Assembly (NCBI RefSeq): GCF_000764025.1
Contig: NZ_KN234755.1
Span: 1 to 64,000 of the forward strand
Reading direction: 5' to 3'
Source: Pseudohaliea rubra DSM 19751
Lineage (GTDB): Bacteria > Pseudomonadota > Gammaproteobacteria > Pseudomonadales > Halieaceae
Length of the DNA: 64,000 nt
Positions 1-64,000 of this stretch are shown here, one piece after another. Positions within the stretch are counted from its first letter, which is position 1, and each line of letters begins with the position of its first letter. The position numbers and the translations under genes are program-made. Under the pieces are notes generated by a model. It worked only from the letters and a program-made list of their open reading frames with translations, made no database searches and was not told the origin of the DNA.

Positions 1-127
1 CGCCGCGCCCTGCCCGCGGCGTGGCACCGCGCCCCGCCGCGGACCGCGGTGCGACCGCGGACAGCTCGTCGTCATCCCGGGTGGGGACCATGGAGGGGAT
101 AGCTTCGGGATCGTCGTCGCGGGACAT
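1..127 (-). CDS. 5' end of an unidentified ORF, runs off the window
   Basis: An open minus-strand frame begins with ATG at 127 and stays open to the window edge (42 codons). The visible peptide starts MSRDDDPEAIPSMVPTRDDE and then becomes rich in Ala, Arg and Gly. I recognise no domain and see no good Shine-Dalgarno sequence before the ATG. It is divergent from sodB, so 128-356 would be a shared upstream region. GC-rich DNA often leaves frames open by chance, so this is tentative. Confidence 0.3.
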   Translation of the reverse strand, partial: MSRDDDPEAIPSMVPTRDDDELSAVAPRSAAGRGATPRAGRG

Positions 128-193
128 GGCAGGCGCCGGCTAGCAAAGGAGCCGACGATTATACCGTCCGATAGCATCCCCTTACAGGCGCCC

Positions 194-220
194 TTCCTGC
201 TCTTCCTGCTCTTCCTGCTC
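194..220. repeat. Three perfect 9-bp tandem repeats
   Basis: TTCCTGCTC is repeated exactly three times, head to tail, in the noncoding stretch upstream of sodB. No function is evident; it could be a slippage-prone microsatellite. Confidence 0.8.
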
Positions 221-327
221 TGGCGTCGTGAGCCGAGCCTCCTGCACCGGGGGCGGTTCATGTTATTCTAATCCCGACAAAAGCACTGCGGCATAGATCG
301 GAGAGCACTTTGCCAACGTATGTCCGG

Positions 328-353
328 TATACTCATCGTCAACCCAGGAGAGC
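328..353 (+). promoter_or_regulatory. Candidate -10 element and ribosome-binding site of sodB
   Basis: TATACT at 328-333 is a good -10 hexamer, and AGGAGAG at about 347-353 lies just before the sodB ATG. No convincing -35 is seen at the normal distance. If real, the leader would be very short, with transcription starting near 340. Confidence 0.3.
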
Positions 354-356
354 ACC

Positions 357-938
357 ATGGCTTTTGAACTTCCTCCCCTCCCCTACGAGCAGAATGCCCT
401 CGAGCCGCACATCTCTGCGGAAACGCTCGAGTTCCATTACGGCAAGCATCACAAGACCTATGTGGACAAGCTGAATGGCCTGGTCGGCGGCACGGACATG
501 GAAAGCAAGTCGCTCGAAGATGTGATCACGTCTTCCGAGGGCGGCGTGTTCAATAATGCCGCGCAGATCTGGAACCACACCTTCTACTGGCACTGCCTGG
601 CCCCGAACGGCGGCGGCGCACCCACGGGCAAGCTCGCCGACGCCATCGACGCGGCCTTCGGCTCCTTCGACAAGTTCAAGGAAGAGTTCACCGCCAGTGC
701 CGTGAATAATTTCGGTTCCGGCTGGACCTGGCTGGTGCAGAAGGGCGACGGCTCGGTTGCCATCGTCAACACCAGCAACGCCGGCACGCCCCTCACCGAC
801 AGCAGCGTCACGCCGCTGCTCACGGTCGATGTCTGGGAGCACGCCTACTACATTGACTACCGCAACGCCCGCCCCAAGTACATGGAAGCGTTCTGGAACC
901 TGGTCAACTGGGAGTTTGCCGCGTCCAACATGAAGTAA
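357..938 (+). CDS. sodB: Superoxide dismutase, iron type
   Basis: Cytoplasmic Fe-superoxide dismutase of 193 residues, the usual length for the family; it converts superoxide to peroxide and oxygen. The N-terminus (MAFELPPLPYEQNALEPHIS) and the segment HYGKHHKTY carry the first metal-ligand His (H27). The motif NNAAQIWNHTFYW carries the second His and has the Gln pattern typical of Fe rather than Mn enzymes. DVWEHAYYIDYRN near the C-terminus supplies the Asp and third His. The start is fixed by AGGAGAG a few bases before the ATG, and a strong terminator follows the stop. It appears monocistronic. Family assignment is firm; metal preference is inferred from motif style. Confidence 0.97.
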   Translation: MAFELPPLPYEQNALEPHISAETLEFHYGKHHKTYVDKLNGLVGGTDMESKSLEDVITSSEGGVFNNAAQIWNHTFYWHCLAPNGGGAPTGKLADAIDAAFGSFDKFKEEFTASAVNNFGSGWTWLVQKGDGSVAIVNTSNAGTPLTDSSVTPLLTVDVWEHAYYIDYRNARPKYMEAFWNLVNWEFAASNMK

Positions 939-962
939 GGCGCTTTCAACACGCCATCGAAG

Positions 963-986
963 AAGCCCTCCTCGGAGGGCTTTTTT
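963..986 (+). terminator. Rho-independent terminator of sodB
   Basis: AAGCCCTC (963-970), a CTCG loop, then GAGGGCTT (975-982) continuing into a run of T. It sits 24 bases after the sodB stop. Confidence 0.9.
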
Positions 987-1077
987 GTGTCTGGGGATTT
1001 TGTGGCCGGGGGTTGCCAGAGCGAGCTTGCGGGCGTCAGACCGCGGCGTGTTGTCCACACGAACCGGGCATGCAGGC

Positions 1078-1189
1078 GGCAGGACGCGGCATAGGCCCCC
1101 CGGGACACGCTACAAGCACATCCATGTGCGCTCGACGCGGGCCATCCATGGCCCGCGACGGTCCCGGGGGGCCTATGCCGCGCCCTGCC
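1078..1189. repeat. Three-stem palindromic repeat, copy A
   Basis: Two 29-nt outer arms (1078-1106 and 1161-1189) are complementary with one mismatch. They enclose a 54-nt core holding two further hairpins: GCACAT-CC-ATGTGC (1116-1129) and a perfect 10-bp stem, CGCGGGCCAT/ATGGCCCGCG, around another CC loop (1136-1157). The whole can fold as a cloverleaf. Copy B (1323-1434) has the same architecture and core in inverted orientation, but an unrelated outer stem. It lies in the 606-bp sodB-groEL gap, which has no recognisable gene. The structure is seen directly; the function is unknown. Confidence 0.85.
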
Positions 1190-1322
1190 TTCTCAGTGGA
1201 CGCCTTCACACCGTCGACGCACGTCAAACACGCTTGGATAACAACAACAGTGCCAAGATACTGGCTCTTGAGTGGATGCAGCCTATAACTGCTGTCGGAA
1301 GTAGCACTGCGCCGGGGGAGAA

Positions 1323-1434
1323 GGAAGGGACGGGAGAAGGGGGGAGCGGACCGTCGGCGGCCATGGATGGCCGACGTCGAGCGCACATGGATGTGCTTGT
1401 AGCGTGTCCGCTCCCCCCTTCTCCCGGCCCTTCC
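1323..1434. repeat. Three-stem palindromic repeat, copy B (inverted)
   Basis: Outer arms 1323-1351 and 1406-1434 (29 nt each, one mismatch) enclose a 54-nt core that, reverse-complemented, matches the copy A core except for changes in the second hairpin stem. One of those changes keeps pairing (G-C swapped for C-G) and one creates a T:C mismatch. The outer arms differ wholly from copy A yet remain self-complementary. The 133 bp between the copies holds nothing recognisable. Confidence 0.85.
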
Positions 1435-1467
1435 GCCACAGCCGCCACAGCCGCCACAGCCGCCCCG
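1433..1467. repeat. Short GCCGCCACA tandem repeat
   Basis: Two exact GCCGCCACA units (1441-1449 and 1450-1458) are flanked by an 8-base partial copy and a degenerate copy, directly abutting repeat copy B. No function can be assigned. Confidence 0.75.
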
Positions 1468-1495
1468 TTGACCACCCCAAAAATTACGCAGACAT

Positions 1496-1525
1496 AAAAA
1501 AACCCGGCACTGAGGCCGGGTTTTT
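1496..1525. terminator. Terminator downstream of groEL, possibly bidirectional
   Basis: CCCGGC (1503-1508) pairs with GCCGGG (1515-1520). The hairpin has seven A on one side and five T on the other, so it can terminate minus-strand groEL transcription and plus-strand read-through. Confidence 0.85.
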
Positions 1526-1544
1526 CGTCAGGCTCGGGGGGCGC

Positions 1545-3230
<1,686 letters not shown>

Positions 3231-3245
3231 TCAGGTGCGGGAGTC

Positions 3246-3536
3246 TTACTCCACGACAGCGTAGATCTCGCTTTCACCCATGAGGATCAGCTCTTCACCA
3301 TCGATCTCGATGGTGTTGCTGCCGGCGTACTGGCCGAACACCACCGTGTCGCCGACCTTGACGGCCACCGGGCGCTGCTCACCGTTGTCGAGCACCTTGC
3401 CATCGCCAACGGCGACAACTTCACCCTGATTCGGCTTTTCCTTGGCGGAACCCGGCAGGACGATGCCACCGGCGGTGGTCTCTTCTTCTTCCTTGCGACG
3501 AACGACCACGCGGTCGTACAGCGGACGGATTTTCAT
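3246..3536 (-). CDS. groES: 10-kDa co-chaperonin GroES
   Basis: Co-chaperonin of 96 residues, normal length, which caps the GroEL ring as a heptamer. It starts [19 protein letters not shown] and includes the mobile-loop segment [16 protein letters not shown]; the C-terminal part has [26 protein letters not shown] seven bases upstream fixes the ATG. The 5' leader of about 55-60 nt is preceded by a sigma-32-type promoter (3592-3619) and a perfect CIRCE element (3626-3652). First gene of the operon. Confidence 0.99.
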
Positions 3537-3591
3537 TGGCTACTTCTCCAAGCTTACACGTTAGCAATCCCCCGTCGGGGCCTGCCGCATC

Positions 3592-3619
3592 AATTGGGGC
3601 CCGGGGATCGCTTTTCAAG
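3592..3619 (-). promoter_or_regulatory. Sigma-32-type heat-shock promoter of groESL
   Basis: On the minus strand, CTTGAAA (3613-3619) is followed after 13 bp by CCCCAATT (3592-3599). This matches the RpoH consensus (CTTGAAA, about 13-14 bp, CCCCAT-T) well and sits at the right distance upstream of groES. Confidence 0.75.
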
Positions 3620-3625
3620 GGATTT

Positions 3626-3652
3626 TTAGCACTCTTTTTTCGAGAGTGCTAA
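3626..3652. promoter_or_regulatory. CIRCE operator (HrcA-binding site)
   Basis: TTAGCACTC (3626-3634), a 9-nt spacer, then GAGTGCTAA (3644-3652): a perfect match to the consensus CIRCE inverted repeat. It lies 6 bp upstream of the sigma-32-type -35. HrcA repression of groESL is therefore predicted; hrcA itself is not in this window. Confidence 0.95.
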
Positions 3653-3687
3653 AAAATTCTGCAGGTCTTTGTTTTTATTGCTTTTTT

Positions 3688-4137
3688 TCAGCGACGAGGC
3701 GAGCTGTCCTCGTCGTCTACGCGGGTGAAATCGCCCTCGATGGTGGCGTCGTGGCGCCAGTCCCGGGCCGTGTGGCCGGGGCCGTAGGGGTCTTCTGCGG
3801 CGCGGGCACCGAAAAGCCAGCGCGACAGCCGCCGGCGCAGCGGGCCGATAAGCACCAGCAGGGCCAGCGTATCGGTGATGAGCCCCGGTGCCATCAACAG
3901 CAGCGCAGCGAGGCCCACGGCCATATCGTCAACGAAGATCTGCGGGCCGAACAACCGCCCTGCCTGGGCCTCGCGCAGGCGGTTGAACAGGTCACGCCCC
4001 TGCACACGCAGCAGCGCCAAACCGGCGACAAAGGTGAGGAACACATAGGCCAGGGCCGTGAGGGCACTGGTGGCAACGCCGAGCTGAATCAGGGTGAACA
4101 GCTCCAGCCAGGGGAGGAGCAGGAGGAAAACTCTCAT
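3688..4137 (-). CDS. fxsA: FxsA family inner-membrane protein
   Basis: Small membrane protein of 149 residues when begun at the ATG at 4137. The first residues, MRVFLLLLPWLELFTLIQLG, are typical of FxsA. The following segments form about three further hydrophobic helices, with the conserved stretch LLMAPGLITDTLALLVLIGP in the second half and a charged C-terminal tail. Family members are linked to suppression of F-plasmid exclusion of phage T7; the biochemical role is unknown. It is divergently upstream of nothing obvious and lies beside groES, a common gene order in gammaproteobacteria. A longer frame to 4266 exists but adds Arg/Ala-rich residues that do not look like the family. Confidence 0.88.
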   Translation of the reverse strand: MRVFLLLLPWLELFTLIQLGVATSALTALAYVFLTFVAGLALLRVQGRDLFNRLREAQAGRLFGPQIFVDDMAVGLAALLLMAPGLITDTLALLVLIGPLRRRLSRWLFGARAAEDPYGPGHTARDWRHDATIEGDFTRVDDEDSSPRR

Positions 4138-4202
4138 AGGGGCAGTATGGGGGCGGAAATGGCTTTTGCAAGGCGTGCTTGCGAACTTCCCGGTGCGAGG
4201 GC

Positions 4203-4226
4203 GAGCTGCCGCCCTGGCGGCAGCTC
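4203..4226. repeat. Perfect 11-bp inverted repeat hairpin
   Basis: GAGCTGCCGCC (4203-4213), CT, GGCGGCAGCTC (4216-4226). It lies upstream of fxsA and just before the alkyltransferase-like remnant. There is no T tract, so an intrinsic terminator is unlikely; it may be a REP-like element. Confidence 0.6.
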
Positions 4227-4234
4227 CGACCAGC

Positions 4235-4331
4235 GACGAACATAGCGGGCTGTTGGTGGCGAGCATCCCCCCCGGGCGGGTCTGCAGCTACGGGGATGTC
4301 GCCCGCCGCGCCGGTGCACGCCCGGCGGCCG
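4235..4331 (+). pseudogene. Truncated alkyltransferase-like (ATL/MGMT DNA-binding domain) remnant
   Basis: One plus-strand frame encodes GLLVASIPPGRVCSYGDVAR followed by RAGARPAA. This is the signature start of the MGMT DNA-binding domain (ATL/YbaZ-like proteins: IP-GRV-YGDVA--AG-P-AAR). Only about 30 residues remain. The frame then continues into sequence unlike the family, and the homology ends where the AmpG-like gene's stop codon begins on the other strand. There is no obvious start. I read it as the 5' remnant of a gene lost by deletion. Confidence 0.6.
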
Positions 4332-5720
4332 TCACGGTACAGGCTCCCGCGCAGCCGCCGTCACGGTCCGGTGTTCCCGCGCCATGAGCACCAGGACGAG
4401 AGTGATCGCCGGGATGCCGAGCGCCGCCGCCACGACGAAAAACCAGGGATAGCCACCGACATCGACCAGCCAGCCCGAGAAGCCGGAAATGAACTTGCCC
4501 GGGAGCGTCATGAGCGAACTGAACAGGGCGTACTGCGTTGCCGTGTAGCTGCGGTGCGTGAGGCTGGAGAGATACGCGACAAAGGCCGTGGCGGCGATCC
4601 CGCCGCTCAGGTTGTCGGCGCTGATCACGAGGGCGAGCCAGACGATCGGTGGCGGCGCAGTGCCGCCCTCGAGCGCGAGGAGCGAGAACAGCAGGTTGGT
4701 CGCGGCGACGAGCACGGCGCCGAGCAGCAGCGGCTTCAGAATACCGAAGCGCAGCACCAGCAGGCCGCAGAGCGCGGAACCGGCGATGGTCATGAAGAAC
4801 CCGAAGAGCTTGGCGATGCTCGCAATCTCCGACTTGCTGTAGCCGAGGTCCAGGTAGAAGGGGTTGGCCATGACACCCATGGCGATGTCCGACAGCCGGA
4901 ACACGGCCACGAAAATAAGCACCACCACCGCAAAGCGGCCATAGCGCTGCAGGAACTCGAGGAAGGGGCAGATGACTGCCCCGAGAAGCTGACGCTGCCA
5001 GAAGGCGCGGCGCTCCAGGTGCATGGGACGGCCCATGACCTGATCGACCATGGCGGCATCCATGCGCCGCTGCTCCGCGGCGCCCCGGTGCGGTGGCTCG
5101 TCACCCCACAGAGTGGCCGCCACGCCCACAGCAACCAGCGCAGCCATGGACAGATAGGCTACGGACCAGCCGCTCGCATCGGCGATATAGAGCGCCCCGG
5201 CGCCAGCCACCAGCAGCGCGACCCGGTAGCCGAAGATGTAACCGGCAGAGAGCGCACCCTGCTCCTCATCGGGCGCCGACTCGATACGGAACGCATCCAG
5301 CGCAACGTCCTGGGTCGAGGATGAAAACGCCACGAGCACCGCTGCGGCGGCAATGGGCGTCAGCGACGCGGCCGGATCGAGCTGGCTCATGGTGGCCAGC
5401 CCCACGGCAATCCCAAGCTGGCCGAGGAGTATCCAGCTCCGACGCTGGCCGAGGGACGGCGTCAGCAACGGCAGACGCAGCCGGTCCACCACGGGCGCCC
5501 AGAGGATCTTGAGGGAATAGGTCAACCCGACCCAGGCAAAGAAGCCGATGGCAGTGCGGGCCACCCCCTCGTCGCGGAGCCAGGCCGTCAGGGTGGAAAA
5601 GACCAGCAGGAACGGCAGCCCCGCCGAAAAGCCGAGCAGGGTGATGACCAGCACAGGCTTGCGGGTGTAGACCCGCAGCGCGACCCACCAGGGAGGCGCC
5701 AGCGCGCTGCGGCTAGCCAC
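4332..5720 (-). CDS. AmpG-like MFS permease
   Basis: Major facilitator protein of about 462 residues with roughly 12 membrane segments. The sequence resembles AmpG, which imports GlcNAc-anhydromuropeptides for peptidoglycan recycling: early RKPVLVITLLGFSAGLPFLL, then WVGLTYSLKILWAPVVDRL, FSSSTQDVALDAFRIE and a late SSLMTLPGKFISGFSGWLVD. I place the start at GTG 5720, where GTGGCTAG overlaps the stop of the upstream sulfotransferase gene and gives the normal N-terminus. An ATG at 5774 is in frame but adds Arg/Cys-rich residues lying inside the upstream gene. No ampD or ampC neighbour is seen, so the substrate is inferred from family only. Confidence 0.85.
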   Translation of the reverse strand: MASRSALAPPWWVALRVYTRKPVLVITLLGFSAGLPFLLVFSTLTAWLRDEGVARTAIGFFAWVGLTYSLKILWAPVVDRLRLPLLTPSLGQRRSWILLGQLGIAVGLATMSQLDPAASLTPIAAAAVLVAFSSSTQDVALDAFRIESAPDEEQGALSAGYIFGYRVALLVAGAGALYIADASGWSVAYLSMAALVAVGVAATLWGDEPPHRGAAEQRRMDAAMVDQVMGRPMHLERRAFWQRQLLGAVICPFLEFLQRYGRFAVVVLIFVAVFRLSDIAMGVMANPFYLDLGYSKSEIASIAKLFGFFMTIAGSALCGLLVLRFGILKPLLLGAVLVAATNLLFSLLALEGGTAPPPIVWLALVISADNLSGGIAATAFVAYLSSLTHRSYTATQYALFSSLMTLPGKFISGFSGWLVDVGGYPWFFVVAAALGIPAITLVLVLMAREHRTVTAAAREPVP

Positions 5721-6408
5721 AGCGCCGATCCCGCAGCGCCAGCGCCTGGCGGTACAGAGCCATGTCGCGCGCATGCCAGGCCTCCACCTCGCTGCGGAAC
5801 GCTGCGTCTTGGATATAGGGCGAGCGGCTGTCCTGCCCCTGCTCCGCGTTCATATTCTGCGGTGCGACCGGGGGCCTCGCCCCGGCGAGAAACTGCTCGC
5901 TGAAGTAACGTATGTCTGCCTCGTAGTGCTCGGTGATACCCACGAAGTCGAAGCGCGACAGCGGGAAACCCCAGAGGAAGGCGCTGTACATATTGCGCAG
6001 CTCCGACCCGAGGCAGAAGCGCTCGAGGGACCAGCGCTCCTCGACCACCTGTCGGTGCAGCCGACCGGCGTCCCGCGGGTTATAGCTTCGGTACCAGTAG
6101 TGGTAGTGGGAGGCCAGGCGCTCCACCGGATCGCGCAGCCAGACGATGAAGCGACGGCCGTCCCGCGCGGGCAGCAGCGCGTATTTCAACGGCAGAAAGT
6201 GTCCATGGATGCACTGCGCGGCCCGGACCCGCGCCGGGGGGAGCGCGTGGCGCAGGCAGCCACCCAGCGCGCGCAACCGCCGCGCGGCGACGGAACGATT
6301 GATCGGCCGGTCCCCATAGTCGCGCAGCAGCCCGTCGCCATAAACCGCCTCGAGCAGCCCGAGGAAACTCGTCCCCGCGGTCTTGGGCAGGTGCAGGGAA
6401 ATCAGCAC
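5713..6408 (-). CDS. Sulfotransferase family protein
   Basis: Predicted PAPS-dependent sulfotransferase of 231 residues. The 5'-phosphosulfate loop is at the very N-terminus (LISLHLPKTAGTSFLGLLEA) and the 3'-phosphate-binding motif is WLRDPVERLASHYHYW in the middle. The start is GTG 6408: the sequence GTGCTGA overlaps the TGA of the preceding gene, and the P-loop would otherwise be displaced by about 20 poorly matching residues. The gene is translationally coupled to a second sulfotransferase-like gene upstream. The acceptor is probably a carbohydrate, inferred from the neighbouring glycosyltransferase protein. Confidence 0.85.
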   Translation of the reverse strand: MLISLHLPKTAGTSFLGLLEAVYGDGLLRDYGDRPINRSVAARRLRALGGCLRHALPPARVRAAQCIHGHFLPLKYALLPARDGRRFIVWLRDPVERLASHYHYWYRSYNPRDAGRLHRQVVEERWSLERFCLGSELRNMYSAFLWGFPLSRFDFVGITEHYEADIRYFSEQFLAGARPPVAPQNMNAEQGQDSRSPYIQDAAFRSEVEAWHARDMALYRQALALRDRRCG

Positions 6409-7433
6409 GCCGGGGAAGACTGACCGGCGGCGAAGCCGGCAAGCAGTGCCGCGGCACGCTCCCAATCCACCGGCGCGGGGGCCTCCGGGTAGCGGGAGAA
6501 GTCCTCATTGAAGAGCTGCTCACGGCCGAACCAACGCCGCGCGACGGCGGCGTTGCCGGCCGCGAAGGCGGCGTAGAATTCCTCGGCCTCGGCCCGCGCC
6601 GGCAGCACGCTCCTGCCGGCACCGTGGGCCTGCAGGTAGGCCGCAAGGGCGTTGCGGGTCGGCCGGTGCCGCTCGCGACTCTCGCGATCCCCACCGCAAC
6701 ATTCGTTGAAGCGCAGCAGCGCGGCCTGCGCCGGAGCCGAAAGCGCCGTATTCACCGGCGACGGCAACACCACATCCAGAAGCGGCAAAGCCGCGAAGTG
6801 GCAGAAATCACTCACCACCTCACCGCCCTGCAGCAGACTGCGGTCGTAGAGGCAGGGATACACGGCCGCCTCACCGAAGGCATCGGCCCAGCGCTCGAGC
6901 AGGGCCTGGAAATCAAAATAAGGCGGTGGCGTTCGCGGCGAGCGCCGGACGTTGGCAAGGGGCAGAATCGTCGGCGGAATAAAACCGGCACGAAGCTTCT
7001 GGCTGTAAAAGCTGAGCGCGAGTTCGTCCTGCCGACGCAGGTAAACACGCACCTGGATATCATCGAAAAGCGGCCGCAGGAACGCCGCGAGCGCGGCAAC
7101 CTGTGCCGGCGCCAGGAGCCGGGAATGAAAATGCTCGGAGCTGATAACGAAAAGGTCTGCGGTGCAGGCGGCGACCTCTGCCTCGAAGGCCTCAAGGTAC
7201 GCAGCTCGCCAGGCGGCACGGGTCTCCGTATCGTCGAGGCCGTGCAGACGCGTGTAGTCGTCGCTTTCCTCCAGGTCCATGAACGCGGTGACCAGCGCGC
7301 GGTTGTTGCCGTCCCCGGCGCTGGTGCAGCAGTGCACCCCGGCCACAGCCAGCTCACCGGCGCCGCTGCACAGGTAGGCCTGCAGGGAGCTTGACCCCGT
7401 CTTCTCGGTGCCGATGTGGATGACGGCGCGCAT
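6402..7433 (-). CDS. Sulfotransferase-like P-loop protein
   Basis: A 343-residue protein beginning MRAVIHIGTEKTGSSSLQAY, a PAPS-binding P-loop at the extreme N-terminus as in carbohydrate sulfotransferases. A motif around VRVYLRRQDELALSFYSQKL fits the 3'-phosphate site of this divergent subgroup. The rest shows no extra domain. Its 3' end overlaps the next sulfotransferase gene by a few bases, so the two are probably expressed together. The acceptor is unknown. Stretches of Ala/Glu in the C-terminal third are not family-specific. Confidence 0.75.
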   Translation of the reverse strand: MRAVIHIGTEKTGSSSLQAYLCSGAGELAVAGVHCCTSAGDGNNRALVTAFMDLEESDDYTRLHGLDDTETRAAWRAAYLEAFEAEVAACTADLFVISSEHFHSRLLAPAQVAALAAFLRPLFDDIQVRVYLRRQDELALSFYSQKLRAGFIPPTILPLANVRRSPRTPPPYFDFQALLERWADAFGEAAVYPCLYDRSLLQGGEVVSDFCHFAALPLLDVVLPSPVNTALSAPAQAALLRFNECCGGDRESRERHRPTRNALAAYLQAHGAGRSVLPARAEAEEFYAAFAAGNAAVARRWFGREQLFNEDFSRYPEAPAPVDWERAAALLAGFAAGQSSPAC

Positions 7434-7699
7434 GACTCAGGCGTCCCGGTAACGCTCAGGGGAAGCTTTCACGGGCGCCTCCCGGCGGCGCGTCAACGCG
7501 TCACTAGCCGCCATGCCCGCCGTTTTCGGAAAAAGAAGGAATAGCAGTCCATCGTTGAAAACCACGTCGCGGTAACCCCGGGAAACACTGAGCAGCACCC
7601 GACGGGCAACGCCCCGGGCGAGTGGCGCAGTGTACCACCGGCGCGGAAACAGCGCCCAGCGACCGGGACAGCTGCGGGGACGCCCGGTACACTGCAGCG

Positions 7700-8473
7700 A
7701 TGCTCGATCAAGCCCTCATCTCCGCCGTCATTTCCGGCTTCACCACGGACCCGGACCAGTGGCGAGCCGTTCCGGCGGCGGATTTCGCCGCCAACGGCAT
7801 CACCGTGGACGGCGACCCCCGGCGGGTGGCGCTGTATCTCCGGGACGGCATCCGTAAAGCCCGCGTCAGCCTCATTGCACCCCAGGAGGGCACGGCGCAG
7901 GTCTTCATCGGCAACAACCTGCGGGGCAGCCTCCATGCGGCGCTGCGCGGCGACGGCAGCACGCTCTACGTGGGCGACAACTGCAGCTTCAACGACCTGA
8001 CGCTGCGCTCGCGACAGCCGAACGATCTGATCGCCATCGGCAACGACGTTGCCGTCACCGGGCCCGGCGCCTGGACTTCCGGCCTGGCAGCGGCCCCGGG
8101 ACGACCGACCCTGGTCGTCGGCGACTGCTGCCTGCTCGCTGCCGACGTAACGCTGCGTAACAGCGACGGCCACCCGGTGCTCGACCACAGCAACGGCGAC
8201 GTCATGAATACGCCGGCCCGGGGCATTCTGCTTGAACCGCACGCCTGGCTCGGCGAGCGCAGTGCGGTGCTCAAGGACGTCACCGTCGGCGCCTTCGCGC
8301 GGGTCGCCTTCGGCAGCGTGGTCACCCGGGATCTGCCCCGCTACGCGGTCGCTCAGGGTGTACCGGCAACCTTCCGCGTCGACGGCAACCGCTACTGGGC
8401 CTGGGACGCAACGGCGGCCGGGCGCGCGCGGGCGGCGGCTTTTCTCGAACGCTTCCCCCCGGAGGATGGCTAG
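7700..8473 (+). CDS. Left-handed beta-helix acyltransferase
   Basis: A 257-residue protein with hexapeptide-repeat (LbetaH) character. Its C-terminal part reads LGERSAVLKDVTVGAFARVA then FGSVVTRDLPRYAVAQGVPA, the usual end of O-acetyltransferases that modify sugars. Mid-protein segments such as VGDNCSFNDLTLRS fit earlier helix turns. The ATG at 7700 gives a sensible N-terminus (MLDQALISAVISGF); the ribosome-binding site is weak. The stop shares CTAG with the convergent stop of the big glycosyltransferase gene. It probably acetylates a surface glycan. The 266 bp before it (7434-7699) shows no gene. Confidence 0.8.
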   Translation: MLDQALISAVISGFTTDPDQWRAVPAADFAANGITVDGDPRRVALYLRDGIRKARVSLIAPQEGTAQVFIGNNLRGSLHAALRGDGSTLYVGDNCSFNDLTLRSRQPNDLIAIGNDVAVTGPGAWTSGLAAAPGRPTLVVGDCCLLAADVTLRNSDGHPVLDHSNGDVMNTPARGILLEPHAWLGERSAVLKDVTVGAFARVAFGSVVTRDLPRYAVAQGVPATFRVDGNRYWAWDATAAGRARAAAFLERFPPEDG

Positions 8474-11400
8474 CCTGCCAGGCCGCCCGGGTCGCGCTGC
8501 GGCGGCAGCAGATCCCGGCGCAGCATCGCCTCGGCCCGGCCGCGGCTGAAGTGGGTCGCCAACCATTCACCGTAGCGCGCCATGCGCGGCGCGAGTTCTG
8601 CCCGCCCCTCGACAATACCGACGATGGCCTCGGCAAGCGCGGGGGCGCTGTCCGCTGTCCAGAGCACCTCGGCGGCATCGGGGATACCCTCGGCCCCTGT
8701 GGGCGTGGTCACCAGAGGCACATTATGTTGCACCGCCTCGATTACCTTGCCCTTCACGCCGGCGCCGTAGCGCAACGGGACGACCGCCAGTCCCACCTGC
8801 CGGTAGAGCGCGGCGAGTTCCTCGTCGCTCACATAGCCGTGCACGGTGACCTGCGCTGAGGCCAGGGCCTGAACCTGCTCGCCGGGGTTGGACCCGACCA
8901 GGTGCACCTGCACACCCTTACAGGCAGCATTGATCAGGGGCAGGATGTCGTTAACCAGCCAGCGCGCGGCGTCGACATTCGGCGGGTGATTGAAGCCGCC
9001 GACAAAGAGCAGGTGTCGCGGCGCCGTTGGCGCGTAAGCAGGCAGGGGCCGGTCCTTGAGCGCATAGAGCGGCACCGTGCGCAGGGCGAGCCCCGGTCGC
9101 TCCCGGGCTATTTCGTCGATCTCCACCTCGGAGAAGTAATAGATCCGGTCGACCTGTTCGAACACGGCGTACTCGCGCTTGCGCCAGCTGGCCGCGGATT
9201 TTTCCAGTTCCGGGTCCGCGAGCACGGCGGCCTCCCGCTGGATGCGCAGGTAATGCAGATCGTGACCGAAGAAGCTGACCGCCGGGCGCGGCGCCAGCGT
9301 CGAGAGCTGAGGCAGAAACTGCTCCGCCACATGCGGGCGGTGCAGGAAGATTTCATCGATGTAGGGCGCGTGCTCGGCGAACCAGCGGTCCAGGTCCCGG
9401 GCGATGGACTCACCCGCGAGCACCTCTACCCCAAGCTGCTGCAACGCCTGCGTATAGGGCTGGTGGGGGAAAAAATTCGCGCCCATGAACTGCACGCGAT
9501 AGCCCATGGCCAGCAGCAGCTGGACGTAGAGAAACGTGGAGCGGGAGCCGGCATCCTTGTCGTGGTGCGGCACGTAATGATCAATGACCAGCACGCAGCG
9601 GCGCCGGGCCGAGCGGTCCCGGGCCCAGGTTACATGCCGGGCGTTGTCAAAGTGCTCCGCCTCCAGCACAGCCTGCCACTTGTCGGCGAACACCCCCTGG
9701 TTGCGCACCTGGTGCTGCTTGACGCCGGCGGCGAGATCCGTGCCGTTGCTCACCCCCTCGAAGTGGAAAATACGGGAAGCCGGCTGGTAGACCACCCGGT
9801 AACCGGCAGCGCGGACCGCGAAGCACAGATCCGCATCCTCGTAGTAGGCCGGCACAAAGCGCTCGTCGAAACCGCCGATGTCCTCCCAGAGCCCGCGGCG
9901 CACCATCAGGCAGGCGCCGGACACATAGTCCACAGCTTTGCGGTAAGTGTAGGCGGGCTTGTCCGGCGCATCGCCGCGGCCGAAGTTCCAGCCCGAGGCG
10001 TCGCGCCAGAGAATGCCCCCGGCCTCCTGCAGCGTACCGTCGCCGAAGAGCAGCATGGGGCCCGCAGCGCCGACGCTCTCGTCTTCGAACACGGCCAGCA
10101 GCGGTGCCAGCCAGCCGGCCGTGACGGCCGTATCGTTATTGAGGAGAAGCACAAAGTCACCGCGGGCCTCCCGCGCAGCCCGGTTGCAGTTGCGCAGGAA
10201 ACCGACATTCTCACCACGCACCACCCGCACGCCGGCCATGCGCTTCTCGAGAGAGGTCGTGAGATCCGCAGAGCCATCATCGGCGACGATCACCTCCACC
10301 GGGGTCGCGTCCAGGTGCTCATGCAGCGCCTGAAGGCAGTGGGCCGTCACCCGGTAGTCGTTGTACACCGGCACGATGATGGAGACCCGGGGCCGGTCGT
10401 GTTCGGGGAAGGCGAGCTCCAGCGTGTCGAGGTCCGGGTCCATGGCTTTCGGGTCGAAAACCAGCCGTTCGCCGGCCTGTTCCGGGAAGCGGGCACGGAT
10501 CCACACCCCCAGGTCCTCCGGGGAGCTGCGGAAGAACACACTGGCGGCACGCTTGAGCCGCGGCCAGCTGAAGCTGCGGGCGGACCCAGCCGGGTTGCGC
10601 GCGACGTAGCGCAGCACGTCGGAGGCCATGGCCAGGCGGCTGGGCCGCGCTTCGGGGCCGGGCAGGCCGAAGTCCTGCGCGTGGCCCCGCGCCGCGATGA
10701 TCACATTGTCATAGCGGGTGGCGGTGCCGTGGCGGCCGGTGAGCAGCTTGTAGGCGCGGGAGAACTGGCGCTGCACGCGACCGAGCGGCGACGCCTCGTA
10801 GGCCTGCAGGTTACCGTAGGCCTCGCTGAGCGTGTGGAACAGATAATCGGCCTTCTGTGCCAGCGCATCCTGTGCGGCCTTGAGCTCCGCACGCTGCTGC
10901 TCCAGGGCGCGGTGCTCGTCGGCGAGGGCGTCGTAGGCCTCGACCTGGGCCTGATGCGCCGCCGCCAGCGCTTCATGCTCAGCTTCCATTGCCTCGTGCA
11001 CCGCCTGCAGGCGGCCGTGGGCCGTGCGCTCGGCATCATGCGCCGCCGCCAGCGCCGCATAATCCGTCTCGGTCGCCCGGAGCCGGTCGAGGGCCCGATC
11101 CCGCTCGGCGGTACGCTCTTCCATGAGGGCTTCTGCCTCGCGCCGCGCATTGCCGGTCTCGACCACCTCGGCAAGCGGTGCCAGGGCGCGGGCGTAATCG
11201 ACAATGTGCGCCTGCAGCGAGGGGGATGCCGCGGGCAGTGGCGTGAGGGGCCCGCCGGCGCAGAGGGCCTCACAATACTCTGCCAGGAGTGTCTGCTCGT
11301 AGCTTTGCAGGGCCCGATCCCCGGCGGCAAAGTCCGCCGCTGTGGCGGCATGGCGCAGTCCCGCCTCGAAGAGTTCAGCAGGCAGCTGCGCCTGAACCGG

Positions 11401-11991
11401 CAGGCCGAGAGCCCCCAGGCGCTCCAGGAGCCGCTCCAGCTCCCTGGGGTCAGCGGCGATCGCGTCGTAGGACACGCAGGCGTACTGGCGTCCCCGCAGG
11501 GCGGCGATAGCGCAGCGGTTGTAGTGCTCCCAGAGCGCAAGGCCATAGCCCAGGGGAAAGGCGTTGCGGCGGCGCAAAGAATCCGCCACCGCCAGGGGAT
11601 TGCGGTACACATACAACACCACCGTAGCGGGGCTTGCCCAGGCGGGCCAGGTGAGGCAGAGGCGGGGGTCCTTGAGGAAAGTGCCACGGCCGGCCTCCGC
11701 CGCATGCTCAAGTGCCCCCGTGACCCCGGCCACGGCAGCGTCGGCACCCGCAGGCAGGCCACTTTCACCGAGCACAGCGCCGGGCGGTTCGAACCAGCTC
11801 GCACCGGTGGACGCGAGCAGCGCCTCATTGGCATCGACGAGGTCCCGGCGTTCATAAAAGCCCAGGGGATTGTCCGCCTGGGCCGCGAGCATGTCCTCCC
11901 CCCGCCCGGGATAGAGCCCGGCCTCCGCCAGGGCCCGCGCGACCAGCGAGGTGCCGGAGCGGTGCATGCCCAGAACAAGGGTCAGTGCCAT
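8470..11991 (-). CDS. Four-module protein: sulfotransferase-like, coiled coil, GT2 and GT4 glycosyltransferases
   Basis: An 1173-residue protein. Residues 1-270 form a sulfotransferase-like P-loop domain starting MALTLVLGMHRSGTSLVARA. About 280-400 is a Glu/Ala/Arg-rich coiled coil with repeated AAAH-AE patterns. About 535-760 is a GT2 glycosyltransferase: RVSIIVPVYNDY, EVIVADDGSAD, the metal-site region LLLNNDTAVTAGW, and YYEDADLCFAVRAAGYRVVY. About 990-1165 is a GT4-like domain: LLFVGGFNHPPNVDAARWLV, and GAGVKGKVIEAVQHNVPLVT for the donor site. No signal peptide is seen, so it is probably cytoplasmic or membrane-associated. It would make and perhaps sulfate a surface glycan. The frame is intact throughout. 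Confidence 0.88.
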   Translation of the reverse strand: MALTLVLGMHRSGTSLVARALAEAGLYPGRGEDMLAAQADNPLGFYERRDLVDANEALLASTGASWFEPPGAVLGESGLPAGADAAVAGVTGALEHAAEAGRGTFLKDPRLCLTWPAWASPATVVLYVYRNPLAVADSLRRRNAFPLGYGLALWEHYNRCAIAALRGRQYACVSYDAIAADPRELERLLERLGALGLPVQAQLPAELFEAGLRHAATAADFAAGDRALQSYEQTLLAEYCEALCAGGPLTPLPAASPSLQAHIVDYARALAPLAEVVETGNARREAEALMEERTAERDRALDRLRATETDYAALAAAHDAERTAHGRLQAVHEAMEAEHEALAAAHQAQVEAYDALADEHRALEQQRAELKAAQDALAQKADYLFHTLSEAYGNLQAYEASPLGRVQRQFSRAYKLLTGRHGTATRYDNVIIAARGHAQDFGLPGPEARPSRLAMASDVLRYVARNPAGSARSFSWPRLKRAASVFFRSSPEDLGVWIRARFPEQAGERLVFDPKAMDPDLDTLELAFPEHDRPRVSIIVPVYNDYRVTAHCLQALHEHLDATPVEVIVADDGSADLTTSLEKRMAGVRVVRGENVGFLRNCNRAAREARGDFVLLLNNDTAVTAGWLAPLLAVFEDESVGAAGPMLLFGDGTLQEAGGILWRDASGWNFGRGDAPDKPAYTYRKAVDYVSGACLMVRRGLWEDIGGFDERFVPAYYEDADLCFAVRAAGYRVVYQPASRIFHFEGVSNGTDLAAGVKQHQVRNQGVFADKWQAVLEAEHFDNARHVTWARDRSARRRCVLVIDHYVPHHDKDAGSRSTFLYVQLLLAMGYRVQFMGANFFPHQPYTQALQQLGVEVLAGESIARDLDRWFAEHAPYIDEIFLHRPHVAEQFLPQLSTLAPRPAVSFFGHDLHYLRIQREAAVLADPELEKSAASWRKREYAVFEQVDRIYYFSEVEIDEIARERPGLALRTVPLYALKDRPLPAYAPTAPRHLLFVGGFNHPPNVDAARWLVNDILPLINAACKGVQVHLVGSNPGEQVQALASAQVTVHGYVSDEELAALYRQVGLAVVPLRYGAGVKGKVIEAVQHNVPLVTTPTGAEGIPDAAEVLWTADSAPALAEAIVGIVEGRAELAPRMARYGEWLATHFSRGRAEAMLRRDLLPPQRDPGGLAG

Positions 11992-12018
11992 GGTCAGGGC
12001 TCCCGGGGCGGCAAACCG

Positions 12019-12903
12019 TTATTCTTTGTAGGGGGCCAGGAGTTCTTCCATGGCGTCACCGTCGATGAAGGCGTCATCAGTGAGATGGAAGCGCGCACGC
12101 ACTTCCTTGGCAGCCAGCGTCTTGTACTCGGCACGAAGGTCGCTGATGATCTTCGGCCGCACGGTTTCGTACTCGGCATAGCCGGACTCCTGGATGCCAT
12201 CGAGGCGGATGATGTGCAGGCCGAACTGAGAGTCGGTCACCTCGGAATAGCCGCCAATCTCATCGATTTCAAAAAGCGCGCCGGAATAAGGCGGGGTGAT
12301 CTTGGGGTCGCCGAGACGAATCCAGCGATCCAGGGAGCCAGCGCGCTTCTTTGAACCAGGGTCCTCGGAATACTCCTGCACATACGCTTCGAAGTCGGCA
12401 CCGGCGCGGAGTTCTTCGAGCACCAGCGCCGCTTTTTCGCGCAGCTCCGTGCGATCCTCACCCGGGGGCGAGCGAAACAGAATATGGCTGGAAGCTCGCA
12501 ACTCTGGATAGCGTGCGTACTTATCTTTCTGGGTCTTGTAACGTTCCCGAGCCAGCTCGTCGAAATCGGGCAAGTCATAGTCGGCTACAAGCCGCTCGAA
12601 CATGAATTGCTCCTTCGCAGTGAGCAACTTGAACTGGAGCTCCCAATAGCCGGGATCATCCTTGTCCAGGGTCTCGGCCGTCGCGGCCACTTTGCGGCTC
12701 GCGATCAGTTGAGTGATGAGCTCAAAGCGGTCGCCGAGGTCGTTGGCGGCCCGGCGCTTGATCTTGTCAGGGGAGGTCGCCAGCACGGCCTCGAATTCCT
12801 CGCGGGTGATGTCGACACCCTCATCGGAGATAACCACCTGAGCCAGCGCAGCCGCGGGCATCAGCATTATGAGGAGAAGTGTGAGCAGGATTCGTTGCAA
12901 CAT
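12019..12903 (-). CDS. Periplasmic peptidyl-prolyl isomerase (parvulin/PpiC-SurA type)
   Basis: A 294-residue protein with a signal peptide (MLQRILLTLLLIMLMPAAAL, cleavage near ALA-Q). An alpha-helical N-terminal region of about 115 residues is followed by a parvulin domain at about 136-240, which starts ASSHILFRSPPGEDR and ends VTDSQFGLHIIRLDGIQE. A charged C-terminal tail follows. It should act as a periplasmic folding catalyst. It lies downstream of an exported surface-type protein but is separated from it by a strong terminator, so it may have its own promoter in the 100-bp gap. Confidence 0.88.
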   Translation of the reverse strand: MLQRILLTLLLIMLMPAAALAQVVISDEGVDITREEFEAVLATSPDKIKRRAANDLGDRFELITQLIASRKVAATAETLDKDDPGYWELQFKLLTAKEQFMFERLVADYDLPDFDELARERYKTQKDKYARYPELRASSHILFRSPPGEDRTELREKAALVLEELRAGADFEAYVQEYSEDPGSKKRAGSLDRWIRLGDPKITPPYSGALFEIDEIGGYSEVTDSQFGLHIIRLDGIQESGYAEYETVRPKIISDLRAEYKTLAAKEVRARFHLTDDAFIDGDAMEELLAPYKE

Positions 12904-12929
12904 GAACCACCTGTGGGCAATAGTCGGTC

Positions 12930-12960
12930 AAAAAAAAGCCGGCGCCCGAAGGCGCCGGCT
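12930..12960 (-). terminator. Strong terminator after the surface-type protein gene
   Basis: On the minus strand a perfect 10-bp stem, AGCCGGCGCC/GGCGCCGGCT, closes a TTCG tetraloop and is followed by eight T. It lies 43 bases after the stop at 13004. Confidence 0.95.
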
Positions 12961-13003
12961 CGATACCACCCGACTACAAAAGCTAGCCGGGAACCACCTT
13001 TTG

Positions 13004-14560
13004 CTAGGGAGCAGCGGACTCGAAGCTGTGCGCAACAATCCGGCCGTAGGAAGCGTCGGGATTGGCAGCAACCTGACGTGCCCATGCAGCGAAGCCGATC
13101 ATCGGGACGTTGCCACCGACCGAACTGCAGGTCATGGTCAAGTCGGCGCCAGCAGCGGCACTGTACTCACCATTTGTCACGCGAGTATTGACATCCCAAT
13201 CGCAGACCGCCGTATCGCCCGTAGTAGCGGATGCTACTTCCAGCGATAGCCAGCCGTAGGGCTGTTCAAGGTCAGCAGTGATGTCGACATCACCGATAAC
13301 ACCCAGCACGCCATTCTGGTCCTTGTTGCCAAAGGTAATGACGTTCGTCTCGTTCGGCAGCACCAGACGCTGGACTTCACCCGGAGGCGCCGGAGAAACC
13401 GTCAGGCCGCCCTCTTCCGGCGTAGACGTCAGCTCCTCACGATTGTACGGAACAATGGTTGCCGTAACCGGGATATCGCGATAATCACACGCTTTGTTTA
13501 ATTCGCCGCGCTTGCAATCCTCGTCAAGGACGGCAGCCCCGTCGGCGTCCAACTCTTCTTCAATGTAATTCGGCAGGTCCAGCATGGTGTACTGGCCGGG
13601 CATGGTAACGACCCAATCCAGAGCCGCGCCGTTGGCCGTGTTAGCGGTCCACTCATTGATGAGCTTTGATACGCCAAGAACGCTGCCTGAGCGCAGGGCT
13701 ACAAACTTACCACGCTCTGCGGGGCTAGCCGTCGGTACGCCACCGTCGAGGTCAGGGAAGTCAAAACCGTTAAGGTCGCCAGAGAATACGCCGTACTGCT
13801 GGTTGGTAATACTCGGGTTCTCCAGGAAGTCCTGGATATGCACGGCATTGTCGCCAAACTCAACGCCGGTTGCGTTGTCACGAATGAAGTAGGACACCTT
13901 CAGAACGTTACCGCTATCGGTGTACGTTGACTCGCCGCCGAAATCCACAGTATCAGTGGCATCAGCATCAACGCCGTAGGTAGTTTCGAAGTCGATTACG
14001 CCTCGAGTCTCACTGCCAGAAGTGCTGCTTCCATCCGCAAAGAAGTTCGAGCGGACAGCCGCACAATCAGCCGGGACTCCCGCCTTGTGCTTGGCGGCCT
14101 CGGCTATGGGAGACGTTTCAAATTCCGGAGCACCCATAGCGATGATTTCGACGTAACCCGTCTCGGCATCATCACGGTAGATTTCCGGCATCGTCAGCTT
14201 GCCGCCGGTAGTTGCCGGTACCGTACAGGTGGTGTCGTCAGCCTGCCAGGAGATGGCGCCATCGTCGTCCGACAGGTAACCGGCGTAGACGTCTTCGGGA
14301 GACATGACGATGTTGAAGTCGAGCGCGTCCATGGAGTCGGTCGCGCGACGGAAACGGAACTTGACGACCTGGGTCTGGGCGCTGGTGTTAACAATGTGCA
14401 CACCCGTCAGCCAGTCACCGTTGACGGTGTAGTACGGCACAAGGGCGAGATCGCCCAGCGCATTGTTGGCCACAGTCTGAGCAGAGGCCACATTTGCGTA
14501 GCCAGCAGATGCGACAGCTACCGCAGCAGCAATGCCCAAGGGCTTAAAATTGCTTTTCAT
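13004..14560 (-). CDS. Exported surface-type protein, unknown family
   Basis: A 518-residue protein with a clear signal peptide (MKSNFKPLGIAAAVAVASAG, cleavage near ASA-Q). The mature part is acidic, Asp/Thr/Gly/Ala-rich, with few Lys, and looks beta-rich. It starts TVANNALGDLALVPYYTVNG and then GDWLTGVHIVNTSAQTQVVK, a pattern I associate with surface-layer-like proteins of marine gammaproteobacteria. I assign no biochemical function. AGGAG precedes the ATG, a near-consensus promoter lies at 14613-14640 and a very strong terminator follows, so high expression is likely. Its position beside a T2SS operon and a periplasmic PPIase suggests an abundant secreted or cell-surface product. Confidence 0.75.
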   Translation of the reverse strand: MKSNFKPLGIAAAVAVASAGYANVASAQTVANNALGDLALVPYYTVNGDWLTGVHIVNTSAQTQVVKFRFRRATDSMDALDFNIVMSPEDVYAGYLSDDDGAISWQADDTTCTVPATTGGKLTMPEIYRDDAETGYVEIIAMGAPEFETSPIAEAAKHKAGVPADCAAVRSNFFADGSSTSGSETRGVIDFETTYGVDADATDTVDFGGESTYTDSGNVLKVSYFIRDNATGVEFGDNAVHIQDFLENPSITNQQYGVFSGDLNGFDFPDLDGGVPTASPAERGKFVALRSGSVLGVSKLINEWTANTANGAALDWVVTMPGQYTMLDLPNYIEEELDADGAAVLDEDCKRGELNKACDYRDIPVTATIVPYNREELTSTPEEGGLTVSPAPPGEVQRLVLPNETNVITFGNKDQNGVLGVIGDVDITADLEQPYGWLSLEVASATTGDTAVCDWDVNTRVTNGEYSAAAGADLTMTCSSVGGNVPMIGFAAWARQVAANPDASYGRIVAHSFESAAP

Positions 14561-14574
14561 AGAGGAGACTCCTA

Positions 14575-14670
14575 ATGTTTAAACACACAACCAAATGGTT
14601 AATGCTAGCGCTATTATTGCTAGCTGCAGCCAGCTGTCAACCTGCTGCCAAAGCTACAATGTGGCACTGA
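14575..14670 (+). CDS. Candidate 31-residue lipoprotein-like micro-ORF (doubtful)
   Basis: AGAGGAG at 14561-14567 stands seven bases before ATG 14575. The frame encodes MFKHTTKWLMLALLLLAAAS, then CQPAAKATMWH and a stop. This looks like a Lys-containing n-region, hydrophobic core and lipobox (AAS-C), as in entericidin-sized peptides. Against it: the same DNA holds a near-consensus promoter for the opposite strand, and AGGAGACTCCT is palindromic, so the ribosome-binding site may belong to the minus-strand gene only. It also overlaps the 3' end of the lipoprotein gene at 14654. Confidence 0.2.
   Translation: MFKHTTKWLMLALLLLAAASCQPAAKATMWH
14613..14640 (-). promoter_or_regulatory. Near-consensus sigma-70 promoter of the surface-type protein gene
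   Basis: On the minus strand, TTGACA (14635-14640), a 16-bp spacer and AATAAT (14613-14618). The -10 is flanked by two GCTAGC palindromes (14604-14609 and 14619-14624), which could form an operator. Transcription would start about 45-50 nt before the ATG at 14560. Confidence 0.6.
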
Positions 14671-15094
14671 ACCACCACTCCCCGTCGACATACACCCACT
14701 GTTCGACGAAGCGCGTTGGAACAGCACCGATTGCTGCCGAAGCTGCCGAGGTATGTTTGACGGGTTCGGACATGACCCTTGCCGCCACACTCGCTACAGC
14801 TGCGTGAGCATCATAGGTAACCAGTTCAACCTCTGTCAACTGCCACTCCACCATGTAGGAAAACTTCTGGCGGTACAGCGCTTTGGAAAACACTTCTCTG
14901 TAGGCAGGTGAGGTGAAGGTCCAGGCCGTGTCGAAGTCGCGCTGCTCGAGGGCGTGCCAGCGCGCCTCGGCCCGCGCGAGGAGCTGCTCCTTCACGGTGT
15001 CGGTCATACGCGGAGCGCTCGCACAACCGGCCAGGAGAGTCACCAAAACGACGCCCAGACCCGCTCCGAAGCGGGCCCTCAATGTGTGTAACAT
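14654..15094 (-). CDS. Small outer-membrane-type lipoprotein, unknown function
   Basis: A 146-residue protein with a lipoprotein signal: a hydrophobic stretch ending VTLLAGCASAP, with the lipobox Cys at about residue 24. The mature part (KEQLLARAEARWHALEQRDF, then DTAWTFTSPAYREVF, ending FVEQWVYVDGEWWFSATL) has the alpha-plus-beta look of small NTF2-like folds, but I cannot name a family. It is upstream of, and in the same direction as, the surface-type protein gene. TAGGAAA precedes the ATG. The 283 bp between it and gspD (15095-15377) holds only GC-rich sequence with no convincing terminator or gene. Confidence 0.75.
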   Translation of the reverse strand: MLHTLRARFGAGLGVVLVTLLAGCASAPRMTDTVKEQLLARAEARWHALEQRDFDTAWTFTSPAYREVFSKALYRQKFSYMVEWQLTEVELVTYDAHAAVASVAARVMSEPVKHTSAASAAIGAVPTRFVEQWVYVDGEWWFSATL

Positions 15095-15377
15095 ACTAAT
15101 TTTCCTAGTTTTTTAACAGGTTACGAGTATACACGAGAGAACCCGGCACGAAAACGCCGCGGAGGGCTCCCGGCGCGTGTCCTACGCTTTGCCGCCATCC
15201 GGGGCGCACAACAGGCGCCCTGTTTCGGGGGAAGAAGGCGCCGGGCGCGGACCGCAGGCCCCGCGCGGCACCCTCCCCGGCCGCCCGTTTTCCGAGAAAG
15301 GGCGTTTGAGAGCAGGCTTTATTCCCCCTCGAGAGGCCGTAAAAAGTACCAGCATTTCAAGGCCTGCCCGTCCGCCG

Positions 15378-17570
15378 TTACTTGCTGCCGGCACCCACGG
15401 CGGCCGGTACCTTTTCAATCAGTTCCATAAAGCGGACCTGGGAGCGCATCTCCTCGCTCACCTCGCGCAGGGCATCTTCCGTGTACAGGGCCCGCGGCGT
15501 AATAATGACCAGGAGCTCAGTGCGTCGATTTTCCGCCGTGGTAGCGCCGAAGAGGGACCCAAGGCCCGGGATATCCTTCAGCAGCGGCAGACCGCTCTGG
15601 CCTGTACTGGCATTTTCCCGGATCAGGCCGCCGAGCACCACAGACTCCGAGGAGCGCACAGCCACCCGGCTGCGGATGGAGCGCTCGAGGAAGGAGCGCT
15701 GCCCGGTGGCAGAATCCACGTTGCCCACGTCCGTTACTGATTGCTCCACATCCATGGTCACCAGGCCGCCGGCATTGACCGAGGGGGTCACGATGAGACT
15801 GACCCCTGTGTCCTTGAAGACGATATTCTCGATTGTATTGCCGCCATTAGTGACCGTATTGCCCTGCAGCACCGGCACCTGGTCACCGACCTGAATCTCC
15901 GCCGTATGGTTGTCCAGCACCATCACCGATGGCGTGGAGATGACGTTGATCAGTGAGTCCTGGCTGAGGGCATTGAGCACCGCGCTGATGTCCCGCACGC
16001 TGTTGGTCACCGTGTAGGAGAAGCCGGGCGTAACGGCGCTCGGCACCCCCGAGTCGCCCACCAGCTGCCCGAAGCCCTCGTAGGCGCCATCGAGCCCCTT
16101 GCGGAAGGACCACTCGAGCCCGTAGCGCAGCTCGTCGGTGAGGGTCACCTCGAGGATGCTGGCCTCGATGATAATCTGCGTCGCCACCACGTCGAGCTGG
16201 TCCAGGGCTTCCTCGATGATCTCGTACTGCTTGCCGGTGGCGTAGATCATGAGGGCATTGTTCTCCTCGTCGGCGACCACCCGTACGTTGGCGAGCACGT
16301 CGTCCTCGCCGCCAAGCGCGGCGGCGACCATAGCCGCACCGCCGCTGGCGCCTGATGCACCGCCGGTCGCACTGGAACGGGAACCCCCTGCGGAACCGCT
16401 GCTACGGCTGGCGTTACCGATGCTCTCCGGTGTCATCCCCGGTGCCACGCCGCGGTCCGCACCCCGGTCCGTGCCCCCGGACCCGCGAGTCGTGCCGCCA
16501 CCGGCGCCGCTGCCACCGGCGTAGATGCCGTTCAACAGCTCCGCCAGGCGCGTCGCCGTGGTGTTCTGCACGGGGTACACAAACAGCCTGCGCTCGAAGC
16601 GGGCATTGGGGTTCACGTCGAGGCGCTCTAGCCAGGTGCCCACGCGCTCGAGGTAGTGCGACCGGGGCGTTACCACGAGGATGCTGTTCAGGCGCTGCAC
16701 CGGCATGATGCGCACCAGACCGGCAATATCGCCCCCCTCCCCGTCAGCGGCACCGATGAGGCTGTTCAGGGCCTCGGCGGTCTCGAGCACGCCACCGTTC
16801 TCCAGCGGGAAGATCCCCACAGACATGCCGGCGAGCATATCGACATCGAAGGTGGATACGATATCCAGCCAGCCCGTCAGCTGAGCCCGGGTCCCGGCGA
16901 GCATAAGCAGATTGCGGGCATTATCGATGCGCACGAAGGCGGAATCGTCGGCCACGGGGCGCAGGATGTCGGCCATGGCCGAGGCGCTGATGTATTCCAG
17001 CGGCACGATGATGGTGCTGAAGCCGGCAAATTCGTCCTGGGCGCTGGTCACCTGCGGCGACAGACGCACCGCCTGCTGGGAACCGGTCACCAGGTAGCGG
17101 CCATCCTTGCCGCGGATAAGCAGCGCGTTGTGCGCCTTGAGCAGGGACTCGAGCACGCCGAGGAGCTGGCCCCGGGGGATGGGCGTGCGGGTGCGCAGCG
17201 TCACCTTGCCCTGCACCGGGTGGTCCACGATGTAGTCGAGCTCGAGGATATCCCCCATAACCGCCTGCACCACCTCCGACAGCGGCGCCTGCTCGAAGTT
17301 GAGGCTCACATCATCGCCGACGAAGCGTACCGGGTCTGAGGGCAGAGGCAGCTTTACCTGCTGGTCACTGCCGCGGTAGAGCGTGGGCTCACTGCGACCC
17401 GACTGCCGGTTCTCCTCCGCCAGGTCGCGGGCGTTGGCGGAGAGGGGCCGCTGCGCAGGGGATTGCTCGTCGTCGGCCACCTTCGCACTCGACGGTTGCA
17501 GCTTGCCGCCAGGGGTCGCACAGCCCACGAGCGCTGCGCTGAACAGCATGGCCATCATTAACTTCCACAT
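15378..17570 (-). CDS. gspD: Type II secretion outer-membrane secretin GspD
   Basis: Secretin of 730 residues that forms the outer-membrane channel. It starts at ATG 17570 (MWKLMMAMLFSAALVGCATP, with GGGGC upstream). This gives a lipoprotein signal with Cys17, implying a self-piloting lipidated secretin. N0 to N3 ring-building domains run to about residue 450, and the secretin domain follows (QVGDQVPVLQGNTVTNG, VTPSVNAGGLVTMDVEQSV, LLKDIPGLGSLFG). Residues about 348-413 are a Gly/Ser/Thr/Arg-rich low-complexity insert within the N-domains. It is the last gene of the gsp operon, 64 bp after gspC. ATG 17624 is an alternative start without a signal peptide. Confidence 0.95.
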   Translation of the reverse strand: MWKLMMAMLFSAALVGCATPGGKLQPSSAKVADDEQSPAQRPLSANARDLAEENRQSGRSEPTLYRGSDQQVKLPLPSDPVRFVGDDVSLNFEQAPLSEVVQAVMGDILELDYIVDHPVQGKVTLRTRTPIPRGQLLGVLESLLKAHNALLIRGKDGRYLVTGSQQAVRLSPQVTSAQDEFAGFSTIIVPLEYISASAMADILRPVADDSAFVRIDNARNLLMLAGTRAQLTGWLDIVSTFDVDMLAGMSVGIFPLENGGVLETAEALNSLIGAADGEGGDIAGLVRIMPVQRLNSILVVTPRSHYLERVGTWLERLDVNPNARFERRLFVYPVQNTTATRLAELLNGIYAGGSGAGGGTTRGSGGTDRGADRGVAPGMTPESIGNASRSSGSAGGSRSSATGGASGASGGAAMVAAALGGEDDVLANVRVVADEENNALMIYATGKQYEIIEEALDQLDVVATQIIIEASILEVTLTDELRYGLEWSFRKGLDGAYEGFGQLVGDSGVPSAVTPGFSYTVTNSVRDISAVLNALSQDSLINVISTPSVMVLDNHTAEIQVGDQVPVLQGNTVTNGGNTIENIVFKDTGVSLIVTPSVNAGGLVTMDVEQSVTDVGNVDSATGQRSFLERSIRSRVAVRSSESVVLGGLIRENASTGQSGLPLLKDIPGLGSLFGATTAENRRTELLVIITPRALYTEDALREVSEEMRSQVRFMELIEKVPAAVGAGSK

Positions 17571-17634
17571 GTTACTGCCCCAATGGTTTACCGGCGTGTC
17601 GCCGCTGTCGTTGTTTCCTGCCATGAAAGACACC

Positions 17635-18300
17635 TCAGCGTGCACCGCCCAGGGTCAGCCGCGGCTCGTCCTTGTCACGACCCGCCGCCGCTGATCGGTC
17701 GCCATCCTGTGCCGGAGACGCCGCGTCGGCATTCCCGGCCGGTGACTGCGGCTCCGGTAGCTCGATCACTTGCGGCACCAGCTCACGTTCGTCGCGCACG
17801 CCACCGCTCAAGAACACGGCACTGTCACCGGTGACCCGCTCGAGCTGCCAGCCGTCCACCTCTTCACCAACCGCCACGCGGAGCTCGCGCTGTTTCAGCG
17901 AGAGAATTACGCCGCCCGCGTCGCCGGAGCCATAAACCCCGTGGACCGTGACATTCTTCATGCGCGGTGCCGCCTTCTCCACCTTCTCTGCCTTTTCCAC
18001 CACCACCGCAGGCTCCTCCACAGCCTCCACCGGCTGCCGCTGGGCCCAGAACAAAGGTCTGGCAGTGATACCTTGCCGATCTTCAGGGGACGGCACCGTG
18101 CCGGCGGCCAGGCTGGCTACACGGACACTGTCCGGCGCCGGCTCGATCGGGCGGATAGTGCCTGCTACAGCCAAGCGGACCGCCAGATAAAACACCACGA
18201 GCACCAGGACCAGAGCGAGACCGATCGCCGCCAGCTCTACCCGTCGCTCGGAGCGCAAGGGATCAGCCTGCCCGGCATAGCGTGCGCGCAAAGCCTTCAC
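17635..18300 (-). CDS. gspC: Type II secretion inner-membrane protein GspC (GspN/XpsN-like position)
   Basis: A 221-residue bitopic protein. It has a short cytoplasmic N-terminus, one membrane helix at about 24-45 (LAAIGLALVLVLVVFYLAVR), an Ala/Glu/Lys-rich linker, and a periplasmic homology region (MKNVTVHGVYGSGDAGGVIL) that in this family contacts the N0 domain of the secretin. There is no PDZ domain; the C-terminus is a polar tail. Its place between gspM and gspD matches XpsN of Xanthomonas-type operons. It overlaps gspM by 4 bp. Confidence 0.85.
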   Translation of the reverse strand: MKALRARYAGQADPLRSERRVELAAIGLALVLVLVVFYLAVRLAVAGTIRPIEPAPDSVRVASLAAGTVPSPEDRQGITARPLFWAQRQPVEAVEEPAVVVEKAEKVEKAAPRMKNVTVHGVYGSGDAGGVILSLKQRELRVAVGEEVDGWQLERVTGDSAVFLSGGVRDERELVPQVIELPEPQSPAGNADAASPAQDGDRSAAAGRDKDEPRLTLGGAR

Positions 18301-18863
18301 TGCAGCCTCCGTAATGCCAGCAGTTCGATCACGGCCGTCAGCTGTTGCGGCGCCTGTTCCCCGCGCCGCCCTCGGGGCCGCGTGGGGAATGTGTCGAGGG
18401 ATTCAACCAGGAGCATCGGCCTGAAGGTTTGGAGACCGGCAAGGGCAGCATCCAGCGCGGCAAGAGACCCGCTCACCGTCAACTTGAGCCCGACAAGATC
18501 AAAATTGTCATCGTTGCGGGTCGGCAGCACCTGGCTGTTGGTGACCGCAAGGCCCGCTTCACCCAGCAGTTGTCGCACCTCAGCCTGCAGCGAGGCGGCT
18601 ACCGCCGTGGCATCCTGGGCCGGTGCGTAACCAAGAGTCTCCAGGCGCTCACCAACCTCCCCGGCCGCCGCCCGCAGGGCCGTCTCGTTGTCTATCAGCC
18701 CCTGCAGCCGCGCAATGCGCGGACGCAGATCACCAATACGCTCGGCGTCCTCCGCGCCCATGGCGACAAGTTTCACCAGCACGGCCAGGTAGAGATAAAC
18801 AGGCAGCAGGAGCGTCAGGCCGATAATAATCGCGCTGCGGCGGTGGGTGCGCAGCCAGTTCAT
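18297..18863 (-). CDS. gspM: Type II secretion protein GspM
   Basis: A 188-residue inner-membrane assembly-platform protein. After a short basic N-terminus (MNWLRTHRRSA) comes a membrane helix at about 11-33, then a coiled region and a ferredoxin-like periplasmic domain of the GspMb type (DDNFDLVGLKLTVSGSLAAL, FRPMLLVESLDTFP). It partners with GspL. It overlaps both neighbours by 4 bp (ATGA style), so translation is coupled. Confidence 0.85.
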   Translation of the reverse strand: MNWLRTHRRSAIIIGLTLLLPVYLYLAVLVKLVAMGAEDAERIGDLRPRIARLQGLIDNETALRAAAGEVGERLETLGYAPAQDATAVAASLQAEVRQLLGEAGLAVTNSQVLPTRNDDNFDLVGLKLTVSGSLAALDAALAGLQTFRPMLLVESLDTFPTRPRGRRGEQAPQQLTAVIELLALRRLQ

Positions 18864-19882
18864 GACGCGTCGGGCTCTTCGAGGCGGATATCGAGATAGA
18901 ACTGCTCTACCTCACTATTGCCCACGCGGCTGATTGCCTGCGGGGCGGTAACCTCCGAATACGCCTTTTCGGCAGAGAGCGTCTGCATGACGGCGGCGGC
19001 GTCGCCGGCGCGCCCACGGATGCGCAGGTCCGGGCCGTTGGCGGAAAAGTGCGCCACCCATGCATCGTCGTCGAGGAGCCGGGTAAGGCGCGCAAGCTCC
19101 TCGTGCGGGTTCGGATAGCGCGCGATAAGCTCGCGGGCCGCAAGGATCTGCCGGTTGGCGTCAGCAATGGCCTCTCGCAATGCTGTGACGTCACCGGCGG
19201 CACGAGAGCGCTCGGTGGCCAGCGCAGACACCCGGGCAAGTTCAAACTGCTTGCCGCCCGCATAGACACCGGCCAGCGCAAGCACCAGCAACAGGCAGGC
19301 ACCCAGCATCATTCCCACGCGACCGAGCCTGCGCCGGTAGAGCGCCTCGCGACGACCCTCACCAAAGCCGTTGATTACGGCCATGGCGCCGGGCACCGCG
19401 GCCCAGATTTCCTGGGACGTCGCCTCGCGGCTGTTGTGCTCGCGCCCCAGGAAGCTCATGACCGCGCTGCGAGCCACAATGGCGAGATCAACGGCAATGG
19501 TCTGCTCGCTGCGCGCGGCCAGGCGCCAACCCCAGGCCGTGTCATCCGCAGCGAAGGGGCTGTTGGCGGCGACCTCGATCGCAAGCGCGGTTTGCAGGTC
19601 GCTCTCCACTGCTTGAGGCAGGGACAGGCGCTTGTGCAGCACCAACTCGTCCGGGAGACAGACGCCTGTGCAGGCACTGCTGGCCGCCGCGCGTTCAGGA
19701 AGCGGCTCACCGGACTGGTAAGCGCGCACGGCACCCTCCCGCTCGACAAGCACCACCTCGTCGAGGTGTCGGCGTACCGGGGAATCAAGGCCCAGGAAGA
19801 GATCGCGCCAGGCGGCGAGCCAGTGGCGGCCGAGCTGGCGCATGTCGTAGCCGAAGAGATACCACTGCTGGTCGTTGTTCAC
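18860..19882 (-). CDS. gspL: Type II secretion protein GspL (PilN-like periplasmic part)
   Basis: A 340-residue protein that links the GspE ATPase to the inner-membrane platform. The N-terminal cytoplasmic part (to about 185) is a short actin-like domain. A single membrane helix follows at about 188-210 (MMLGACLLLVLALAGVYAGG), then a coiled coil and a small ferredoxin-like periplasmic domain of the PilN/GspL type. It is somewhat shorter than enterobacterial GspL. It overlaps gspK and gspM by 4 bp each. Confidence 0.85.
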   Translation of the reverse strand: MNNDQQWYLFGYDMRQLGRHWLAAWRDLFLGLDSPVRRHLDEVVLVEREGAVRAYQSGEPLPERAAASSACTGVCLPDELVLHKRLSLPQAVESDLQTALAIEVAANSPFAADDTAWGWRLAARSEQTIAVDLAIVARSAVMSFLGREHNSREATSQEIWAAVPGAMAVINGFGEGRREALYRRRLGRVGMMLGACLLLVLALAGVYAGGKQFELARVSALATERSRAAGDVTALREAIADANRQILAARELIARYPNPHEELARLTRLLDDDAWVAHFSANGPDLRIRGRAGDAAAVMQTLSAEKAYSEVTAPQAISRVGNSEVEQFYLDIRLEEPDAS

Positions 19883-20682
19883 GGGGCGCCTCCGACGACG
19901 CGCGCCGGCTCCACGCGACGGCTGGACCAGGGGAGCGCCGAGCCCCGCCCGGCGCCAAGCTCAACCCAGCGGCGACGCAGCCAATGGCGGCCTCCCAGCT
20001 CCACGAGCGCATCGATACGGTAGGAGGTCGCGCCGCGTCCACCGGCCCCCCGGCGCCCTGCGGAACCCGTTTCTGGCAACCCCTCCCTAGCGATCATTTC
20101 CGGCGAGCGCGCGGCTACCCACTCAAGGCGCGGCGCCCGCCCGGTCGCACCGCCGCTGGCGGTTACCATGTGCCGGATGTCGTCGAGTCGTGTTCTGGTC
20201 ATCCCCTCTACCTGCAGCAGGTCTTCAACGACGTCGAAGCGAACGGAACGCGGCGGCTGCTGGCCGCCGGTCCGGCGCCACTCTACCACACTGGCGGCAA
20301 GCGCCGGGGCCGCGTCGCCGGCGGTTTTTCCATAGTCACGGAACAGCCGCGCCAGCTGCTGCGCCGGCGCTGCATTGAGGTCCACCAGGGCCGCTGTCGG
20401 CATGGCCAGCACGCGCACCCGCCACTCGCCAAGGCGATAGCTGCCCACCGGCGCGTCCCCGCTGGCAGCGAACTGCCCCTCGAGCAGATCAGCCAGCAGG
20501 AGGTTGATCGCGCCATCGCCCGCCGCCTCGGCCTGCGCGCGGGCCAGGTGCGCCTGCGCCAGCCGTGCGTCCACGGTCGCCCGCGACACGATCCCGGCAA
20601 CCAGCAGCGACATGCCGGCGATGAACCAGACCACCACGGCCAGGGCCACGCCCGCCTGACGCTGTTGGAGGCCCCCGCTCAT
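19879..20682 (-). CDS. gspK: Type II secretion minor pseudopilin GspK
   Basis: A 267-residue minor pseudopilin at the tip of the pseudopilus. The prepilin-like N-terminus reads RQAGVALAVVVWFIAGMSLL and lacks the Glu at +5, as usual for GspK. A large globular domain follows, including helix-hairpin-helix-like segments (LLQVEGMTRTRLDDIRHMVT). It forms the tip complex with GspI and GspJ. Four-bp overlaps on both sides. Confidence 0.9.
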   Translation of the reverse strand: MSGGLQQRQAGVALAVVVWFIAGMSLLVAGIVSRATVDARLAQAHLARAQAEAAGDGAINLLLADLLEGQFAASGDAPVGSYRLGEWRVRVLAMPTAALVDLNAAPAQQLARLFRDYGKTAGDAAPALAASVVEWRRTGGQQPPRSVRFDVVEDLLQVEGMTRTRLDDIRHMVTASGGATGRAPRLEWVAARSPEMIAREGLPETGSAGRRGAGGRGATSYRIDALVELGGRHWLRRRWVELGAGRGSALPWSSRRVEPARVVGGAP

Positions 20683-21278
20683 CGCGCGACGACCATCACC
20701 AGGTCGGGCCAGAAGCGACCATCAACCTTCAGGCGCAGACGCACCCAGCCCGGCGGCCCGGCCCGATCCCAGGCGCTGAGCCAGGGTCCGCCCGGCGTCC
20801 GCCGGTAGGCCACCTCGAAGCTGTCGAGGCCTGATACTAACGTGCGCTCCGGCGCTTTATTCCAGCCGAGAAGCGGCGAGGTTCCGTCGGACGCCCGCCA
20901 GCGCAGCACGAGCTCGTCGCCCTGCTTGCCCAGACGCACCAGGTAATTGCCGCCGTAACTTTCCCCGAACAGCACAACCGCCTTCCAGATAAGTGCACCT
21001 TGCCCGGTAAGCTCGAAGACGGTGGTCTCGCTCATGCCGCCCCCCAGCGAAAGACCCCCGCTACCGCTGCCTGTCACCGCGGCACTGAAACTGTCGCGCA
21101 AAAAACTGCTGACCGCCCTCACCTCACTCACCCGGTCTACCTGCCGGTCCACGGCGACCTGCGTGTTGCCCAGGGTACGCAGCCCGGTGACCGTGGCCAG
21201 CATGATCAGCGACAGCACGGCGAGGGATACCACCACCTCTACCAGGGTGAAGCCGCACCCCCGGCCGCGGCGGATCAC
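20679..21278 (-). CDS. gspJ: Type II secretion minor pseudopilin GspJ
   Basis: A 199-residue minor pseudopilin. The type III signal sequence is CGFTLVEVVVSLAVLSLIML, with Glu at +5 after the prepilin-peptidase site. The C-terminal globular domain includes FEVAYRRTPGGPWLSAWDRA, a pattern typical of GspJ. It assembles with GspI and GspK at the pseudopilus tip. Coupled by 4-bp overlaps. Confidence 0.9.
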   Translation of the reverse strand: MIRRGRGCGFTLVEVVVSLAVLSLIMLATVTGLRTLGNTQVAVDRQVDRVSEVRAVSSFLRDSFSAAVTGSGSGGLSLGGGMSETTVFELTGQGALIWKAVVLFGESYGGNYLVRLGKQGDELVLRWRASDGTSPLLGWNKAPERTLVSGLDSFEVAYRRTPGGPWLSAWDRAGPPGWVRLRLKVDGRFWPDLVMVVAR

Positions 21279-21685
21279 CGCCGCCTCCCGTCAAGACGCT
21301 GCCCCTCGACAACGGAGTGCAGGCGCACCCGCCGGCGCTTGTCCCCATCGACCCAGCTCACCTCGACCGCCAGTTCCTGCAGCATCCCCGGGGTGAGCCT
21401 GGAATCCCGGGGCCGGGACAGGGGCTCGGCACGCAGCTCCCAGCGGAAGCCGCCGTCGGTTTCGCCCTGGCTACGCAGGCCCTCGGCGGGCACGATAGCG
21501 CTGTCGGCGACCAGAGAGCGGGCCAGCTCTACCGCATAGGCGTAGCGCTCGTCGGTGCGCACGTTCCGGGTGGCCGCGCTACTGGCCTGGTAAAGGGCGC
21601 CGAGGGCAAGACCGAGGATGGCCATGGCGACCACCATTTCCAGCAGGGAGAAGCCGCGCTGGGAAGCGCGCTCAGGAACGGTCAT
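21275..21685 (-). CDS. gspI: Type II secretion minor pseudopilin GspI
   Basis: A 136-residue minor pseudopilin with the prepilin motif RGFSLLEMVVAMAILGLALG and a short globular part ending LQELAVEVSWVDGDKRRRVR, characteristic of GspI. It nucleates the pseudopilus tip. Its start lies inside the last codons of gspH (14-bp overlap). Confidence 0.9.
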   Translation of the reverse strand: MTVPERASQRGFSLLEMVVAMAILGLALGALYQASSAATRNVRTDERYAYAVELARSLVADSAIVPAEGLRSQGETDGGFRWELRAEPLSRPRDSRLTPGMLQELAVEVSWVDGDKRRRVRLHSVVEGQRLDGRRR

Positions 21686-22121
21686 GGACAGTCTGGGTAA
21701 CGCGGCCGGTCAGCCAGTCCACGGCGATCGCAATGGTGCCGGCCCCGGGGTTGGTGATATCGATGCCGCCGCCGCTCGTGCCCCCCTCCGGATAGAAGCG
21801 GATAACGCCGGCGCTCTCGCGGTTGACCTCCTCTGCACCGTGAACGGTAACGCGCAGCCCCCCGGGCAGGCGGCGGGTCGTGTCGCCGAGCACAAGGCGT
21901 CGCTCCTCGGGCCAGACGAGTACATCCTGCGCGGCGCCGCTGGTAATTGCCTGTTGCCGCGCCGTCGCGAAAAGCGTGACCACGTCGCGCACGGCCTCCC
22001 GCGTCTGCATGCCCTCATAAAAGCGAAAGCCCGCGGGCACCGCCACGGCGAGCATAAGCCCGACGATGGCCATGGCCACCAGCAGCTCGACCAGGGTGAA
22101 GCCCCGGCGCCGCGGGGCCAT
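21672..22121 (-). CDS. gspH: Type II secretion minor pseudopilin GspH
   Basis: A 149-residue pseudopilin with the N-terminal motif RRGFTLVELLVAMAIVGLML and a GspH-type beta-rich domain (TLFATARQQAITSGAAQDVL ... GIDITNPGAGTIAIAVDWLT). The start is ATG 22121, four bases after the gspG stop. A longer frame upstream reads through gspG in another frame and is not real. Confidence 0.9.
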   Translation of the reverse strand: MAPRRRGFTLVELLVAMAIVGLMLAVAVPAGFRFYEGMQTREAVRDVVTLFATARQQAITSGAAQDVLVWPEERRLVLGDTTRRLPGGLRVTVHGAEEVNRESAGVIRFYPEGGTSGGGIDITNPGAGTIAIAVDWLTGRVTQTVHDRS

Positions 22122-22125
22122 GACC

Positions 22126-22566
22126 CTACTGCCAGTTGCCGACGTCGGCATCCTCGCCATCGCCGCCGGGGGCGCCGTTCTGGCCGTAGGTGAAGATATC
22201 CACCTCACCCCGCTCGCCGGGGTACTTGTAGTGATAGTCCTGGCGCCAGGGGTCCTGGGGCACGTCGGACTTGAGGTAGGGGCCATTCCAGCCGGCAGCG
22301 TTGGCGGGTTTCTTGACGAGGGCCTCGAGGCCCTCACGGGTGCCCGGGTAGCGGCCCACGTCGAGCTTGTACATCTCAAGGGCCTGCTCAAGATCGCGGA
22401 TCTGGATGCGCGCGGTCTTGGTCTTGGCGCCCCCGAGCTGGTTGAGCACCTGGGGACCGACAAGGCTGATCAGCAGGCCGAGGATGGCCAGCACCACCAG
22501 CAGCTCCATGAGCGTGAAGCCGCGTCCGCGGCGCAAGCCGCCGCGGCGGCGGAAGGGCTGGTTCAT
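22126..22566 (-). CDS. gspG: Type II secretion major pseudopilin GspG
   Basis: Major pseudopilin of 146 residues, the main subunit of the periplasmic piston. The motif is GRGFTLMELLVVLAILGLLI, followed by the conserved segment LDVGRYPGTREGLEALVKKP and a C-terminal part rich in Asp/Gly that in the family binds calcium (YPGERGEVDIFTYGQNGAPG). The start at 22566 is set by AAAGGAAC upstream. A gap of 69 bp separates it from gspF. Confidence 0.95.
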   Translation of the reverse strand: MNQPFRRRGGLRRGRGFTLMELLVVLAILGLLISLVGPQVLNQLGGAKTKTARIQIRDLEQALEMYKLDVGRYPGTREGLEALVKKPANAAGWNGPYLKSDVPQDPWRQDYHYKYPGERGEVDIFTYGQNGAPGGDGEDADVGNWQ

Positions 22567-22635
22567 AATGTGTTCCTTTCTGGTAAGTGACCGATCTGAT
22601 AAATGGCTGGCCCACGACATGGCATTCCCGCACGC

Positions 22636-23838
22636 CTAGAGCGCGAGGTTATTCACCGAGAGAATGCCCATGAGGATGGCGATAATGATAACCGCAATCA
22701 CAAAACCCATGAACAGGATGAGCACGGGCTCGAGGAGGGTCAGCGCCCGCTTGACGCTGGCCTCTACATGGTCGTCGAAGACCCGCGCAAGCTCGAGCAT
22801 CATCGCGTCAAGGCGCCCGGATTCCTCGCCCACCCGCGCCATCTGGATAACCAGTGGCGTGAACAGGGTACTCTCCTCCAGCGAGGCCGAGACCCGGCGG
22901 CCGGACTTCACCGCCGGCGGCAGCGCCCCGAGGGCGTCGCGGACCACGCGGTTGTCGACGGTGTCGATGGCAATACCGAGGCTCTGCAGCAGGGGCACAC
23001 CGCTGCCAAGGAGCGTACCCAGGGTGCGTGCGAACTTCGCCACCTCGAACTCAAACACGATACCGCCGAGGAGCGGCAGGGCGAGCAGGCGCCGGTGCAG
23101 CGCCTGCTCGCCGTCAGCGGTCTGCAGCCAGCGCCAGGCAGCAAAGCCGCCGGCGCCGAGCACGGCCAGGAGAATCCAGCCCCAGGCGGCTACAAAATCG
23201 GCAAGCCCCAGCACGGCCCGGGTCAGCGCCGGCAGCGCCTCGCCCATGTCCTCGAAGAGTGTCTCGAATTGAGGCACTACAAATACCAGCATAAGAGCAA
23301 TAGACAGCGTGGCGACCACGAGGAGAATCGCGGGATAGATCAGCGCCGACACGACGCTGTCGCGGTTGCGCCGGGCGTTCTCCAGGGTCTCGACGAGCCG
23401 GTCGAGAACGAGCGACAGCTCGCCGCTCGCCTCACCGGAGCGCACCATGTTGATGTAGAAGTTGCCGAAGATGTCGGCGTGCGGCATCAGCGCCGCGGAC
23501 AGTGCCTTGCCCCCCTTCACATCCTTGAGCAGCAGCTCCAGCAGACCACGAACCCCGGGGGTGGAGGCCATCTCGAGCAGCACTTTGAGGGCCCGGTCCA
23601 GGGGTAACCCCGCGCGCAGCAGGGTGGCGAGCTCGCTGGTCAGAGCGAGTACTTCCTTACGTCCGGGAGGTTTACCGGCGCGCCCGCTGCCCGGAGCGGC
23701 AGCCCCGGGCTCGAGCTTCAGGAGCGTCAGGCCGCGCTCGCGCAGCTGCCGCGTGGCCAGCTCCGGGGCGTCGGCTTCGATGGTGCCCTCTGCCGCCCGG
23801 CCGTCGCGCCCGAGGGCCCTGTAGTAGAACTGCGCCAT
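22636..23838 (-). CDS. gspF: Type II secretion inner-membrane platform protein GspF
   Basis: A 400-residue polytopic protein with two repeated T2SSF domains and three membrane segments. It starts MAQFYYRALGRDGRAAEGTI. The first domain contains LLRAGLPLDRALKVLLEMAS and the second contains LLGSGVPLLQSLGIAIDTVD. The C-terminus is ILFMGFVIAVIIIAILMGIL. The start is ATG 23838, just after the gspE stop at 23846. It anchors the pseudopilus assembly and contacts GspE and GspL. Confidence 0.95.
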   Translation of the reverse strand: MAQFYYRALGRDGRAAEGTIEADAPELATRQLRERGLTLLKLEPGAAAPGSGRAGKPPGRKEVLALTSELATLLRAGLPLDRALKVLLEMASTPGVRGLLELLLKDVKGGKALSAALMPHADIFGNFYINMVRSGEASGELSLVLDRLVETLENARRNRDSVVSALIYPAILLVVATLSIALMLVFVVPQFETLFEDMGEALPALTRAVLGLADFVAAWGWILLAVLGAGGFAAWRWLQTADGEQALHRRLLALPLLGGIVFEFEVAKFARTLGTLLGSGVPLLQSLGIAIDTVDNRVVRDALGALPPAVKSGRRVSASLEESTLFTPLVIQMARVGEESGRLDAMMLELARVFDDHVEASVKRALTLLEPVLILFMGFVIAVIIIAILMGILSVNNLAL

Positions 23839-23845
23839 CAGCGGC

Positions 23846-25585
23846 TCAGGCGGTCGCGGACTGTTGCAGCGCCGCAGGGCCCGGTTCGGCCATGCTGTCG
23901 CTGCTCTGGTCCTGGGTAACACGCATGACCTCTTCCAGCGACGTCTGCCCCGCCACCACCTTGCGCAGCCCGTCCTCGTAGAGGGTAATCATACCCCGGC
24001 GCCGGGCTGCAGCGTGCAGGGTCGTGGCGTCGGCGCCGCCCATGATCACCTCGTGCAGCTGCTCGTCGAGGAGGAACAGTTCGTGGATCGCTGTCCGACC
24101 GATGTAGCCCGTGTCGCGGCAGTGTTCGCAGCCCCGGGCCTGGAAGACCTTGCGCTGCCCCTCGGGCAGGAAGCGGCGCAGGCCGTAGCGCTCGATGGCG
24201 GCATCGCCCAGCTCCAGCGGGACCCGGCAGCTCGAACAGAGCGTGCGCACCAGGCGCTGGGCCAGAACGCCGTTCACCGCCGAGGTGATCAGGTAGCGCT
24301 CGACGCCCATGTCCTCGAGGCGGGTCAGAGCACCGGCGGCCGTATTGGTATGCAGGGTGGACAGCACCAGGTGACCGGTGAGCGCCGACTGCACGCCGAT
24401 CTGCGCGGTTTCTGTATCACGCATCTCGCCGATCATGATGATGTCCGGATCCTGGCGAAGGATCGAGCGCAGCGCCCGGGCGAAGGTCAGCTCGATCTGC
24501 GCCTGTACCTGGATCTGGTTGACGCTGTCGAGCTGGTACTCGACCGGGTCCTCCACGGTGATGATCTTGAGCTGCTCTGCGTCCAGGGAAGCGAGGGACG
24601 CATAGAGGGTCGTGGTCTTGCCGGAGCCCGTGGGGCCCGTAACCAGCAGCACGCCGTGGGGGCGGGTCAGGAGCGTCTGGTAGCGCTCGAGGGTATCTGC
24701 GGAAAAGCCCATATCCGGCAGGCTGAGGCGGATGCTCTCCCGATCCAGCACGCGCATGACGATGCTCTCGCCGTGAACGGTGGGGATGGTCGACACCCGC
24801 AGGTCCAGCTCGTGGCCCTTCACCCGTTTCATGATGCGCCCGTCCTGGGGCAGGCGGCGCTCGGCGATGTTCATGTGCGCCATAAGCTTAATGCGCGACG
24901 CGATCGCCGGCGCCAGGCTGCCCGGGGGCGGGTCCGCCTGGTCCTGGAGCACGCCGTCGACCCGGTAGCGCAGGTGCAGACCGTCCTCGAAAGGTTCGAC
25001 GTGAATGTCGGAGGCGCCCAGGTCCAGGGCCCGGTGCATGAGCTGGTCGACGAGGCGGATCACCGGTGCCTCGCTGGCCAGGTCCCGCAGGTGCTCGATA
25101 AACTCGTCATCGCTCTGCCCGGCAAAGCTGTCGACGCCCTCGGCCTCCGCCTCGTCGGGCCCGTCGCCGCGCAGGTAGCGCTTCAGGGCCCGGGAGACGT
25201 CGGACTCAAGACCAAGCGCAAGCTGCACGGGGCCGTCCAGGGCCATGGTCAGGGCGCGGGCGATGAAAGGATCCTGGGGCACCGCCGCGGCGAAGTGCAC
25301 CCGATCGCCATCGCGGGCAACAGGGACGACGCCGTTGTTGGCGAGAAAATCCGATGACAGGGCGTCCAGGCGCAGCGGTTCTTCCGGGTAGTCGCCGGCG
25401 GCCAGCAGGGGGACGTCGAGCTGCTCGGCGAGGGCCTGGGCGCAGTCGAGCTCCGATACCAGCCCGAGCTTCACCAGCACGCGGCCGAGCAGGTCGCCCA
25501 TCTCGGCCTGGGCCAGCAGCGCGCGCTCGATGTCGCGCTCCGACACCTTGCCGCGCTCAATGAGAATTTCGCCGATCTTCTTCAT
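23846..25585 (-). CDS. gspE: Type II secretion ATPase GspE
   Basis: Cytoplasmic hexameric ATPase of 579 residues, first gene of the operon. The N-terminal domain (MKKIGEILIERGKVSERDIE) resembles the GspE/PilB N1 domain. The Walker A is VTGPTGSGKTTTLYASL at about 310. Asp and His boxes include IMIGEMRDTETAQIGVQSAL. A tetracysteine zinc motif is split between CSSCRVP and CEHCRDTGYIGR. The start is ATG 25585; an in-frame ATG at 25828 would add about 80 residues of unrelated low-complexity sequence lying in the intergenic region. The 160 bp upstream contains no clear promoter I can name. Confidence 0.95.
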   Translation of the reverse strand: MKKIGEILIERGKVSERDIERALLAQAEMGDLLGRVLVKLGLVSELDCAQALAEQLDVPLLAAGDYPEEPLRLDALSSDFLANNGVVPVARDGDRVHFAAAVPQDPFIARALTMALDGPVQLALGLESDVSRALKRYLRGDGPDEAEAEGVDSFAGQSDDEFIEHLRDLASEAPVIRLVDQLMHRALDLGASDIHVEPFEDGLHLRYRVDGVLQDQADPPPGSLAPAIASRIKLMAHMNIAERRLPQDGRIMKRVKGHELDLRVSTIPTVHGESIVMRVLDRESIRLSLPDMGFSADTLERYQTLLTRPHGVLLVTGPTGSGKTTTLYASLASLDAEQLKIITVEDPVEYQLDSVNQIQVQAQIELTFARALRSILRQDPDIIMIGEMRDTETAQIGVQSALTGHLVLSTLHTNTAAGALTRLEDMGVERYLITSAVNGVLAQRLVRTLCSSCRVPLELGDAAIERYGLRRFLPEGQRKVFQARGCEHCRDTGYIGRTAIHELFLLDEQLHEVIMGGADATTLHAAARRRGMITLYEDGLRKVVAGQTSLEEVMRVTQDQSSDSMAEPGPAALQQSATA

Positions 25586-25718
25586 GGCACCCACGTGACG
25601 CTGAACGTGACCCCGCCAGGCCCCGGGGCGCGGCGAGGTCACCGGGTAATGTTGCCCGCTACCCCTTATTGACGGGTGAGGCGGGCAGAACGTTCCCAAC
25701 AGTCTAACACAGCAGTGC

Positions 25719-25737
25719 CCCGGCCCTGCGGGCCGGG
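25719..25737 (-). terminator. GC-rich hairpin downstream of the acyl-CoA ligase gene
   Basis: CCCGGCCC (25719-25726), TGC, GGGCCGGG (25730-25737): a perfect 8-bp stem just past the stop at 25746. There is no T tract, so it is a weak terminator candidate. Confidence 0.4.
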
Positions 25738-25745
25738 AGCGGCCC

Positions 25746-27374
25746 TCAGCCGGGGAACTCGTAGTCCCGGAAGTGCTCGCGCAGGTCGACTTTCTGGATC
25801 TTGCCGGTGGCGCCGTGAGGCAGCTCATCGACGAATTCCACGGCGTCCGGCGTCCACCACTTCGCGATGCGCCCCTCGAACCAGGCCAGCATCTCCTCGG
25901 CGGTGAGATCCTCGCCGCCGGCGGCCTTCACCACGATCAGCAGCGGGCGCTCACTCCACTTCGGGTGGTAGCGCCCGATCACTGCCGCTTCCGCGACCTT
26001 CGGGTGGTCCGTGGCCACATTCTCCACATCAATGGAGGAAATCCACTCACCACCGGACTTGATCACGTCCTTGGTGCGGTCCGTGATCGCCATGTAGCCC
26101 TCGGGGTCGATGGTGGCCACGTCGCCGGTCTCGAACCAGCCATCCTCGGCGTGGGCGTCGGTGCCGTCCAGCTTGAAGTAGCTCGAGCAGATCCAGGGGC
26201 CACGTACCTTGAGGGATCCGTAGGCCTGGCCATCCCAGGGCAGCGCCTTGCCGTCGTCGTCGACGATCTTCATCTCGACGCCGAAGATCGGCCGGCCGGC
26301 CTTCTGCCGCAGCTTCGCGAAGCTTTCCGGATCATAGCTGTCGCGCGACTCCCAGGACGCGTTGGCGCTGCCGAGGGGGCTCATCTCGGTCATACCCCAG
26401 CCGACCCGCGTCTCCACCCCGTGGCGCTCGAAGGCCTCCATGATCGACAGCGGGCAGGCGGCCCCCCCGACGATCACCTGCTTCAGGGATTCGATGGTCT
26501 TGCCGCTCTCCCGGAGGTAGGCAAGAAGATTGAGCCAGACCGTGGGCACGCCGGCGGAGCGGGTCACCTGCTCCTCGTTCATAAGGGCCGTCAGCGTCTC
26601 GCCATCGCCCATTTTGCTGCCCGGGAAAACGATCTTCGCGCCCACCATGGGCGCCGCGTAGGGCAGCCCCCAGGCGTTGACGTGGAACATGGGAACGATC
26701 GGCAGCACCGCGTCGTTGCGCGAAAGGCCAAGGGCATCGGGCATCAGCGTGGCGTAGGCGTGCATCAGCGTCGAACGGTGGGAATAGAGCACGCCCTTCG
26801 GGTTGCCGGTGGTACCGGAGGTGTAGCACAGCGCGCAGGCCTGCTGCTCGTCGAGGTCGGGCCAGTCGAACTGGTCGGAGTGGCCGTGCACCAGGCGCTC
26901 GTAGCAGATGGCGCCGGGCAGCGATGTCTCGGGCATGTGCGCCTCATCCGTGAGCACCACCCAGTGCTCGACGCCGGGGCACTTGTCGGCCACGGCCTCG
27001 ACCAGGGGCAGGAAGTCAGCGTCCACAAACACCGCGCGGTCTTCGGCGTGATTGATGATGTAGACGATCTGCTCCGGGAACAGGCGGGGGTTGATGGTGT
27101 GACAGACATAGCCACTGCAGGCGGCGGCGTAGTAAGTCTCAAAATGGCGGTAATCGTTCCAGGCCAGGGTCGCGACCCGGTCGCCGCTGCCCAGGCCCCA
27201 GCCGGCGATGGCATTGGCGAGCTGACGGGTACGGCGGAAGGCATCGCGATAGCGATAGCGGTGTCGCGGGTTGTCACGGGTGACTGAGACGATCTCGCTG
27301 TCTCCGTTCACCCGGTCTGCGTGGTGCATGATCGAGGTGATCGTCAGCGGCACGTCCATCATCGATCCGTTCAT
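25746..27374 (-). CDS. Fatty-acyl-CoA synthetase (AlkK/FadD-type AMP-forming ligase)
   Basis: An adenylate-forming ligase of 542 residues that activates fatty acids with ATP and CoA. The P-loop-like A3 motif is [19 protein letters not shown] at about 180. [12 protein letters not shown] is A5, [20 protein letters not shown] is A7, and [20 protein letters not shown] is A8. The catalytic Lys is in [15 protein letters not shown] near the C-terminus. The start at 27374 has AAGGAGA upstream. The sequence resembles medium/long-chain AlkK-like enzymes. It is 25 bp downstream of an MBL hydrolase gene and near fabV. Confidence 0.9.
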
Positions 27375-27399
27375 GGTGTTCTCCTTAGTGACGGATGGT

Positions 27400-28257
27400 T
27401 CACGGTTGCCCTGCCTCGCCGGGCGGCAGCAGCCGCCAGCGTTCAGCATCGTCCGCGCGGGCCGCGCGTCCCTCCTGCTCGAGTTTTATCAGGTGTGCGG
27501 CCATGGACAACTTCGCCCAGCGGTGCATCGCCGGATCCACATCGTCATAGACCACTTTGACCAGCGCATCCGGGTCTGCTTCACCGAGGCGCTCGAGGCC
27601 ACCGACGACCCTGGCCTCGCGCAACAGGCGGTGGCGCACGAGCCGGTCAACCTCGCGCCGGCTGTCCTCGATCAGGGCGCCGTGCCCCGGCGCTATCACC
27701 TGCACCGGGTAATCGAGCAGCAGCTTCAGCGAGCGGATGTAGGCCGCCATATCGCCCCCCGGCGGAATAATCACCACCGTGGAGCCCTGCATGATGTGAT
27801 CGCCAGCGAAGAGCATGCCCTCTTCTTCCAGCAGCAGGCAGAAATGGTTGCTCACGTGCCCCGGCGTATGCAGGGCCAGCAGCGAGAGTTCATCGGTGAC
27901 CAGGCGCTGCTCGTGGACGAATTCCACGTCGGGGCGGAAGCTCTCGTCCTGGTGGTCATCGCCGTAGGGCAGCGCCCCGTGTACCTCGGCGCCGGTCGCC
28001 TCCGCCAACGCCTGCCAGGCCGGCGAATGGTCCGGGTGCGTATGCGTGCAAACGATGTAGCGGATCGGCCCCTCGGCGGCGGCGAGGATTGCGTCCACGT
28101 GCGCCGGGAGGGCCGGGCCCGGGTCCACGACAATGACGCTCTCCCGCCCGAGCAGGTAAGTGTTGGTGCCCGGGCCCGTCATGGGCCCCGGATTCGGCGC
28201 CACGAGCCGCGTCACCAGCGGCGAGAGGCGCTCCGGCTGTCCCGGGACCAGCGCCAC
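27400..28257 (-). CDS. Metallo-beta-lactamase-fold hydrolase (LACTB2-like)
   Basis: A 285-residue protein with the zinc motif CTHTHPDHSPAW at about 70 and later ligands in HTPGHVSNHFCL, FAGDHIMQGST and PGHGALIED. The N-terminal NPGPMTGPGTNTYLLGR is typical of the LACTB2-like subgroup, which has a C-terminal winged-helix tail (here ending AAHLIKLEQEGRA). The substrate is unknown; a thioester or RNA has been suggested for relatives. It lies between fabV (2 bp away) and the acyl-CoA ligase, suggesting an acyl-metabolism operon. Confidence 0.88.
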   Translation of the reverse strand: MALVPGQPERLSPLVTRLVAPNPGPMTGPGTNTYLLGRESVIVVDPGPALPAHVDAILAAAEGPIRYIVCTHTHPDHSPAWQALAEATGAEVHGALPYGDDHQDESFRPDVEFVHEQRLVTDELSLLALHTPGHVSNHFCLLLEEEGMLFAGDHIMQGSTVVIIPPGGDMAAYIRSLKLLLDYPVQVIAPGHGALIEDSRREVDRLVRHRLLREARVVGGLERLGEADPDALVKVVYDDVDPAMHRWAKLSMAAHLIKLEQEGRAARADDAERWRLLPPGEAGQP

Positions 28258-28259
28258 GG

Positions 28260-29456
28260 TCAGGACTCCAGCAACCCGGGGATCGGCTGCACCGGGTCGA
28301 CCTCGGCCTCGTAGTTCACGCCGGGCACCGCAAAGCCGAAGAGGCGCAGGAACTCCTGCCGGTAGCCGGCAAAATCCGACAGCTCATCGAGGGTATCGCT
28401 GTCGATGCGCGCCCAGAGTTCAGCGACCTCTGCCTGTACCGCCGGGTCCAGTTCGAGACGGTCGGCGCGCAGCCGGCCCTCGTCGTCCAGAAAAGGCTCA
28501 TCGCCGTAGAGTGACTCGCTGAACAGGCGATAGACCTGCTCGATGCAGCCTTCGTGAGTGCCGGCGGCCTTCATCACCCGGAACAGGATCGCCAGGTAAA
28601 TGGGCATGGCCGGGATCGCCGCGCTGGCCTGGGTGACCACCGCCTTGAGCACGGAGACCCGGGCATCGCCGCCGCGGGCAGCCAGGCGCTCGCGGATGGC
28701 GACGACCCGGCGATCGAGATCCTGCTTCGCGGCGCCGATGGTGCCATGCCAGTAAATATCCCAGGTGATCTGCTCGCCGATGTAGGTATAGGCCGTGGTC
28801 CTGCAACCATCGGCCAGCACACCGGCGTCGTCCAGGGCCTCGATCCAGTACTGCCAGTCCTCGCCGCCCATGACCGCCACCGTGTGGTCGATCTCTTCCT
28901 GCGTGGCAGCCTCGAGGTGGAAGTCCTGGATCTCGCCCTTGTCCGTATTGATGCCCTTCTGGGTAGTGTCCTTGCCGATGGGCTTCAAGGTCGAGGTATG
29001 CAGTTCGCCGCTGACCGGGTGCTTGCGACGCGGCGCAGCGAGGCTGTAGACGACGAGGTCGACGCTGCCGAGGTGTTCGCGGATCGCCGCGATCGTCTGC
29101 GCCTTGAGTTCGCTCGAGAAGGCGTCACCGTTGATACTCCAGGCGCCGAGGCCTGCCGCTTCAGCCTCGGCGTGGAACGCCGCCGAGTTGTACCACCCCG
29201 CCGTGCCGGGCTTGCGCTCCGTGCCGGCTTTTTCGAAGAAGATGCCCAGCGTGTCGGCCCCGGAGCCAAAGGCGGCCGTAATGCGCGAGGCGAGGCCATA
29301 GCCCGTGGATGCACCGATCACCAGCACCCGCTTCGGTCCCTTCGGCAGCGCGCCCTGCGCCTGCACGAACTCGATCTGGGCGCGTACATTGGCAGCGCAA
29401 CCGGCCGGGTGCGTGGTGGTGCATAGAAAGCCCCGGACCTTCGGCTTGATGATCAT
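28260..29456 (-). CDS. fabV: Trans-2-enoyl-ACP reductase FabV
   Basis: NADH-dependent enoyl reductase of 398 residues, normal FabV length; it catalyses the last step of the fatty-acid elongation cycle and is naturally less sensitive to triclosan in studied members. It begins [20 protein letters not shown]. The nucleotide-binding motif is [15 protein letters not shown], and the Y-x8-K catalytic pair is in [10 protein letters not shown]. The start at ATG 29456 has GGGAGC upstream. First gene of a probable fabV-MBL-ligase operon. No fabI is seen in the window. Confidence 0.96.
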
Positions 29457-29510
29457 GCGATGCTCCCTGATTCCCGCGATCAAAACGCCGAAAGTCTAGC
29501 ACGGTCGCCG

Positions 29511-31280
29511 CTAGCGGTGGTCCGGCAGATTGGTGATCCACACTGTCTGATAGGGCGCCAGCGTCACCTGCTCCACGCGGGACTGGAAGGGGCGGCCGGT
29601 GAGCAGGTCCTGCCAGGCTTCCGTGTCGATGAGGTTGATGTCGGCCAGATTGAGGGTCTGCGCAAGGGCGCTGACGTTGCTGATGCAGAAGATGCTCTGG
29701 CGGCGGTCGGCGCTCTGGCGCCAGAAGCCGAACAGCTGACAGCCCAGGTGCAGGGTGAACTGGGTGGCATTCGGGTGGAAGGCCGCCTGCCGCTGGCGGA
29801 TCTCCAGAAGCTCCAGCATGCCCCGGTGCACCACCCCGTGCTCGCTGGTGGGGTCAGCAAGCGCCTCCTCCAGCTCGGCCAGGTTCCACTGGTGCCGGTT
29901 GATGGAGCGCGGGTGACCCGTCTCCTCGACCCGCTCGTGATCGTTGTGGGTGGCGAGCAGGCTGTGCAGGTAGATACCGGGAATGCCCTCAAGGCCGAGC
30001 ATGATCGCATGGGCGCAGAGGAAGCGCGGGATGTTGTGTTCGTCCGGCCCCTCCACGGTGCCCTGGAGCGCATCGAAAAGCGCGATATTGATTTCATAGG
30101 GCTTGCTTTCACCGTCGGCGAGGCGCCGGTAGGACACATGGCCGCCGAAGCGGCGCATGGTGCCGATGAGTGCCTGCAGTTCATCCTCGGAAAGGAGCCC
30201 CTCGGCGGGCCGCAGACCGATGCCGTCGTGGGAGGCGATGAAGTTGAAATAGGCCGTGCCGTGCTGCGGCGGCGGCATACTCATCATCCACTGCTTGAGA
30301 TAGGTGCAGTCTCCCGTCACTAGCGTATTGAGGAGCAGCGGCGGCAGGGAGAAATTGTAGACGCAGTGGGCCTCGTTGCCGTTGCCGAAGTAGGACAGGT
30401 TCTCCTGGTTCGGGATGTTCGTCTCGGTAATCAGCATGGCGTCCGGGCGCGCATGGGACACCAGAGTGCGCAGGAGCCGGACGACCTCGTGGGTCTCATC
30501 GAGGTTAAGGCAGCTGGTACCCGGCACCTTCCAGAGGAAAGCGATGGCGTCGAGGCGGAAAATGCGCACACCGTTGTCGAGGTAGTAGCGCACGATGCGC
30601 ACCATCTCGGCCAGCACCCGGGGATTACGGAAATCGAGGTCCACCTGATCCGGGCTGAAGGTACACCACACGTGGCGCGGGCCATCCACAGCCTGCACTT
30701 CGCGCAGCAGCGGGGTCGTTCGCGGGCGCACCACCGCCTCCAGATCCGTAGCCGGGGCCGCGGTGACAAAGAAGCCCCGTCCCGGGTCGCGATTGTTCAG
30801 GAAATTGCGGAACCACTCGCCCTCGGCAGAGCAGTGATTGATGACCAGATCGGCCATGAGATCGTACTTGTCGGCAATGGCCTGGATGTCTTCCCAGTCG
30901 CCGAGTTCCTCGTTGACGCTCAGGTAATCGAGCACGGCAAAGCCGTCGTCGGAACTGTAGGGATAGAACGGCAGAATATGCACGCCGGAGACCCGGCCCT
31001 GGAGGTAGCGGTCGAGGAAGTGCTTCAGTGTGCGCAGCGGTGGTTCGCCCGGAGCGAGGATGGAGCCGCCGTAGCTGAGGACCAGGGCATCCCCCTGGTC
31101 CCACTGGTTGACGTGAGTCGGCGGCGCCGGCGTATCGCTCGCAAGGCGCATGATGGCGAGGAGCTCCTCCGCCAACGCCGGACAGTCAGGCCCCGGCTCG
31201 ACCTCCCGGTAGATGAAGGCAAGGTGCTGGGCGACGCGCTCGCAGAGCGTCAGCGTCTGGTCGCTGCTGCCGGTCCGCAT
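29511..31280 (-). CDS. GH13_18 phosphorylase, probably glucosylglycerate phosphorylase
   Basis: A 589-residue glycoside phosphorylase of the sucrose-phosphorylase-like subfamily GH13_18. The motif [20 protein letters not shown] is diagnostic. The nucleophile is D244 in [12 protein letters not shown], the acid/base E286 in [12 protein letters not shown], and the third carboxylate is in [12 protein letters not shown]. Family members cleave sucrose, sucrose-6-phosphate or glucosylglycerate with phosphate. The next genes encode GpgS, a matching phosphatase and a glycerate kinase, so glucosylglycerate (giving glucose-1-phosphate and glycerate) is the likely substrate. It starts one base after the gpgS stop. 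Confidence 0.88.
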
Positions 31281-31281
31281 A

Positions 31282-32508
31282 TCAATGACCGGCTACCTCG
31301 CGGTTATCGAGCTCCACGGCCTCGTTGAGCCGGTCGAGGACATCGGGCATGGCGCTGCTCACCCGCGACCAGCTGGGGATGAAGGGGCGCTCCTTGGGTC
31401 GGGCCAGGAAGGCCTCCCCCGCCTTCATGATGTTGTCGGCAAACAGCTCCACGGCCTTTTCTTCCTGGTGGATATCGAAGTCCAGGCCGTTCATGAGCGC
31501 GTCCGTGTTGTACGTCTCCACAAAGTCGAGGGCGATGCGGTAATAGGTCGCCTTCACGGAGCGGAAGGTCTCGGGGCTCAGGATCACCCCGCGGGTGGCA
31601 AGCTTGCGGAACAGCGCCTTGGCGATATCGATGGACATGCGCGACAGACCGTCGCGGTCGTTGTTCGCCGACAGGGCCTGGTGCTTGTGGTCATAGCTGT
31701 CGGCGATATCCACCTGGCAGAGGCGGTTGTTCGCATAATTGCGGTACATCTCCGAGAGCACGCCGATCTCCAGGCCCCAGTCGCTGGGGATGCGCAGGTC
31801 CCGAAGTACGTCTCGGCGGAAGGAGAACTCGCCGGCAAGCGGATAACGGAAGCTGTCCATGTACTCGAGATAGTCCACCTCGCCCACGGTTTTCTTCAGG
31901 GCGCGGAGGAGCGGCGTGACCAGCAGCCGACTGACCCTGCCGTTGATACGGCCGCCTGCCACGCGCGCATAGAAGCCTTTGCAGAACTCGTAATTGAACT
32001 GCGGGTGCGCCACCGGGTAGATGAGCCGGGCCAGCAGGTGTCGGTCGTAGGTGGTGATGTCGCAGTCGTGGAGGGCGATGGACTCCGCCCGGCCCGTTGC
32101 CAGAATGTAACCCATGCAGTACCAGACGTTGCGACCCTTGCCCATCTCCCGCGGCGCGAGGTCCAGGGCGCGCAGCTCCTCGTCCAGAGCCATGAGTCGC
32201 GGGCCGTCGTGCCAGAGGATCCGGTGCTCCTGGGGCAGGCAGGAAAAGAACCGGTGCGCGTGACGGAATTGCTCCGCATCGGCCCGGTCGAGGCCGATCA
32301 CTACCTGGTTGAGGTAGGGCACGGCCGCAAGGTGCTCGACAATCCGCGGCAGGGCCTCCCCCTCGAGCTCCGAATACAGCGAGGGCAGCAGCAGCCCCAG
32401 CGGCCGCTTGCGCGAGAACGCGAGCAGCTCCGCCTCGAGTTCCGCGACCGGTCGCCGGGAAAGGTTGTGCAAGGTGGTGATGATGCCGTTCTGGTAGAAG
32501 TCGCCCAT
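31282..32508 (-). CDS. gpgS: Glucosyl-3-phosphoglycerate synthase (GT81-like)
   Basis: A retaining glycosyltransferase of 408 residues that transfers glucose from NDP-glucose to 3-phosphoglycerate, the first step of glucosylglycerate synthesis. It starts [20 protein letters not shown]. The metal-binding DxD is in [20 protein letters not shown], with an acceptor-site region [20 protein letters not shown] and the family stretch [20 protein letters not shown]. It lies between a phosphorylase and a HAD phosphatase of the same pathway, with 7 bp to the phosphatase gene. Confidence 0.88.
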
Positions 32509-32515
32509 GCTCTCG

Positions 32516-33400
32516 CTAGCTGTCCTGTGTTACCAAACCGTGCTCACACAGCCACTGCGTGACGCCTTCTGCCCAGCCTGCGGGACCCTCGGCGTCGCTG
32601 CACAGGACCCCCCCGGCGCGCTGGAGCGGCGGCAGGTCGCGGTCCGGTGCCCGCACCAGGAGCGCCGTTTCGGCGCTCTCCAGCATCGGCACGTCATTGG
32701 CACCGTCGCCGGCGGCGAGGTCCTTAATATGTCGGATGCCGCGGGCCATGGCAAATTGCTTCCGGAGCCAGCGCAGGGCCTCACCCTTGTCCGCCTCACC
32801 GCCGAGACTGTAGAAGCGCCCACCGCGGCTGACCCGGGCGCCGCCGGCGGCACAGGCGGCGAGGAACGCATCGAGCCCGGCCCGGTCACCGCGCCACTGG
32901 ACCGGTTCACTGTATTCGCGGGCGTTGGCGAGCGCCGCCTTTGCCTCCGACAGGCCGGTCATGGCGGCAATACCCGCCTCACCGGCACGGGCAAAATACT
33001 CGAACTGCCCGGGGAAATCCGCCGCGATCTGCTCCAGCAGCGCCACCCAGCGCGCCCGCGGAGCAGCCAGCTCACGCACCCAGTAGCCGTCGCGCAGCAC
33101 TGTTCCGGCGGGCTGCGCGAGGAAGTAACCCTCGGGGATGAAGACTGCGGCGCCGTTCTCGACCACAAAAGGATGCCCGTTGGCGAGGCGGCGGCGCAGG
33201 GCCACGACCTCGGCGCGGGTCTTGCTCGAAACGAACACCAGGGGAATGGCCAGCACATCCAGCAGATCGATGGCCGGCTGTGCGGCGGCATGGCTGTAGC
33301 TGTCATGATCGAGGAGCGTGCCATCGAGATCGGAGAATACGAGGAAAGCCGTGCTGGCAGCGTCGACGTCTCCGGCGGTATTGCTGGCAGTGGTCATCAT
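32516..33400 (-). CDS. HAD phosphatase, mannosyl/glucosyl-3-phosphoglycerate phosphatase family
   Basis: A 294-residue HAD-superfamily enzyme of the MPGP/YedP group. The catalytic Asp pair D24/D26 is in FSDLDGTLLDHDSYSHAAA. Motif II is VFVSSKTRAEV and motif IV is GDGANDVPMLESAETALLVR. It would remove the phosphate from glucosyl-3-phosphoglycerate made by the adjacent GpgS, giving glucosylglycerate, an osmolyte. It sits between gpgS and a glycerate kinase gene with gaps of a few bases. Confidence 0.88.
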   Translation of the reverse strand: MMTTASNTAGDVDAASTAFLVFSDLDGTLLDHDSYSHAAAQPAIDLLDVLAIPLVFVSSKTRAEVVALRRRLANGHPFVVENGAAVFIPEGYFLAQPAGTVLRDGYWVRELAAPRARWVALLEQIAADFPGQFEYFARAGEAGIAAMTGLSEAKAALANAREYSEPVQWRGDRAGLDAFLAACAAGGARVSRGGRFYSLGGEADKGEALRWLRKQFAMARGIRHIKDLAAGDGANDVPMLESAETALLVRAPDRDLPPLQRAGGVLCSDAEGPAGWAEGVTQWLCEHGLVTQDS

Positions 33401-33403
33401 CAG

Positions 33404-34339
33404 TTACAGGCCTCTGGCATTGACGATCTGCCGGTCATTATCCAGCGAGAAGATGACATCCATATGGCCCGGCAGTTCATGGAGGCAGTGACGGGTCAGG
33501 CGCTCGAAATGCTGCACAAAGCGCGCCACGTCGTCGTCATCCATCACCGCTGCTGCGGCCCCCGCGCGCGCGCGGAGCTTGTGTTCCTGCTCCAGACGCC
33601 AGCGATAAACACAGGCAAAGGAAGGCGCATGCAGCATCACCCAGCGGTCGACGTCACCATAAAGCGGGAGAAAGGCATCGTGCAGGGCCTCGTTGACGTG
33701 CCGGCGCCAGCGGCCATCGCGGTCCTCCGTTGCCTCGAGGCTATTCACCGGGACCCGCAGCGCCGCCTCCGACTGCGGTCGGGCGCCGAGACACCAGCCT
33801 TCGAGGAGGACCACCGCAACCGGCGCAGGGACACGGTCCCAGCGGGCCTGCGGCGCGCGATCATCGAGGGCTTTGTCGAAGCGCGGCACGTGAACCACGC
33901 TGGTGCTTCCCCGCCCCAGAAGGTTCCCCAGGGTCTCGCGGAGCAGGGGAATATCGTGGGTCCCCGGTACGCCACGGGTCGCGAACAGCGGATGGACCCT
34001 CGAGGCGAGAACAGCGCGCTCCGCCCGGGTGAGGTAGAAGTCGTCGAGGGAAAGAGCAAGAGCCGGCAGCCTCTGCTCCTCGCAGAGCGCCTGCACCAGC
34101 CAGGCGCAGCAGGTGCTCTTGCCCGAGCCCTGGCTGCCGTTGACGCCGACCAGCAGCGGCCGTCCGCTCTCGCGGTGCGCCGAGGCCAGCTGTGCGGCAA
34201 GGGGGGCAAAATAACGCCGGGCCTGCGCGGCATAGGCCGGCGGCAGACCTTCAGCAGCCAGCCAGTCCCGCTCCCAGGACCCTCCCGGTTGATCAGTCTC
34301 TGTCACGGCCCTCGTCCCGGTCATCCGCCTTCTGCCCAT
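33404..34339 (-). CDS. Glycerate kinase of the P-loop (GLYK-like) family
   Basis: A kinase of about 311 residues with Walker A VNGSQGSGKSTCCAWLVQAL and the downstream LSLDDFYLTRAERAVLA, plus VVLLEGWCLGARPQ, the pattern of plant/cyanobacterial-type D-glycerate 3-kinases and YggC/UPF relatives. It would convert glycerate released from glucosylglycerate into 3-phosphoglycerate, which GpgS also uses, closing a cycle. The start is uncertain: ATG 34339, or ATG 34324 with AGAAGG close upstream. Confidence 0.82.
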   Translation of the reverse strand: MGRRRMTGTRAVTETDQPGGSWERDWLAAEGLPPAYAAQARRYFAPLAAQLASAHRESGRPLLVGVNGSQGSGKSTCCAWLVQALCEEQRLPALALSLDDFYLTRAERAVLASRVHPLFATRGVPGTHDIPLLRETLGNLLGRGSTSVVHVPRFDKALDDRAPQARWDRVPAPVAVVLLEGWCLGARPQSEAALRVPVNSLEATEDRDGRWRRHVNEALHDAFLPLYGDVDRWVMLHAPSFACVYRWRLEQEHKLRARAGAAAAVMDDDDVARFVQHFERLTRHCLHELPGHMDVIFSLDNDRQIVNARGL

Positions 34340-34402
34340 GCTACCCGCGTTGCGGCTGGGAGCGTGAGGGCAGGAAACGTGCCAGGGGCCGCTGCCCCGA
34401 GC

Positions 34403-36208
34403 TCAGAGCAGGAGTCGGCGGATATCCCCGAGGAGGCCGAGCAGCGTTTCCATGAAGCGCCCGGCGTCACCGCCGTTGATCACCCGGTGGTCGTAGGACA
34501 GGCTCAGGGGCAGAAGGGTCCGCGGCTGGAAGGAGCTGCCGTCCCAGGCCGGCTGCACCCCCGCCCGGCCGACGCCGAGGATGGCGACTTCCGGCGTATT
34601 GATGATCGGCGTGAAACCGCGACCGCCCATGCTGCCCAGGCTGGATACGGTAAAGCATCCGCCCTGCATGTCCGCCGGCTTGAGCTTGCGCTCCCGGGCC
34701 AGTTCCGCCATTGCCAGCACTTCCTCGGCAAGCTCCCAGAGTGACTTGCGGTCGACATCCCGGAGCACGGGCACCATGAGCCCCACCGGCGTGTCGACGG
34801 CCATGCCGATGTGCACATAATCCTTGTAGGTAAGCGCATTGCCGCCGTCGGAGAGCGATGCATTGAACTTCGGATGGGCGCGGAGCGCCGCGGCGCAGGC
34901 CTTGAGGAGGAACGGCAGGGGCGTCAGGCGCGTGCCGCGCCCGGCCGCCTCTTCCTTCAGCGAGCGGCGGAAGCCTTCGAGCTCGGTGATATCCGCATCG
35001 TCAAAATGCGTGACATGGGGCACGTTCAGCCAGCTGCGCTGCATGTTCGCAGCGGTGAGCCTGTCCAGCTTGCTGCGCTCTTCCACGGTCACCGGGCCGA
35101 AGGCCGCAAAATCCACCTCCGGTATGGGCGGCACACCCGCCCCCGCGGCCGGTGCAGGGCCCTCTTTCAGCGTTTTCTGCACGTAGCCCTGTAGGTCTTC
35201 CTTGAGGATGCGTCCCCGCGGGCCGCTGCCGCTCACCCGGCCGAGTTCCACGCCGAATTCCCTCGCCAGCTTGCGTACCGCCGGCCCGGCGTAGACGTCG
35301 CGCTCCGGCGGCGCAACGGTCCCGGCGGGCGCAGAAGTCGGCGCAACGGTCTCCCGGGGTCCGGCACCGCTGCCCCCGACCTCGGAGATCGCCGCTGGCG
35401 CTTCGGACGCTTTCGGCGCCGGGGGCCCGGCACCTTCGCCGCGATCGTCCTTCCCGGCCGCCGGTGCACGTTCTTCTTCGCTTTCGCGCCCGGGTGCCTG
35501 GACCGTACCGGCCGCCGCCGCCGACGCCGGACTTGCCCTGCGCAGCCGCAGCAGCAGATCACCTTCGCCGACCGTTCCTCCGGCCTCGACAAGGAGCTCG
35601 ACAACCTCGCCGGCAGCCGGCGAGGGGACTTCCATGGACGCTTTGTCCGATTCAAGCACGACGAGGCTGTCGCCTTCCTCGACGGTGTCACCCACAGTGA
35701 CGGCAACCTCGACGAGGTCCACGGGGTCGTCCGAACCGATATCGGGAACCGGCACGTCAATGACCTCCCGGCTCAGCTCATCCTCCGCGCGCGCAGGTGC
35801 AGTTTCTTCGGCGCTATCAGCTCCGGAGGGAGCGCTGGGGGCGGTATCAGCTCCGGAGGGAGCGCTGTCCGCCGCTTCTGCCGGGGCGGCGTCCTCACCA
35901 CGCCCGGCGTCGCTGCCGTCCTCAGCCTCACGGCGCGCGGGCTCGCCGCCCGCTGAGCCGCTTTCAGCGGCCGCGGTCTCAACCCAGGCGATCGGGTCGC
36001 CCTCGGCAAGCTGATCGCCCTCCTTGACCAGCAGCTCCACAAGCCTGCCCGCGATCGTCGAGGGGATCTCCATGGAGGCCTTGTCCGACTCAAGGACGAT
36101 CAGCCCCTGTTCTTCCTCAATACTGTCGCCGGCCCCTACCAGCAATTCCACAACCTCCGCGGCCTCAGCACCGCCGATATCGGGAACGAATACCTGTTCT
36201 TTCGCCAC
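34403..36208 (-). CDS. aceF: Pyruvate dehydrogenase E2, dihydrolipoamide acetyltransferase
   Basis: E2 core of 601 residues. Two N-terminal lipoyl domains each carry the lipoylation motif VLESDKASMEIP or VLESDKASMEVP. They are joined by Ala/Glu/Asp/Ser-rich linkers, whose DNA contains a short duplicated stretch at about 35810-35870 encoding SAPSGAD-type repeats. A peripheral subunit-binding domain (AGPAVRKLAREFGVELGRVS) comes next. The catalytic domain ends with SLSYDHRVINGGDAGRFMET, the acetyltransferase His motif. It lies 26 bp after aceE. No lpd gene is in the window. Confidence 0.96.
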   Translation of the reverse strand: MAKEQVFVPDIGGAEAAEVVELLVGAGDSIEEEQGLIVLESDKASMEIPSTIAGRLVELLVKEGDQLAEGDPIAWVETAAAESGSAGGEPARREAEDGSDAGRGEDAAPAEAADSAPSGADTAPSAPSGADSAEETAPARAEDELSREVIDVPVPDIGSDDPVDLVEVAVTVGDTVEEGDSLVVLESDKASMEVPSPAAGEVVELLVEAGGTVGEGDLLLRLRRASPASAAAAGTVQAPGRESEEERAPAAGKDDRGEGAGPPAPKASEAPAAISEVGGSGAGPRETVAPTSAPAGTVAPPERDVYAGPAVRKLAREFGVELGRVSGSGPRGRILKEDLQGYVQKTLKEGPAPAAGAGVPPIPEVDFAAFGPVTVEERSKLDRLTAANMQRSWLNVPHVTHFDDADITELEGFRRSLKEEAAGRGTRLTPLPFLLKACAAALRAHPKFNASLSDGGNALTYKDYVHIGMAVDTPVGLMVPVLRDVDRKSLWELAEEVLAMAELARERKLKPADMQGGCFTVSSLGSMGGRGFTPIINTPEVAILGVGRAGVQPAWDGSSFQPRTLLPLSLSYDHRVINGGDAGRFMETLLGLLGDIRRLLL

Positions 36209-36234
36209 CTAACGCTCCTGCTTCTGACTGGCCC

Positions 36235-38886
36235 TCAGGCCAGCATGGGGTCGATCTTGTCGGGGTCGATAGCGAGGTCGCGGCGCGCCTCGACCACCTT
36301 CGCCGGCTCCACGGCACCCTCGGCTGCCAGCGCACCAAGGGCCGCAAGGGCGATGTACTCGCGGCTCACCTCAAAATGCTGGCGCAGCTTCGCCCGGGTG
36401 TCGCTGCGGCCGAAGCCGTCCGTACCGAGCACGGTGTAGGATCGTGGCAGGTAGGCACGCAGCTGCTCGCCATAGGGCGTGATGTAGTCCGTTGCCAGGA
36501 CCGCCGGCCCATCCGCATCCGCCAGCAGCTCCGCGACATACGGCACGCGCGGCTCCTCCTCAGGGTGCAGTCGGTTCCAGCGCTGGCAGACCCGGCCGTC
36601 CCGGGCCAGCTCATTGACGCTGGTAACGCTCCAGATATCCGCGGCAATGCCATAGTCGCTTGCCAGCAGTTCCGCGGCCGCCTCGACCTCGCGAAGGATC
36701 GCGCCCGAGCCCATGAGCTGCACTCGCGGACCATCCTCGCGCGGGGAGCGCCGCAGCCGGTACATGCCGCGGATGATCCCCTCCTCTGCGCCCGCCGGCA
36801 TCTCCGGGTGCGGGTAGTTCTCGTTCATGGTGGTGATGTAGTAGAAGCGGTTCTCCCGCTCCAGGTACATGCGTCGCAACCCGTCCTGGATAATGACCGC
36901 GAGCTCGTAGCTGTAGGTCGGGTCATAGCTCACGCAGTTGGGAATGGTCTGCGCGAGCAGATGACTGTGGCCATCCTGATGCTGCAGACCCTCGCCATTC
37001 AGCGTCGTGCGGCCCGAGGTGGCCCCGATGAGAAAGCCGCGGGCCTGGCTGTCACCGGCCGCCCAGGCCAGATCGCCGATGCGCTGGAAGCCGAACATGG
37101 AGTAGAAGATATAAAAAGGCACCATCGGATAGTCGCTGGTGCTGTAGGCCGTCGCGGCGGCCAGCCAGGAGGAGAACGCGCCGGCCTCGTTGATGCCCTC
37201 CTCGAGGATCTGTCCCTTGATATCTTCCTTGTAGAACATGATCTGCCCGGCATCGTGGGGCGTGTAACGCTGCCCTACGGAGGAGTAGATGCCGAGCTGC
37301 CGGAACATGCCCTCCATGCCGAAGGTACGCGCCTCGTCGGGGACGATGGGCACCACGCGCTCGCCGATGGCCTTGTCCTTGGCGAGCGAGGACAGAATGC
37401 GTACGAAGGCCATGGTAGTGGAGATCTTGCGCTCGCCGCTGCCCTTGAGCTGGGACTTGAAGGCGTCGAGGTCCGGCACGTCCAGGGAGCGCTCGCCGCG
37501 CCGCCGCGCCGGCACGAAGCCGCCGAGCGCCTCGCGCCGCTCGAGCATGTAGCGCATCTCGGGGCTATCGGGCGCGGGACGGTAGTAGGGGACGTTCGCC
37601 AGCTCGCTGTCGCTGATCGGAATGCCGAAACGGTCCCGGAAGGCCTTGAGGCCATCCATATCGAGCTTCTTCAGCGAGTGGGTCTCGTTGTTCGCCTCTC
37701 CCGCTTCACCGGTGCCGTAGCCTTTGACGGTCATGGCCAGGATCACCGTGGGCTTCTCGTGCTGGGCCACCGCGTGGGCGTAAGCGGCATAGACCTTGTA
37801 GGGATCGTGGCCGCCCCGGTTCAGGTACATGATGTCCTCATCGGACAGGTCCTTCACCAGCTCCAGGAGCTCGGGATACTTGCCGAAGAAATGCTCCCGG
37901 GTGTAGGCGCCGCCATTGTACTTGTAGTTCTGCAGCTCCCCGTCACAGACCTCGTCCATGCGCTTCTGCAAAAGCCCGGTCTCGTCGCGCTCCAGCAGCG
38001 GGTCCCACTTGCGGCCCCAGACCACCTTGAGCACGTCCCAGCCGGCGCCGCGGAAAACACCCTCGAGCTCCTGGATGATCTTGCCATTGCCGCGCACCGG
38101 GCCATCGAGGCGCTGCAGATTGCAGTTGACGACAAAAATAAGGTTGCCGAGGCGCTCGCGCCCCGCCAGGGAAATAGCACCGAGCGACTCGGGCTCGTCG
38201 CACTCGCCGTCGCCGAGGAAGCACCAGACGTTGCGGTCACCGTGGTCCAGGAGACCGCGATCCTGCTGGTACTTGAGCAGTCGCGCCTGGTAGATGGCCT
38301 GGATCGGACCGAGACCCATGGACACCGTGGGGAACTGCCAGTAATCAGGCATGAGCCAGGGGTGGGGATAGGACGACAGTCCGTGGCCGTCCACCTCCCG
38401 ACGGAAGTTGTCCAGCTGCTCCTCGGTGAGGCGTCCCTCGAGATAGGAGCGGGCATACATGCCCGGGGCGCTGTGCCCCTGATAGAAGACCAGGTCGCCC
38501 GGATGCTCCCGGTCGGCGCCGCGGAAGAAATGGTTGCAGCCCACGTCGTAGAGCGTGGCGCTGGACGAAAAGCTGGAGATATGGCCGCCGAGCCCCTCGT
38601 CGTTGTCATTGGCCCGCATCACCATGGCCAGGGCATTCCAGCGCACGAGGGAGCGGATGCGACGCTCCATGAACAGGTCGCCGGGCATCTGCTTCTGGTC
38701 CGCCGGAGCGATGGTGTTGCGGAAGGGCGTGGTCATCGCGGTCGGCAGCGGGATGCCATCGGCCATGGCCCGCTTCGACAGCTCCTCCATCAGATAGGTG
38801 GCGCGCTCCTCGCCCCGGTACTTCACGACCTCATCGAAAGAGTCTATCCATTCGCGGGTTTCGACGGGATCAAGGTCATCGATCAT
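36235..38886 (-). CDS. aceE: Pyruvate dehydrogenase E1, homodimeric type
   Basis: Thiamine-diphosphate enzyme of 883 residues, normal for homodimeric AceE. It begins MIDDLDPVETREWIDSFDEV. The ThDP-Mg motif is FLGDGECDEPESLGAISLAG ... NLIFVVNCNLQRLDGPVRGN. Strongly conserved segments include GHSAPGMYARSYLEGRLTEE, SLKKLDMDGLKAFRDRFGIP and QHQDGHSHLLAQTIPNCVSY. It decarboxylates pyruvate and acetylates AceF lipoyl groups. First gene of the operon; two inverted repeats lie at 38921-38959 just upstream. Confidence 0.98.
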   Translation of the reverse strand: MIDDLDPVETREWIDSFDEVVKYRGEERATYLMEELSKRAMADGIPLPTAMTTPFRNTIAPADQKQMPGDLFMERRIRSLVRWNALAMVMRANDNDEGLGGHISSFSSSATLYDVGCNHFFRGADREHPGDLVFYQGHSAPGMYARSYLEGRLTEEQLDNFRREVDGHGLSSYPHPWLMPDYWQFPTVSMGLGPIQAIYQARLLKYQQDRGLLDHGDRNVWCFLGDGECDEPESLGAISLAGRERLGNLIFVVNCNLQRLDGPVRGNGKIIQELEGVFRGAGWDVLKVVWGRKWDPLLERDETGLLQKRMDEVCDGELQNYKYNGGAYTREHFFGKYPELLELVKDLSDEDIMYLNRGGHDPYKVYAAYAHAVAQHEKPTVILAMTVKGYGTGEAGEANNETHSLKKLDMDGLKAFRDRFGIPISDSELANVPYYRPAPDSPEMRYMLERREALGGFVPARRRGERSLDVPDLDAFKSQLKGSGERKISTTMAFVRILSSLAKDKAIGERVVPIVPDEARTFGMEGMFRQLGIYSSVGQRYTPHDAGQIMFYKEDIKGQILEEGINEAGAFSSWLAAATAYSTSDYPMVPFYIFYSMFGFQRIGDLAWAAGDSQARGFLIGATSGRTTLNGEGLQHQDGHSHLLAQTIPNCVSYDPTYSYELAVIIQDGLRRMYLERENRFYYITTMNENYPHPEMPAGAEEGIIRGMYRLRRSPREDGPRVQLMGSGAILREVEAAAELLASDYGIAADIWSVTSVNELARDGRVCQRWNRLHPEEEPRVPYVAELLADADGPAVLATDYITPYGEQLRAYLPRSYTVLGTDGFGRSDTRAKLRQHFEVSREYIALAALGALAAEGAVEPAKVVEARRDLAIDPDKIDPMLA

Positions 38887-38920
38887 GGCTCGGGAGGCTC
38901 CTGGCGCTAGGAAGACTTAA

Positions 38921-38959
38921 GTTCTTTTTTAGAACCATTAAACGCGTGCCCTGGCACGC
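38921..38959. promoter_or_regulatory. Two inverted repeats in the aceE leader/promoter region
   Basis: GTTCT-TTTTT-AGAAC (38921-38935) and GCGTGCC-CT-GGCACGC (38944-38959) lie 35-73 bp before the aceE ATG. Neither matches the E. coli PdhR box. They could be operator or leader structures; I cannot define the promoter. Confidence 0.35.
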
Positions 38960-39053
38960 CGCGGGCGCGAAAACACCGCCGCACACCACGAACACCCAAC
39001 TATCCTACAGGAAAGCGGCGGCCGGGGGAAATAGCCATTCCCATTTAGAACTA

Positions 39054-41915
39054 TCAGTACTGATCCACTGACCAGGTGTCATGGTCCGCCTTGATTGCCG
39101 TGGCGTTCGTCACTCGCCGACCGATGTTGTCGGGGATCACGCCGCGGGCGCCGGGGGCCACCACCTGCAGGGAACGCGGCTGCTCCCGGAAAACCTCGCG
39201 GAAATAGGCTGCCCACTCGTCCCGGTCGAAGTCATTGACCGCGGCGGCCAGCTGTCGACGACCGTCGAAGGCATACTGGCGCTTGGCAATGGACTGCCAG
39301 TAGAACTCCGCCCGCTCGAAAAGATTCTTGTCCGGCTCCTCGATCTCCGCCACCAGGGCCTCCCGGTGCCGCTGGAAGCGGCTGTTGTCGAGGGACGGCA
39401 GCACCTCGTCGAGAAACTCCTCCATGGCGCCGGCGACATGCCCGGCGTCGTGGCTCGGGGACTGCACCAGCAATACCAGCCCAGGGATATCGAACTGCGG
39501 CCAGGAGAAAGCGCTGACCACGTAGCCAAGCTGCTGTTCCGTACGCAGCTCCTGGAAGAAGCCGGACTTCATGACCTGCGCCGCCAGGGCCGTGGCCGCG
39601 CGGTCGCGCCAGCTGTCGCCGGCACCCTGCAGGTACCAGCTCACCACGGCATCATCGTGAGGCACATCGGTCACAAACTGCAGGGACTCACCAGCGCCAA
39701 TACGCAGCACCTCGAGAGGTGGCAGCGCCGGCACGTCGCCAGCCGGCAGCAGGTCGGCCAGCGCCGCGGCAAGCTCGGCGACCGCGGACTGCGGGTAGTT
39801 GCCGTAGAGCAACGCTTCCGCGCTCACGCCGGCCCAGAAGGCATCGGCATAGTCCTCGATTGCCGCGAGATCGAGTCCGCGAAGGGCCTCGATAAGTGCC
39901 GCCTCGCCGTAGGCACCGTAAAGCAGCGCCTCGCGCAGGTCATCGATCACCTGGCTCACGGGGCGCTTGGCCACTGCATTTTCCAGGCCCCGGACAAGGT
40001 CGGCGCGAAGGCTCTCAAAGCGCGACCGGTCGAAGGCCGGCGCCTGCACGGTGTCCAGCAACTGCTCCAGCAGGACCTGCTGCTTGTCGTTATAGCCGCT
40101 GATGCGCAGGCTCACCCCGCGGGCGTGCTTGTAGAGGCTGAAGTCGAGGCCGGCCAGGCGTGCCGGGTAGGTGAAAGAGTTGACCGCATCGGTGAGGAGC
40201 CGGGTGTAGAGCATGGCCGCCGCCACCGCCCGCGCGTCCCCGCTCACGAGCGGGGAACGAAAATTCACGTAGAGGGCACCGCGTGGTGTCCGGAAATCCT
40301 TGCCCTGGCGAAACCAGATGCGCGTGCGCGGCGTGTCGAGGGCGATCGTCGGCGTCTCCGGGTTGTCCGCCGCCAGCGGCACCAGCGACAGATCCTCGGC
40401 GATGAAGGCATTCGGCGCCGGCAGATGCAGGCTGGCGACGTCCGTCGGCGCCCAGCGGGACGCAAGGGCCGGGGCCGTCGTCACTCCGAAAGGCACCTCA
40501 TAATGGGGCGACTCACGATCCACCGGCACGCCGGGGGCCGTAAGAACCACCTGCGCCAGCGCCGGTCGCAGGCGGTCCAGCGCCTCTTCGATCAGCTCCG
40601 GCGCGAAGCGTTCCATGAGGTAGGGACCCTGAAGCACGTCCCGGGGGGCGTAGTAGTGCATGCCGCCGGCCAGGGCACTGACGTAGCCCATGGGCTCACC
40701 GTGTTCCCGGAAGCGAAAGTCGATGGCCGCAAGCTCCGACTGCTCTTCATACAGCCAGCGCTGGGGGCCCTCTTCCCGGAGCATGGCGAGATAGCTGAAG
40801 AGCAGCCTGAGCACGCGCTCATGCTCAGCCACGCCACGCTCCGTGAGCGACACGGTAACACTGAACAGCGAGCCGCCGCGCCAGGACAACCCCTCGCCGG
40901 CCGACAGGCCCTCCGCCAGCCCCTCGCGCTTCAGCGCCAGCAGAAGACTGCCTTCGCCCTCGTGGCCGATGAGGTTACCGAGGTAAGCCATGGGCTTGGC
41001 CCGGTACCGGGAGCGGTAGTCCGGCACCTGAAAATTGACCTGCAGCTGCCGAAGCGTCGCCTGCGGCTGCACCGTGACCTTCATCGGCAGCGATGCCGGC
41101 TCGAAGAGCGGCTCGGCCATGGGCTCGGGCTCATAGTCGTGATTGGGGACGCGGGCGAAGAGCGGCGCCACCAGCTTTTCCAGCTCCTCCAGCGGCTCGG
41201 CGCCGAGCACCACAAGGCGCATGGCGTTGGCGGAGTAATGCTTGCGGTAGAAGGCGAGCAGGTCCTCGCGCACCGGGGCCCCGGGCCGGTCGGCAAGGGT
41301 CTCGAGGCTGCCAACGGAGAACTGGCTGTAGGGGTGGGCCGGGTTCATGACCGCCTGCAGCACATCGAGGCCACGCCGGGGATCGCTCTTCAGGCCCATC
41401 TGGTACTCCGCCTGCACCGCGTTCTTCTCCCGGTCGACGTAGTCGGCATCCAGCCGCGGCGCAATGAAAAACTGGGCAAAACGGTCGAGCCCCTCCTCCA
41501 GATAACTGGCGTTGATATCGAAGAAATAGTTGGTGTGCTCGAAGCTCGTATAGGCGTTGCGGGAGCCACCGTGCTCGGTAATGTAGCGCTCGTACTCGGC
41601 GGCATCCGGGTACTTGTCGGTGCCGAGGAAAAGCATGTGCTCGAGGAAATGAGCCAGCCCCCCGCGCCCTGGCGGGTTGTCGCCGCTGCCGACCATCACA
41701 TCGAGGGAAGCCGCCGCCTTCCGGGTATCCGGGTCGGAGATGAGCAGCGCCTGCAAACCGTTTTCGAGAGTGAGGAGACGGTAGGCGTAGTCATCAGCCT
41801 CGCTCTTGGCCGGCTCCGTGTACTCACGAACAGGGCTTGCTGCACAGGCCGCGAGGAGCGCGGAAAACAGAAGGACGAGAAGCGCCGGCAGGGGCGGCGC
41901 AGATCGCAGGGGCAT
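39054..41915 (-). CDS. M16 family zinc peptidase (protease III/insulysin-like)
   Basis: A 953-residue exported metallopeptidase. The N-terminal signal is hydrophobic and ends LLAACAASP, a probable lipobox. The inverted zinc motif is GLAHFLEHMLFLGTDKYPD (H89, E92, H93), with the distal Glu in EKNAVQAEYQMG. Four M16 domains are expected at this length: active N-terminal, then inactive copies, with the late GYVVSAFSWPQFDIPGLVL typical of PtrA-like enzymes. It would degrade short peptides in the periplasm or at the outer membrane. It starts 3 bp after the upstream permease gene's stop. Confidence 0.92.
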   Translation of the reverse strand: MPLRSAPPLPALLVLLFSALLAACAASPVREYTEPAKSEADDYAYRLLTLENGLQALLISDPDTRKAAASLDVMVGSGDNPPGRGGLAHFLEHMLFLGTDKYPDAAEYERYITEHGGSRNAYTSFEHTNYFFDINASYLEEGLDRFAQFFIAPRLDADYVDREKNAVQAEYQMGLKSDPRRGLDVLQAVMNPAHPYSQFSVGSLETLADRPGAPVREDLLAFYRKHYSANAMRLVVLGAEPLEELEKLVAPLFARVPNHDYEPEPMAEPLFEPASLPMKVTVQPQATLRQLQVNFQVPDYRSRYRAKPMAYLGNLIGHEGEGSLLLALKREGLAEGLSAGEGLSWRGGSLFSVTVSLTERGVAEHERVLRLLFSYLAMLREEGPQRWLYEEQSELAAIDFRFREHGEPMGYVSALAGGMHYYAPRDVLQGPYLMERFAPELIEEALDRLRPALAQVVLTAPGVPVDRESPHYEVPFGVTTAPALASRWAPTDVASLHLPAPNAFIAEDLSLVPLAADNPETPTIALDTPRTRIWFRQGKDFRTPRGALYVNFRSPLVSGDARAVAAAMLYTRLLTDAVNSFTYPARLAGLDFSLYKHARGVSLRISGYNDKQQVLLEQLLDTVQAPAFDRSRFESLRADLVRGLENAVAKRPVSQVIDDLREALLYGAYGEAALIEALRGLDLAAIEDYADAFWAGVSAEALLYGNYPQSAVAELAAALADLLPAGDVPALPPLEVLRIGAGESLQFVTDVPHDDAVVSWYLQGAGDSWRDRAATALAAQVMKSGFFQELRTEQQLGYVVSAFSWPQFDIPGLVLLVQSPSHDAGHVAGAMEEFLDEVLPSLDNSRFQRHREALVAEIEEPDKNLFERAEFYWQSIAKRQYAFDGRRQLAAAVNDFDRDEWAAYFREVFREQPRSLQVVAPGARGVIPDNIGRRVTNATAIKADHDTWSVDQY

Positions 41916-41918
41916 GAA

Positions 41919-42995
41919 TCAGTCTCCTTCTATGACTTCCGGTTCAACTTCCCGGGTGGGCCAGGCATTGATGACGGCTTTGATCAGCGTGGCCAGAGGG
42001 ATCGCGAAAAACACACCCCACAGGCCCCAGATTCCGCCGAAGAACAGTACGGCGATAATGATGGCAATTGGATGAAGGTTCACCGCCTCGGAAAAGAGCA
42101 GCGGCACCAGCATGTTGCCATCGAGTATCTGAATGGCGATGTAGACAACCATCACCACATAAAATTCCCCGCTGATGCCCCACTGGAAAAAGGCGACCAT
42201 GAGGATCGGGATGGTGATCAGAAAGGCACCGATGTAGGGGATGATCACGGACAGACCGACGAGCAGGGCGAGCAGGGCGGCGTAGTTGAGGCCCAGCCAG
42301 GTAAAAGCCACGTAGCTGACAGCACCGACAATGATGATCTCCACCATTTTGCCCCGGGCGTAATTGGAGAACTGTACGTTCATCTCCGCCCAGATCCGGG
42401 TCAGGAGGGGGCGGCGCGATGGCAGGAAGCTGGTGAGCCAGTCCGAGATCAGCTGCCGGTCTTTCAGCAGAAAGAACACCATAATGGGGATGAGCACCAG
42501 GTATACGGTCACCGTCAGAAACCCGGGAATACCGGCGAGGGTCCGGGTTACCAGGCGCTGGCCGAAACCGGCGACTTCCACCTGGGCGGCGGCCACGACC
42601 TGATTGAGCTGCTGCTGACTGAACAGGTCCGGGTACTGGGTCGGCAGGACCGCCAGCAACTGCCGCCCCTGCTCAAGCATGCGAGGCACCTCGCCCGCGA
42701 GCCCCACGAGCTGGCGCCAGACCAGCGGCAGGAGGCCGAGGATCACGCCAAAAAAAGCGCCTATGAAGATGATGAAAGCCAGCGTAAAGCCCAGCCACTG
42801 CGGAAGCCCGGAGCGCTGTAGCACGTTGGCCACACCCTGCACCAGGTAGGCGAGAACGATGGCGGCCAGTACCGGCGCAAGGATATCGCCGATGGTCACC
42901 AGCAGCACGGTTCCGACGAGGAGCAGCAGCAGCAGCAGAATGGATTCCTCCTCCTGCAGATAGCGCCGGTACCATTTCGTAAAGACTTCCATCAT
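41919..42995 (-). CDS. AI-2E family transporter (PerM-like)
   Basis: A 358-residue inner-membrane protein with about eight helices, starting with a short cytoplasmic segment and ILLLLLLLVGTVLLVTIGDI. Typical family sequence: APVLAAIVLAYLVQGVANVL, LVPLLFSEAVNLHPIAIIIA and GGIWGLWGVFFAIPLATLIK. Members export autoinducer-2 or act as ion antiporters; many are uncharacterised permeases. It lies directly upstream of the M16 peptidase gene. Near 43078 a divergent acyltransferase end begins after an unremarkable 100-bp gap. Confidence 0.92.
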   Translation of the reverse strand: MMEVFTKWYRRYLQEEESILLLLLLLVGTVLLVTIGDILAPVLAAIVLAYLVQGVANVLQRSGLPQWLGFTLAFIIFIGAFFGVILGLLPLVWRQLVGLAGEVPRMLEQGRQLLAVLPTQYPDLFSQQQLNQVVAAAQVEVAGFGQRLVTRTLAGIPGFLTVTVYLVLIPIMVFFLLKDRQLISDWLTSFLPSRRPLLTRIWAEMNVQFSNYARGKMVEIIIVGAVSYVAFTWLGLNYAALLALLVGLSVIIPYIGAFLITIPILMVAFFQWGISGEFYVVMVVYIAIQILDGNMLVPLLFSEAVNLHPIAIIIAVLFFGGIWGLWGVFFAIPLATLIKAVINAWPTREVEPEVIEGD

Positions 42996-43096
42996 CGGAA
43001 GATCAGCTCCCTGAGCACGCCGCGGGCCACCCCGCCGGACCCGGATATCATGCCCGAGCCCGCGGCCGGATGTATACGCCGGAGGTTCTTTCCCGC

Positions 43097-45061
43097 CTAG
43101 CGGACGGCCGGCGACCCCAGCCCGAGCAGCTCGCGGACCGGGTCCGGATGGAGCTCGGCAAAGCGCTCGCCGGTGTAGCGGGCGAAGGCCCGCGAGTGGT
43201 GGTGCTTGTCATAAAACGCCGGCACGCCGTCCGGGGTTTCAGTGGGGCAGCGCTCCGGACGTCGCGCAGCGCAAAGCAGATCAATGCGGTCCACGTAGAG
43301 GTCTGTTACCGCCATGAAAGGCTCGAAAAGCCGGTCTCGCGCCGGGTTCGTCTCGAAATAGTCGAGGTTTTCCGGCCGGCCGCACGCCGCACTGCTGCCC
43401 GTCTCGTTGATGAGACGAGCGCAGGGAACCCGAGTCTTCATGTAGCTGCCGAAGGTCATGACCCGAAGCCCGGGATTGGCCTCGCGCAGGGCTCTGACCG
43501 CCACCAGAAAAGGCTCCGCGATCCGCGAGAAGGCTCGGTTCGAGGCCGAGACCGCAACGACCTGGAAGCGCTGTGCCACTTCCGGCGTCCCCAGCCGCGC
43601 GAAACGCGCCGTGCACGCCGGGTACTGGGCGCGCACAACCCCCGCTTCCACCCGAAGCCGGCCGCAATCCTGGGTGCCTCCGAAGAGCACGAGCGCAACA
43701 CCGGGGTCATCCTCGTAGACGGCGCGGAGGAAGTTGTAGCCATCCACCTCGTGAGAGTTACCGAGTACCAGCACCTGGATCGGCGCCATGGCGCAGGCGT
43801 CGTCAGTACCCAGACCCAGGTTGCAGGCCTTGCGCGTATCGAGGAAACGGCGCTGCTCACCGGCCTTGATGGCTTCTGCGGTGAGCTGCTGACGGGGAAA
43901 GCGCCAGGCCCAGCCATCCCCCTGCCAGGCATGCAGCGCGGGCAGGGCCAGCACCACGACCAGGCCGGCAATAACCAGGGCGAAGCGGCCATCAGACAGG
44001 CGGACCCGGGGTCCGGGGTCGCCCGCGCGGGAATAAAAGCGCCGCTCAACACCCGCATGCAGCAGCCAGGCCAGGAGCATCATCAGGGAAACCAGCGCGA
44101 GCTGCTCTGCCGGAACCAGATGGCTACCGGTCCGGTAGCGGTAGAGCGCCACCACGGGCCAGTGCACGAGATACAGGGCGTAGGACACCTTGCCGAGCCA
44201 GGTGGCCAGCGAATGGCGCAAGGCAGCATGAAGCGGCCCGCCTGCAGCCGGCGCCGTAGCGCCTAGCAGCGCCAGGGCAGCGCCCAGCGTCGGCAGCAGC
44301 GCGGCCCAGCCCGGATAAAGCGTGTCGGCGTCCAGAGCGAGGGTGCTCGCGAGGATCAGCGCAAGCCCCGCCGCCAGAGCGGCCCGGACCACGCCAGGCC
44401 TCGCCCCGAGACGCTTCCCGAGGCCAGTACCAAGAAAAAAAGGCAGCATGGCGCCAGCAGCGAACTGGAACACTCGGAAGGGCGACAAAAAGAAGGCGGC
44501 AGAGGCATCGACACCCGTAAACCAGATGGTGATGGCGGCGCCAGCCACGGTCAGACCAGCAAGCGCCGCACCGAGCCGCAACCGTCCGCGCAGCCGCCAG
44601 AGGAGTAGCAGGAGCGCCGGCCAGGCCAGGTAGAACTGCTCCTCAACGCCGAGGGACCAGGTGTGCAGCAGCGGCTTCAGCTCGGAATCCGCGTCCCAGT
44701 AGCCGGCCTCGGCATAAAACACGATATTCGACACGCTGACCATCGCACCGAGGGCGGAGCGCGCAAAGGGAGCGAAGTCATACGGGTTGAGGATCAGAGC
44801 GGCGGCCACGAAGGTGGCAGCCACCGTGGCCAGAAGCGGAGGCAGGAGACGACGGATACGCCGCAGATAAAAACCGGCCAGAGAGAACGTGCCGCTATCG
44901 ACCCGGGCGAGGATGAGCCGGGTGATCAGGTAGCCGGAGATCACGAAAAAGACATCCACCCCGACGAAGCCCCCGGCCAGGGGTGCGATACCGAGATGGA
45001 AGAGCACCACCGCGGCAACCGCGACGGCCCGCAAGCCATCGATTTCCGGACGGTAGATCAC
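43097..45061 (-). CDS. OafA/YrhL-type acyltransferase with C-terminal SGNH domain
   Basis: A 654-residue membrane acyltransferase. The N-terminus is MIYRPEIDGLRAVAVAAVVL, the acyltransferase-3 signature, followed by FFVISGYLITRLIL and about ten helices to roughly residue 390; LKPLLHTWSLGVEEQFYLAW is the conserved mid-domain block. The periplasmic part (about 429 onward) is an SGNH hydrolase-like domain: the Ser motif is VLVLGNSHEVDGYNF and the D-x-x-H motif is in YDKHHHSRAF. It moves acyl groups across the membrane onto a surface glycan (LPS O-antigen, peptidoglycan or exopolysaccharide); the acceptor is unknown. Confidence 0.92.
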   Translation of the reverse strand: MIYRPEIDGLRAVAVAAVVLFHLGIAPLAGGFVGVDVFFVISGYLITRLILARVDSGTFSLAGFYLRRIRRLLPPLLATVAATFVAAALILNPYDFAPFARSALGAMVSVSNIVFYAEAGYWDADSELKPLLHTWSLGVEEQFYLAWPALLLLLWRLRGRLRLGAALAGLTVAGAAITIWFTGVDASAAFFLSPFRVFQFAAGAMLPFFLGTGLGKRLGARPGVVRAALAAGLALILASTLALDADTLYPGWAALLPTLGAALALLGATAPAAGGPLHAALRHSLATWLGKVSYALYLVHWPVVALYRYRTGSHLVPAEQLALVSLMMLLAWLLHAGVERRFYSRAGDPGPRVRLSDGRFALVIAGLVVVLALPALHAWQGDGWAWRFPRQQLTAEAIKAGEQRRFLDTRKACNLGLGTDDACAMAPIQVLVLGNSHEVDGYNFLRAVYEDDPGVALVLFGGTQDCGRLRVEAGVVRAQYPACTARFARLGTPEVAQRFQVVAVSASNRAFSRIAEPFLVAVRALREANPGLRVMTFGSYMKTRVPCARLINETGSSAACGRPENLDYFETNPARDRLFEPFMAVTDLYVDRIDLLCAARRPERCPTETPDGVPAFYDKHHHSRAFARYTGERFAELHPDPVRELLGLGSPAVR

Positions 45062-45089
45062 CTGTCAGGGACCGAGGGTGTAACGGGCC

Positions 45090-45323
45090 TCAAACCTTGC
45101 GCAGCAGGTAGCGGTAGATGCCGTCCCGCTCCTCGCTGAGAAGAAGCTCATGGCCGCTCTGCTCGCAGAAGACGGCAAAATCGCGCACGGAACCGCTGTC
45201 CGTCGCCAGCACCGCCAGAAGCTGCCCCGGCGCGAGCGCATTCAAGGCGCGCTTGGCCTTCAAAAGCGGCATGGGACAGCGCAGATCGCGCGCGTCGACC
45301 TCACTGTCGGCGGACTCGAGCAT
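45090..45323 (-). CDS. tusA: TusA/SirA-like sulfur-carrier protein
   Basis: A 77-residue TusA-family protein. The active Cys is C16 in DLRCPMPLLKAKRALNALAP, with the family GQLLAVLATDSGSVRDF segment. TusA proteins relay persulfide sulfur for tRNA thiolation and molybdenum-cofactor assembly. The neighbours bepA and nadA follow the Pseudomonas arrangement in which a TusA-like gene sits beside an M48 protease. It is divergent from bepA across 225 bp that contains no other gene. Confidence 0.88.
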   Translation of the reverse strand: MLESADSEVDARDLRCPMPLLKAKRALNALAPGQLLAVLATDSGSVRDFAVFCEQSGHELLLSEERDGIYRYLLRKV

Positions 45324-45548
45324 AGGGTGGCTTCCTCCGTAGGCCGGGGTGCTTTTGGTTCATCCTGAACTTCCGGGGGCATCCGATCGCAGCCGCTTCG
45401 GAAACCTTCGAAGCGCCGAACTTTTTCCGCCCACGGCCGCCTAACTCGACGCACGGGCCCGTCTGGCAATACGGTCAGGGCCTCGTCGCGTAGAATACGT
45501 CAAGCTGCCCGGGCAGACTATGGGCATCCGTAAACCAGGTTGAACGCT

Positions 45549-47003
45549 ATGCCACGCCACCGCTTCCAAGCCATAACCGCTGCCCTGCTCGCCCTGGTGC
45601 TGGCCGCTGCCCCCGTGGCTGCCGTGGAGGACCTCAAGCTGCCCAACCTCGGCGAGTCGAGCACCAGCCTTTTTTCAGCTGAGTACGAGTATCAGCTGGG
45701 GCGGACCTGGCTGCGTATCTTCCGGGGGCAGGTGCCCACGGTGAATGACCCCCTCCTCTTCGACTACCTTGAAGGCCTGGTCTTCCGCCTCGTCAACCAC
45801 AGCCAGCTCAAGGATCGCCGGGTTGACCTGGTCATCGTCGACAACCCCACGATCAACGCCTTTGCTGTGCCCGGCGGCGTGATCGGGGTACACAACGGCC
45901 TCCTTCTTTACGCCCAGAGCGAGGATGAACTGGCCACGGTCCTTGCCCACGAGATCGCTCACCTCAGCCAGCGCCATTTTTCGCGCCGGGTGGAGTTCCA
46001 GAAAAAGCAGCAGCCACTGACGCTGGCAACGATGCTCGCCAGCTTCGTGCTGATGGCGGCCGTGGGAGGCGATGCCGGAATGGCCGCCCTCAGTGCGTCG
46101 CAGGCGGCCGCTCAGGGCTCGGCGTTGCGCTATAGCCGCGGCAATGAGGCCGAGGCGGACCGGGTTGGCATGCAGACCCTCGTCGCCGCCGGCATGGACC
46201 CGCATGCCGCCCCGAGCATGTTTGAGCGCATGCTGCAGGCCTCGCGCTACGCCACCGGCAACCGCGTTCCGGAATTCCTGCGCACCCACCCGCTGTCAGA
46301 AAACCGCATCGCGGACACGCGCAACCGCGCCCGCCAGTATCCAAAGCAGATCCGCGCATCCGACCTCACCTACCAGCTCATGCGCGCCCGGGTCGTGAAC
46401 CAGCTGGCAGAGACGCCCGAAGAAGCCCTGCGCAAGTTCCGCAGCGAACTCGACGGAGCACCGCGCTCGCAGACCGCCGCTCGCTACGGCCTGGTGCTGG
46501 CACTCACCGATGCCGGGCGCACCGACGAGGCCGCCCTGGAGCTCGACACAATCTGGGCCGGTGACCGGGAGCGGCTGGAATACCTCCTCGCCGACGCAGA
46601 AATCGATCTGGCCCGAAACCGGCCGGAAAAAGCGGTGCATAAACTCTCCGCACGGCTCGAGCTCTCTCCGGACAACCACCCGCTGGTCATGGCCTACGCC
46701 CGCGCCCTGCTCAAGAACGAACAACCCCATATTGCCGAGCAGGTGCTCGAGGCGCAGAGCAAACAGCGCCCCGACGATCCCTACCTGTGGTATTTGCTGG
46801 CGGAAGTGCAGGGACTGGCGGGCAACATCGTGGGGCTGCACCAGTCACGGGCCGAATACTTTATCCTCAACGGCGGGCTCGGCGAGGCCGAGAAACAGCT
46901 ACGCTACGCGCTGCGCAGTGTTAACAGCGACTACACGACCAATGCCCGCATCAACGAGCGCCTGAAGGACGTCCTGCAGATGAAGGAGCAACTCGAGTCC
47001 TAG
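45549..47003 (+). CDS. bepA: Periplasmic M48 metalloprotease/chaperone BepA-like with TPR repeats
   Basis: A 484-residue exported protein (signal MPRHRFQAITAALLALVLAA, cleavage near VAA-V). The M48 zinc motif is VLAHEIAHLSQRHFSRR at about 133-148, with the third ligand in GNEAEADRVGMQ. A membrane-proximal lid follows, then a C-terminal TPR region (from about 280) that binds the BAM complex. BepA/YfgC helps assemble LptD and removes misfolded outer-membrane proteins. Start chosen at ATG 45549; a TTG at 45540 is in frame. Confidence 0.9.
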   Translation: MPRHRFQAITAALLALVLAAAPVAAVEDLKLPNLGESSTSLFSAEYEYQLGRTWLRIFRGQVPTVNDPLLFDYLEGLVFRLVNHSQLKDRRVDLVIVDNPTINAFAVPGGVIGVHNGLLLYAQSEDELATVLAHEIAHLSQRHFSRRVEFQKKQQPLTLATMLASFVLMAAVGGDAGMAALSASQAAAQGSALRYSRGNEAEADRVGMQTLVAAGMDPHAAPSMFERMLQASRYATGNRVPEFLRTHPLSENRIADTRNRARQYPKQIRASDLTYQLMRARVVNQLAETPEEALRKFRSELDGAPRSQTAARYGLVLALTDAGRTDEAALELDTIWAGDRERLEYLLADAEIDLARNRPEKAVHKLSARLELSPDNHPLVMAYARALLKNEQPHIAEQVLEAQSKQRPDDPYLWYLLAEVQGLAGNIVGLHQSRAEYFILNGGLGEAEKQLRYALRSVNSDYTTNARINERLKDVLQMKEQLES

Positions 47004-47043
47004 CCTGCAGCCGTCTTGGGGACCACGGCCGGGTGCCAGGCGC

Positions 47044-48126
47044 CTAAGCCTCGGACCGGCGCAACTCCGCGGAAAACTCGAGCATGCGCCGCAGAGGCAC
47101 CATCGCGCGCTCGCTGATCGCCGGATCCACGTGTATCTCGTTGTCAGCCCGGTCGAAGACGGTGGCGAGGTTGCCGAGTTCGTTCATGGCCATCCATGGG
47201 CAATGCGCACAGCTCCGGCAGGTGGCGCCCTTTCCTGCGGTGGGTGCAATGATGAACTCTTTGTCCGGCGCCTGCTGCTGGAGCTTGTAGAAAATCCCCT
47301 GGTCTGTGGCAACGATGAAGCGCTCGTTGGGCATGTCTCTCGCCGCGTTGATAATCTGGGTTGTGGAGCCGACACGGTCTGCCATCTCCACCACCGCCGC
47401 CGGGGACTCCGGGTGCACCAGTACCGCTGCCTCCGGATAGACCTTCTTGAGATCGGCCAGACCGCGGGCCTTGAACTCCTCATGCACGATGCAGGCGCCG
47501 TCCCACATGAGTATATCGGCGCCCGTTTCACGACGGACGTAGTCGCCCAGATGCTTGTCCGGTGCCCAGAGGATTTTCCTGCCCTGGTCTGCGAGGTATT
47601 CGGCGACCTTGAGAGCGATGCTCGAGGTAACCACCCAGTCCGCCCGGGCCTTCACCGCCGCCGAGGTGTTGGCGTAGACCACCACTTCCCGATCCGGGTG
47701 CGCGTCGCAGAAGGCCGAGAACTCATCCGCAGGGCAGCCGATATCCAGGGAGCAGGTGGCCTCAAGCGTAGGCATGAGCACCCGCTTGCCAGGCGTGAGG
47801 ATCTTGGCGGTTTCACCCATAAAGCGAACTCCGCAGACCACAAGGGTGCGGGCCGGGTGATCATGGCCGAAGCGGGCCATTTCCAGCGAATCGGACACGC
47901 AGCCGCCCGTCTCCTCGGCAAGCGCCTGAATCTTCGGCGACGTGTAGTAATGGGCAACGATCACCGCATTGTGCCGCTCGAGATCGGCCTTGATGCGGAC
48001 GACCAGGTCCGACTCTTCTGCAGGGGTCAGCTCCTCGGCTTCAGCACGGTCGAGATGATGCTGCACCTGGAGGCGGATCGCTTCCAGCTTTTCGGATGCA
48101 AGGCTCATGGGGGGTTTGCCAGTCAT
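47044..48126 (-). CDS. nadA: Quinolinate synthase NadA
   Basis: A 360-residue [4Fe-4S] enzyme that condenses iminoaspartate with dihydroxyacetone phosphate to make quinolinate for NAD. The conserved segments are [40 protein letters not shown] and the C-terminal Cys cluster [17 protein letters not shown]. The cluster-ligand Cys residues are present in all three expected places. The start may be ATG 48126 or ATG 48108; neither has a strong ribosome-binding site. It is convergent with bepA, 40 bp from that gene's stop. Confidence 0.97.
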
Positions 48127-48247
48127 ACGATGGAAACCGCTATTTTATCACAGCTGACACCGTCTCCCCCACGGCCGGGTTACTTGCGCTAGGCAAGGGC
48201 GCCCATCGGTGATAGCCTCTGCGCAACGTCTGTCACACGCGCACGCC

Positions 48248-50080
48248 ATGACTTCGCAGCCGCAAGCGAAAGTGACACCTGCCTCGGCCCAACCGAAGGC
48301 AAAGATTCTGGTCAGCGACGACGATATGAACGTGCGCCTGCTGACGCGCCAGTGCCTCGAAGCCGAAGGCATGACCGTTGTCGAGGCGGCTGACGGCCAG
48401 CAGGCACTGGACGCCTTCCTCCGGGAGCGACCGGATCTTATTTTTCTGGACGTAGAAATGCCAGGGCTGTCGGGGCTGGAAGTATGCCGTCGCATCCGCG
48501 AGATGCCCCAGGGCGAGAATATCCCTATCATGATCGTCACCGGGTCCGACGATCGTAAATCCATCGATGAAGGCTTCGAAGCAGGCGCGACCCAGTACAA
48601 GACCAAGCCGGTCAACTGGTCCCTGCTCGGCCGCGATGTGCAGTACATGCTGCGCGCGAGCAACGCCCTCAACAGTCTGAAGCGTCAGGAAGACCGCCTG
48701 CGCTACCTGGCCTACTACGACCCACTCACCAACCTGCCCAACCGACGCAGCTTCAACGAGCAGCTCACCCGAATCCTCAAGCGCGCGCAGCGCCTCGATC
48801 ATAGCGCCGCACTGCTGTTCATCGACCTCGACAACTTCAAGCGCATCAACGACTCCATCGGCCACGGACGCGGTGATCGGCTGCTGGTGGAGATTGCCAA
48901 GCGCCTCGCCCGCGAGCTTCGCGAAGACGATGCCATCAACTACCTCTCCGACAGTAATGCGGGTGCTGTGGACGAGAGGGACCGCAACACAGAGATCGCC
49001 CGGCTGGGCGGCGACGAGTTCACCGTCGTTCTCTCGGACGTTCGCGACATGCGGGACGTGGAAAGCGTAGCGCAGCGGATCATCCAGACACTGTCGGAAC
49101 CGATTTCCCTGCACTCGCACAACCCGGTAGTGACCCCGAGCATCGGTATTGCCATGTACCCGCAGGACGGGCTCGACGCTGACAGCCTCGTGCGCAACGC
49201 CGACACGGCCATGTACGCGGCAAAGGCCGACGGCCGTGCCTGCTTCCGCTTCTATAACGAAGCCATGAACGCACGCTCCGTCGAACAGCTGAAGCTCGAA
49301 GAAGATCTCCGCGAGGCCATGCGGGAGGGGCAGCTTGAGCTGCGCTATCAGCCCCAGGTCGATACCACCACCGGCCGGGTCGTCAGCCTCGAGGCGCTCG
49401 TGCGCTGGAAACACCCTGTGCGCGGGCTGATTTCACCTGGGGATTTCATCCCCGTGGCGGAGCGGACCGGCCAGATCATCGAACTCGGCGAGTGGGTACT
49501 GTCCGAGGTAGCGAGGCACTGCACCTTCTGGGAAACGCTGGGCCTCGATGACTTCCGCGTTTGCGTGAATATCTCGCCGCTCCAGTTCAACCAGCCGGAC
49601 TTGGTGGAGCGTGTACGCTACTTCCTGGAACACTCGGGGCTGAGACCCTCCCGGCTCGAGCTGGAGCTGACAGAAAGCGCGATCATGACGGACGCCAAGA
49701 CCAACATCGACAAACTGCGCCAGCTCAACGAGCTGGGGCTCGATCTTGCGGTGGACGATTTTGGCACCGGCTACTCTTCCCTCAGTTACCTTAAACGCTT
49801 CCCCATCCGCACCCTGAAGATCGATCAGAGCTTCGTGGCCGACATGTCGAGCCACGATGGTGTTGCCATCGTCGACGCCATCATCGTTCTGGCCAAGACC
49901 CTGAACCTGCGCTCCATCGCCGAGGGTATCGAGACCCGCGACCAGCTCAGGCATCTGGCAGCGCAGCACTGCGACCTGCTGCAGGGCTTCTTTTTCGCCC
50001 GACCGCTTTATCCCGAGGACGTGCCCGACGCCCTGCGCCACGTTTACGCCCAGGATATCGCCGACGCCCTGAGGGACTGA
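48248..50080 (+). CDS. Response regulator with GGDEF and EAL domains (c-di-GMP)
   Basis: A protein of about 610 residues. REC domain at about 20-135: ILVSDDDMNVR, phosphoacceptor D68 in IFLDVEMPGLSG, and the Lys in QYKTKPVNW. GGDEF domain: FIDLDNFKRINDSIGHGRGD and intact RLGGDEFT at about 255, with an extra 15-20 residue loop just before it. EAL domain from about 345: SLEALVRWKHP (E382), CVNISPLQFNQPDLVER, VDDFGTGYSSLSYLKRF and AEGIETRDQLRHL. It can make or break c-di-GMP and is a possible phospho-output for the hybrid kinase downstream. The start is uncertain (GTG 48209 also in frame). It ends 9 bp before the S8 protease gene, so the two are probably co-transcribed. Confidence 0.92.
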   Translation: MTSQPQAKVTPASAQPKAKILVSDDDMNVRLLTRQCLEAEGMTVVEAADGQQALDAFLRERPDLIFLDVEMPGLSGLEVCRRIREMPQGENIPIMIVTGSDDRKSIDEGFEAGATQYKTKPVNWSLLGRDVQYMLRASNALNSLKRQEDRLRYLAYYDPLTNLPNRRSFNEQLTRILKRAQRLDHSAALLFIDLDNFKRINDSIGHGRGDRLLVEIAKRLARELREDDAINYLSDSNAGAVDERDRNTEIARLGGDEFTVVLSDVRDMRDVESVAQRIIQTLSEPISLHSHNPVVTPSIGIAMYPQDGLDADSLVRNADTAMYAAKADGRACFRFYNEAMNARSVEQLKLEEDLREAMREGQLELRYQPQVDTTTGRVVSLEALVRWKHPVRGLISPGDFIPVAERTGQIIELGEWVLSEVARHCTFWETLGLDDFRVCVNISPLQFNQPDLVERVRYFLEHSGLRPSRLELELTESAIMTDAKTNIDKLRQLNELGLDLAVDDFGTGYSSLSYLKRFPIRTLKIDQSFVADMSSHDGVAIVDAIIVLAKTLNLRSIAEGIETRDQLRHLAAQHCDLLQGFFFARPLYPEDVPDALRHVYAQDIADALRD

Positions 50081-50089
50081 TCACCGCAC

Positions 50090-52063
50090 ATGGGAGGCAA
50101 CATCAACGGGCTGCTCCGAAGTCTCGGCGCCCCCACGCTCTGTTTCCTCGCTGCGGTGGCCCACGGCCAGCCCGCCTCCGTCATGCTCCAGGGCGAAGCG
50201 GCGGAAACGCTCCGGGAGCAGGTACTTGCCGTCGGCGGAGAGCTTACCCACTTCCTCCCCATCATCGACGCCATCGGCGCGCGGTTGACGCCAGCCCAGG
50301 TGGATCAGCTCCGCGGCGCCGCGGGGGTGCATCGCATTATCGACGATCTGGACCGCAAGGAACCGGAAGCACCCCCGCCAGCTTGTCAGCTCGGCGCCGG
50401 CCTGGAGCTTGATATCGATGGGCACGTAGTACGGTGGCGCCTCTTCAACAAGGGGAAAGACAGCGCCGGGCTGGAAACCGTGACGCTCGCCTGGCCCGAG
50501 ACCCTGGGCGAACTCGACAGGGCCAGCTTCGCCGGCCGGGCACTGACAGCAACCCTGGATGGCAGCAGACAGGGAGCGACCCTGCTCGCGGCCGATGCCC
50601 TCCCCCTCGCCGGCGGCGCCGCGGCGACCTTGCAACTCGAGTTTTCACGCCCCTGGCCGTCAGGTGAGCTGCACCAGCGCCACCTGAACCTCACCGCAAC
50701 CTTTGCCGATGAATGCGCCGTCGAGCTAATTCCGGGCTACGATGACAACGACGGAGACAGCTACTACAGCACCGTTGCCGGAGCAGACCTGCTGCACCGC
50801 CACGGCATCACAGGGGCCGGCGTCACCGTGGCCGTGCTGGACTCTGGGCTCTGGGACGACCCAAGGCTGACCCGGGACACGCAGGGCGAGCCCCGCGTCC
50901 TCGCAAGCTACGACGCCATCGCCGGCGAAGAAGTCAGCATCGCCTTTGACGAGAGCGGTCACGGCAGCCACATGACCAGCATTCTTGCCCAGAGCCGCCC
51001 CGTCACCCGGGCTGAAGCCACTCCCGGAGCCTGGCGCGGCATTGCACCGGATGCGCGGCTCGTGGTGGTAAAGGCCTTCAGCCGTGAAGGCCAGGGCGAC
51101 CTGCTGGATATCGTGCGTGGCGTACAGTGGATCGTCGACCACCGGGAGACCTATGGGATACGCGTAATCAACCTATCGTTCGCGGCAAAGCCACGCTGGC
51201 CCTACTGGCAGGACCCCATCAATCAGGCCCTGATGCGCGCCTGGGACGCCGGCATCGTCGCCGTCGCCGCCGCTGGCAACGAAGGGCCCGACGCGATGAC
51301 CGTTGGCTCCCCGGGGAACCTCCCGTACCTGCTCACTGTAGGCGCCATCACGGACTCCTGGACCGTCCACGACCCCGACGACGATTATCTACCCGACTTT
51401 TCATCCCGCGGCCCCACGCCAAGTGCGCACATCAAACCGGACCTCGTCGCCCCCGGGGGACACATGGCCGGCCTGACCCGCCCCGGCTCCACGCTGACGC
51501 AGGAATTCCCGGAGTACCAGCTTGCGAACGGTGACTTCGTGATGACCGGAACCTCCCAGGCCGCTGCGCTCGTTTCCGGCCTGGTCGCCCTGCTCCTGGA
51601 AGTCGAACCGGAACTGACACCGGACGATGTGAAATGTAAGTTCATGTCGTCCGCCAACCCTGCCATCAGTGCCGACGGCAGGCTAAGCTACTCCCCCTTC
51701 GAGCAGGGAGCAGGCGCAATCAGCATCCAGCGCGCGCTTACCCTGGGCGATACCGGCTGCGGGAATGCGGGGCTCAATCTCAAGACCGATATCGCTGGCG
51801 AAGATCATTTCGAGGGCCCTGCCGTCCTGGCGGAAGATGGCTCCCCGACACTACCCGGTCTCGAACAGATGGTGACTCCCGAACCCCCGGAGAAAGGACA
51901 CAGCGAGAGCCGCCGGTGGGGTATAAAAGCCCATATCGAAAGACCGCAGCACGGCATGAGTGAGCCGGGTACTCCCGAGGACCCGCAGCTTCCCTTCGAT
52001 TGGCACAGCCTCTATCTCGAGGAGAAAGCCAGAATGGAGCAACTGTCTCGCACGCCCGAGTAG
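50090..52063 (+). CDS. Exported S8 subtilisin-like serine protease
   Basis: A 657-residue subtilase. Signal peptide: GLLRSLGAPTLCFLAAVAHG. An inhibitor-I9-like propeptide region reads LREQVLAVGGELTHFLPIID. The catalytic triad is D251 (VTVAVLDSGLWDD), H291 (DESGHGSHMTSILA) and S489 (FVMTGTSQAAALVSG), with oxyanion Asn in VAVAAAGNEGPD. A C-terminal tail of about 90 Pro/Glu-rich residues follows. The gene is GC-rich like its surroundings. It stops 203 bp before the repeat-peptide gene, which makes it a candidate maturation protease for that product (inference). Confidence 0.93.
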   Translation: MGGNINGLLRSLGAPTLCFLAAVAHGQPASVMLQGEAAETLREQVLAVGGELTHFLPIIDAIGARLTPAQVDQLRGAAGVHRIIDDLDRKEPEAPPPACQLGAGLELDIDGHVVRWRLFNKGKDSAGLETVTLAWPETLGELDRASFAGRALTATLDGSRQGATLLAADALPLAGGAAATLQLEFSRPWPSGELHQRHLNLTATFADECAVELIPGYDDNDGDSYYSTVAGADLLHRHGITGAGVTVAVLDSGLWDDPRLTRDTQGEPRVLASYDAIAGEEVSIAFDESGHGSHMTSILAQSRPVTRAEATPGAWRGIAPDARLVVVKAFSREGQGDLLDIVRGVQWIVDHRETYGIRVINLSFAAKPRWPYWQDPINQALMRAWDAGIVAVAAAGNEGPDAMTVGSPGNLPYLLTVGAITDSWTVHDPDDDYLPDFSSRGPTPSAHIKPDLVAPGGHMAGLTRPGSTLTQEFPEYQLANGDFVMTGTSQAAALVSGLVALLLEVEPELTPDDVKCKFMSSANPAISADGRLSYSPFEQGAGAISIQRALTLGDTGCGNAGLNLKTDIAGEDHFEGPAVLAEDGSPTLPGLEQMVTPEPPEKGHSESRRWGIKAHIERPQHGMSEPGTPEDPQLPFDWHSLYLEEKARMEQLSRTPE

Positions 52064-52101
52064 CACGCACCTCTGCATTGCAACCGCCCAGATAACCTCA
52101 T

Positions 52102-52119
52102 CTACCCCAAAGGGGGTAG
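52102..52119. promoter_or_regulatory. Perfect palindrome upstream of the repeat-peptide gene
   Basis: CTACCCC (52102-52108), AAAG, GGGGTAG (52113-52119). Read as TACCCCA-AA-GGGGGTA it has the 7-2-7 layout of NarL/FixJ-family operators. It lies 147 bp before the ATG at 52267. It has no T tract, so it is not an intrinsic terminator for the protease gene. Confidence 0.55.
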
Positions 52120-52266
52120 CACACCGCCTTCATCAATTCCGGCCCCGCGCCTAACTTCAAGTCGTACGCAACGGAAACGATCTTCTCGGAGATCAATTCA
52201 AAGGTCAGACGCCGGGAACGCCGGTGCTGGTAAAGCAAATTCGACGACGAAGGTAGGCGTGAGATT

Positions 52267-52887
52267 ATGAAGAAACTGGTAAGAGAAACGGCATTCGCCA
52301 CACTCAGCATCGGTGCAGCGCTTACCGCAGTGGCAACCAACGCTGAAATCAATCAAGAGATCGGCAGCCTCCGCATTGAAGTCGCCAAGACCATGCTCTA
52401 TCAGAGCAGCCCTAAGACCACGGCGGGTTACAAGTGGACTGGGACCTCTGGTCCTCAAGGTAGCAGTCTTGAGATTACGCAAAGTCGTTCAAACACTCAT
52501 ATCGCTTCCGGCTACAAGTGGAATCGCGCAAGCCCGATACAGCATAGCGCGACTGCAGACAGCAGGGGAGCTGTCGCTGCTCACGAAGCTGGTTACAAGT
52601 GGGGCATTCGTACCAACTCTGATCAGGCTGGCTACAAGTGGGGGATCCGATCCAACGCTGACCAGGCTGGCTACAAGTGGGGGATCCGGTCCGACGCTGA
52701 CCAGGCTGGCTACAAGTGGGGGATCCGATCCAACGCTGACCAAGCTGGCTACAAGTGGGGGATCCGATCCGACGCTGACCAGGCCGGCTACAAGTGGGGC
52801 ATCCGGTCCAACGCTGACCAAGCCGGCTATAAGTGGGGGATCCGATCCAACGCTGACCAGGCCGGCTACAAGTGGGGCATTCGATAA
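52267..52887 (+). CDS. Exported tandem-repeat GYKWGIR protein, candidate multicopy peptide precursor
   Basis: A 206-residue protein of no family I recognise. Residues 1-26 form a signal peptide (MKKLVRETAFATLSIGAALT, cleavage near TNA-E). Two degenerate GYKW motifs lie at residues 54-57 and 82-85. From residue 108 there are eight head-to-tail units AGYKWGIRSNADQ (13 residues), the last ending exactly at GYKWGIR before the stop. Linkers vary only as TNSDQ, SNADQ or SDADQ. No Cys is present. Upstream is an S8 protease, downstream two propeller sensors; a terminator follows directly, so it is a separate transcript. It could be a precursor cut into heptapeptides or 13-mers, or an adhesive/amyloid-like repeat protein. 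No modifying enzyme is visible nearby. Confidence 0.85.
   Translation: MKKLVRETAFATLSIGAALTAVATNAEINQEIGSLRIEVAKTMLYQSSPKTTAGYKWTGTSGPQGSSLEITQSRSNTHIASGYKWNRASPIQHSATADSRGAVAAHEAGYKWGIRTNSDQAGYKWGIRSNADQAGYKWGIRSDADQAGYKWGIRSNADQAGYKWGIRSDADQAGYKWGIRSNADQAGYKWGIRSNADQAGYKWGIR
52588..52884 (+). repeat. 39-bp coding tandem repeat, 7.6 copies
   Basis: Seven full 39-bp units start at 52588, 52627, 52666, 52705, 52744, 52783 and 52822, followed by a 24-bp partial unit (52861-52884). Differences between units 2 and 8 are synonymous third-position changes or the Asn/Asp swap in the linker; unit 1 also differs in two linker codons. It is contiguous with no spacers, so it is not a CRISPR array. Confidence 0.95.
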
Positions 52888-52922
52888 CACCAACGTACCA
52901 AGCTGCAGGAATAATAAGCTAG

Positions 52923-52955
52923 AAAAGCCAGCGCCTGTAGGCACTGGCTTTTTTT
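52923..52955 (+). terminator. Terminator after the repeat-peptide gene
   Basis: AGCCAGCGCC, TGTA loop, GGCACTGGCT with one mismatch, then seven T (52949-52955). It separates the peptide gene from the sensor gene starting at 53017. Confidence 0.9.
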
Positions 52956-53016
52956 GTTTTGCCCATACTCCGCTTGCATCTGCTAAACTCGCAGTACAGA
53001 CCAGCGTGTTACAACG

Positions 53017-56000
53017 ATGCTTCAGCTACTGCAATCCATTAGAGCCACTCTATTCCTCGCAGTTCTACTGACATCGCCTGGAGCAAACTCGGCCGACGAG
53101 CCACCAACCCAATATCATTTTCAAATAGCTGAAGTCTCCGACGACCTCACGCAGAGCTCCGTATCTGACCTACTTCAGTCCAAAACTGGAGAGCTTTGGA
53201 TTGCCACCCAAGAAGGCCTGAACAGATATAACGGCCACACTCTCATCACATACCGCCATTCACCATCAGCACAGGGGAGCATATCTTCAGATGCTGTTAC
53301 GAGCATAACTGAATCCTCTGATGGCAGCATATGGGTAGCCACGATCAATGGGGGATTAAACCGTTTCAACCCTAAAAAGAGAGTCTTCGAAACTTTCCTT
53401 TCTTCAAATGAACCTGAAAGCCTGGTATCTAATGACGTTTACGCAGTTTTTGCGGATTCTAAAGGGAAAATCTGGATTGGGTACGAGGGGGCCATCAGCT
53501 ACCTTGACCTGCAAAGCAACAGTTACAAACATCTAATTGGCGATCGGGACCTCGATCGTTCTCTAGGGCTAGTAACAAGTTTCGCCGAAAGCTCCCAGGG
53601 AGAAATCTGGGTATCGACTACAGAAGCGGGCCTTCTCCAAATCAGCGATAGCCTGGAAATTGAACGCCAACAAACGCTGCAGACATCCGACCGCCAAGCA
53701 ACCAAGCCCGCACAGCCTACTCACATAGCCCTCCATGGCGAAGAGATCTGGGTTGGCACATTAAACAGTGGGCTCTTTATGCTCAACACATCAAGCGGGA
53801 AATTTCAGCAATACAATACTAGAACGGCCACAACGCGGCTCCCCTCGAATACCATCTACGACATTTTTTTTGATGATCAGTCGAACCTATGGATTGGGAC
53901 TAACTCCGGTTTAGCCGTGCTCGACGAGAGTCGAACCAACCTTCAACTCTACAGCAATGAGGACAGCGCCCTGCCAGCCGCCAGGATTACCTCAATTACT
54001 CAGACTCGCGACGGCACCTACTGGGTGGGCACTTTTTTCGGGCTCACGAAGGCGAGACGGTCTTATTTCAGCAAATATACCCCAGAGAATTTCGGACTCT
54101 CTAACCCTTCAGTGAACGCGTTTGCCACCACTGGAGATGGATCCATCTGGGTGGGGACGGATGACGGATTAAACCAGCTTAGCCAGAATAGCGAAAGGTT
54201 CAACTGGCTAAATACATTCACAAATCCAAGCTTATCGGACAGCGCCGTCATGTCGCTATTCGGAGAGGACGAAACACTGTGGATCGGAACTTACGCAGGA
54301 GGGCTCAACAAGTACAACCTGAAGACCAAAGAACTTACAAAAATTCGCGCGTCTCAGAGCACCCCTCGAGCCCTCGCTTCAGACGGAATAACATCCATCC
54401 TAAGAGCTTCTACCGGCCACTTAATTGTTGGGACGTATCAAGGCGGCTTATCGGTTTTTGATCCGGAATCCCAACACGCGACCGTCTACCTGCATGAACC
54501 ATCAAACCGCACATCGATCAGCAGCAACAATGTTTTAGCATTACTCGAAGATTCCCGTGGGGCAGTTTGGATAGGCACAGAAAACGGCCTAAATCTCCTT
54601 GACCTCAAGACACGGGATTTCCAACGATACTATGCCGAGAATGGGAATACCAGCAGCCTGTCAAGCAACATGGTGTGGAGCCTTCATGAGGACCGAACGG
54701 GCAACCTCTGGCTTGGCACCAATGGTGGCGGTCTGAATTTGTGGCGAAAAAATCGCATAGAGGCGAATGCACCACAGTTTGAGCATTATTCGGAAAACAT
54801 ATCCCTACCCAGCAGTTCTATCTTCGGAATCCAAGAAGACAGTAAAGGAAATCTCTGGCTTAGCCACAACAAGGGGGTGACTAGATTTAACCCGAGCTCC
54901 CTTGATGTTCGTCACTTTCGAGAAGTAGACGGCCTACAAGATTCGGAATTCAATATGGGCGCAGCCTTCAGCGACAAAGAAGGCCACATTTACTTCGGTG
55001 GCCCCAGAGGCTTCAACAGAATCACCCCTGCTAACGTACCCGACTCAGCTCCAAGTCCTCAGGTGTCCATTGCCGAAATTCGCGTCATGAATCAACCGGC
55101 AAACTTGCAGGAGCCGTTCAATGAGGTCTCTGCGCTCCATCTCGATTACACAGACAGAATGTTTACAGTCGAATTTTTCGCAGCCGACTTTTCGTCACCC
55201 GAAAGTATACTCTATGCCTACAAGCTTGAGGGTATATCACCAGACTGGGTTATCTCGAGAGATGCGAAAAAGGCTTCCTTCACGACATTGCCGGCAGGCG
55301 AGTACCGTTTGCGACTCGCTGCGGCCAATGCGGCCGGGACCTGGAACTGGGACGCGAAACAAATCGACATTATCGTCGCTCCGCCACCATGGCTCAGCAA
55401 GGCTGCTTACATAATTTACGCAACGCTAGCGACGACGGCCGTACTGATCGCCATAGGATTTCTTACTTCGCGAGCGAGACGGGCAGAAGCGAGAAGAATG
55501 GAACTGGAGAATAAAGTCCGAGAGCGAACTCTGGAATTAGAAGAGGCGACAACGGTCGCTGAAGAGGCGAATAAAGCAAAGTCACAGTTCTTGGCGACCA
55601 TGACACACGAAATCCGTACTCCCATGCATGGGATTATCGGAATGTCCGAACTTCTTCTAAGCTCAAAGCTCACGCCGTCACAGCGTCGCTTCGCTGAGAC
55701 AGCTAAGCAAAGCGGGGAATCTCTACTCCAACTAATTAACGACATCCTTGACCACTCAAAACTCGAGGCCGATAAAACAGAGCTTGAGATTACACGTTTT
55801 GACCTGGTAGCCCTCATCGACGATGTGTGTCGCCTCCAATCCGAAGTAGCTTTTCGGAAGGGCATTCGCGTTTATAACACTTGCGATCCGGAAGGGCCAA
55901 GAGACTACTTGGGCGACCCCACTAGAATTCGACAGATCGTCACGAACTTAGTTGGGAATGCGATAAAATTTACCGAGGACGGAGCAGTACGGGTTTCGCA

Positions 56001-57513
56001 AAAAATCACTCAACCGATTACGCCAGAAGGAATTTACCGTGTATGCATTGCAGTCGATGATGACGGCATTGGTATGGACGAAACAACGCAAGCAAAGGTC
56101 TTCGAATCGTACACGCAGGCTGACGCCAGCACGACACGGCGCTTCGGTGGATCAGGCTTAGGTCTTACCATCTCAAGGAAGTATGCAGAGCTGATGGGCG
56201 GGGAGATACAAGTAAAATCGACCCCCGGCGTGGGCTCCAGAGTTGCTCTCGTTCTACCAATTAACAGTACTAAAGGCACTCAGGAGCTCACATTCAACCA
56301 GGAACCAGCGCTCCAATGCACGATATTTTCGGATGACGAGCTGATAACTAAAATGCTGGACTCACATCTACGCGTCCTATCTGTTACGACCATTGATCAT
56401 CAATCGGGCATGATAGCGCCTTATGTAGGCGATGCTGATGAACCTCAGAGCGGCATAAAGCGAGTTGCATTCGTCCCGATCACCTACAACACGCCTGAAC
56501 GCGCGGCACAAACCTCAGGCATGACTTCCCGCTTCAAGTCGATTGTTTACTATAGCTTTTCTGCGAAGGAGGTTGCGCTTGCCCTGGACAAGGGGCTGCA
56601 AGCGATTCATTTACCGGCAGTGAATAACGAAATAAAAGCCTTTATCGGTGAAGCAACAGGCAATCTTGATTCTTCCCCACAACCTGAGCCTACGACCAAG
56701 CCTGCGGTAAATTCTATCGTCGCAAGGGCTCATATTCTCGTCGCGGAAGATATGCCGGTGAATCAAATGATTATTGGCGAGTTCCTACACGCGGCGTCCT
56801 GCACTTTTGATATTGCGGCGAGCGGGAAAGAAGCCGTGGATTTGTTTGCAATTGGGGCCTACGATTTGGTCTTGATGGACTGTCAAATGCCTATCATGGA
56901 CGGCTACGCCGCCACGAGAGCAATCAGAAAAAGCGAACCAATTGGCTCGCACATCCCGATCATTGCCCTTACTGCCGGGGGTAGCAAGGAAGACATAGTC
57001 CAGTGTCAGAAGGCCGGCATGGACAAACTTCTACAAAAGCCATTTAAGCAAGCAGACATCATTCTGATACTTGATGAATTTGGGCCCCCTATGCTCACGG
57101 GCGGCCATCCATACAAAGAAACAGAGAGTCAACAGTTATCGCCTTTTTTTGTGGACTCAGGCACAGAAATAGACGATACAGTAATTGATGGCTTGCGACG
57201 CCTCGCCGCTCAGACTTCTAATAGTAAACTCCTGGAAAGCCTCTTAGAGGGTTATCACGATCAAATGCAACAGAAGTTGTTCGAGCTTGATGCGGAGACA
57301 ACTTCCATGAATGCGGCTAATGTTGCAACGATTGCACATGCCATCAAATCGATGAGCGCTAATATGGGTGCTATTCTCGTTAGAGAAATAGCACAAAGAC
57401 TTGAAGAGGAGGCCAAGGCCGGTTGGGTTTCGGACTTCGAAAAGCAACACGAGAGCATAAAATGTGCGTTCATGTCTTTCATGAAGGCAGCCGAGAAAAT
57501 TTCTTTTCGGTAA
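53017..57513 (+). CDS. Hybrid sensor kinase: double propeller, Y_Y_Y, HisKA, HATPase, REC, HPt
   Basis: A 1498-residue protein. Signal peptide at 1-26. Residues 30-690 contain about 14 Reg_prop motifs (for example [25 protein letters not shown]), enough for two seven-blade periplasmic propellers. Y_Y_Y domain at about 708-790, one membrane helix at about 795-817. HisKA with H864 in [20 protein letters not shown]. HATPase N-box [15 protein letters not shown]-box DDDGIGMDE and G-box [19 protein letters not shown] degenerate receiver-like stretch spans about 1100-1225. REC with D1288 in [16 protein letters not shown]. HPt with H1441 in [14 protein letters not shown]. All phosphorelay residues are present. 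There is no DNA-binding output domain, so a separate regulator is needed. AT-richer than its neighbours. Confidence 0.93.
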
Positions 57514-57542
57514 ACGCACCTCAGGAGCTCCACAGGCTATGT

Positions 57543-60500
57543 ATGCTTACGATTATCGTAAGCGTCGGTTTATTTTCTTTCCCAAAGCTCACAACGGCGG
57601 CTTCAACTGACCCCGGGAACTTTCTTAATGTAACCCCCCTTGCCCTTGCAGAAACATCCGGGACTACGTTTACAGACATTGTCGTCCGAGCCGATCGCGA
57701 CGTCTGGGCAGCGAGCCTAAGCTCCGTCATTCGTTACGACGGCCACTCCGTACAAAGGTATAGCCTGCCAAGGATGGGTAGCGACGGCTTCCCAGTTGCG
57801 CGGATAGCAGATCTCTTCCTAGGACCTTACGAAAAAGTTTGGGTGGCTGGTTTTAATGGCAGCATTTACAGATTTAATCCCAATCATGCGCGCTTCCAAC
57901 TGATTGCATCGCTCAGCACGGAGCACGCTGCGCTAAGCGCCGTTAAACACGATGGACAGACAAGCTTATGGTTAGGTTATGCCGACGGAAGCTGCAAAGT
58001 CTATGATATCGCCATGGGGCATATTCGCTCCGTTTGCGATCGTTTAAATACTCCAGTCAGGGACTTTTCCTTTAGCTCAAGCTCCACTCTGATCCTATCA
58101 GAAGATGGCCGCCTTCTTCGACTACCAAATCAAGCAATAGGACCGTCTGTTCCCATCCAATATTCCTGCGAAGGTGAGCCAGGGCGATTCAGCAAACTTG
58201 AGATACTTGATGAGACCTCGGTATTAATCGGATCAGAAGGTAATGGCCTATTCCGGTGCAATCTCTCCCAGCCGCGAAGTTCCTTAAAGACCGTGCCACT
58301 TGGTTCAGGAAATACGGGCAGGGCAACCATTCACGAACTCTTAATTAGCCACAGCACTGACACAGTCGTTGTAGCTACGGACTCCAGTTTAGTAATTCTT
58401 GATGCGAGATCACTGAATATTCTCTACAACTCCCGGAACGCAAGTGACCTTGTATCGACGGAGTTTACCGGGATTGCCATGCAGAACGCAGATACAATTT
58501 GGGCGTCTAGTTTCGCCGGTCTACATAGACTCCAAGTATCACCAACGGTAGTCGTACGCGAATTGCCAGCAACCTCTTCGCCAGCGATCGTAGGCTTTGC
58601 AAGCGTCGACGAAAATACAACTGTAATAGCAGATTATGCCGGCTTACTGCTCCTTAACAAAAAAAATACCGAGGATATAAATGAGCACAGTATTGCCCGC
58701 ATCTGCGAAGCGTCGGGCGGAATTACGGCTGTTGCCGTGCGTGGGGACAGCATCATCTATGGGCTAAGAAGCGGGGAGGTCCTCCAAGGCACCATTATGA
58801 GTGGCAGTACAGAGTGCGAGCCAATCGTGCTTGCAAGCGGTGTTGGACCCGTTAGTGCCGTTACCATTGTAGATAACGAGATATTCATTGGCACTTACGG
58901 TAATGGAGTTTACAGACTACGAGACTCGGGCAGTCTCGAGAAATTGACCCCCCCTGAAGCCTCCAACCCTATCCAGAAGAGGATAGTTCAGATCGAGCCG
59001 GTAGGCAGCTTCGGAGTGTTGTTGCTCACTGAAGGCGGCTTGATAGCGATCCCAGAAAGTCAGAGCTCAAAAGAATCTCTTTCCAAGTTAACTCGACTAC
59101 TGGAGGGCACCACACCATGGGCAGCCTCAACTCTAGGAGATCTTCTCTGGCTTGCGACGCCTACGGATGGAGTCTATGTGGTTTCATTAAAGGATTTCCC
59201 CTTGCGCGAGCCAACAATCTTGGCGCATCAGGAAGTTCCTGGGGAAATCATTCAGGCAGTCGAAGCGACGTCTGACACGGAAGCTCTAATCGCAACCACT
59301 ACTGGTGTTTTTAACGTTAGCACCACAGGCGGCATTTCCAGAGTTTACGCCGGCTCGGGCAATGCCCTAGTCAGATTCGACTTTGGAGCATCTCACAGTA
59401 ATTCTTCGAGCGTCCTATTCGGCGGAACCGGGGGCTTTGTCTATATTGACCCCGACAGAATACAGGTAGCGGTGAAAACACCTGCCCACGGGATCACTTC
59501 CTACGCCATTGATGAAAAGCGCTTTCTCCTCTTTCGTCCACTGACTGAGTTTGACCGGGTGGTTATCGAACCCGAAAATCGGAGATTAACTTTTAATATT
59601 GGTTCACTAGCGCCCCTGATAGTGAAAGATCTAGAACTTAGGTACAAGCTGAAGGGCTTCGATGCGACGTGGAGTCAAGGCACGACACGAAACGAAATCT
59701 CCTATACCAGCCTGCCCCCAGGCAGTTACCAATTTCAGTCTCAAGCCAAAGACTCTAGTGGCAAATGGAGTTCTGCAACCGTCTCTCTAACAGTTCAGGT
59801 GCTACCACCTTGGTGGCGATCCTTGTGGGCTCTCACGGGTTATCTTTTGGCTGCGATAGGGCTAGTAGCATTGATTAAACACTACTACGGCACAATCCTC
59901 CTCTCCCGCCGCGCCACGCAGCTCGCTCGCGAGATGACGGCCACCGCTAACCAGGCAATAGAGGACATGCAGGAGGAGGTGGAAGCACAAGGGCGATTGC
60001 TGGAAAACGTCACGCGCAAGAATGTTGCGACGCTTTCCTGGATCTCGGAACTAGTGGGTCGTCAGGCGGACACGCTGCCGGACGCCCTGTCGGCGGAGTT
60101 AGCCAAGGTTTCTCTTGAGCGTATCGATGCCTTCGTGTGCCTTGAGTACGCGCTGCGCTATCGTGATGATCGCGTGCTGGCAGATCTTCATAGCTTTACG
60201 GATGAGTGCATTGCAATGCTCTGCGCCCGTCGCGGCTGCAGCAGCAGGTTTACGCTGATCAATGAGGTTAGCGATGAGCTCATTGATGCTGAGCACGCTG
60301 CGCGAGTCGCAACGGTTATCTTCGAACTGCTGGTCAACGCAATAGATCATGCGTTTGAGGGCAGGGAGCATGGCAATTTTCTGCGCGTGGCCTTCGAACT
60401 GGCCCCGCTGGACGACTCAACGGCCCTGAGGGCCGTAGTCACCGTGGAAGATAACGGTATCGGGCTGCCGGAGGGGCTAGCTCTCGAGGACTACGCGACG

Positions 60501-60626
60501 GCGGGCTTTTCTCTGGTCCGCGAGGTTGTCGCACACTATGGGGGCAGCATCGAACGGCCGGCTTCCAGTGCAGGTACATCATGGCGCGTCGAACTGCCGC
60601 TACCGCGAGAACCGGTGGCGGAGTGA
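57543..60626 (+). CDS. Second propeller sensor with HATPase domain, phosphoacceptor His apparently lost
   Basis: About 1027 residues from ATG 57543 (MLTIIVSVGLFSFPKLTTAA as signal peptide; start uncertain, an upstream frame overlaps the first sensor gene). At least ten propeller motifs are seen (KVWVAGFNGSIYRFNP, EIFIGTYGNGVYRL). Y_Y_Y domain from about 680, membrane helix at about 757-780. The cytoplasmic part resembles HisKA_2-type kinases: N-box FELLVNAIDHAFEG (N932), D-box VEDNGIGLPEG, G-box AGFSLVREVVAHYGG. In the region where HisKA_2 proteins have H-R-V-K-N, the sequence is ENVTRKNVATLSWI, with no His. It lies 29 bp after the hybrid kinase gene, probably the same transcript. DNA from about 59880 on returns to GC-rich composition. 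Confidence 0.85.
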   Translation: MLTIIVSVGLFSFPKLTTAASTDPGNFLNVTPLALAETSGTTFTDIVVRADRDVWAASLSSVIRYDGHSVQRYSLPRMGSDGFPVARIADLFLGPYEKVWVAGFNGSIYRFNPNHARFQLIASLSTEHAALSAVKHDGQTSLWLGYADGSCKVYDIAMGHIRSVCDRLNTPVRDFSFSSSSTLILSEDGRLLRLPNQAIGPSVPIQYSCEGEPGRFSKLEILDETSVLIGSEGNGLFRCNLSQPRSSLKTVPLGSGNTGRATIHELLISHSTDTVVVATDSSLVILDARSLNILYNSRNASDLVSTEFTGIAMQNADTIWASSFAGLHRLQVSPTVVVRELPATSSPAIVGFASVDENTTVIADYAGLLLLNKKNTEDINEHSIARICEASGGITAVAVRGDSIIYGLRSGEVLQGTIMSGSTECEPIVLASGVGPVSAVTIVDNEIFIGTYGNGVYRLRDSGSLEKLTPPEASNPIQKRIVQIEPVGSFGVLLLTEGGLIAIPESQSSKESLSKLTRLLEGTTPWAASTLGDLLWLATPTDGVYVVSLKDFPLREPTILAHQEVPGEIIQAVEATSDTEALIATTTGVFNVSTTGGISRVYAGSGNALVRFDFGASHSNSSSVLFGGTGGFVYIDPDRIQVAVKTPAHGITSYAIDEKRFLLFRPLTEFDRVVIEPENRRLTFNIGSLAPLIVKDLELRYKLKGFDATWSQGTTRNEISYTSLPPGSYQFQSQAKDSSGKWSSATVSLTVQVLPPWWRSLWALTGYLLAAIGLVALIKHYYGTILLSRRATQLAREMTATANQAIEDMQEEVEAQGRLLENVTRKNVATLSWISELVGRQADTLPDALSAELAKVSLERIDAFVCLEYALRYRDDRVLADLHSFTDECIAMLCARRGCSSRFTLINEVSDELIDAEHAARVATVIFELLVNAIDHAFEGREHGNFLRVAFELAPLDDSTALRAVVTVEDNGIGLPEGLALEDYATAGFSLVREVVAHYGGSIERPASSAGTSWRVELPLPREPVAE

Positions 60627-60629
60627 CCT

Positions 60630-61388
60630 TCAGCGCCCCCGAAATTCGGGTGGGCGCTTCGCTCTCTGGGCTGCAAAACCTTCCGCAAGGTCATCGGACG
60701 CAGCGCAACGGGCGGCGAGGGCCTCTGCCTCATCGAGATCCAGCTTACCGGCAGCGGCGCCGGCGATGATCTGCTTCATGGCGCGGACCGCCAGAGGCGC
60801 CAGCCCGGCGAGCTGTTCGGCATAACTTTGGACGGTCTGCTCCAGCTGCGCCGGCATGACGAGGTGGTCGAGGAAACCAATCCGCAGCATCTCGTCCGCA
60901 TCCATGGTTTCTGACGCAACCAGGATGCGCCTGGCGACGCCGGAGCCCAGGCGCTGCACGAAACGCTGGATGCCCCTGACCGGGTAGCAGAGGCCCAGGG
61001 ATGCCGCCGGCACACGCAGGCGGGTGCCTTCGATGCCGATGCGGAAGTCGCAGGACAACGCGAGCTCCACACCGCCGCCGAACACGTTGCCATTGATCGC
61101 ACACACGGTCGGGATCGCAAGGGCGGCCAGGGCGTCTGTCATGTCCTGATAATCGTCGCCGCGGATTTCCCCGGTATTGAGTTGCTCCAGGGAAGCACCT
61201 GCGCAGAAGGTTTTGTCACCGGTACCGGTTAGCACCAGCGCGCGGACCGTGGCGCTCTCCGTTACCGCCTCCAGCGCGGCGTGAATGGCATCGAGCTCAC
61301 GACGCCCGAGGGCGTTATGCTTCTCGGGGTTGTTGAGGGTCAGGCGTGCCACCTGCGCTTCGATGCTGAACATAACGGTTTCCGACAT
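60630..61388 (-). CDS. Enoyl-CoA hydratase/isomerase family (crotonase fold)
   Basis: A 252-residue crotonase-fold protein (start MSETVMFSIEAQVARLTLNN, with GAGGAGGGG upstream). The oxyanion-hole motifs are FCAGASLEQL and NGNVFGGGVELALSCDFRIG. The catalytic Glu positions of classical hydratases are not evident: the usual P-E-I before LG is PAASLGLCYPVRGIQRF. The reaction may therefore differ (isomerase, hydrolase or other). It is convergent with the sensor gene, 3 bp apart. Confidence 0.85.
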   Translation of the reverse strand: MSETVMFSIEAQVARLTLNNPEKHNALGRRELDAIHAALEAVTESATVRALVLTGTGDKTFCAGASLEQLNTGEIRGDDYQDMTDALAALAIPTVCAINGNVFGGGVELALSCDFRIGIEGTRLRVPAASLGLCYPVRGIQRFVQRLGSGVARRILVASETMDADEMLRIGFLDHLVMPAQLEQTVQSYAEQLAGLAPLAVRAMKQIIAGAAAGKLDLDEAEALAARCAASDDLAEGFAAQRAKRPPEFRGR

Positions 61389-61456
61389 ATCCCCTCCTCG
61401 CCAGGCGCTGGTATTCTGGCACAAGGGCCTCGGGGCCGCCACGAGGAAGCAGGCGA

Positions 61457-62083
61457 TTGCACGGCGATCAGACGACACGCACGAAACGCTGCAGCTGGTG
61501 CGGCGAACATGCCGACTACCAGGCCTACCATGACGAAGAGTGGGGCGTGCCCCTCACCGAGGAACAGCGACTGTTCGAGTTCCTTACCCTCGAAGGCGCG
61601 CAGGCCGGCTTGTCCTGGCTGACGATTCTGCGCAAGCGGGAGGGCTATCGCCGTGTCTTCGAGGGCTTCGACCGCGAGCGCCTGGCCCGCTGGGGCCCGG
61701 CGCAGCTCGCCGAGGCGCAGGCGTCGACCGGCATTGTCCGCAACCGGCTCAAGATCAAGGCGGTGGTCACCAATGCCCGGGCCACGATCGAGCTCGCGGA
61801 GCGCGGCCCGGGGCTTTCACAATTTCTCTGGGGCTTTGTTGATGGTGCGCCCCGGCAGAACCAGTGGCACCGGCATGAGGACATTCCCGCGGAAACACCC
61901 CTGTCGCGGCAGCTGAGCCGGGAGCTAAAGCAGCGGGGCTTTACCTTCGTCGGCCCCACCATCTGCTACGCCTTTATGCAGGCGGTCGGCATGGTCAACG
62001 ATCATCTCGTTGGCTGCTTTCGCCACGAGCCCTGCGCCCGGCTGGGGCAGCGCTTCACGCTGCCTGAGCGGGACCCGTCCTAG
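61457..62083 (+). CDS. tag: DNA-3-methyladenine glycosylase I
   Basis: A 208-residue base-excision enzyme that removes 3-methyladenine. It has the Tag zinc-snap residues: Cys in RCSWCGEHADYQAYHDEEWG, and His/Cys in NDHLVGCFRHEPC. The catalytic Glu is in LTLEGAQAGLSWLTILRKR. The usual start would be TTG 61457, since no ATG is in frame before the Cys motif; AGGAAG lies upstream. Divergent from the crotonase gene across 68 bp. Confidence 0.92.
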   Translation: MHGDQTTRTKRCSWCGEHADYQAYHDEEWGVPLTEEQRLFEFLTLEGAQAGLSWLTILRKREGYRRVFEGFDRERLARWGPAQLAEAQASTGIVRNRLKIKAVVTNARATIELAERGPGLSQFLWGFVDGAPRQNQWHRHEDIPAETPLSRQLSRELKQRGFTFVGPTICYAFMQAVGMVNDHLVGCFRHEPCARLGQRFTLPERDPS

Positions 62084-62104
62084 ACAGGAACAAAAAAAAT
62101 ACTT

Positions 62105-62125
62105 AAAGTTGGAATTTCCAACTTT
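62105..62125. promoter_or_regulatory. Inverted repeat, probable operator of the double-TetR regulator
   Basis: AAAGTTGGA (62105-62113), ATT, TCCAACTTT (62117-62125): perfect 9-bp arms, 37 bp before the regulator's ATG. The size and symmetry fit a TetR-type operator, suggesting autoregulation. A run of eight A lies just upstream. Confidence 0.65.
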
Positions 62126-62161
62126 CCAGTAAAGCCACTGCGGGAGCAGCGCCTGCCCAGC

Positions 62162-63463
62162 ATGAGCAGCAGCGAGTCATTCACCTCTCGCGCCCAGCCC
62201 TTCAACCGGCAGGCGCAGCACGACGCGAAGCGAGCCGCAATCCTCTCCGAGGCCGCCCGCCTCTTCAACGGCAAGGGCTCCCGCGCCACGACGCTGCAGG
62301 ACATCGCCGCCAGCCTCGGTCTTACCAAGACCAGCCTCTACTATTACGTCCGCACCAAGGAAGAACTCATCTACCAGTGCTACCTGGCAACGCTGCAGCG
62401 CCAGCACCAGGCTCTGGACGAGATCGAGGCACAAACAGTCAGCCCGGTCGAGCGTATCCTGGCGTTTCTCAAACGCCAATTCGAACAGTGGCAGGAGGCG
62501 CGCGAGGGGCGCGATGTCCACCTCGCCGCGCTGCTCGAAATTGCCTCGCTCAAGGACGAGCACCGCGACGCTATCGAACAAGCGTATATCAGCCTCTTCA
62601 AGCGCCTGCGCAGCTATCTGCGCGACGGCATGGCCGATGGCTCGCTGCGCAGCGGTGACAGCACGTCCATGACCCGCGCCATCATCGGCTCGCTGGACTG
62701 GTTGTTTCACTGGCTGCACAGTGTTCCCGAGGATGGCGTTCAGGTCGCGGCAGCACAGGCCGCAGACCTGCTCCTGCACGGCCTTTACGCTGGTCCGGGG
62801 TGCTATCACAGCGCTATCGGCCCTGCTGACGTCGACAGTGGTGTCACGGCGAGCGGCTTTGACCGTGACGAGCAGAACCGTCTGAAGCAGGAAGCCTTTT
62901 ACAAGGCAGGCACCTGGCTGTTCAACAGAAAGGGCTTCAACGGCGCCTCCCTCGATGAGATTGCCGATTACCTGAGCGTCTCGAAAGGCGCCTTTTATTA
63001 TCACATCCGTAACAAGGAGGACCTGCTCTACAACTGTTACAACCAATCGCTGGCTATTGTCGAGCGGGTTTACCGCGAAGCGGAGAGCGCTGGCACCTCC
63101 GGCATTGAAAAGATCGACTACGCAAGCCGACGCACCTTCCTGATCCAGAACTCGGGCTCAGGTCCCCTGATCCGCTACAACACGATCACCGCCCTGCCGA
63201 CGGCCAGGCGGCTGGAGGTGCTTGCGCGCACGGACACAGCCAACAACCGCTTCGTGGACTTCCTGGCCGAGGGCGTCGCCGACGGCAGCATCCGGCCCGT
63301 GGATCCACTCGTAGCAAGGAACCTGCTTGCGGGGGCTATCAACGCCTCCATGGATATCTCGCTTTGGCGCCGGGTCGGCCATATCGACGATGCGGCCCGG
63401 GAGTATTTCGATCTCTTTTTCAACGGGCTCCTGCACCGGGAGCCCGAAGCAACCACGGACTGA
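62162..63463 (+). CDS. Tandem double TetR-family regulator
   Basis: A 433-residue protein made of two TetR units in one chain. First DNA-binding helix-turn-helix at about 20-70: ILSEAARLFNGKGSRATTLQ, DIAASLGLTKTSLYYYVRTK. Second at about 240-295: FYKAGTWLFNRKGFNGASLD, EIADYLSVSKGAFYYHIRNK. Each is followed by its own ligand-binding helical half. Ordinary TetR proteins are about 200 residues and dimerise, so this is a covalent pair. The next gene encodes an acyl-CoA thioesterase, 2 bp away, so the ligand may be an acyl-CoA or fatty acid (inference). Confidence 0.92.
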   Translation: MSSSESFTSRAQPFNRQAQHDAKRAAILSEAARLFNGKGSRATTLQDIAASLGLTKTSLYYYVRTKEELIYQCYLATLQRQHQALDEIEAQTVSPVERILAFLKRQFEQWQEAREGRDVHLAALLEIASLKDEHRDAIEQAYISLFKRLRSYLRDGMADGSLRSGDSTSMTRAIIGSLDWLFHWLHSVPEDGVQVAAAQAADLLLHGLYAGPGCYHSAIGPADVDSGVTASGFDRDEQNRLKQEAFYKAGTWLFNRKGFNGASLDEIADYLSVSKGAFYYHIRNKEDLLYNCYNQSLAIVERVYREAESAGTSGIEKIDYASRRTFLIQNSGSGPLIRYNTITALPTARRLEVLARTDTANNRFVDFLAEGVADGSIRPVDPLVARNLLAGAINASMDISLWRRVGHIDDAAREYFDLFFNGLLHREPEATTD

Positions 63464-63465
63464 CT

Positions 63466-64000
63466 ATGGATCACGGCCCTATCGAGCGACTCATCGAATA
63501 CCTGGAAGTACAGCGCGTGGATCGTTTCCTGTTTACCGGGAAAAGTCCGGCCCGGCCGAGCCGCATCTTTGGTGGCCAGGTGCTGGCGCAGTCCCTGAAC
63601 GCGGCCCTTCGCTCTGTCGACGCGGCTTTCGAAGCACACAGCATGCACGCTTATTTCCTGCGCCCTGGCGACCCGTCCCGGCAGATCGTTTTCGAGGTAG
63701 ACCCGATCCGCGACGGACGCAGCTTTGCTACGCGCCGCGTCGTGGCCAAGCAGGATGGGCGGGCGATCTTCAATACGGCCATCTCCTTCCAGCGCTGCGA
63801 GCCCGGGCTGGAGCATCAGGCCAGCCCGGTCAAGGTGACCCCGCCGGAAGCGCTGGAGTCGGACTTCGATTTCTGGACGCGCAAGCATGCGGAAAATCCC
63901 GAGCGCTATCCCGCGCCGCTGGCCCAGGCCATCGAGCGCCGGGTAGTCAACCGCCGGGACTACGACAACCCACAGCCCCAGGAAGCCGTCCAGCACAGTT
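63466..64000 (+). CDS. tesB: Acyl-CoA thioesterase II, 3' end beyond the window
   Basis: Open to the window edge (178 codons). It starts MDHGPIERLIEYLEVQRVDR, 2 bp after the TetR stop, and shows the TesB hot-dog segments FGGQVLAQSLNAALRSVDAA, HSMHAYFLRPGDPSRQIVFE and DGRSFATRRVVAKQDGRAIF. TesB hydrolyses acyl-CoA to free fatty acid and CoA. The C-terminal hot-dog and catalytic Asp/Gln residues lie past the end. Probably co-transcribed with the regulator. Confidence 0.9.
   Translation, partial: MDHGPIERLIEYLEVQRVDRFLFTGKSPARPSRIFGGQVLAQSLNAALRSVDAAFEAHSMHAYFLRPGDPSRQIVFEVDPIRDGRSFATRRVVAKQDGRAIFNTAISFQRCEPGLEHQASPVKVTPPEALESDFDFWTRKHAENPERYPAPLAQAIERRVVNRRDYDNPQPQEAVQHS

Follow-up and report, generated by a model that had tools for sequence, protein, structure and literature searches.

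We analysed a window of 64,000 nucleotides from Pseudohaliea rubra DSM 19751, in which one gene (52267..52887, on the + strand, as are all the genes and promoter features located below) encodes an exported protein of 206 aa with eight GYKWGIR cores, as established by translation, tandem-repeat search and homologues. Translation bore out the signal peptide and the two degenerate GYKW motifs claimed in the initial annotation. A signal-peptide-like N-terminus, judged by eye from the sequence, covers residues 1-26 (52267..52344), and the degenerate motifs lie at residues 54-57 (52426..52437) and 82-85 (52510..52521), W57 being invariant and W85 at least 90% conserved in the family alignment. The eight cores (52591..52884), delimited by TRF and unit analysis, are all spaced by exactly 13 residues and reach the C-terminus; the stop codon directly follows the last R, and the chain thus ends exactly at GYKWGIR, as had been claimed. 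The earlier count of eight 13-residue units held for the cores but not for the full units, of which we found only seven, of the (S/T)(N/D)(A/S)DQAGYKWGIR type, the first core being preceded by VAAHEA instead. In the TRF search, the 39-bp tandem array at 52588-52885 (score 456) was by far the strongest in the window; a 30-bp direct repeat (1.9 copies, 96% match) was seen at 35810-35867.

The array protein matched nothing over the cut-off in Pfam or NCBIfam, where weak matches stayed below it, and gave only marginal matches to PHROG, in agreement with the initial view that it belongs to no described family. No mention of the GYKWG motif or of related units was found in open-licence papers. A PDB profile match to prolysostaphin (E 1.7e-5), the propeptide of which presumably has 13-residue repeats, was taken as an effect of chance or repeat composition, and no other sign of kinship was seen.

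Conserved neighbourhood and promoter

Domain searches identified a REC-GGDEF-EAL response regulator for c-di-GMP turnover (48209..50080), conserved upstream of an S8 subtilase gene (50090..52063) that in turn precedes the array gene. The subtilase carries an export signal, a prodomain-like region and a catalytic domain (Pfam Peptidase_S8, 6e-47) with an intact triad, the catalytic D, H and S being invariant in 35 aligned relatives, and a comparison of S8 C-termini revealed a single motif, SRRWGIKAHIER, at its C-terminus (51908..51943). Downstream of the array gene, we identified a conserved hybrid sensor kinase, HK1 (53017..57513), composed of Reg_prop propellers, Y_Y_Y, HisKA, HATPase, REC and Hpt domains, and a second Y_Y_Y sensor kinase, HK2 (57423..60626), recognised by its domains, the start of which is probably near 57540. 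The gene order REC-GGDEF-EAL, S8 subtilase, array gene, HK1 and HK2 is kept across Halieaceae, with HK2 in most loci. The neighbours between 43097 and 63463 further include an acyltransferase, TusA, an M48 peptidase, NadA, an enoyl-CoA hydratase, an adenine glycosylase and a TetR protein. No modification enzyme occurs among them, so that the RiPP part of the multicopy secreted peptide precursor proposed initially was not upheld, while its anatomy was.

Comparison of upstream regions revealed a conserved palindrome, CTACCCCAAAGGGGGTA, at 52102..52118, which is probably an activator site. In many relatives, CTACCCC-N4-GGGTA precedes the array gene, with conserved -35/-10-like blocks after it; in the window, these were recognised by eye at 52128..52155 as CTTCAT (-35-like) and CCTAAC (-10-like; CGTATAAC in many relatives), and a sigma-70 consensus scan found no promoter at them. 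The exact pattern CTACCCCAAANRGGGTA occurs once in the window genome and once in each of the four genomes having it, always at the array gene, and its reversed control pattern had zero occurrences in the genomes searched. We take the palindrome to resemble NarL-type 7-2-7 boxes. Many loci (upstream regions of L076, L080, L084, L086, L087 and L083) have a second palindrome (e.g. TACCCCATATGGGGCA or TACCCCATTTGGGTCA), which lies near the S8 stop codon, some 120 bp ahead of the first. On the 3′ side of the array gene, a hairpin followed by a T run (52921..52955; -23.5 kcal/mol, z -2.96) is a probable intrinsic terminator, which a simple terminator scan did not list on the + strand. This terminator-like hairpin suggests that the array gene probably has its own transcript.

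Separate and fused arrays

A search for homologues with conserved repeats, as advised in the initial annotation, returned proteins of the same layout across the family. The array gene constitutes an orphan family of Halieaceae, with 59 array-bearing loci of 2 to 19 copies and a period of 13, sometimes 12, residues. Among 58 genomes searched as relatives, 24 (with the window genome) had it, all of one family, and it was found in no other family among 391 genomes of the order. A plasmid search gave no match, nor did viral contigs searched with one exact pattern. Cultured relatives with the family are Haliea, Parahaliea and Chromatocurvus. The N-terminal degenerate motifs are mostly (G/S)(Y/F)(K/R)W even in the clades with GSKW, GNRW and ASRW (L041, L055, L091); because both are kept despite the changed array core, they seem to have a separate role.

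Arrays are always linked to an S8 subtilase and nearly always to an envelope sensor with a c-di-GMP link. The three array-gene genomes without an adjacent HK1 have HK1 elsewhere, and in one genus (L040, L055, L091) HK1 has moved off the array locus and is retained elsewhere in the genome at 42-45% identity. In one draft genome (G150, 87% complete), the array gene was present and HK1 was not detected. Five genomes without the S8 gene are also without HK1, and one genome, G002, kept S8 and REC-GGDEF-EAL and lost both the array gene and HK1. A single C-terminal motif, RxWG(V/I)KxHxER, was found in 73 of 74 array-type S8 proteins and was absent from all seven fused-array S8 proteins and all four array-less ones. 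The latter belong to a few Luminiphilus-like genomes (g13), in which the partner gene has no tandem array and contains only single FQWGS and ITWPS motifs. As some of these genomes keep S8, HK1 and the partner protein without the array, many copies are not essential there. In G033 (one contig; L037, 11423-12841), the reading frame of the subtilase is broken in two near residue 446 and a degenerate SYADDNRGPR closes the array; the module may be decaying here, or the sequence may contain an error.

Members of the same S8 subfamily from two Halieaceae genera and from other families of gammaproteobacteria carry arrays at their own C-terminus, including AGNYWN (56 copies), GYLWNN (nine), DAYLWF (five), DSYFFN (at least six) and EAFMWD (nine), as well as GYIWNM with SDADNAGYIWNM units, GLIWKN, DAVIWRL, GDPWGGGY and EGVVWNN. 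GYIWNMSDADNA is another aromatic array fused to the S8 C-terminus, and the fused unit SDADNAGYIWNM closely resembles the window unit SNADQAGYKWGIR. The separate array belongs to a broader theme, in which the array can also be fused to the subtilase. A Reg_prop sensor adjoins the fused S8 gene in all ten loci with a readable flank (L052, L053, L105, L116, L118 and L125-L129; L111 and L117 are cut off by the contig edge). These sensors carry GGDEF or GGDEF-EAL, or are hybrid kinases with a nearby or adjacent REC-GGDEF-EAL gene, and in five genomes (G000, G007, G487, G1077 and G1059) no gene other than the sensor beside the fused S8 gene gave strong Reg_prop matches at the threshold used. Six fused S8 proteins (L053, L105, L116, L126, L127, L128) have a common tail after the array, approximately GVN(T/N)W(A/V)xxE, as in AGVNTWAPQE, AGINLWVPAE, IGVNNWVDQQ and ININTWVDPQ.

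AlphaFold2 modelled the array protein at a mean pLDDT of 44, with about 35 over the array and no strands of three or more residues in it, from an alignment of only 18 rows. In the model of a fused-array subtilase, the catalytic domain was confident and the array was at pLDDT 23-30. The natural reading of these models is that the arrays of both forms are linear unfolded motifs, with shallow alignments lowering the confidence for repeats.

Selection on the core motif

Among the last seven units of the window array, pS was 0.33 against a pN of 0.035, and only synonymous DNA differences separate the units within DQAGYKWGIR, a stretch of ten residues. The reading frame is thus under selection, and the array, which has homologues of the same layout across the family, is not due to chance. 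Over 53 homologous genes, the median pS was 0.385 and the median pN 0.066, with pS above pN in 53 of 53. Copies within a gene differ by 0.8-4.6% per position in the core heptapeptide (-3 to +3 around W); in the 53 genes, the difference is 17-24% at linker positions and 34-53% at synonymous sites of the core codons. The units were picked by W and Q(-5), the invariance of which in these unit statistics thus follows from the selection of units; in the alignments, too, both are invariant or almost invariant. In the fused arrays, with one exception, the amino acids are identical at a pS of 0.49-1.2.

From one gene to another, the core shows wide variation (Y/S/F/N/M/H/K and I/L/R/F/V/M) and differs by lineage, as in GYKWGIR, AYRWALR, GNRWGRR and ASRWIIR, with GSKWGRR and RSRWRRD in other arrays. 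Recent duplication alone does not fit these data, since it would leave the synonymous sites identical, and neither does a plain structural repeat, which would vary within genes as much as between them. Core identity within a gene, set against drift between lineages, is itself an unusual evolutionary signature. Most genes have R as the last core residue, while the remainder have N, K, Q, D, S or G there, and no single simple cleavage rule fits. Core and S8 catalytic-domain divergence were correlated (rho 0.38, n 58), but the correlation was gone after two clades with S/N/H/K cores were dropped; co-evolution of protease and substrate is therefore not established, and we do not use the correlation as support. 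Core divergence was never correlated with the HK1 propeller, and scanning S8 columns against core residues returned clade-linked columns only.

A candidate signalling module and its alternatives

We propose, with a probability of roughly 0.4, that the secreted array of identical linear motifs, the subtilase and the Reg_prop sensor constitute one signalling module. Two observations favour this: array, protease and c-di-GMP sensor are linked across families, and the cores are identical and private. The proposal is further supported by the arrays fused to the same S8 subfamily in other families, by the Reg_prop sensors with c-di-GMP domains beside that fused form, by the S8-less genomes without HK1 and the joint loss of array gene and HK1 in G002, by the predicted disorder of the arrays in both forms, and by a dedicated promoter element that occurs nowhere else in the genomes searched. 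In such a module, the precursor would be exported through its signal peptide and its array would stay unfolded. We infer a cleavage step, in which the co-encoded S8 subtilase would recognise and cut the array and thereby set free numerous equal peptides, centred on W and here about 13 residues long, and a ligand-receptor contact, in which the HK1 propeller domains would read the freed peptides, or else the array itself or its occupancy. The presumed direction of signalling would take the phosphate from HK1 to its own REC and Hpt and on to the REC-GGDEF-EAL protein, so changing c-di-GMP. In other lineages, the subtilase itself carries the array, and GGDEF or GGDEF-EAL is fused directly to the propeller sensor. 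The co-loss of the array gene with HK1 points to the sensor as the motif reader, while the fusion of arrays to S8 and the single S8 C-terminal motif point to the protease.

One chain here combines an export signal, judged by eye, with identical cassettes, and the genes for a putative processing protease and for sensors are genetically linked to it, as would be expected of a secreted multicopy peptide signal; the secreted subtilase and periplasmic-type sensor kinase alongside make a signal-peptide (pheromone) role more likely. A bolder and more tentative version, which we regard as doubtful, is a widespread gammaproteobacterial peptide language, in which each lineage would have a private aromatic word, present in many copies on the subtilase or on a precursor of its own, that the subtilase would release and Reg_prop sensors would read to set c-di-GMP.

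The array might instead tie up the subtilase as a multivalent decoy or substrate, with the sensor reading the protease state or the uncut array and thus envelope quality or a foreign protease rather than a released peptide. In 73 of 74 array-type genomes, the S8 protein itself carries one conserved C-terminal copy of a related motif, and protease and array meet in any case where the two are fused. However, no inhibitor-like fold was predicted in the models, and within-gene core identity with lineage drift is equally expected of a private signal; we consider this reading rather unlikely. It appears unlikely that the array protein serves as an adhesive or matrix component at the surface, with the subtilase trimming it under c-di-GMP control in the manner of LapA-LapG-LapD. 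The array protein is exported, repetitive, aromatic and basic, adjoins c-di-GMP genes and ranges from 2 to 19 copies, but it is short (about 200 aa), and we saw in it neither an anchor nor a sorting signal nor a transmembrane segment. Moreover, its cores do not vary within genes as much as between them, as structural repeats usually do, and their chemistry shifts from GYKWGIR through GNRWGRR to EAFMWD. Neither a LapG-type protease nor a LapD-type receptor lies beside the array gene, where the protease is of the S8 type and the sensor of the Reg_prop type.

A functional amyloid or ordered beta-solenoid, an amyloid-like form having been raised initially, would account for the short tandem aromatic repeats and for a chain that stops exactly at the end of one, but is improbable. 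An ordered form is unsupported at the low pLDDT predicted over the array (about 35 from 18 aligned rows, and 23-30 for the fused array), GNRWGRR and GSKWGRR have lost the alternating Y/W/I pattern, and the period shifts between 6, 12 and 13; no curated amyloid family in Pfam or NCBIfam matched the array protein over the cut-off. Antimicrobial peptides, likewise suggested at first in a cationic form, are very improbable, since only some arrays are W/R-rich and cationic (GNRWGRR, RSRWRRD), arrays elsewhere in the wider group are neutral or acidic (AGNYWN 0, EAFMWD -2), and the arrays are linked to a sensor with c-di-GMP output instead of genes for immunity or export.

Gram-negative bacteria rarely use secreted peptide signals, and the signalling module looks like an undescribed peptide-based system among them, which bears on the switch of marine bacteria between swimming and attached life via c-di-GMP. 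Outside glycan sensing, few ligands of Reg_prop sensors are known. Here, one locus, present in cultured species, supplies the sensor, the protease and candidate ligand sequences, which makes the proposal directly testable with synthetic peptides.

The S8 domain, the Reg_prop sensor and GGDEF/EAL are of known kinds, whereas the array family and its combination with them appear undescribed in the open-licence literature, in which we found no report of an array, a subtilase and a Reg_prop sensor together. The subtilase shares the catalytic domain and triad with S8 proteins near PDB 3afg and 9ues, but its subfamily is linked to Reg_prop sensors and bears C-terminal aromatic arrays or a single RxWG(V/I)KxHxER. 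HK1 has the same order of propellers, Y_Y_Y, HisKA, HATPase and REC as the Reg_prop/Y_Y_Y hybrid two-component sensors of Bacteroides; it differs from them in having no AraC output but an Hpt domain and a REC-GGDEF-EAL partner, and in its linkage to a subtilase and an array rather than to glycan utilisation genes. LapA-LapG-LapD, a system of c-di-GMP controlled adhesin release, likewise unites an exported repeat protein, an envelope protease and c-di-GMP proteins in one module; here, however, the protease is an S8 subtilase and not a LapG-type cysteine protease, there is no LapD-like receptor or large RTX adhesin, and sensing appears to run from outside to inside. Peptide pheromone systems, such as yeast alpha-factor and the Gram-positive precursor, protease and histidine-kinase sets, use a secreted multicopy precursor, a protease and a sensor. 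Unlike these, the present system is Gram-negative, has a Reg_prop/Y_Y_Y propeller sensor with c-di-GMP output and sometimes carries the array on the protease, with a putative processing site and release; in common with them, it has a signal peptide, identical cassettes split by linkers, a lineage-specific core, and protease and sensor genes alongside.
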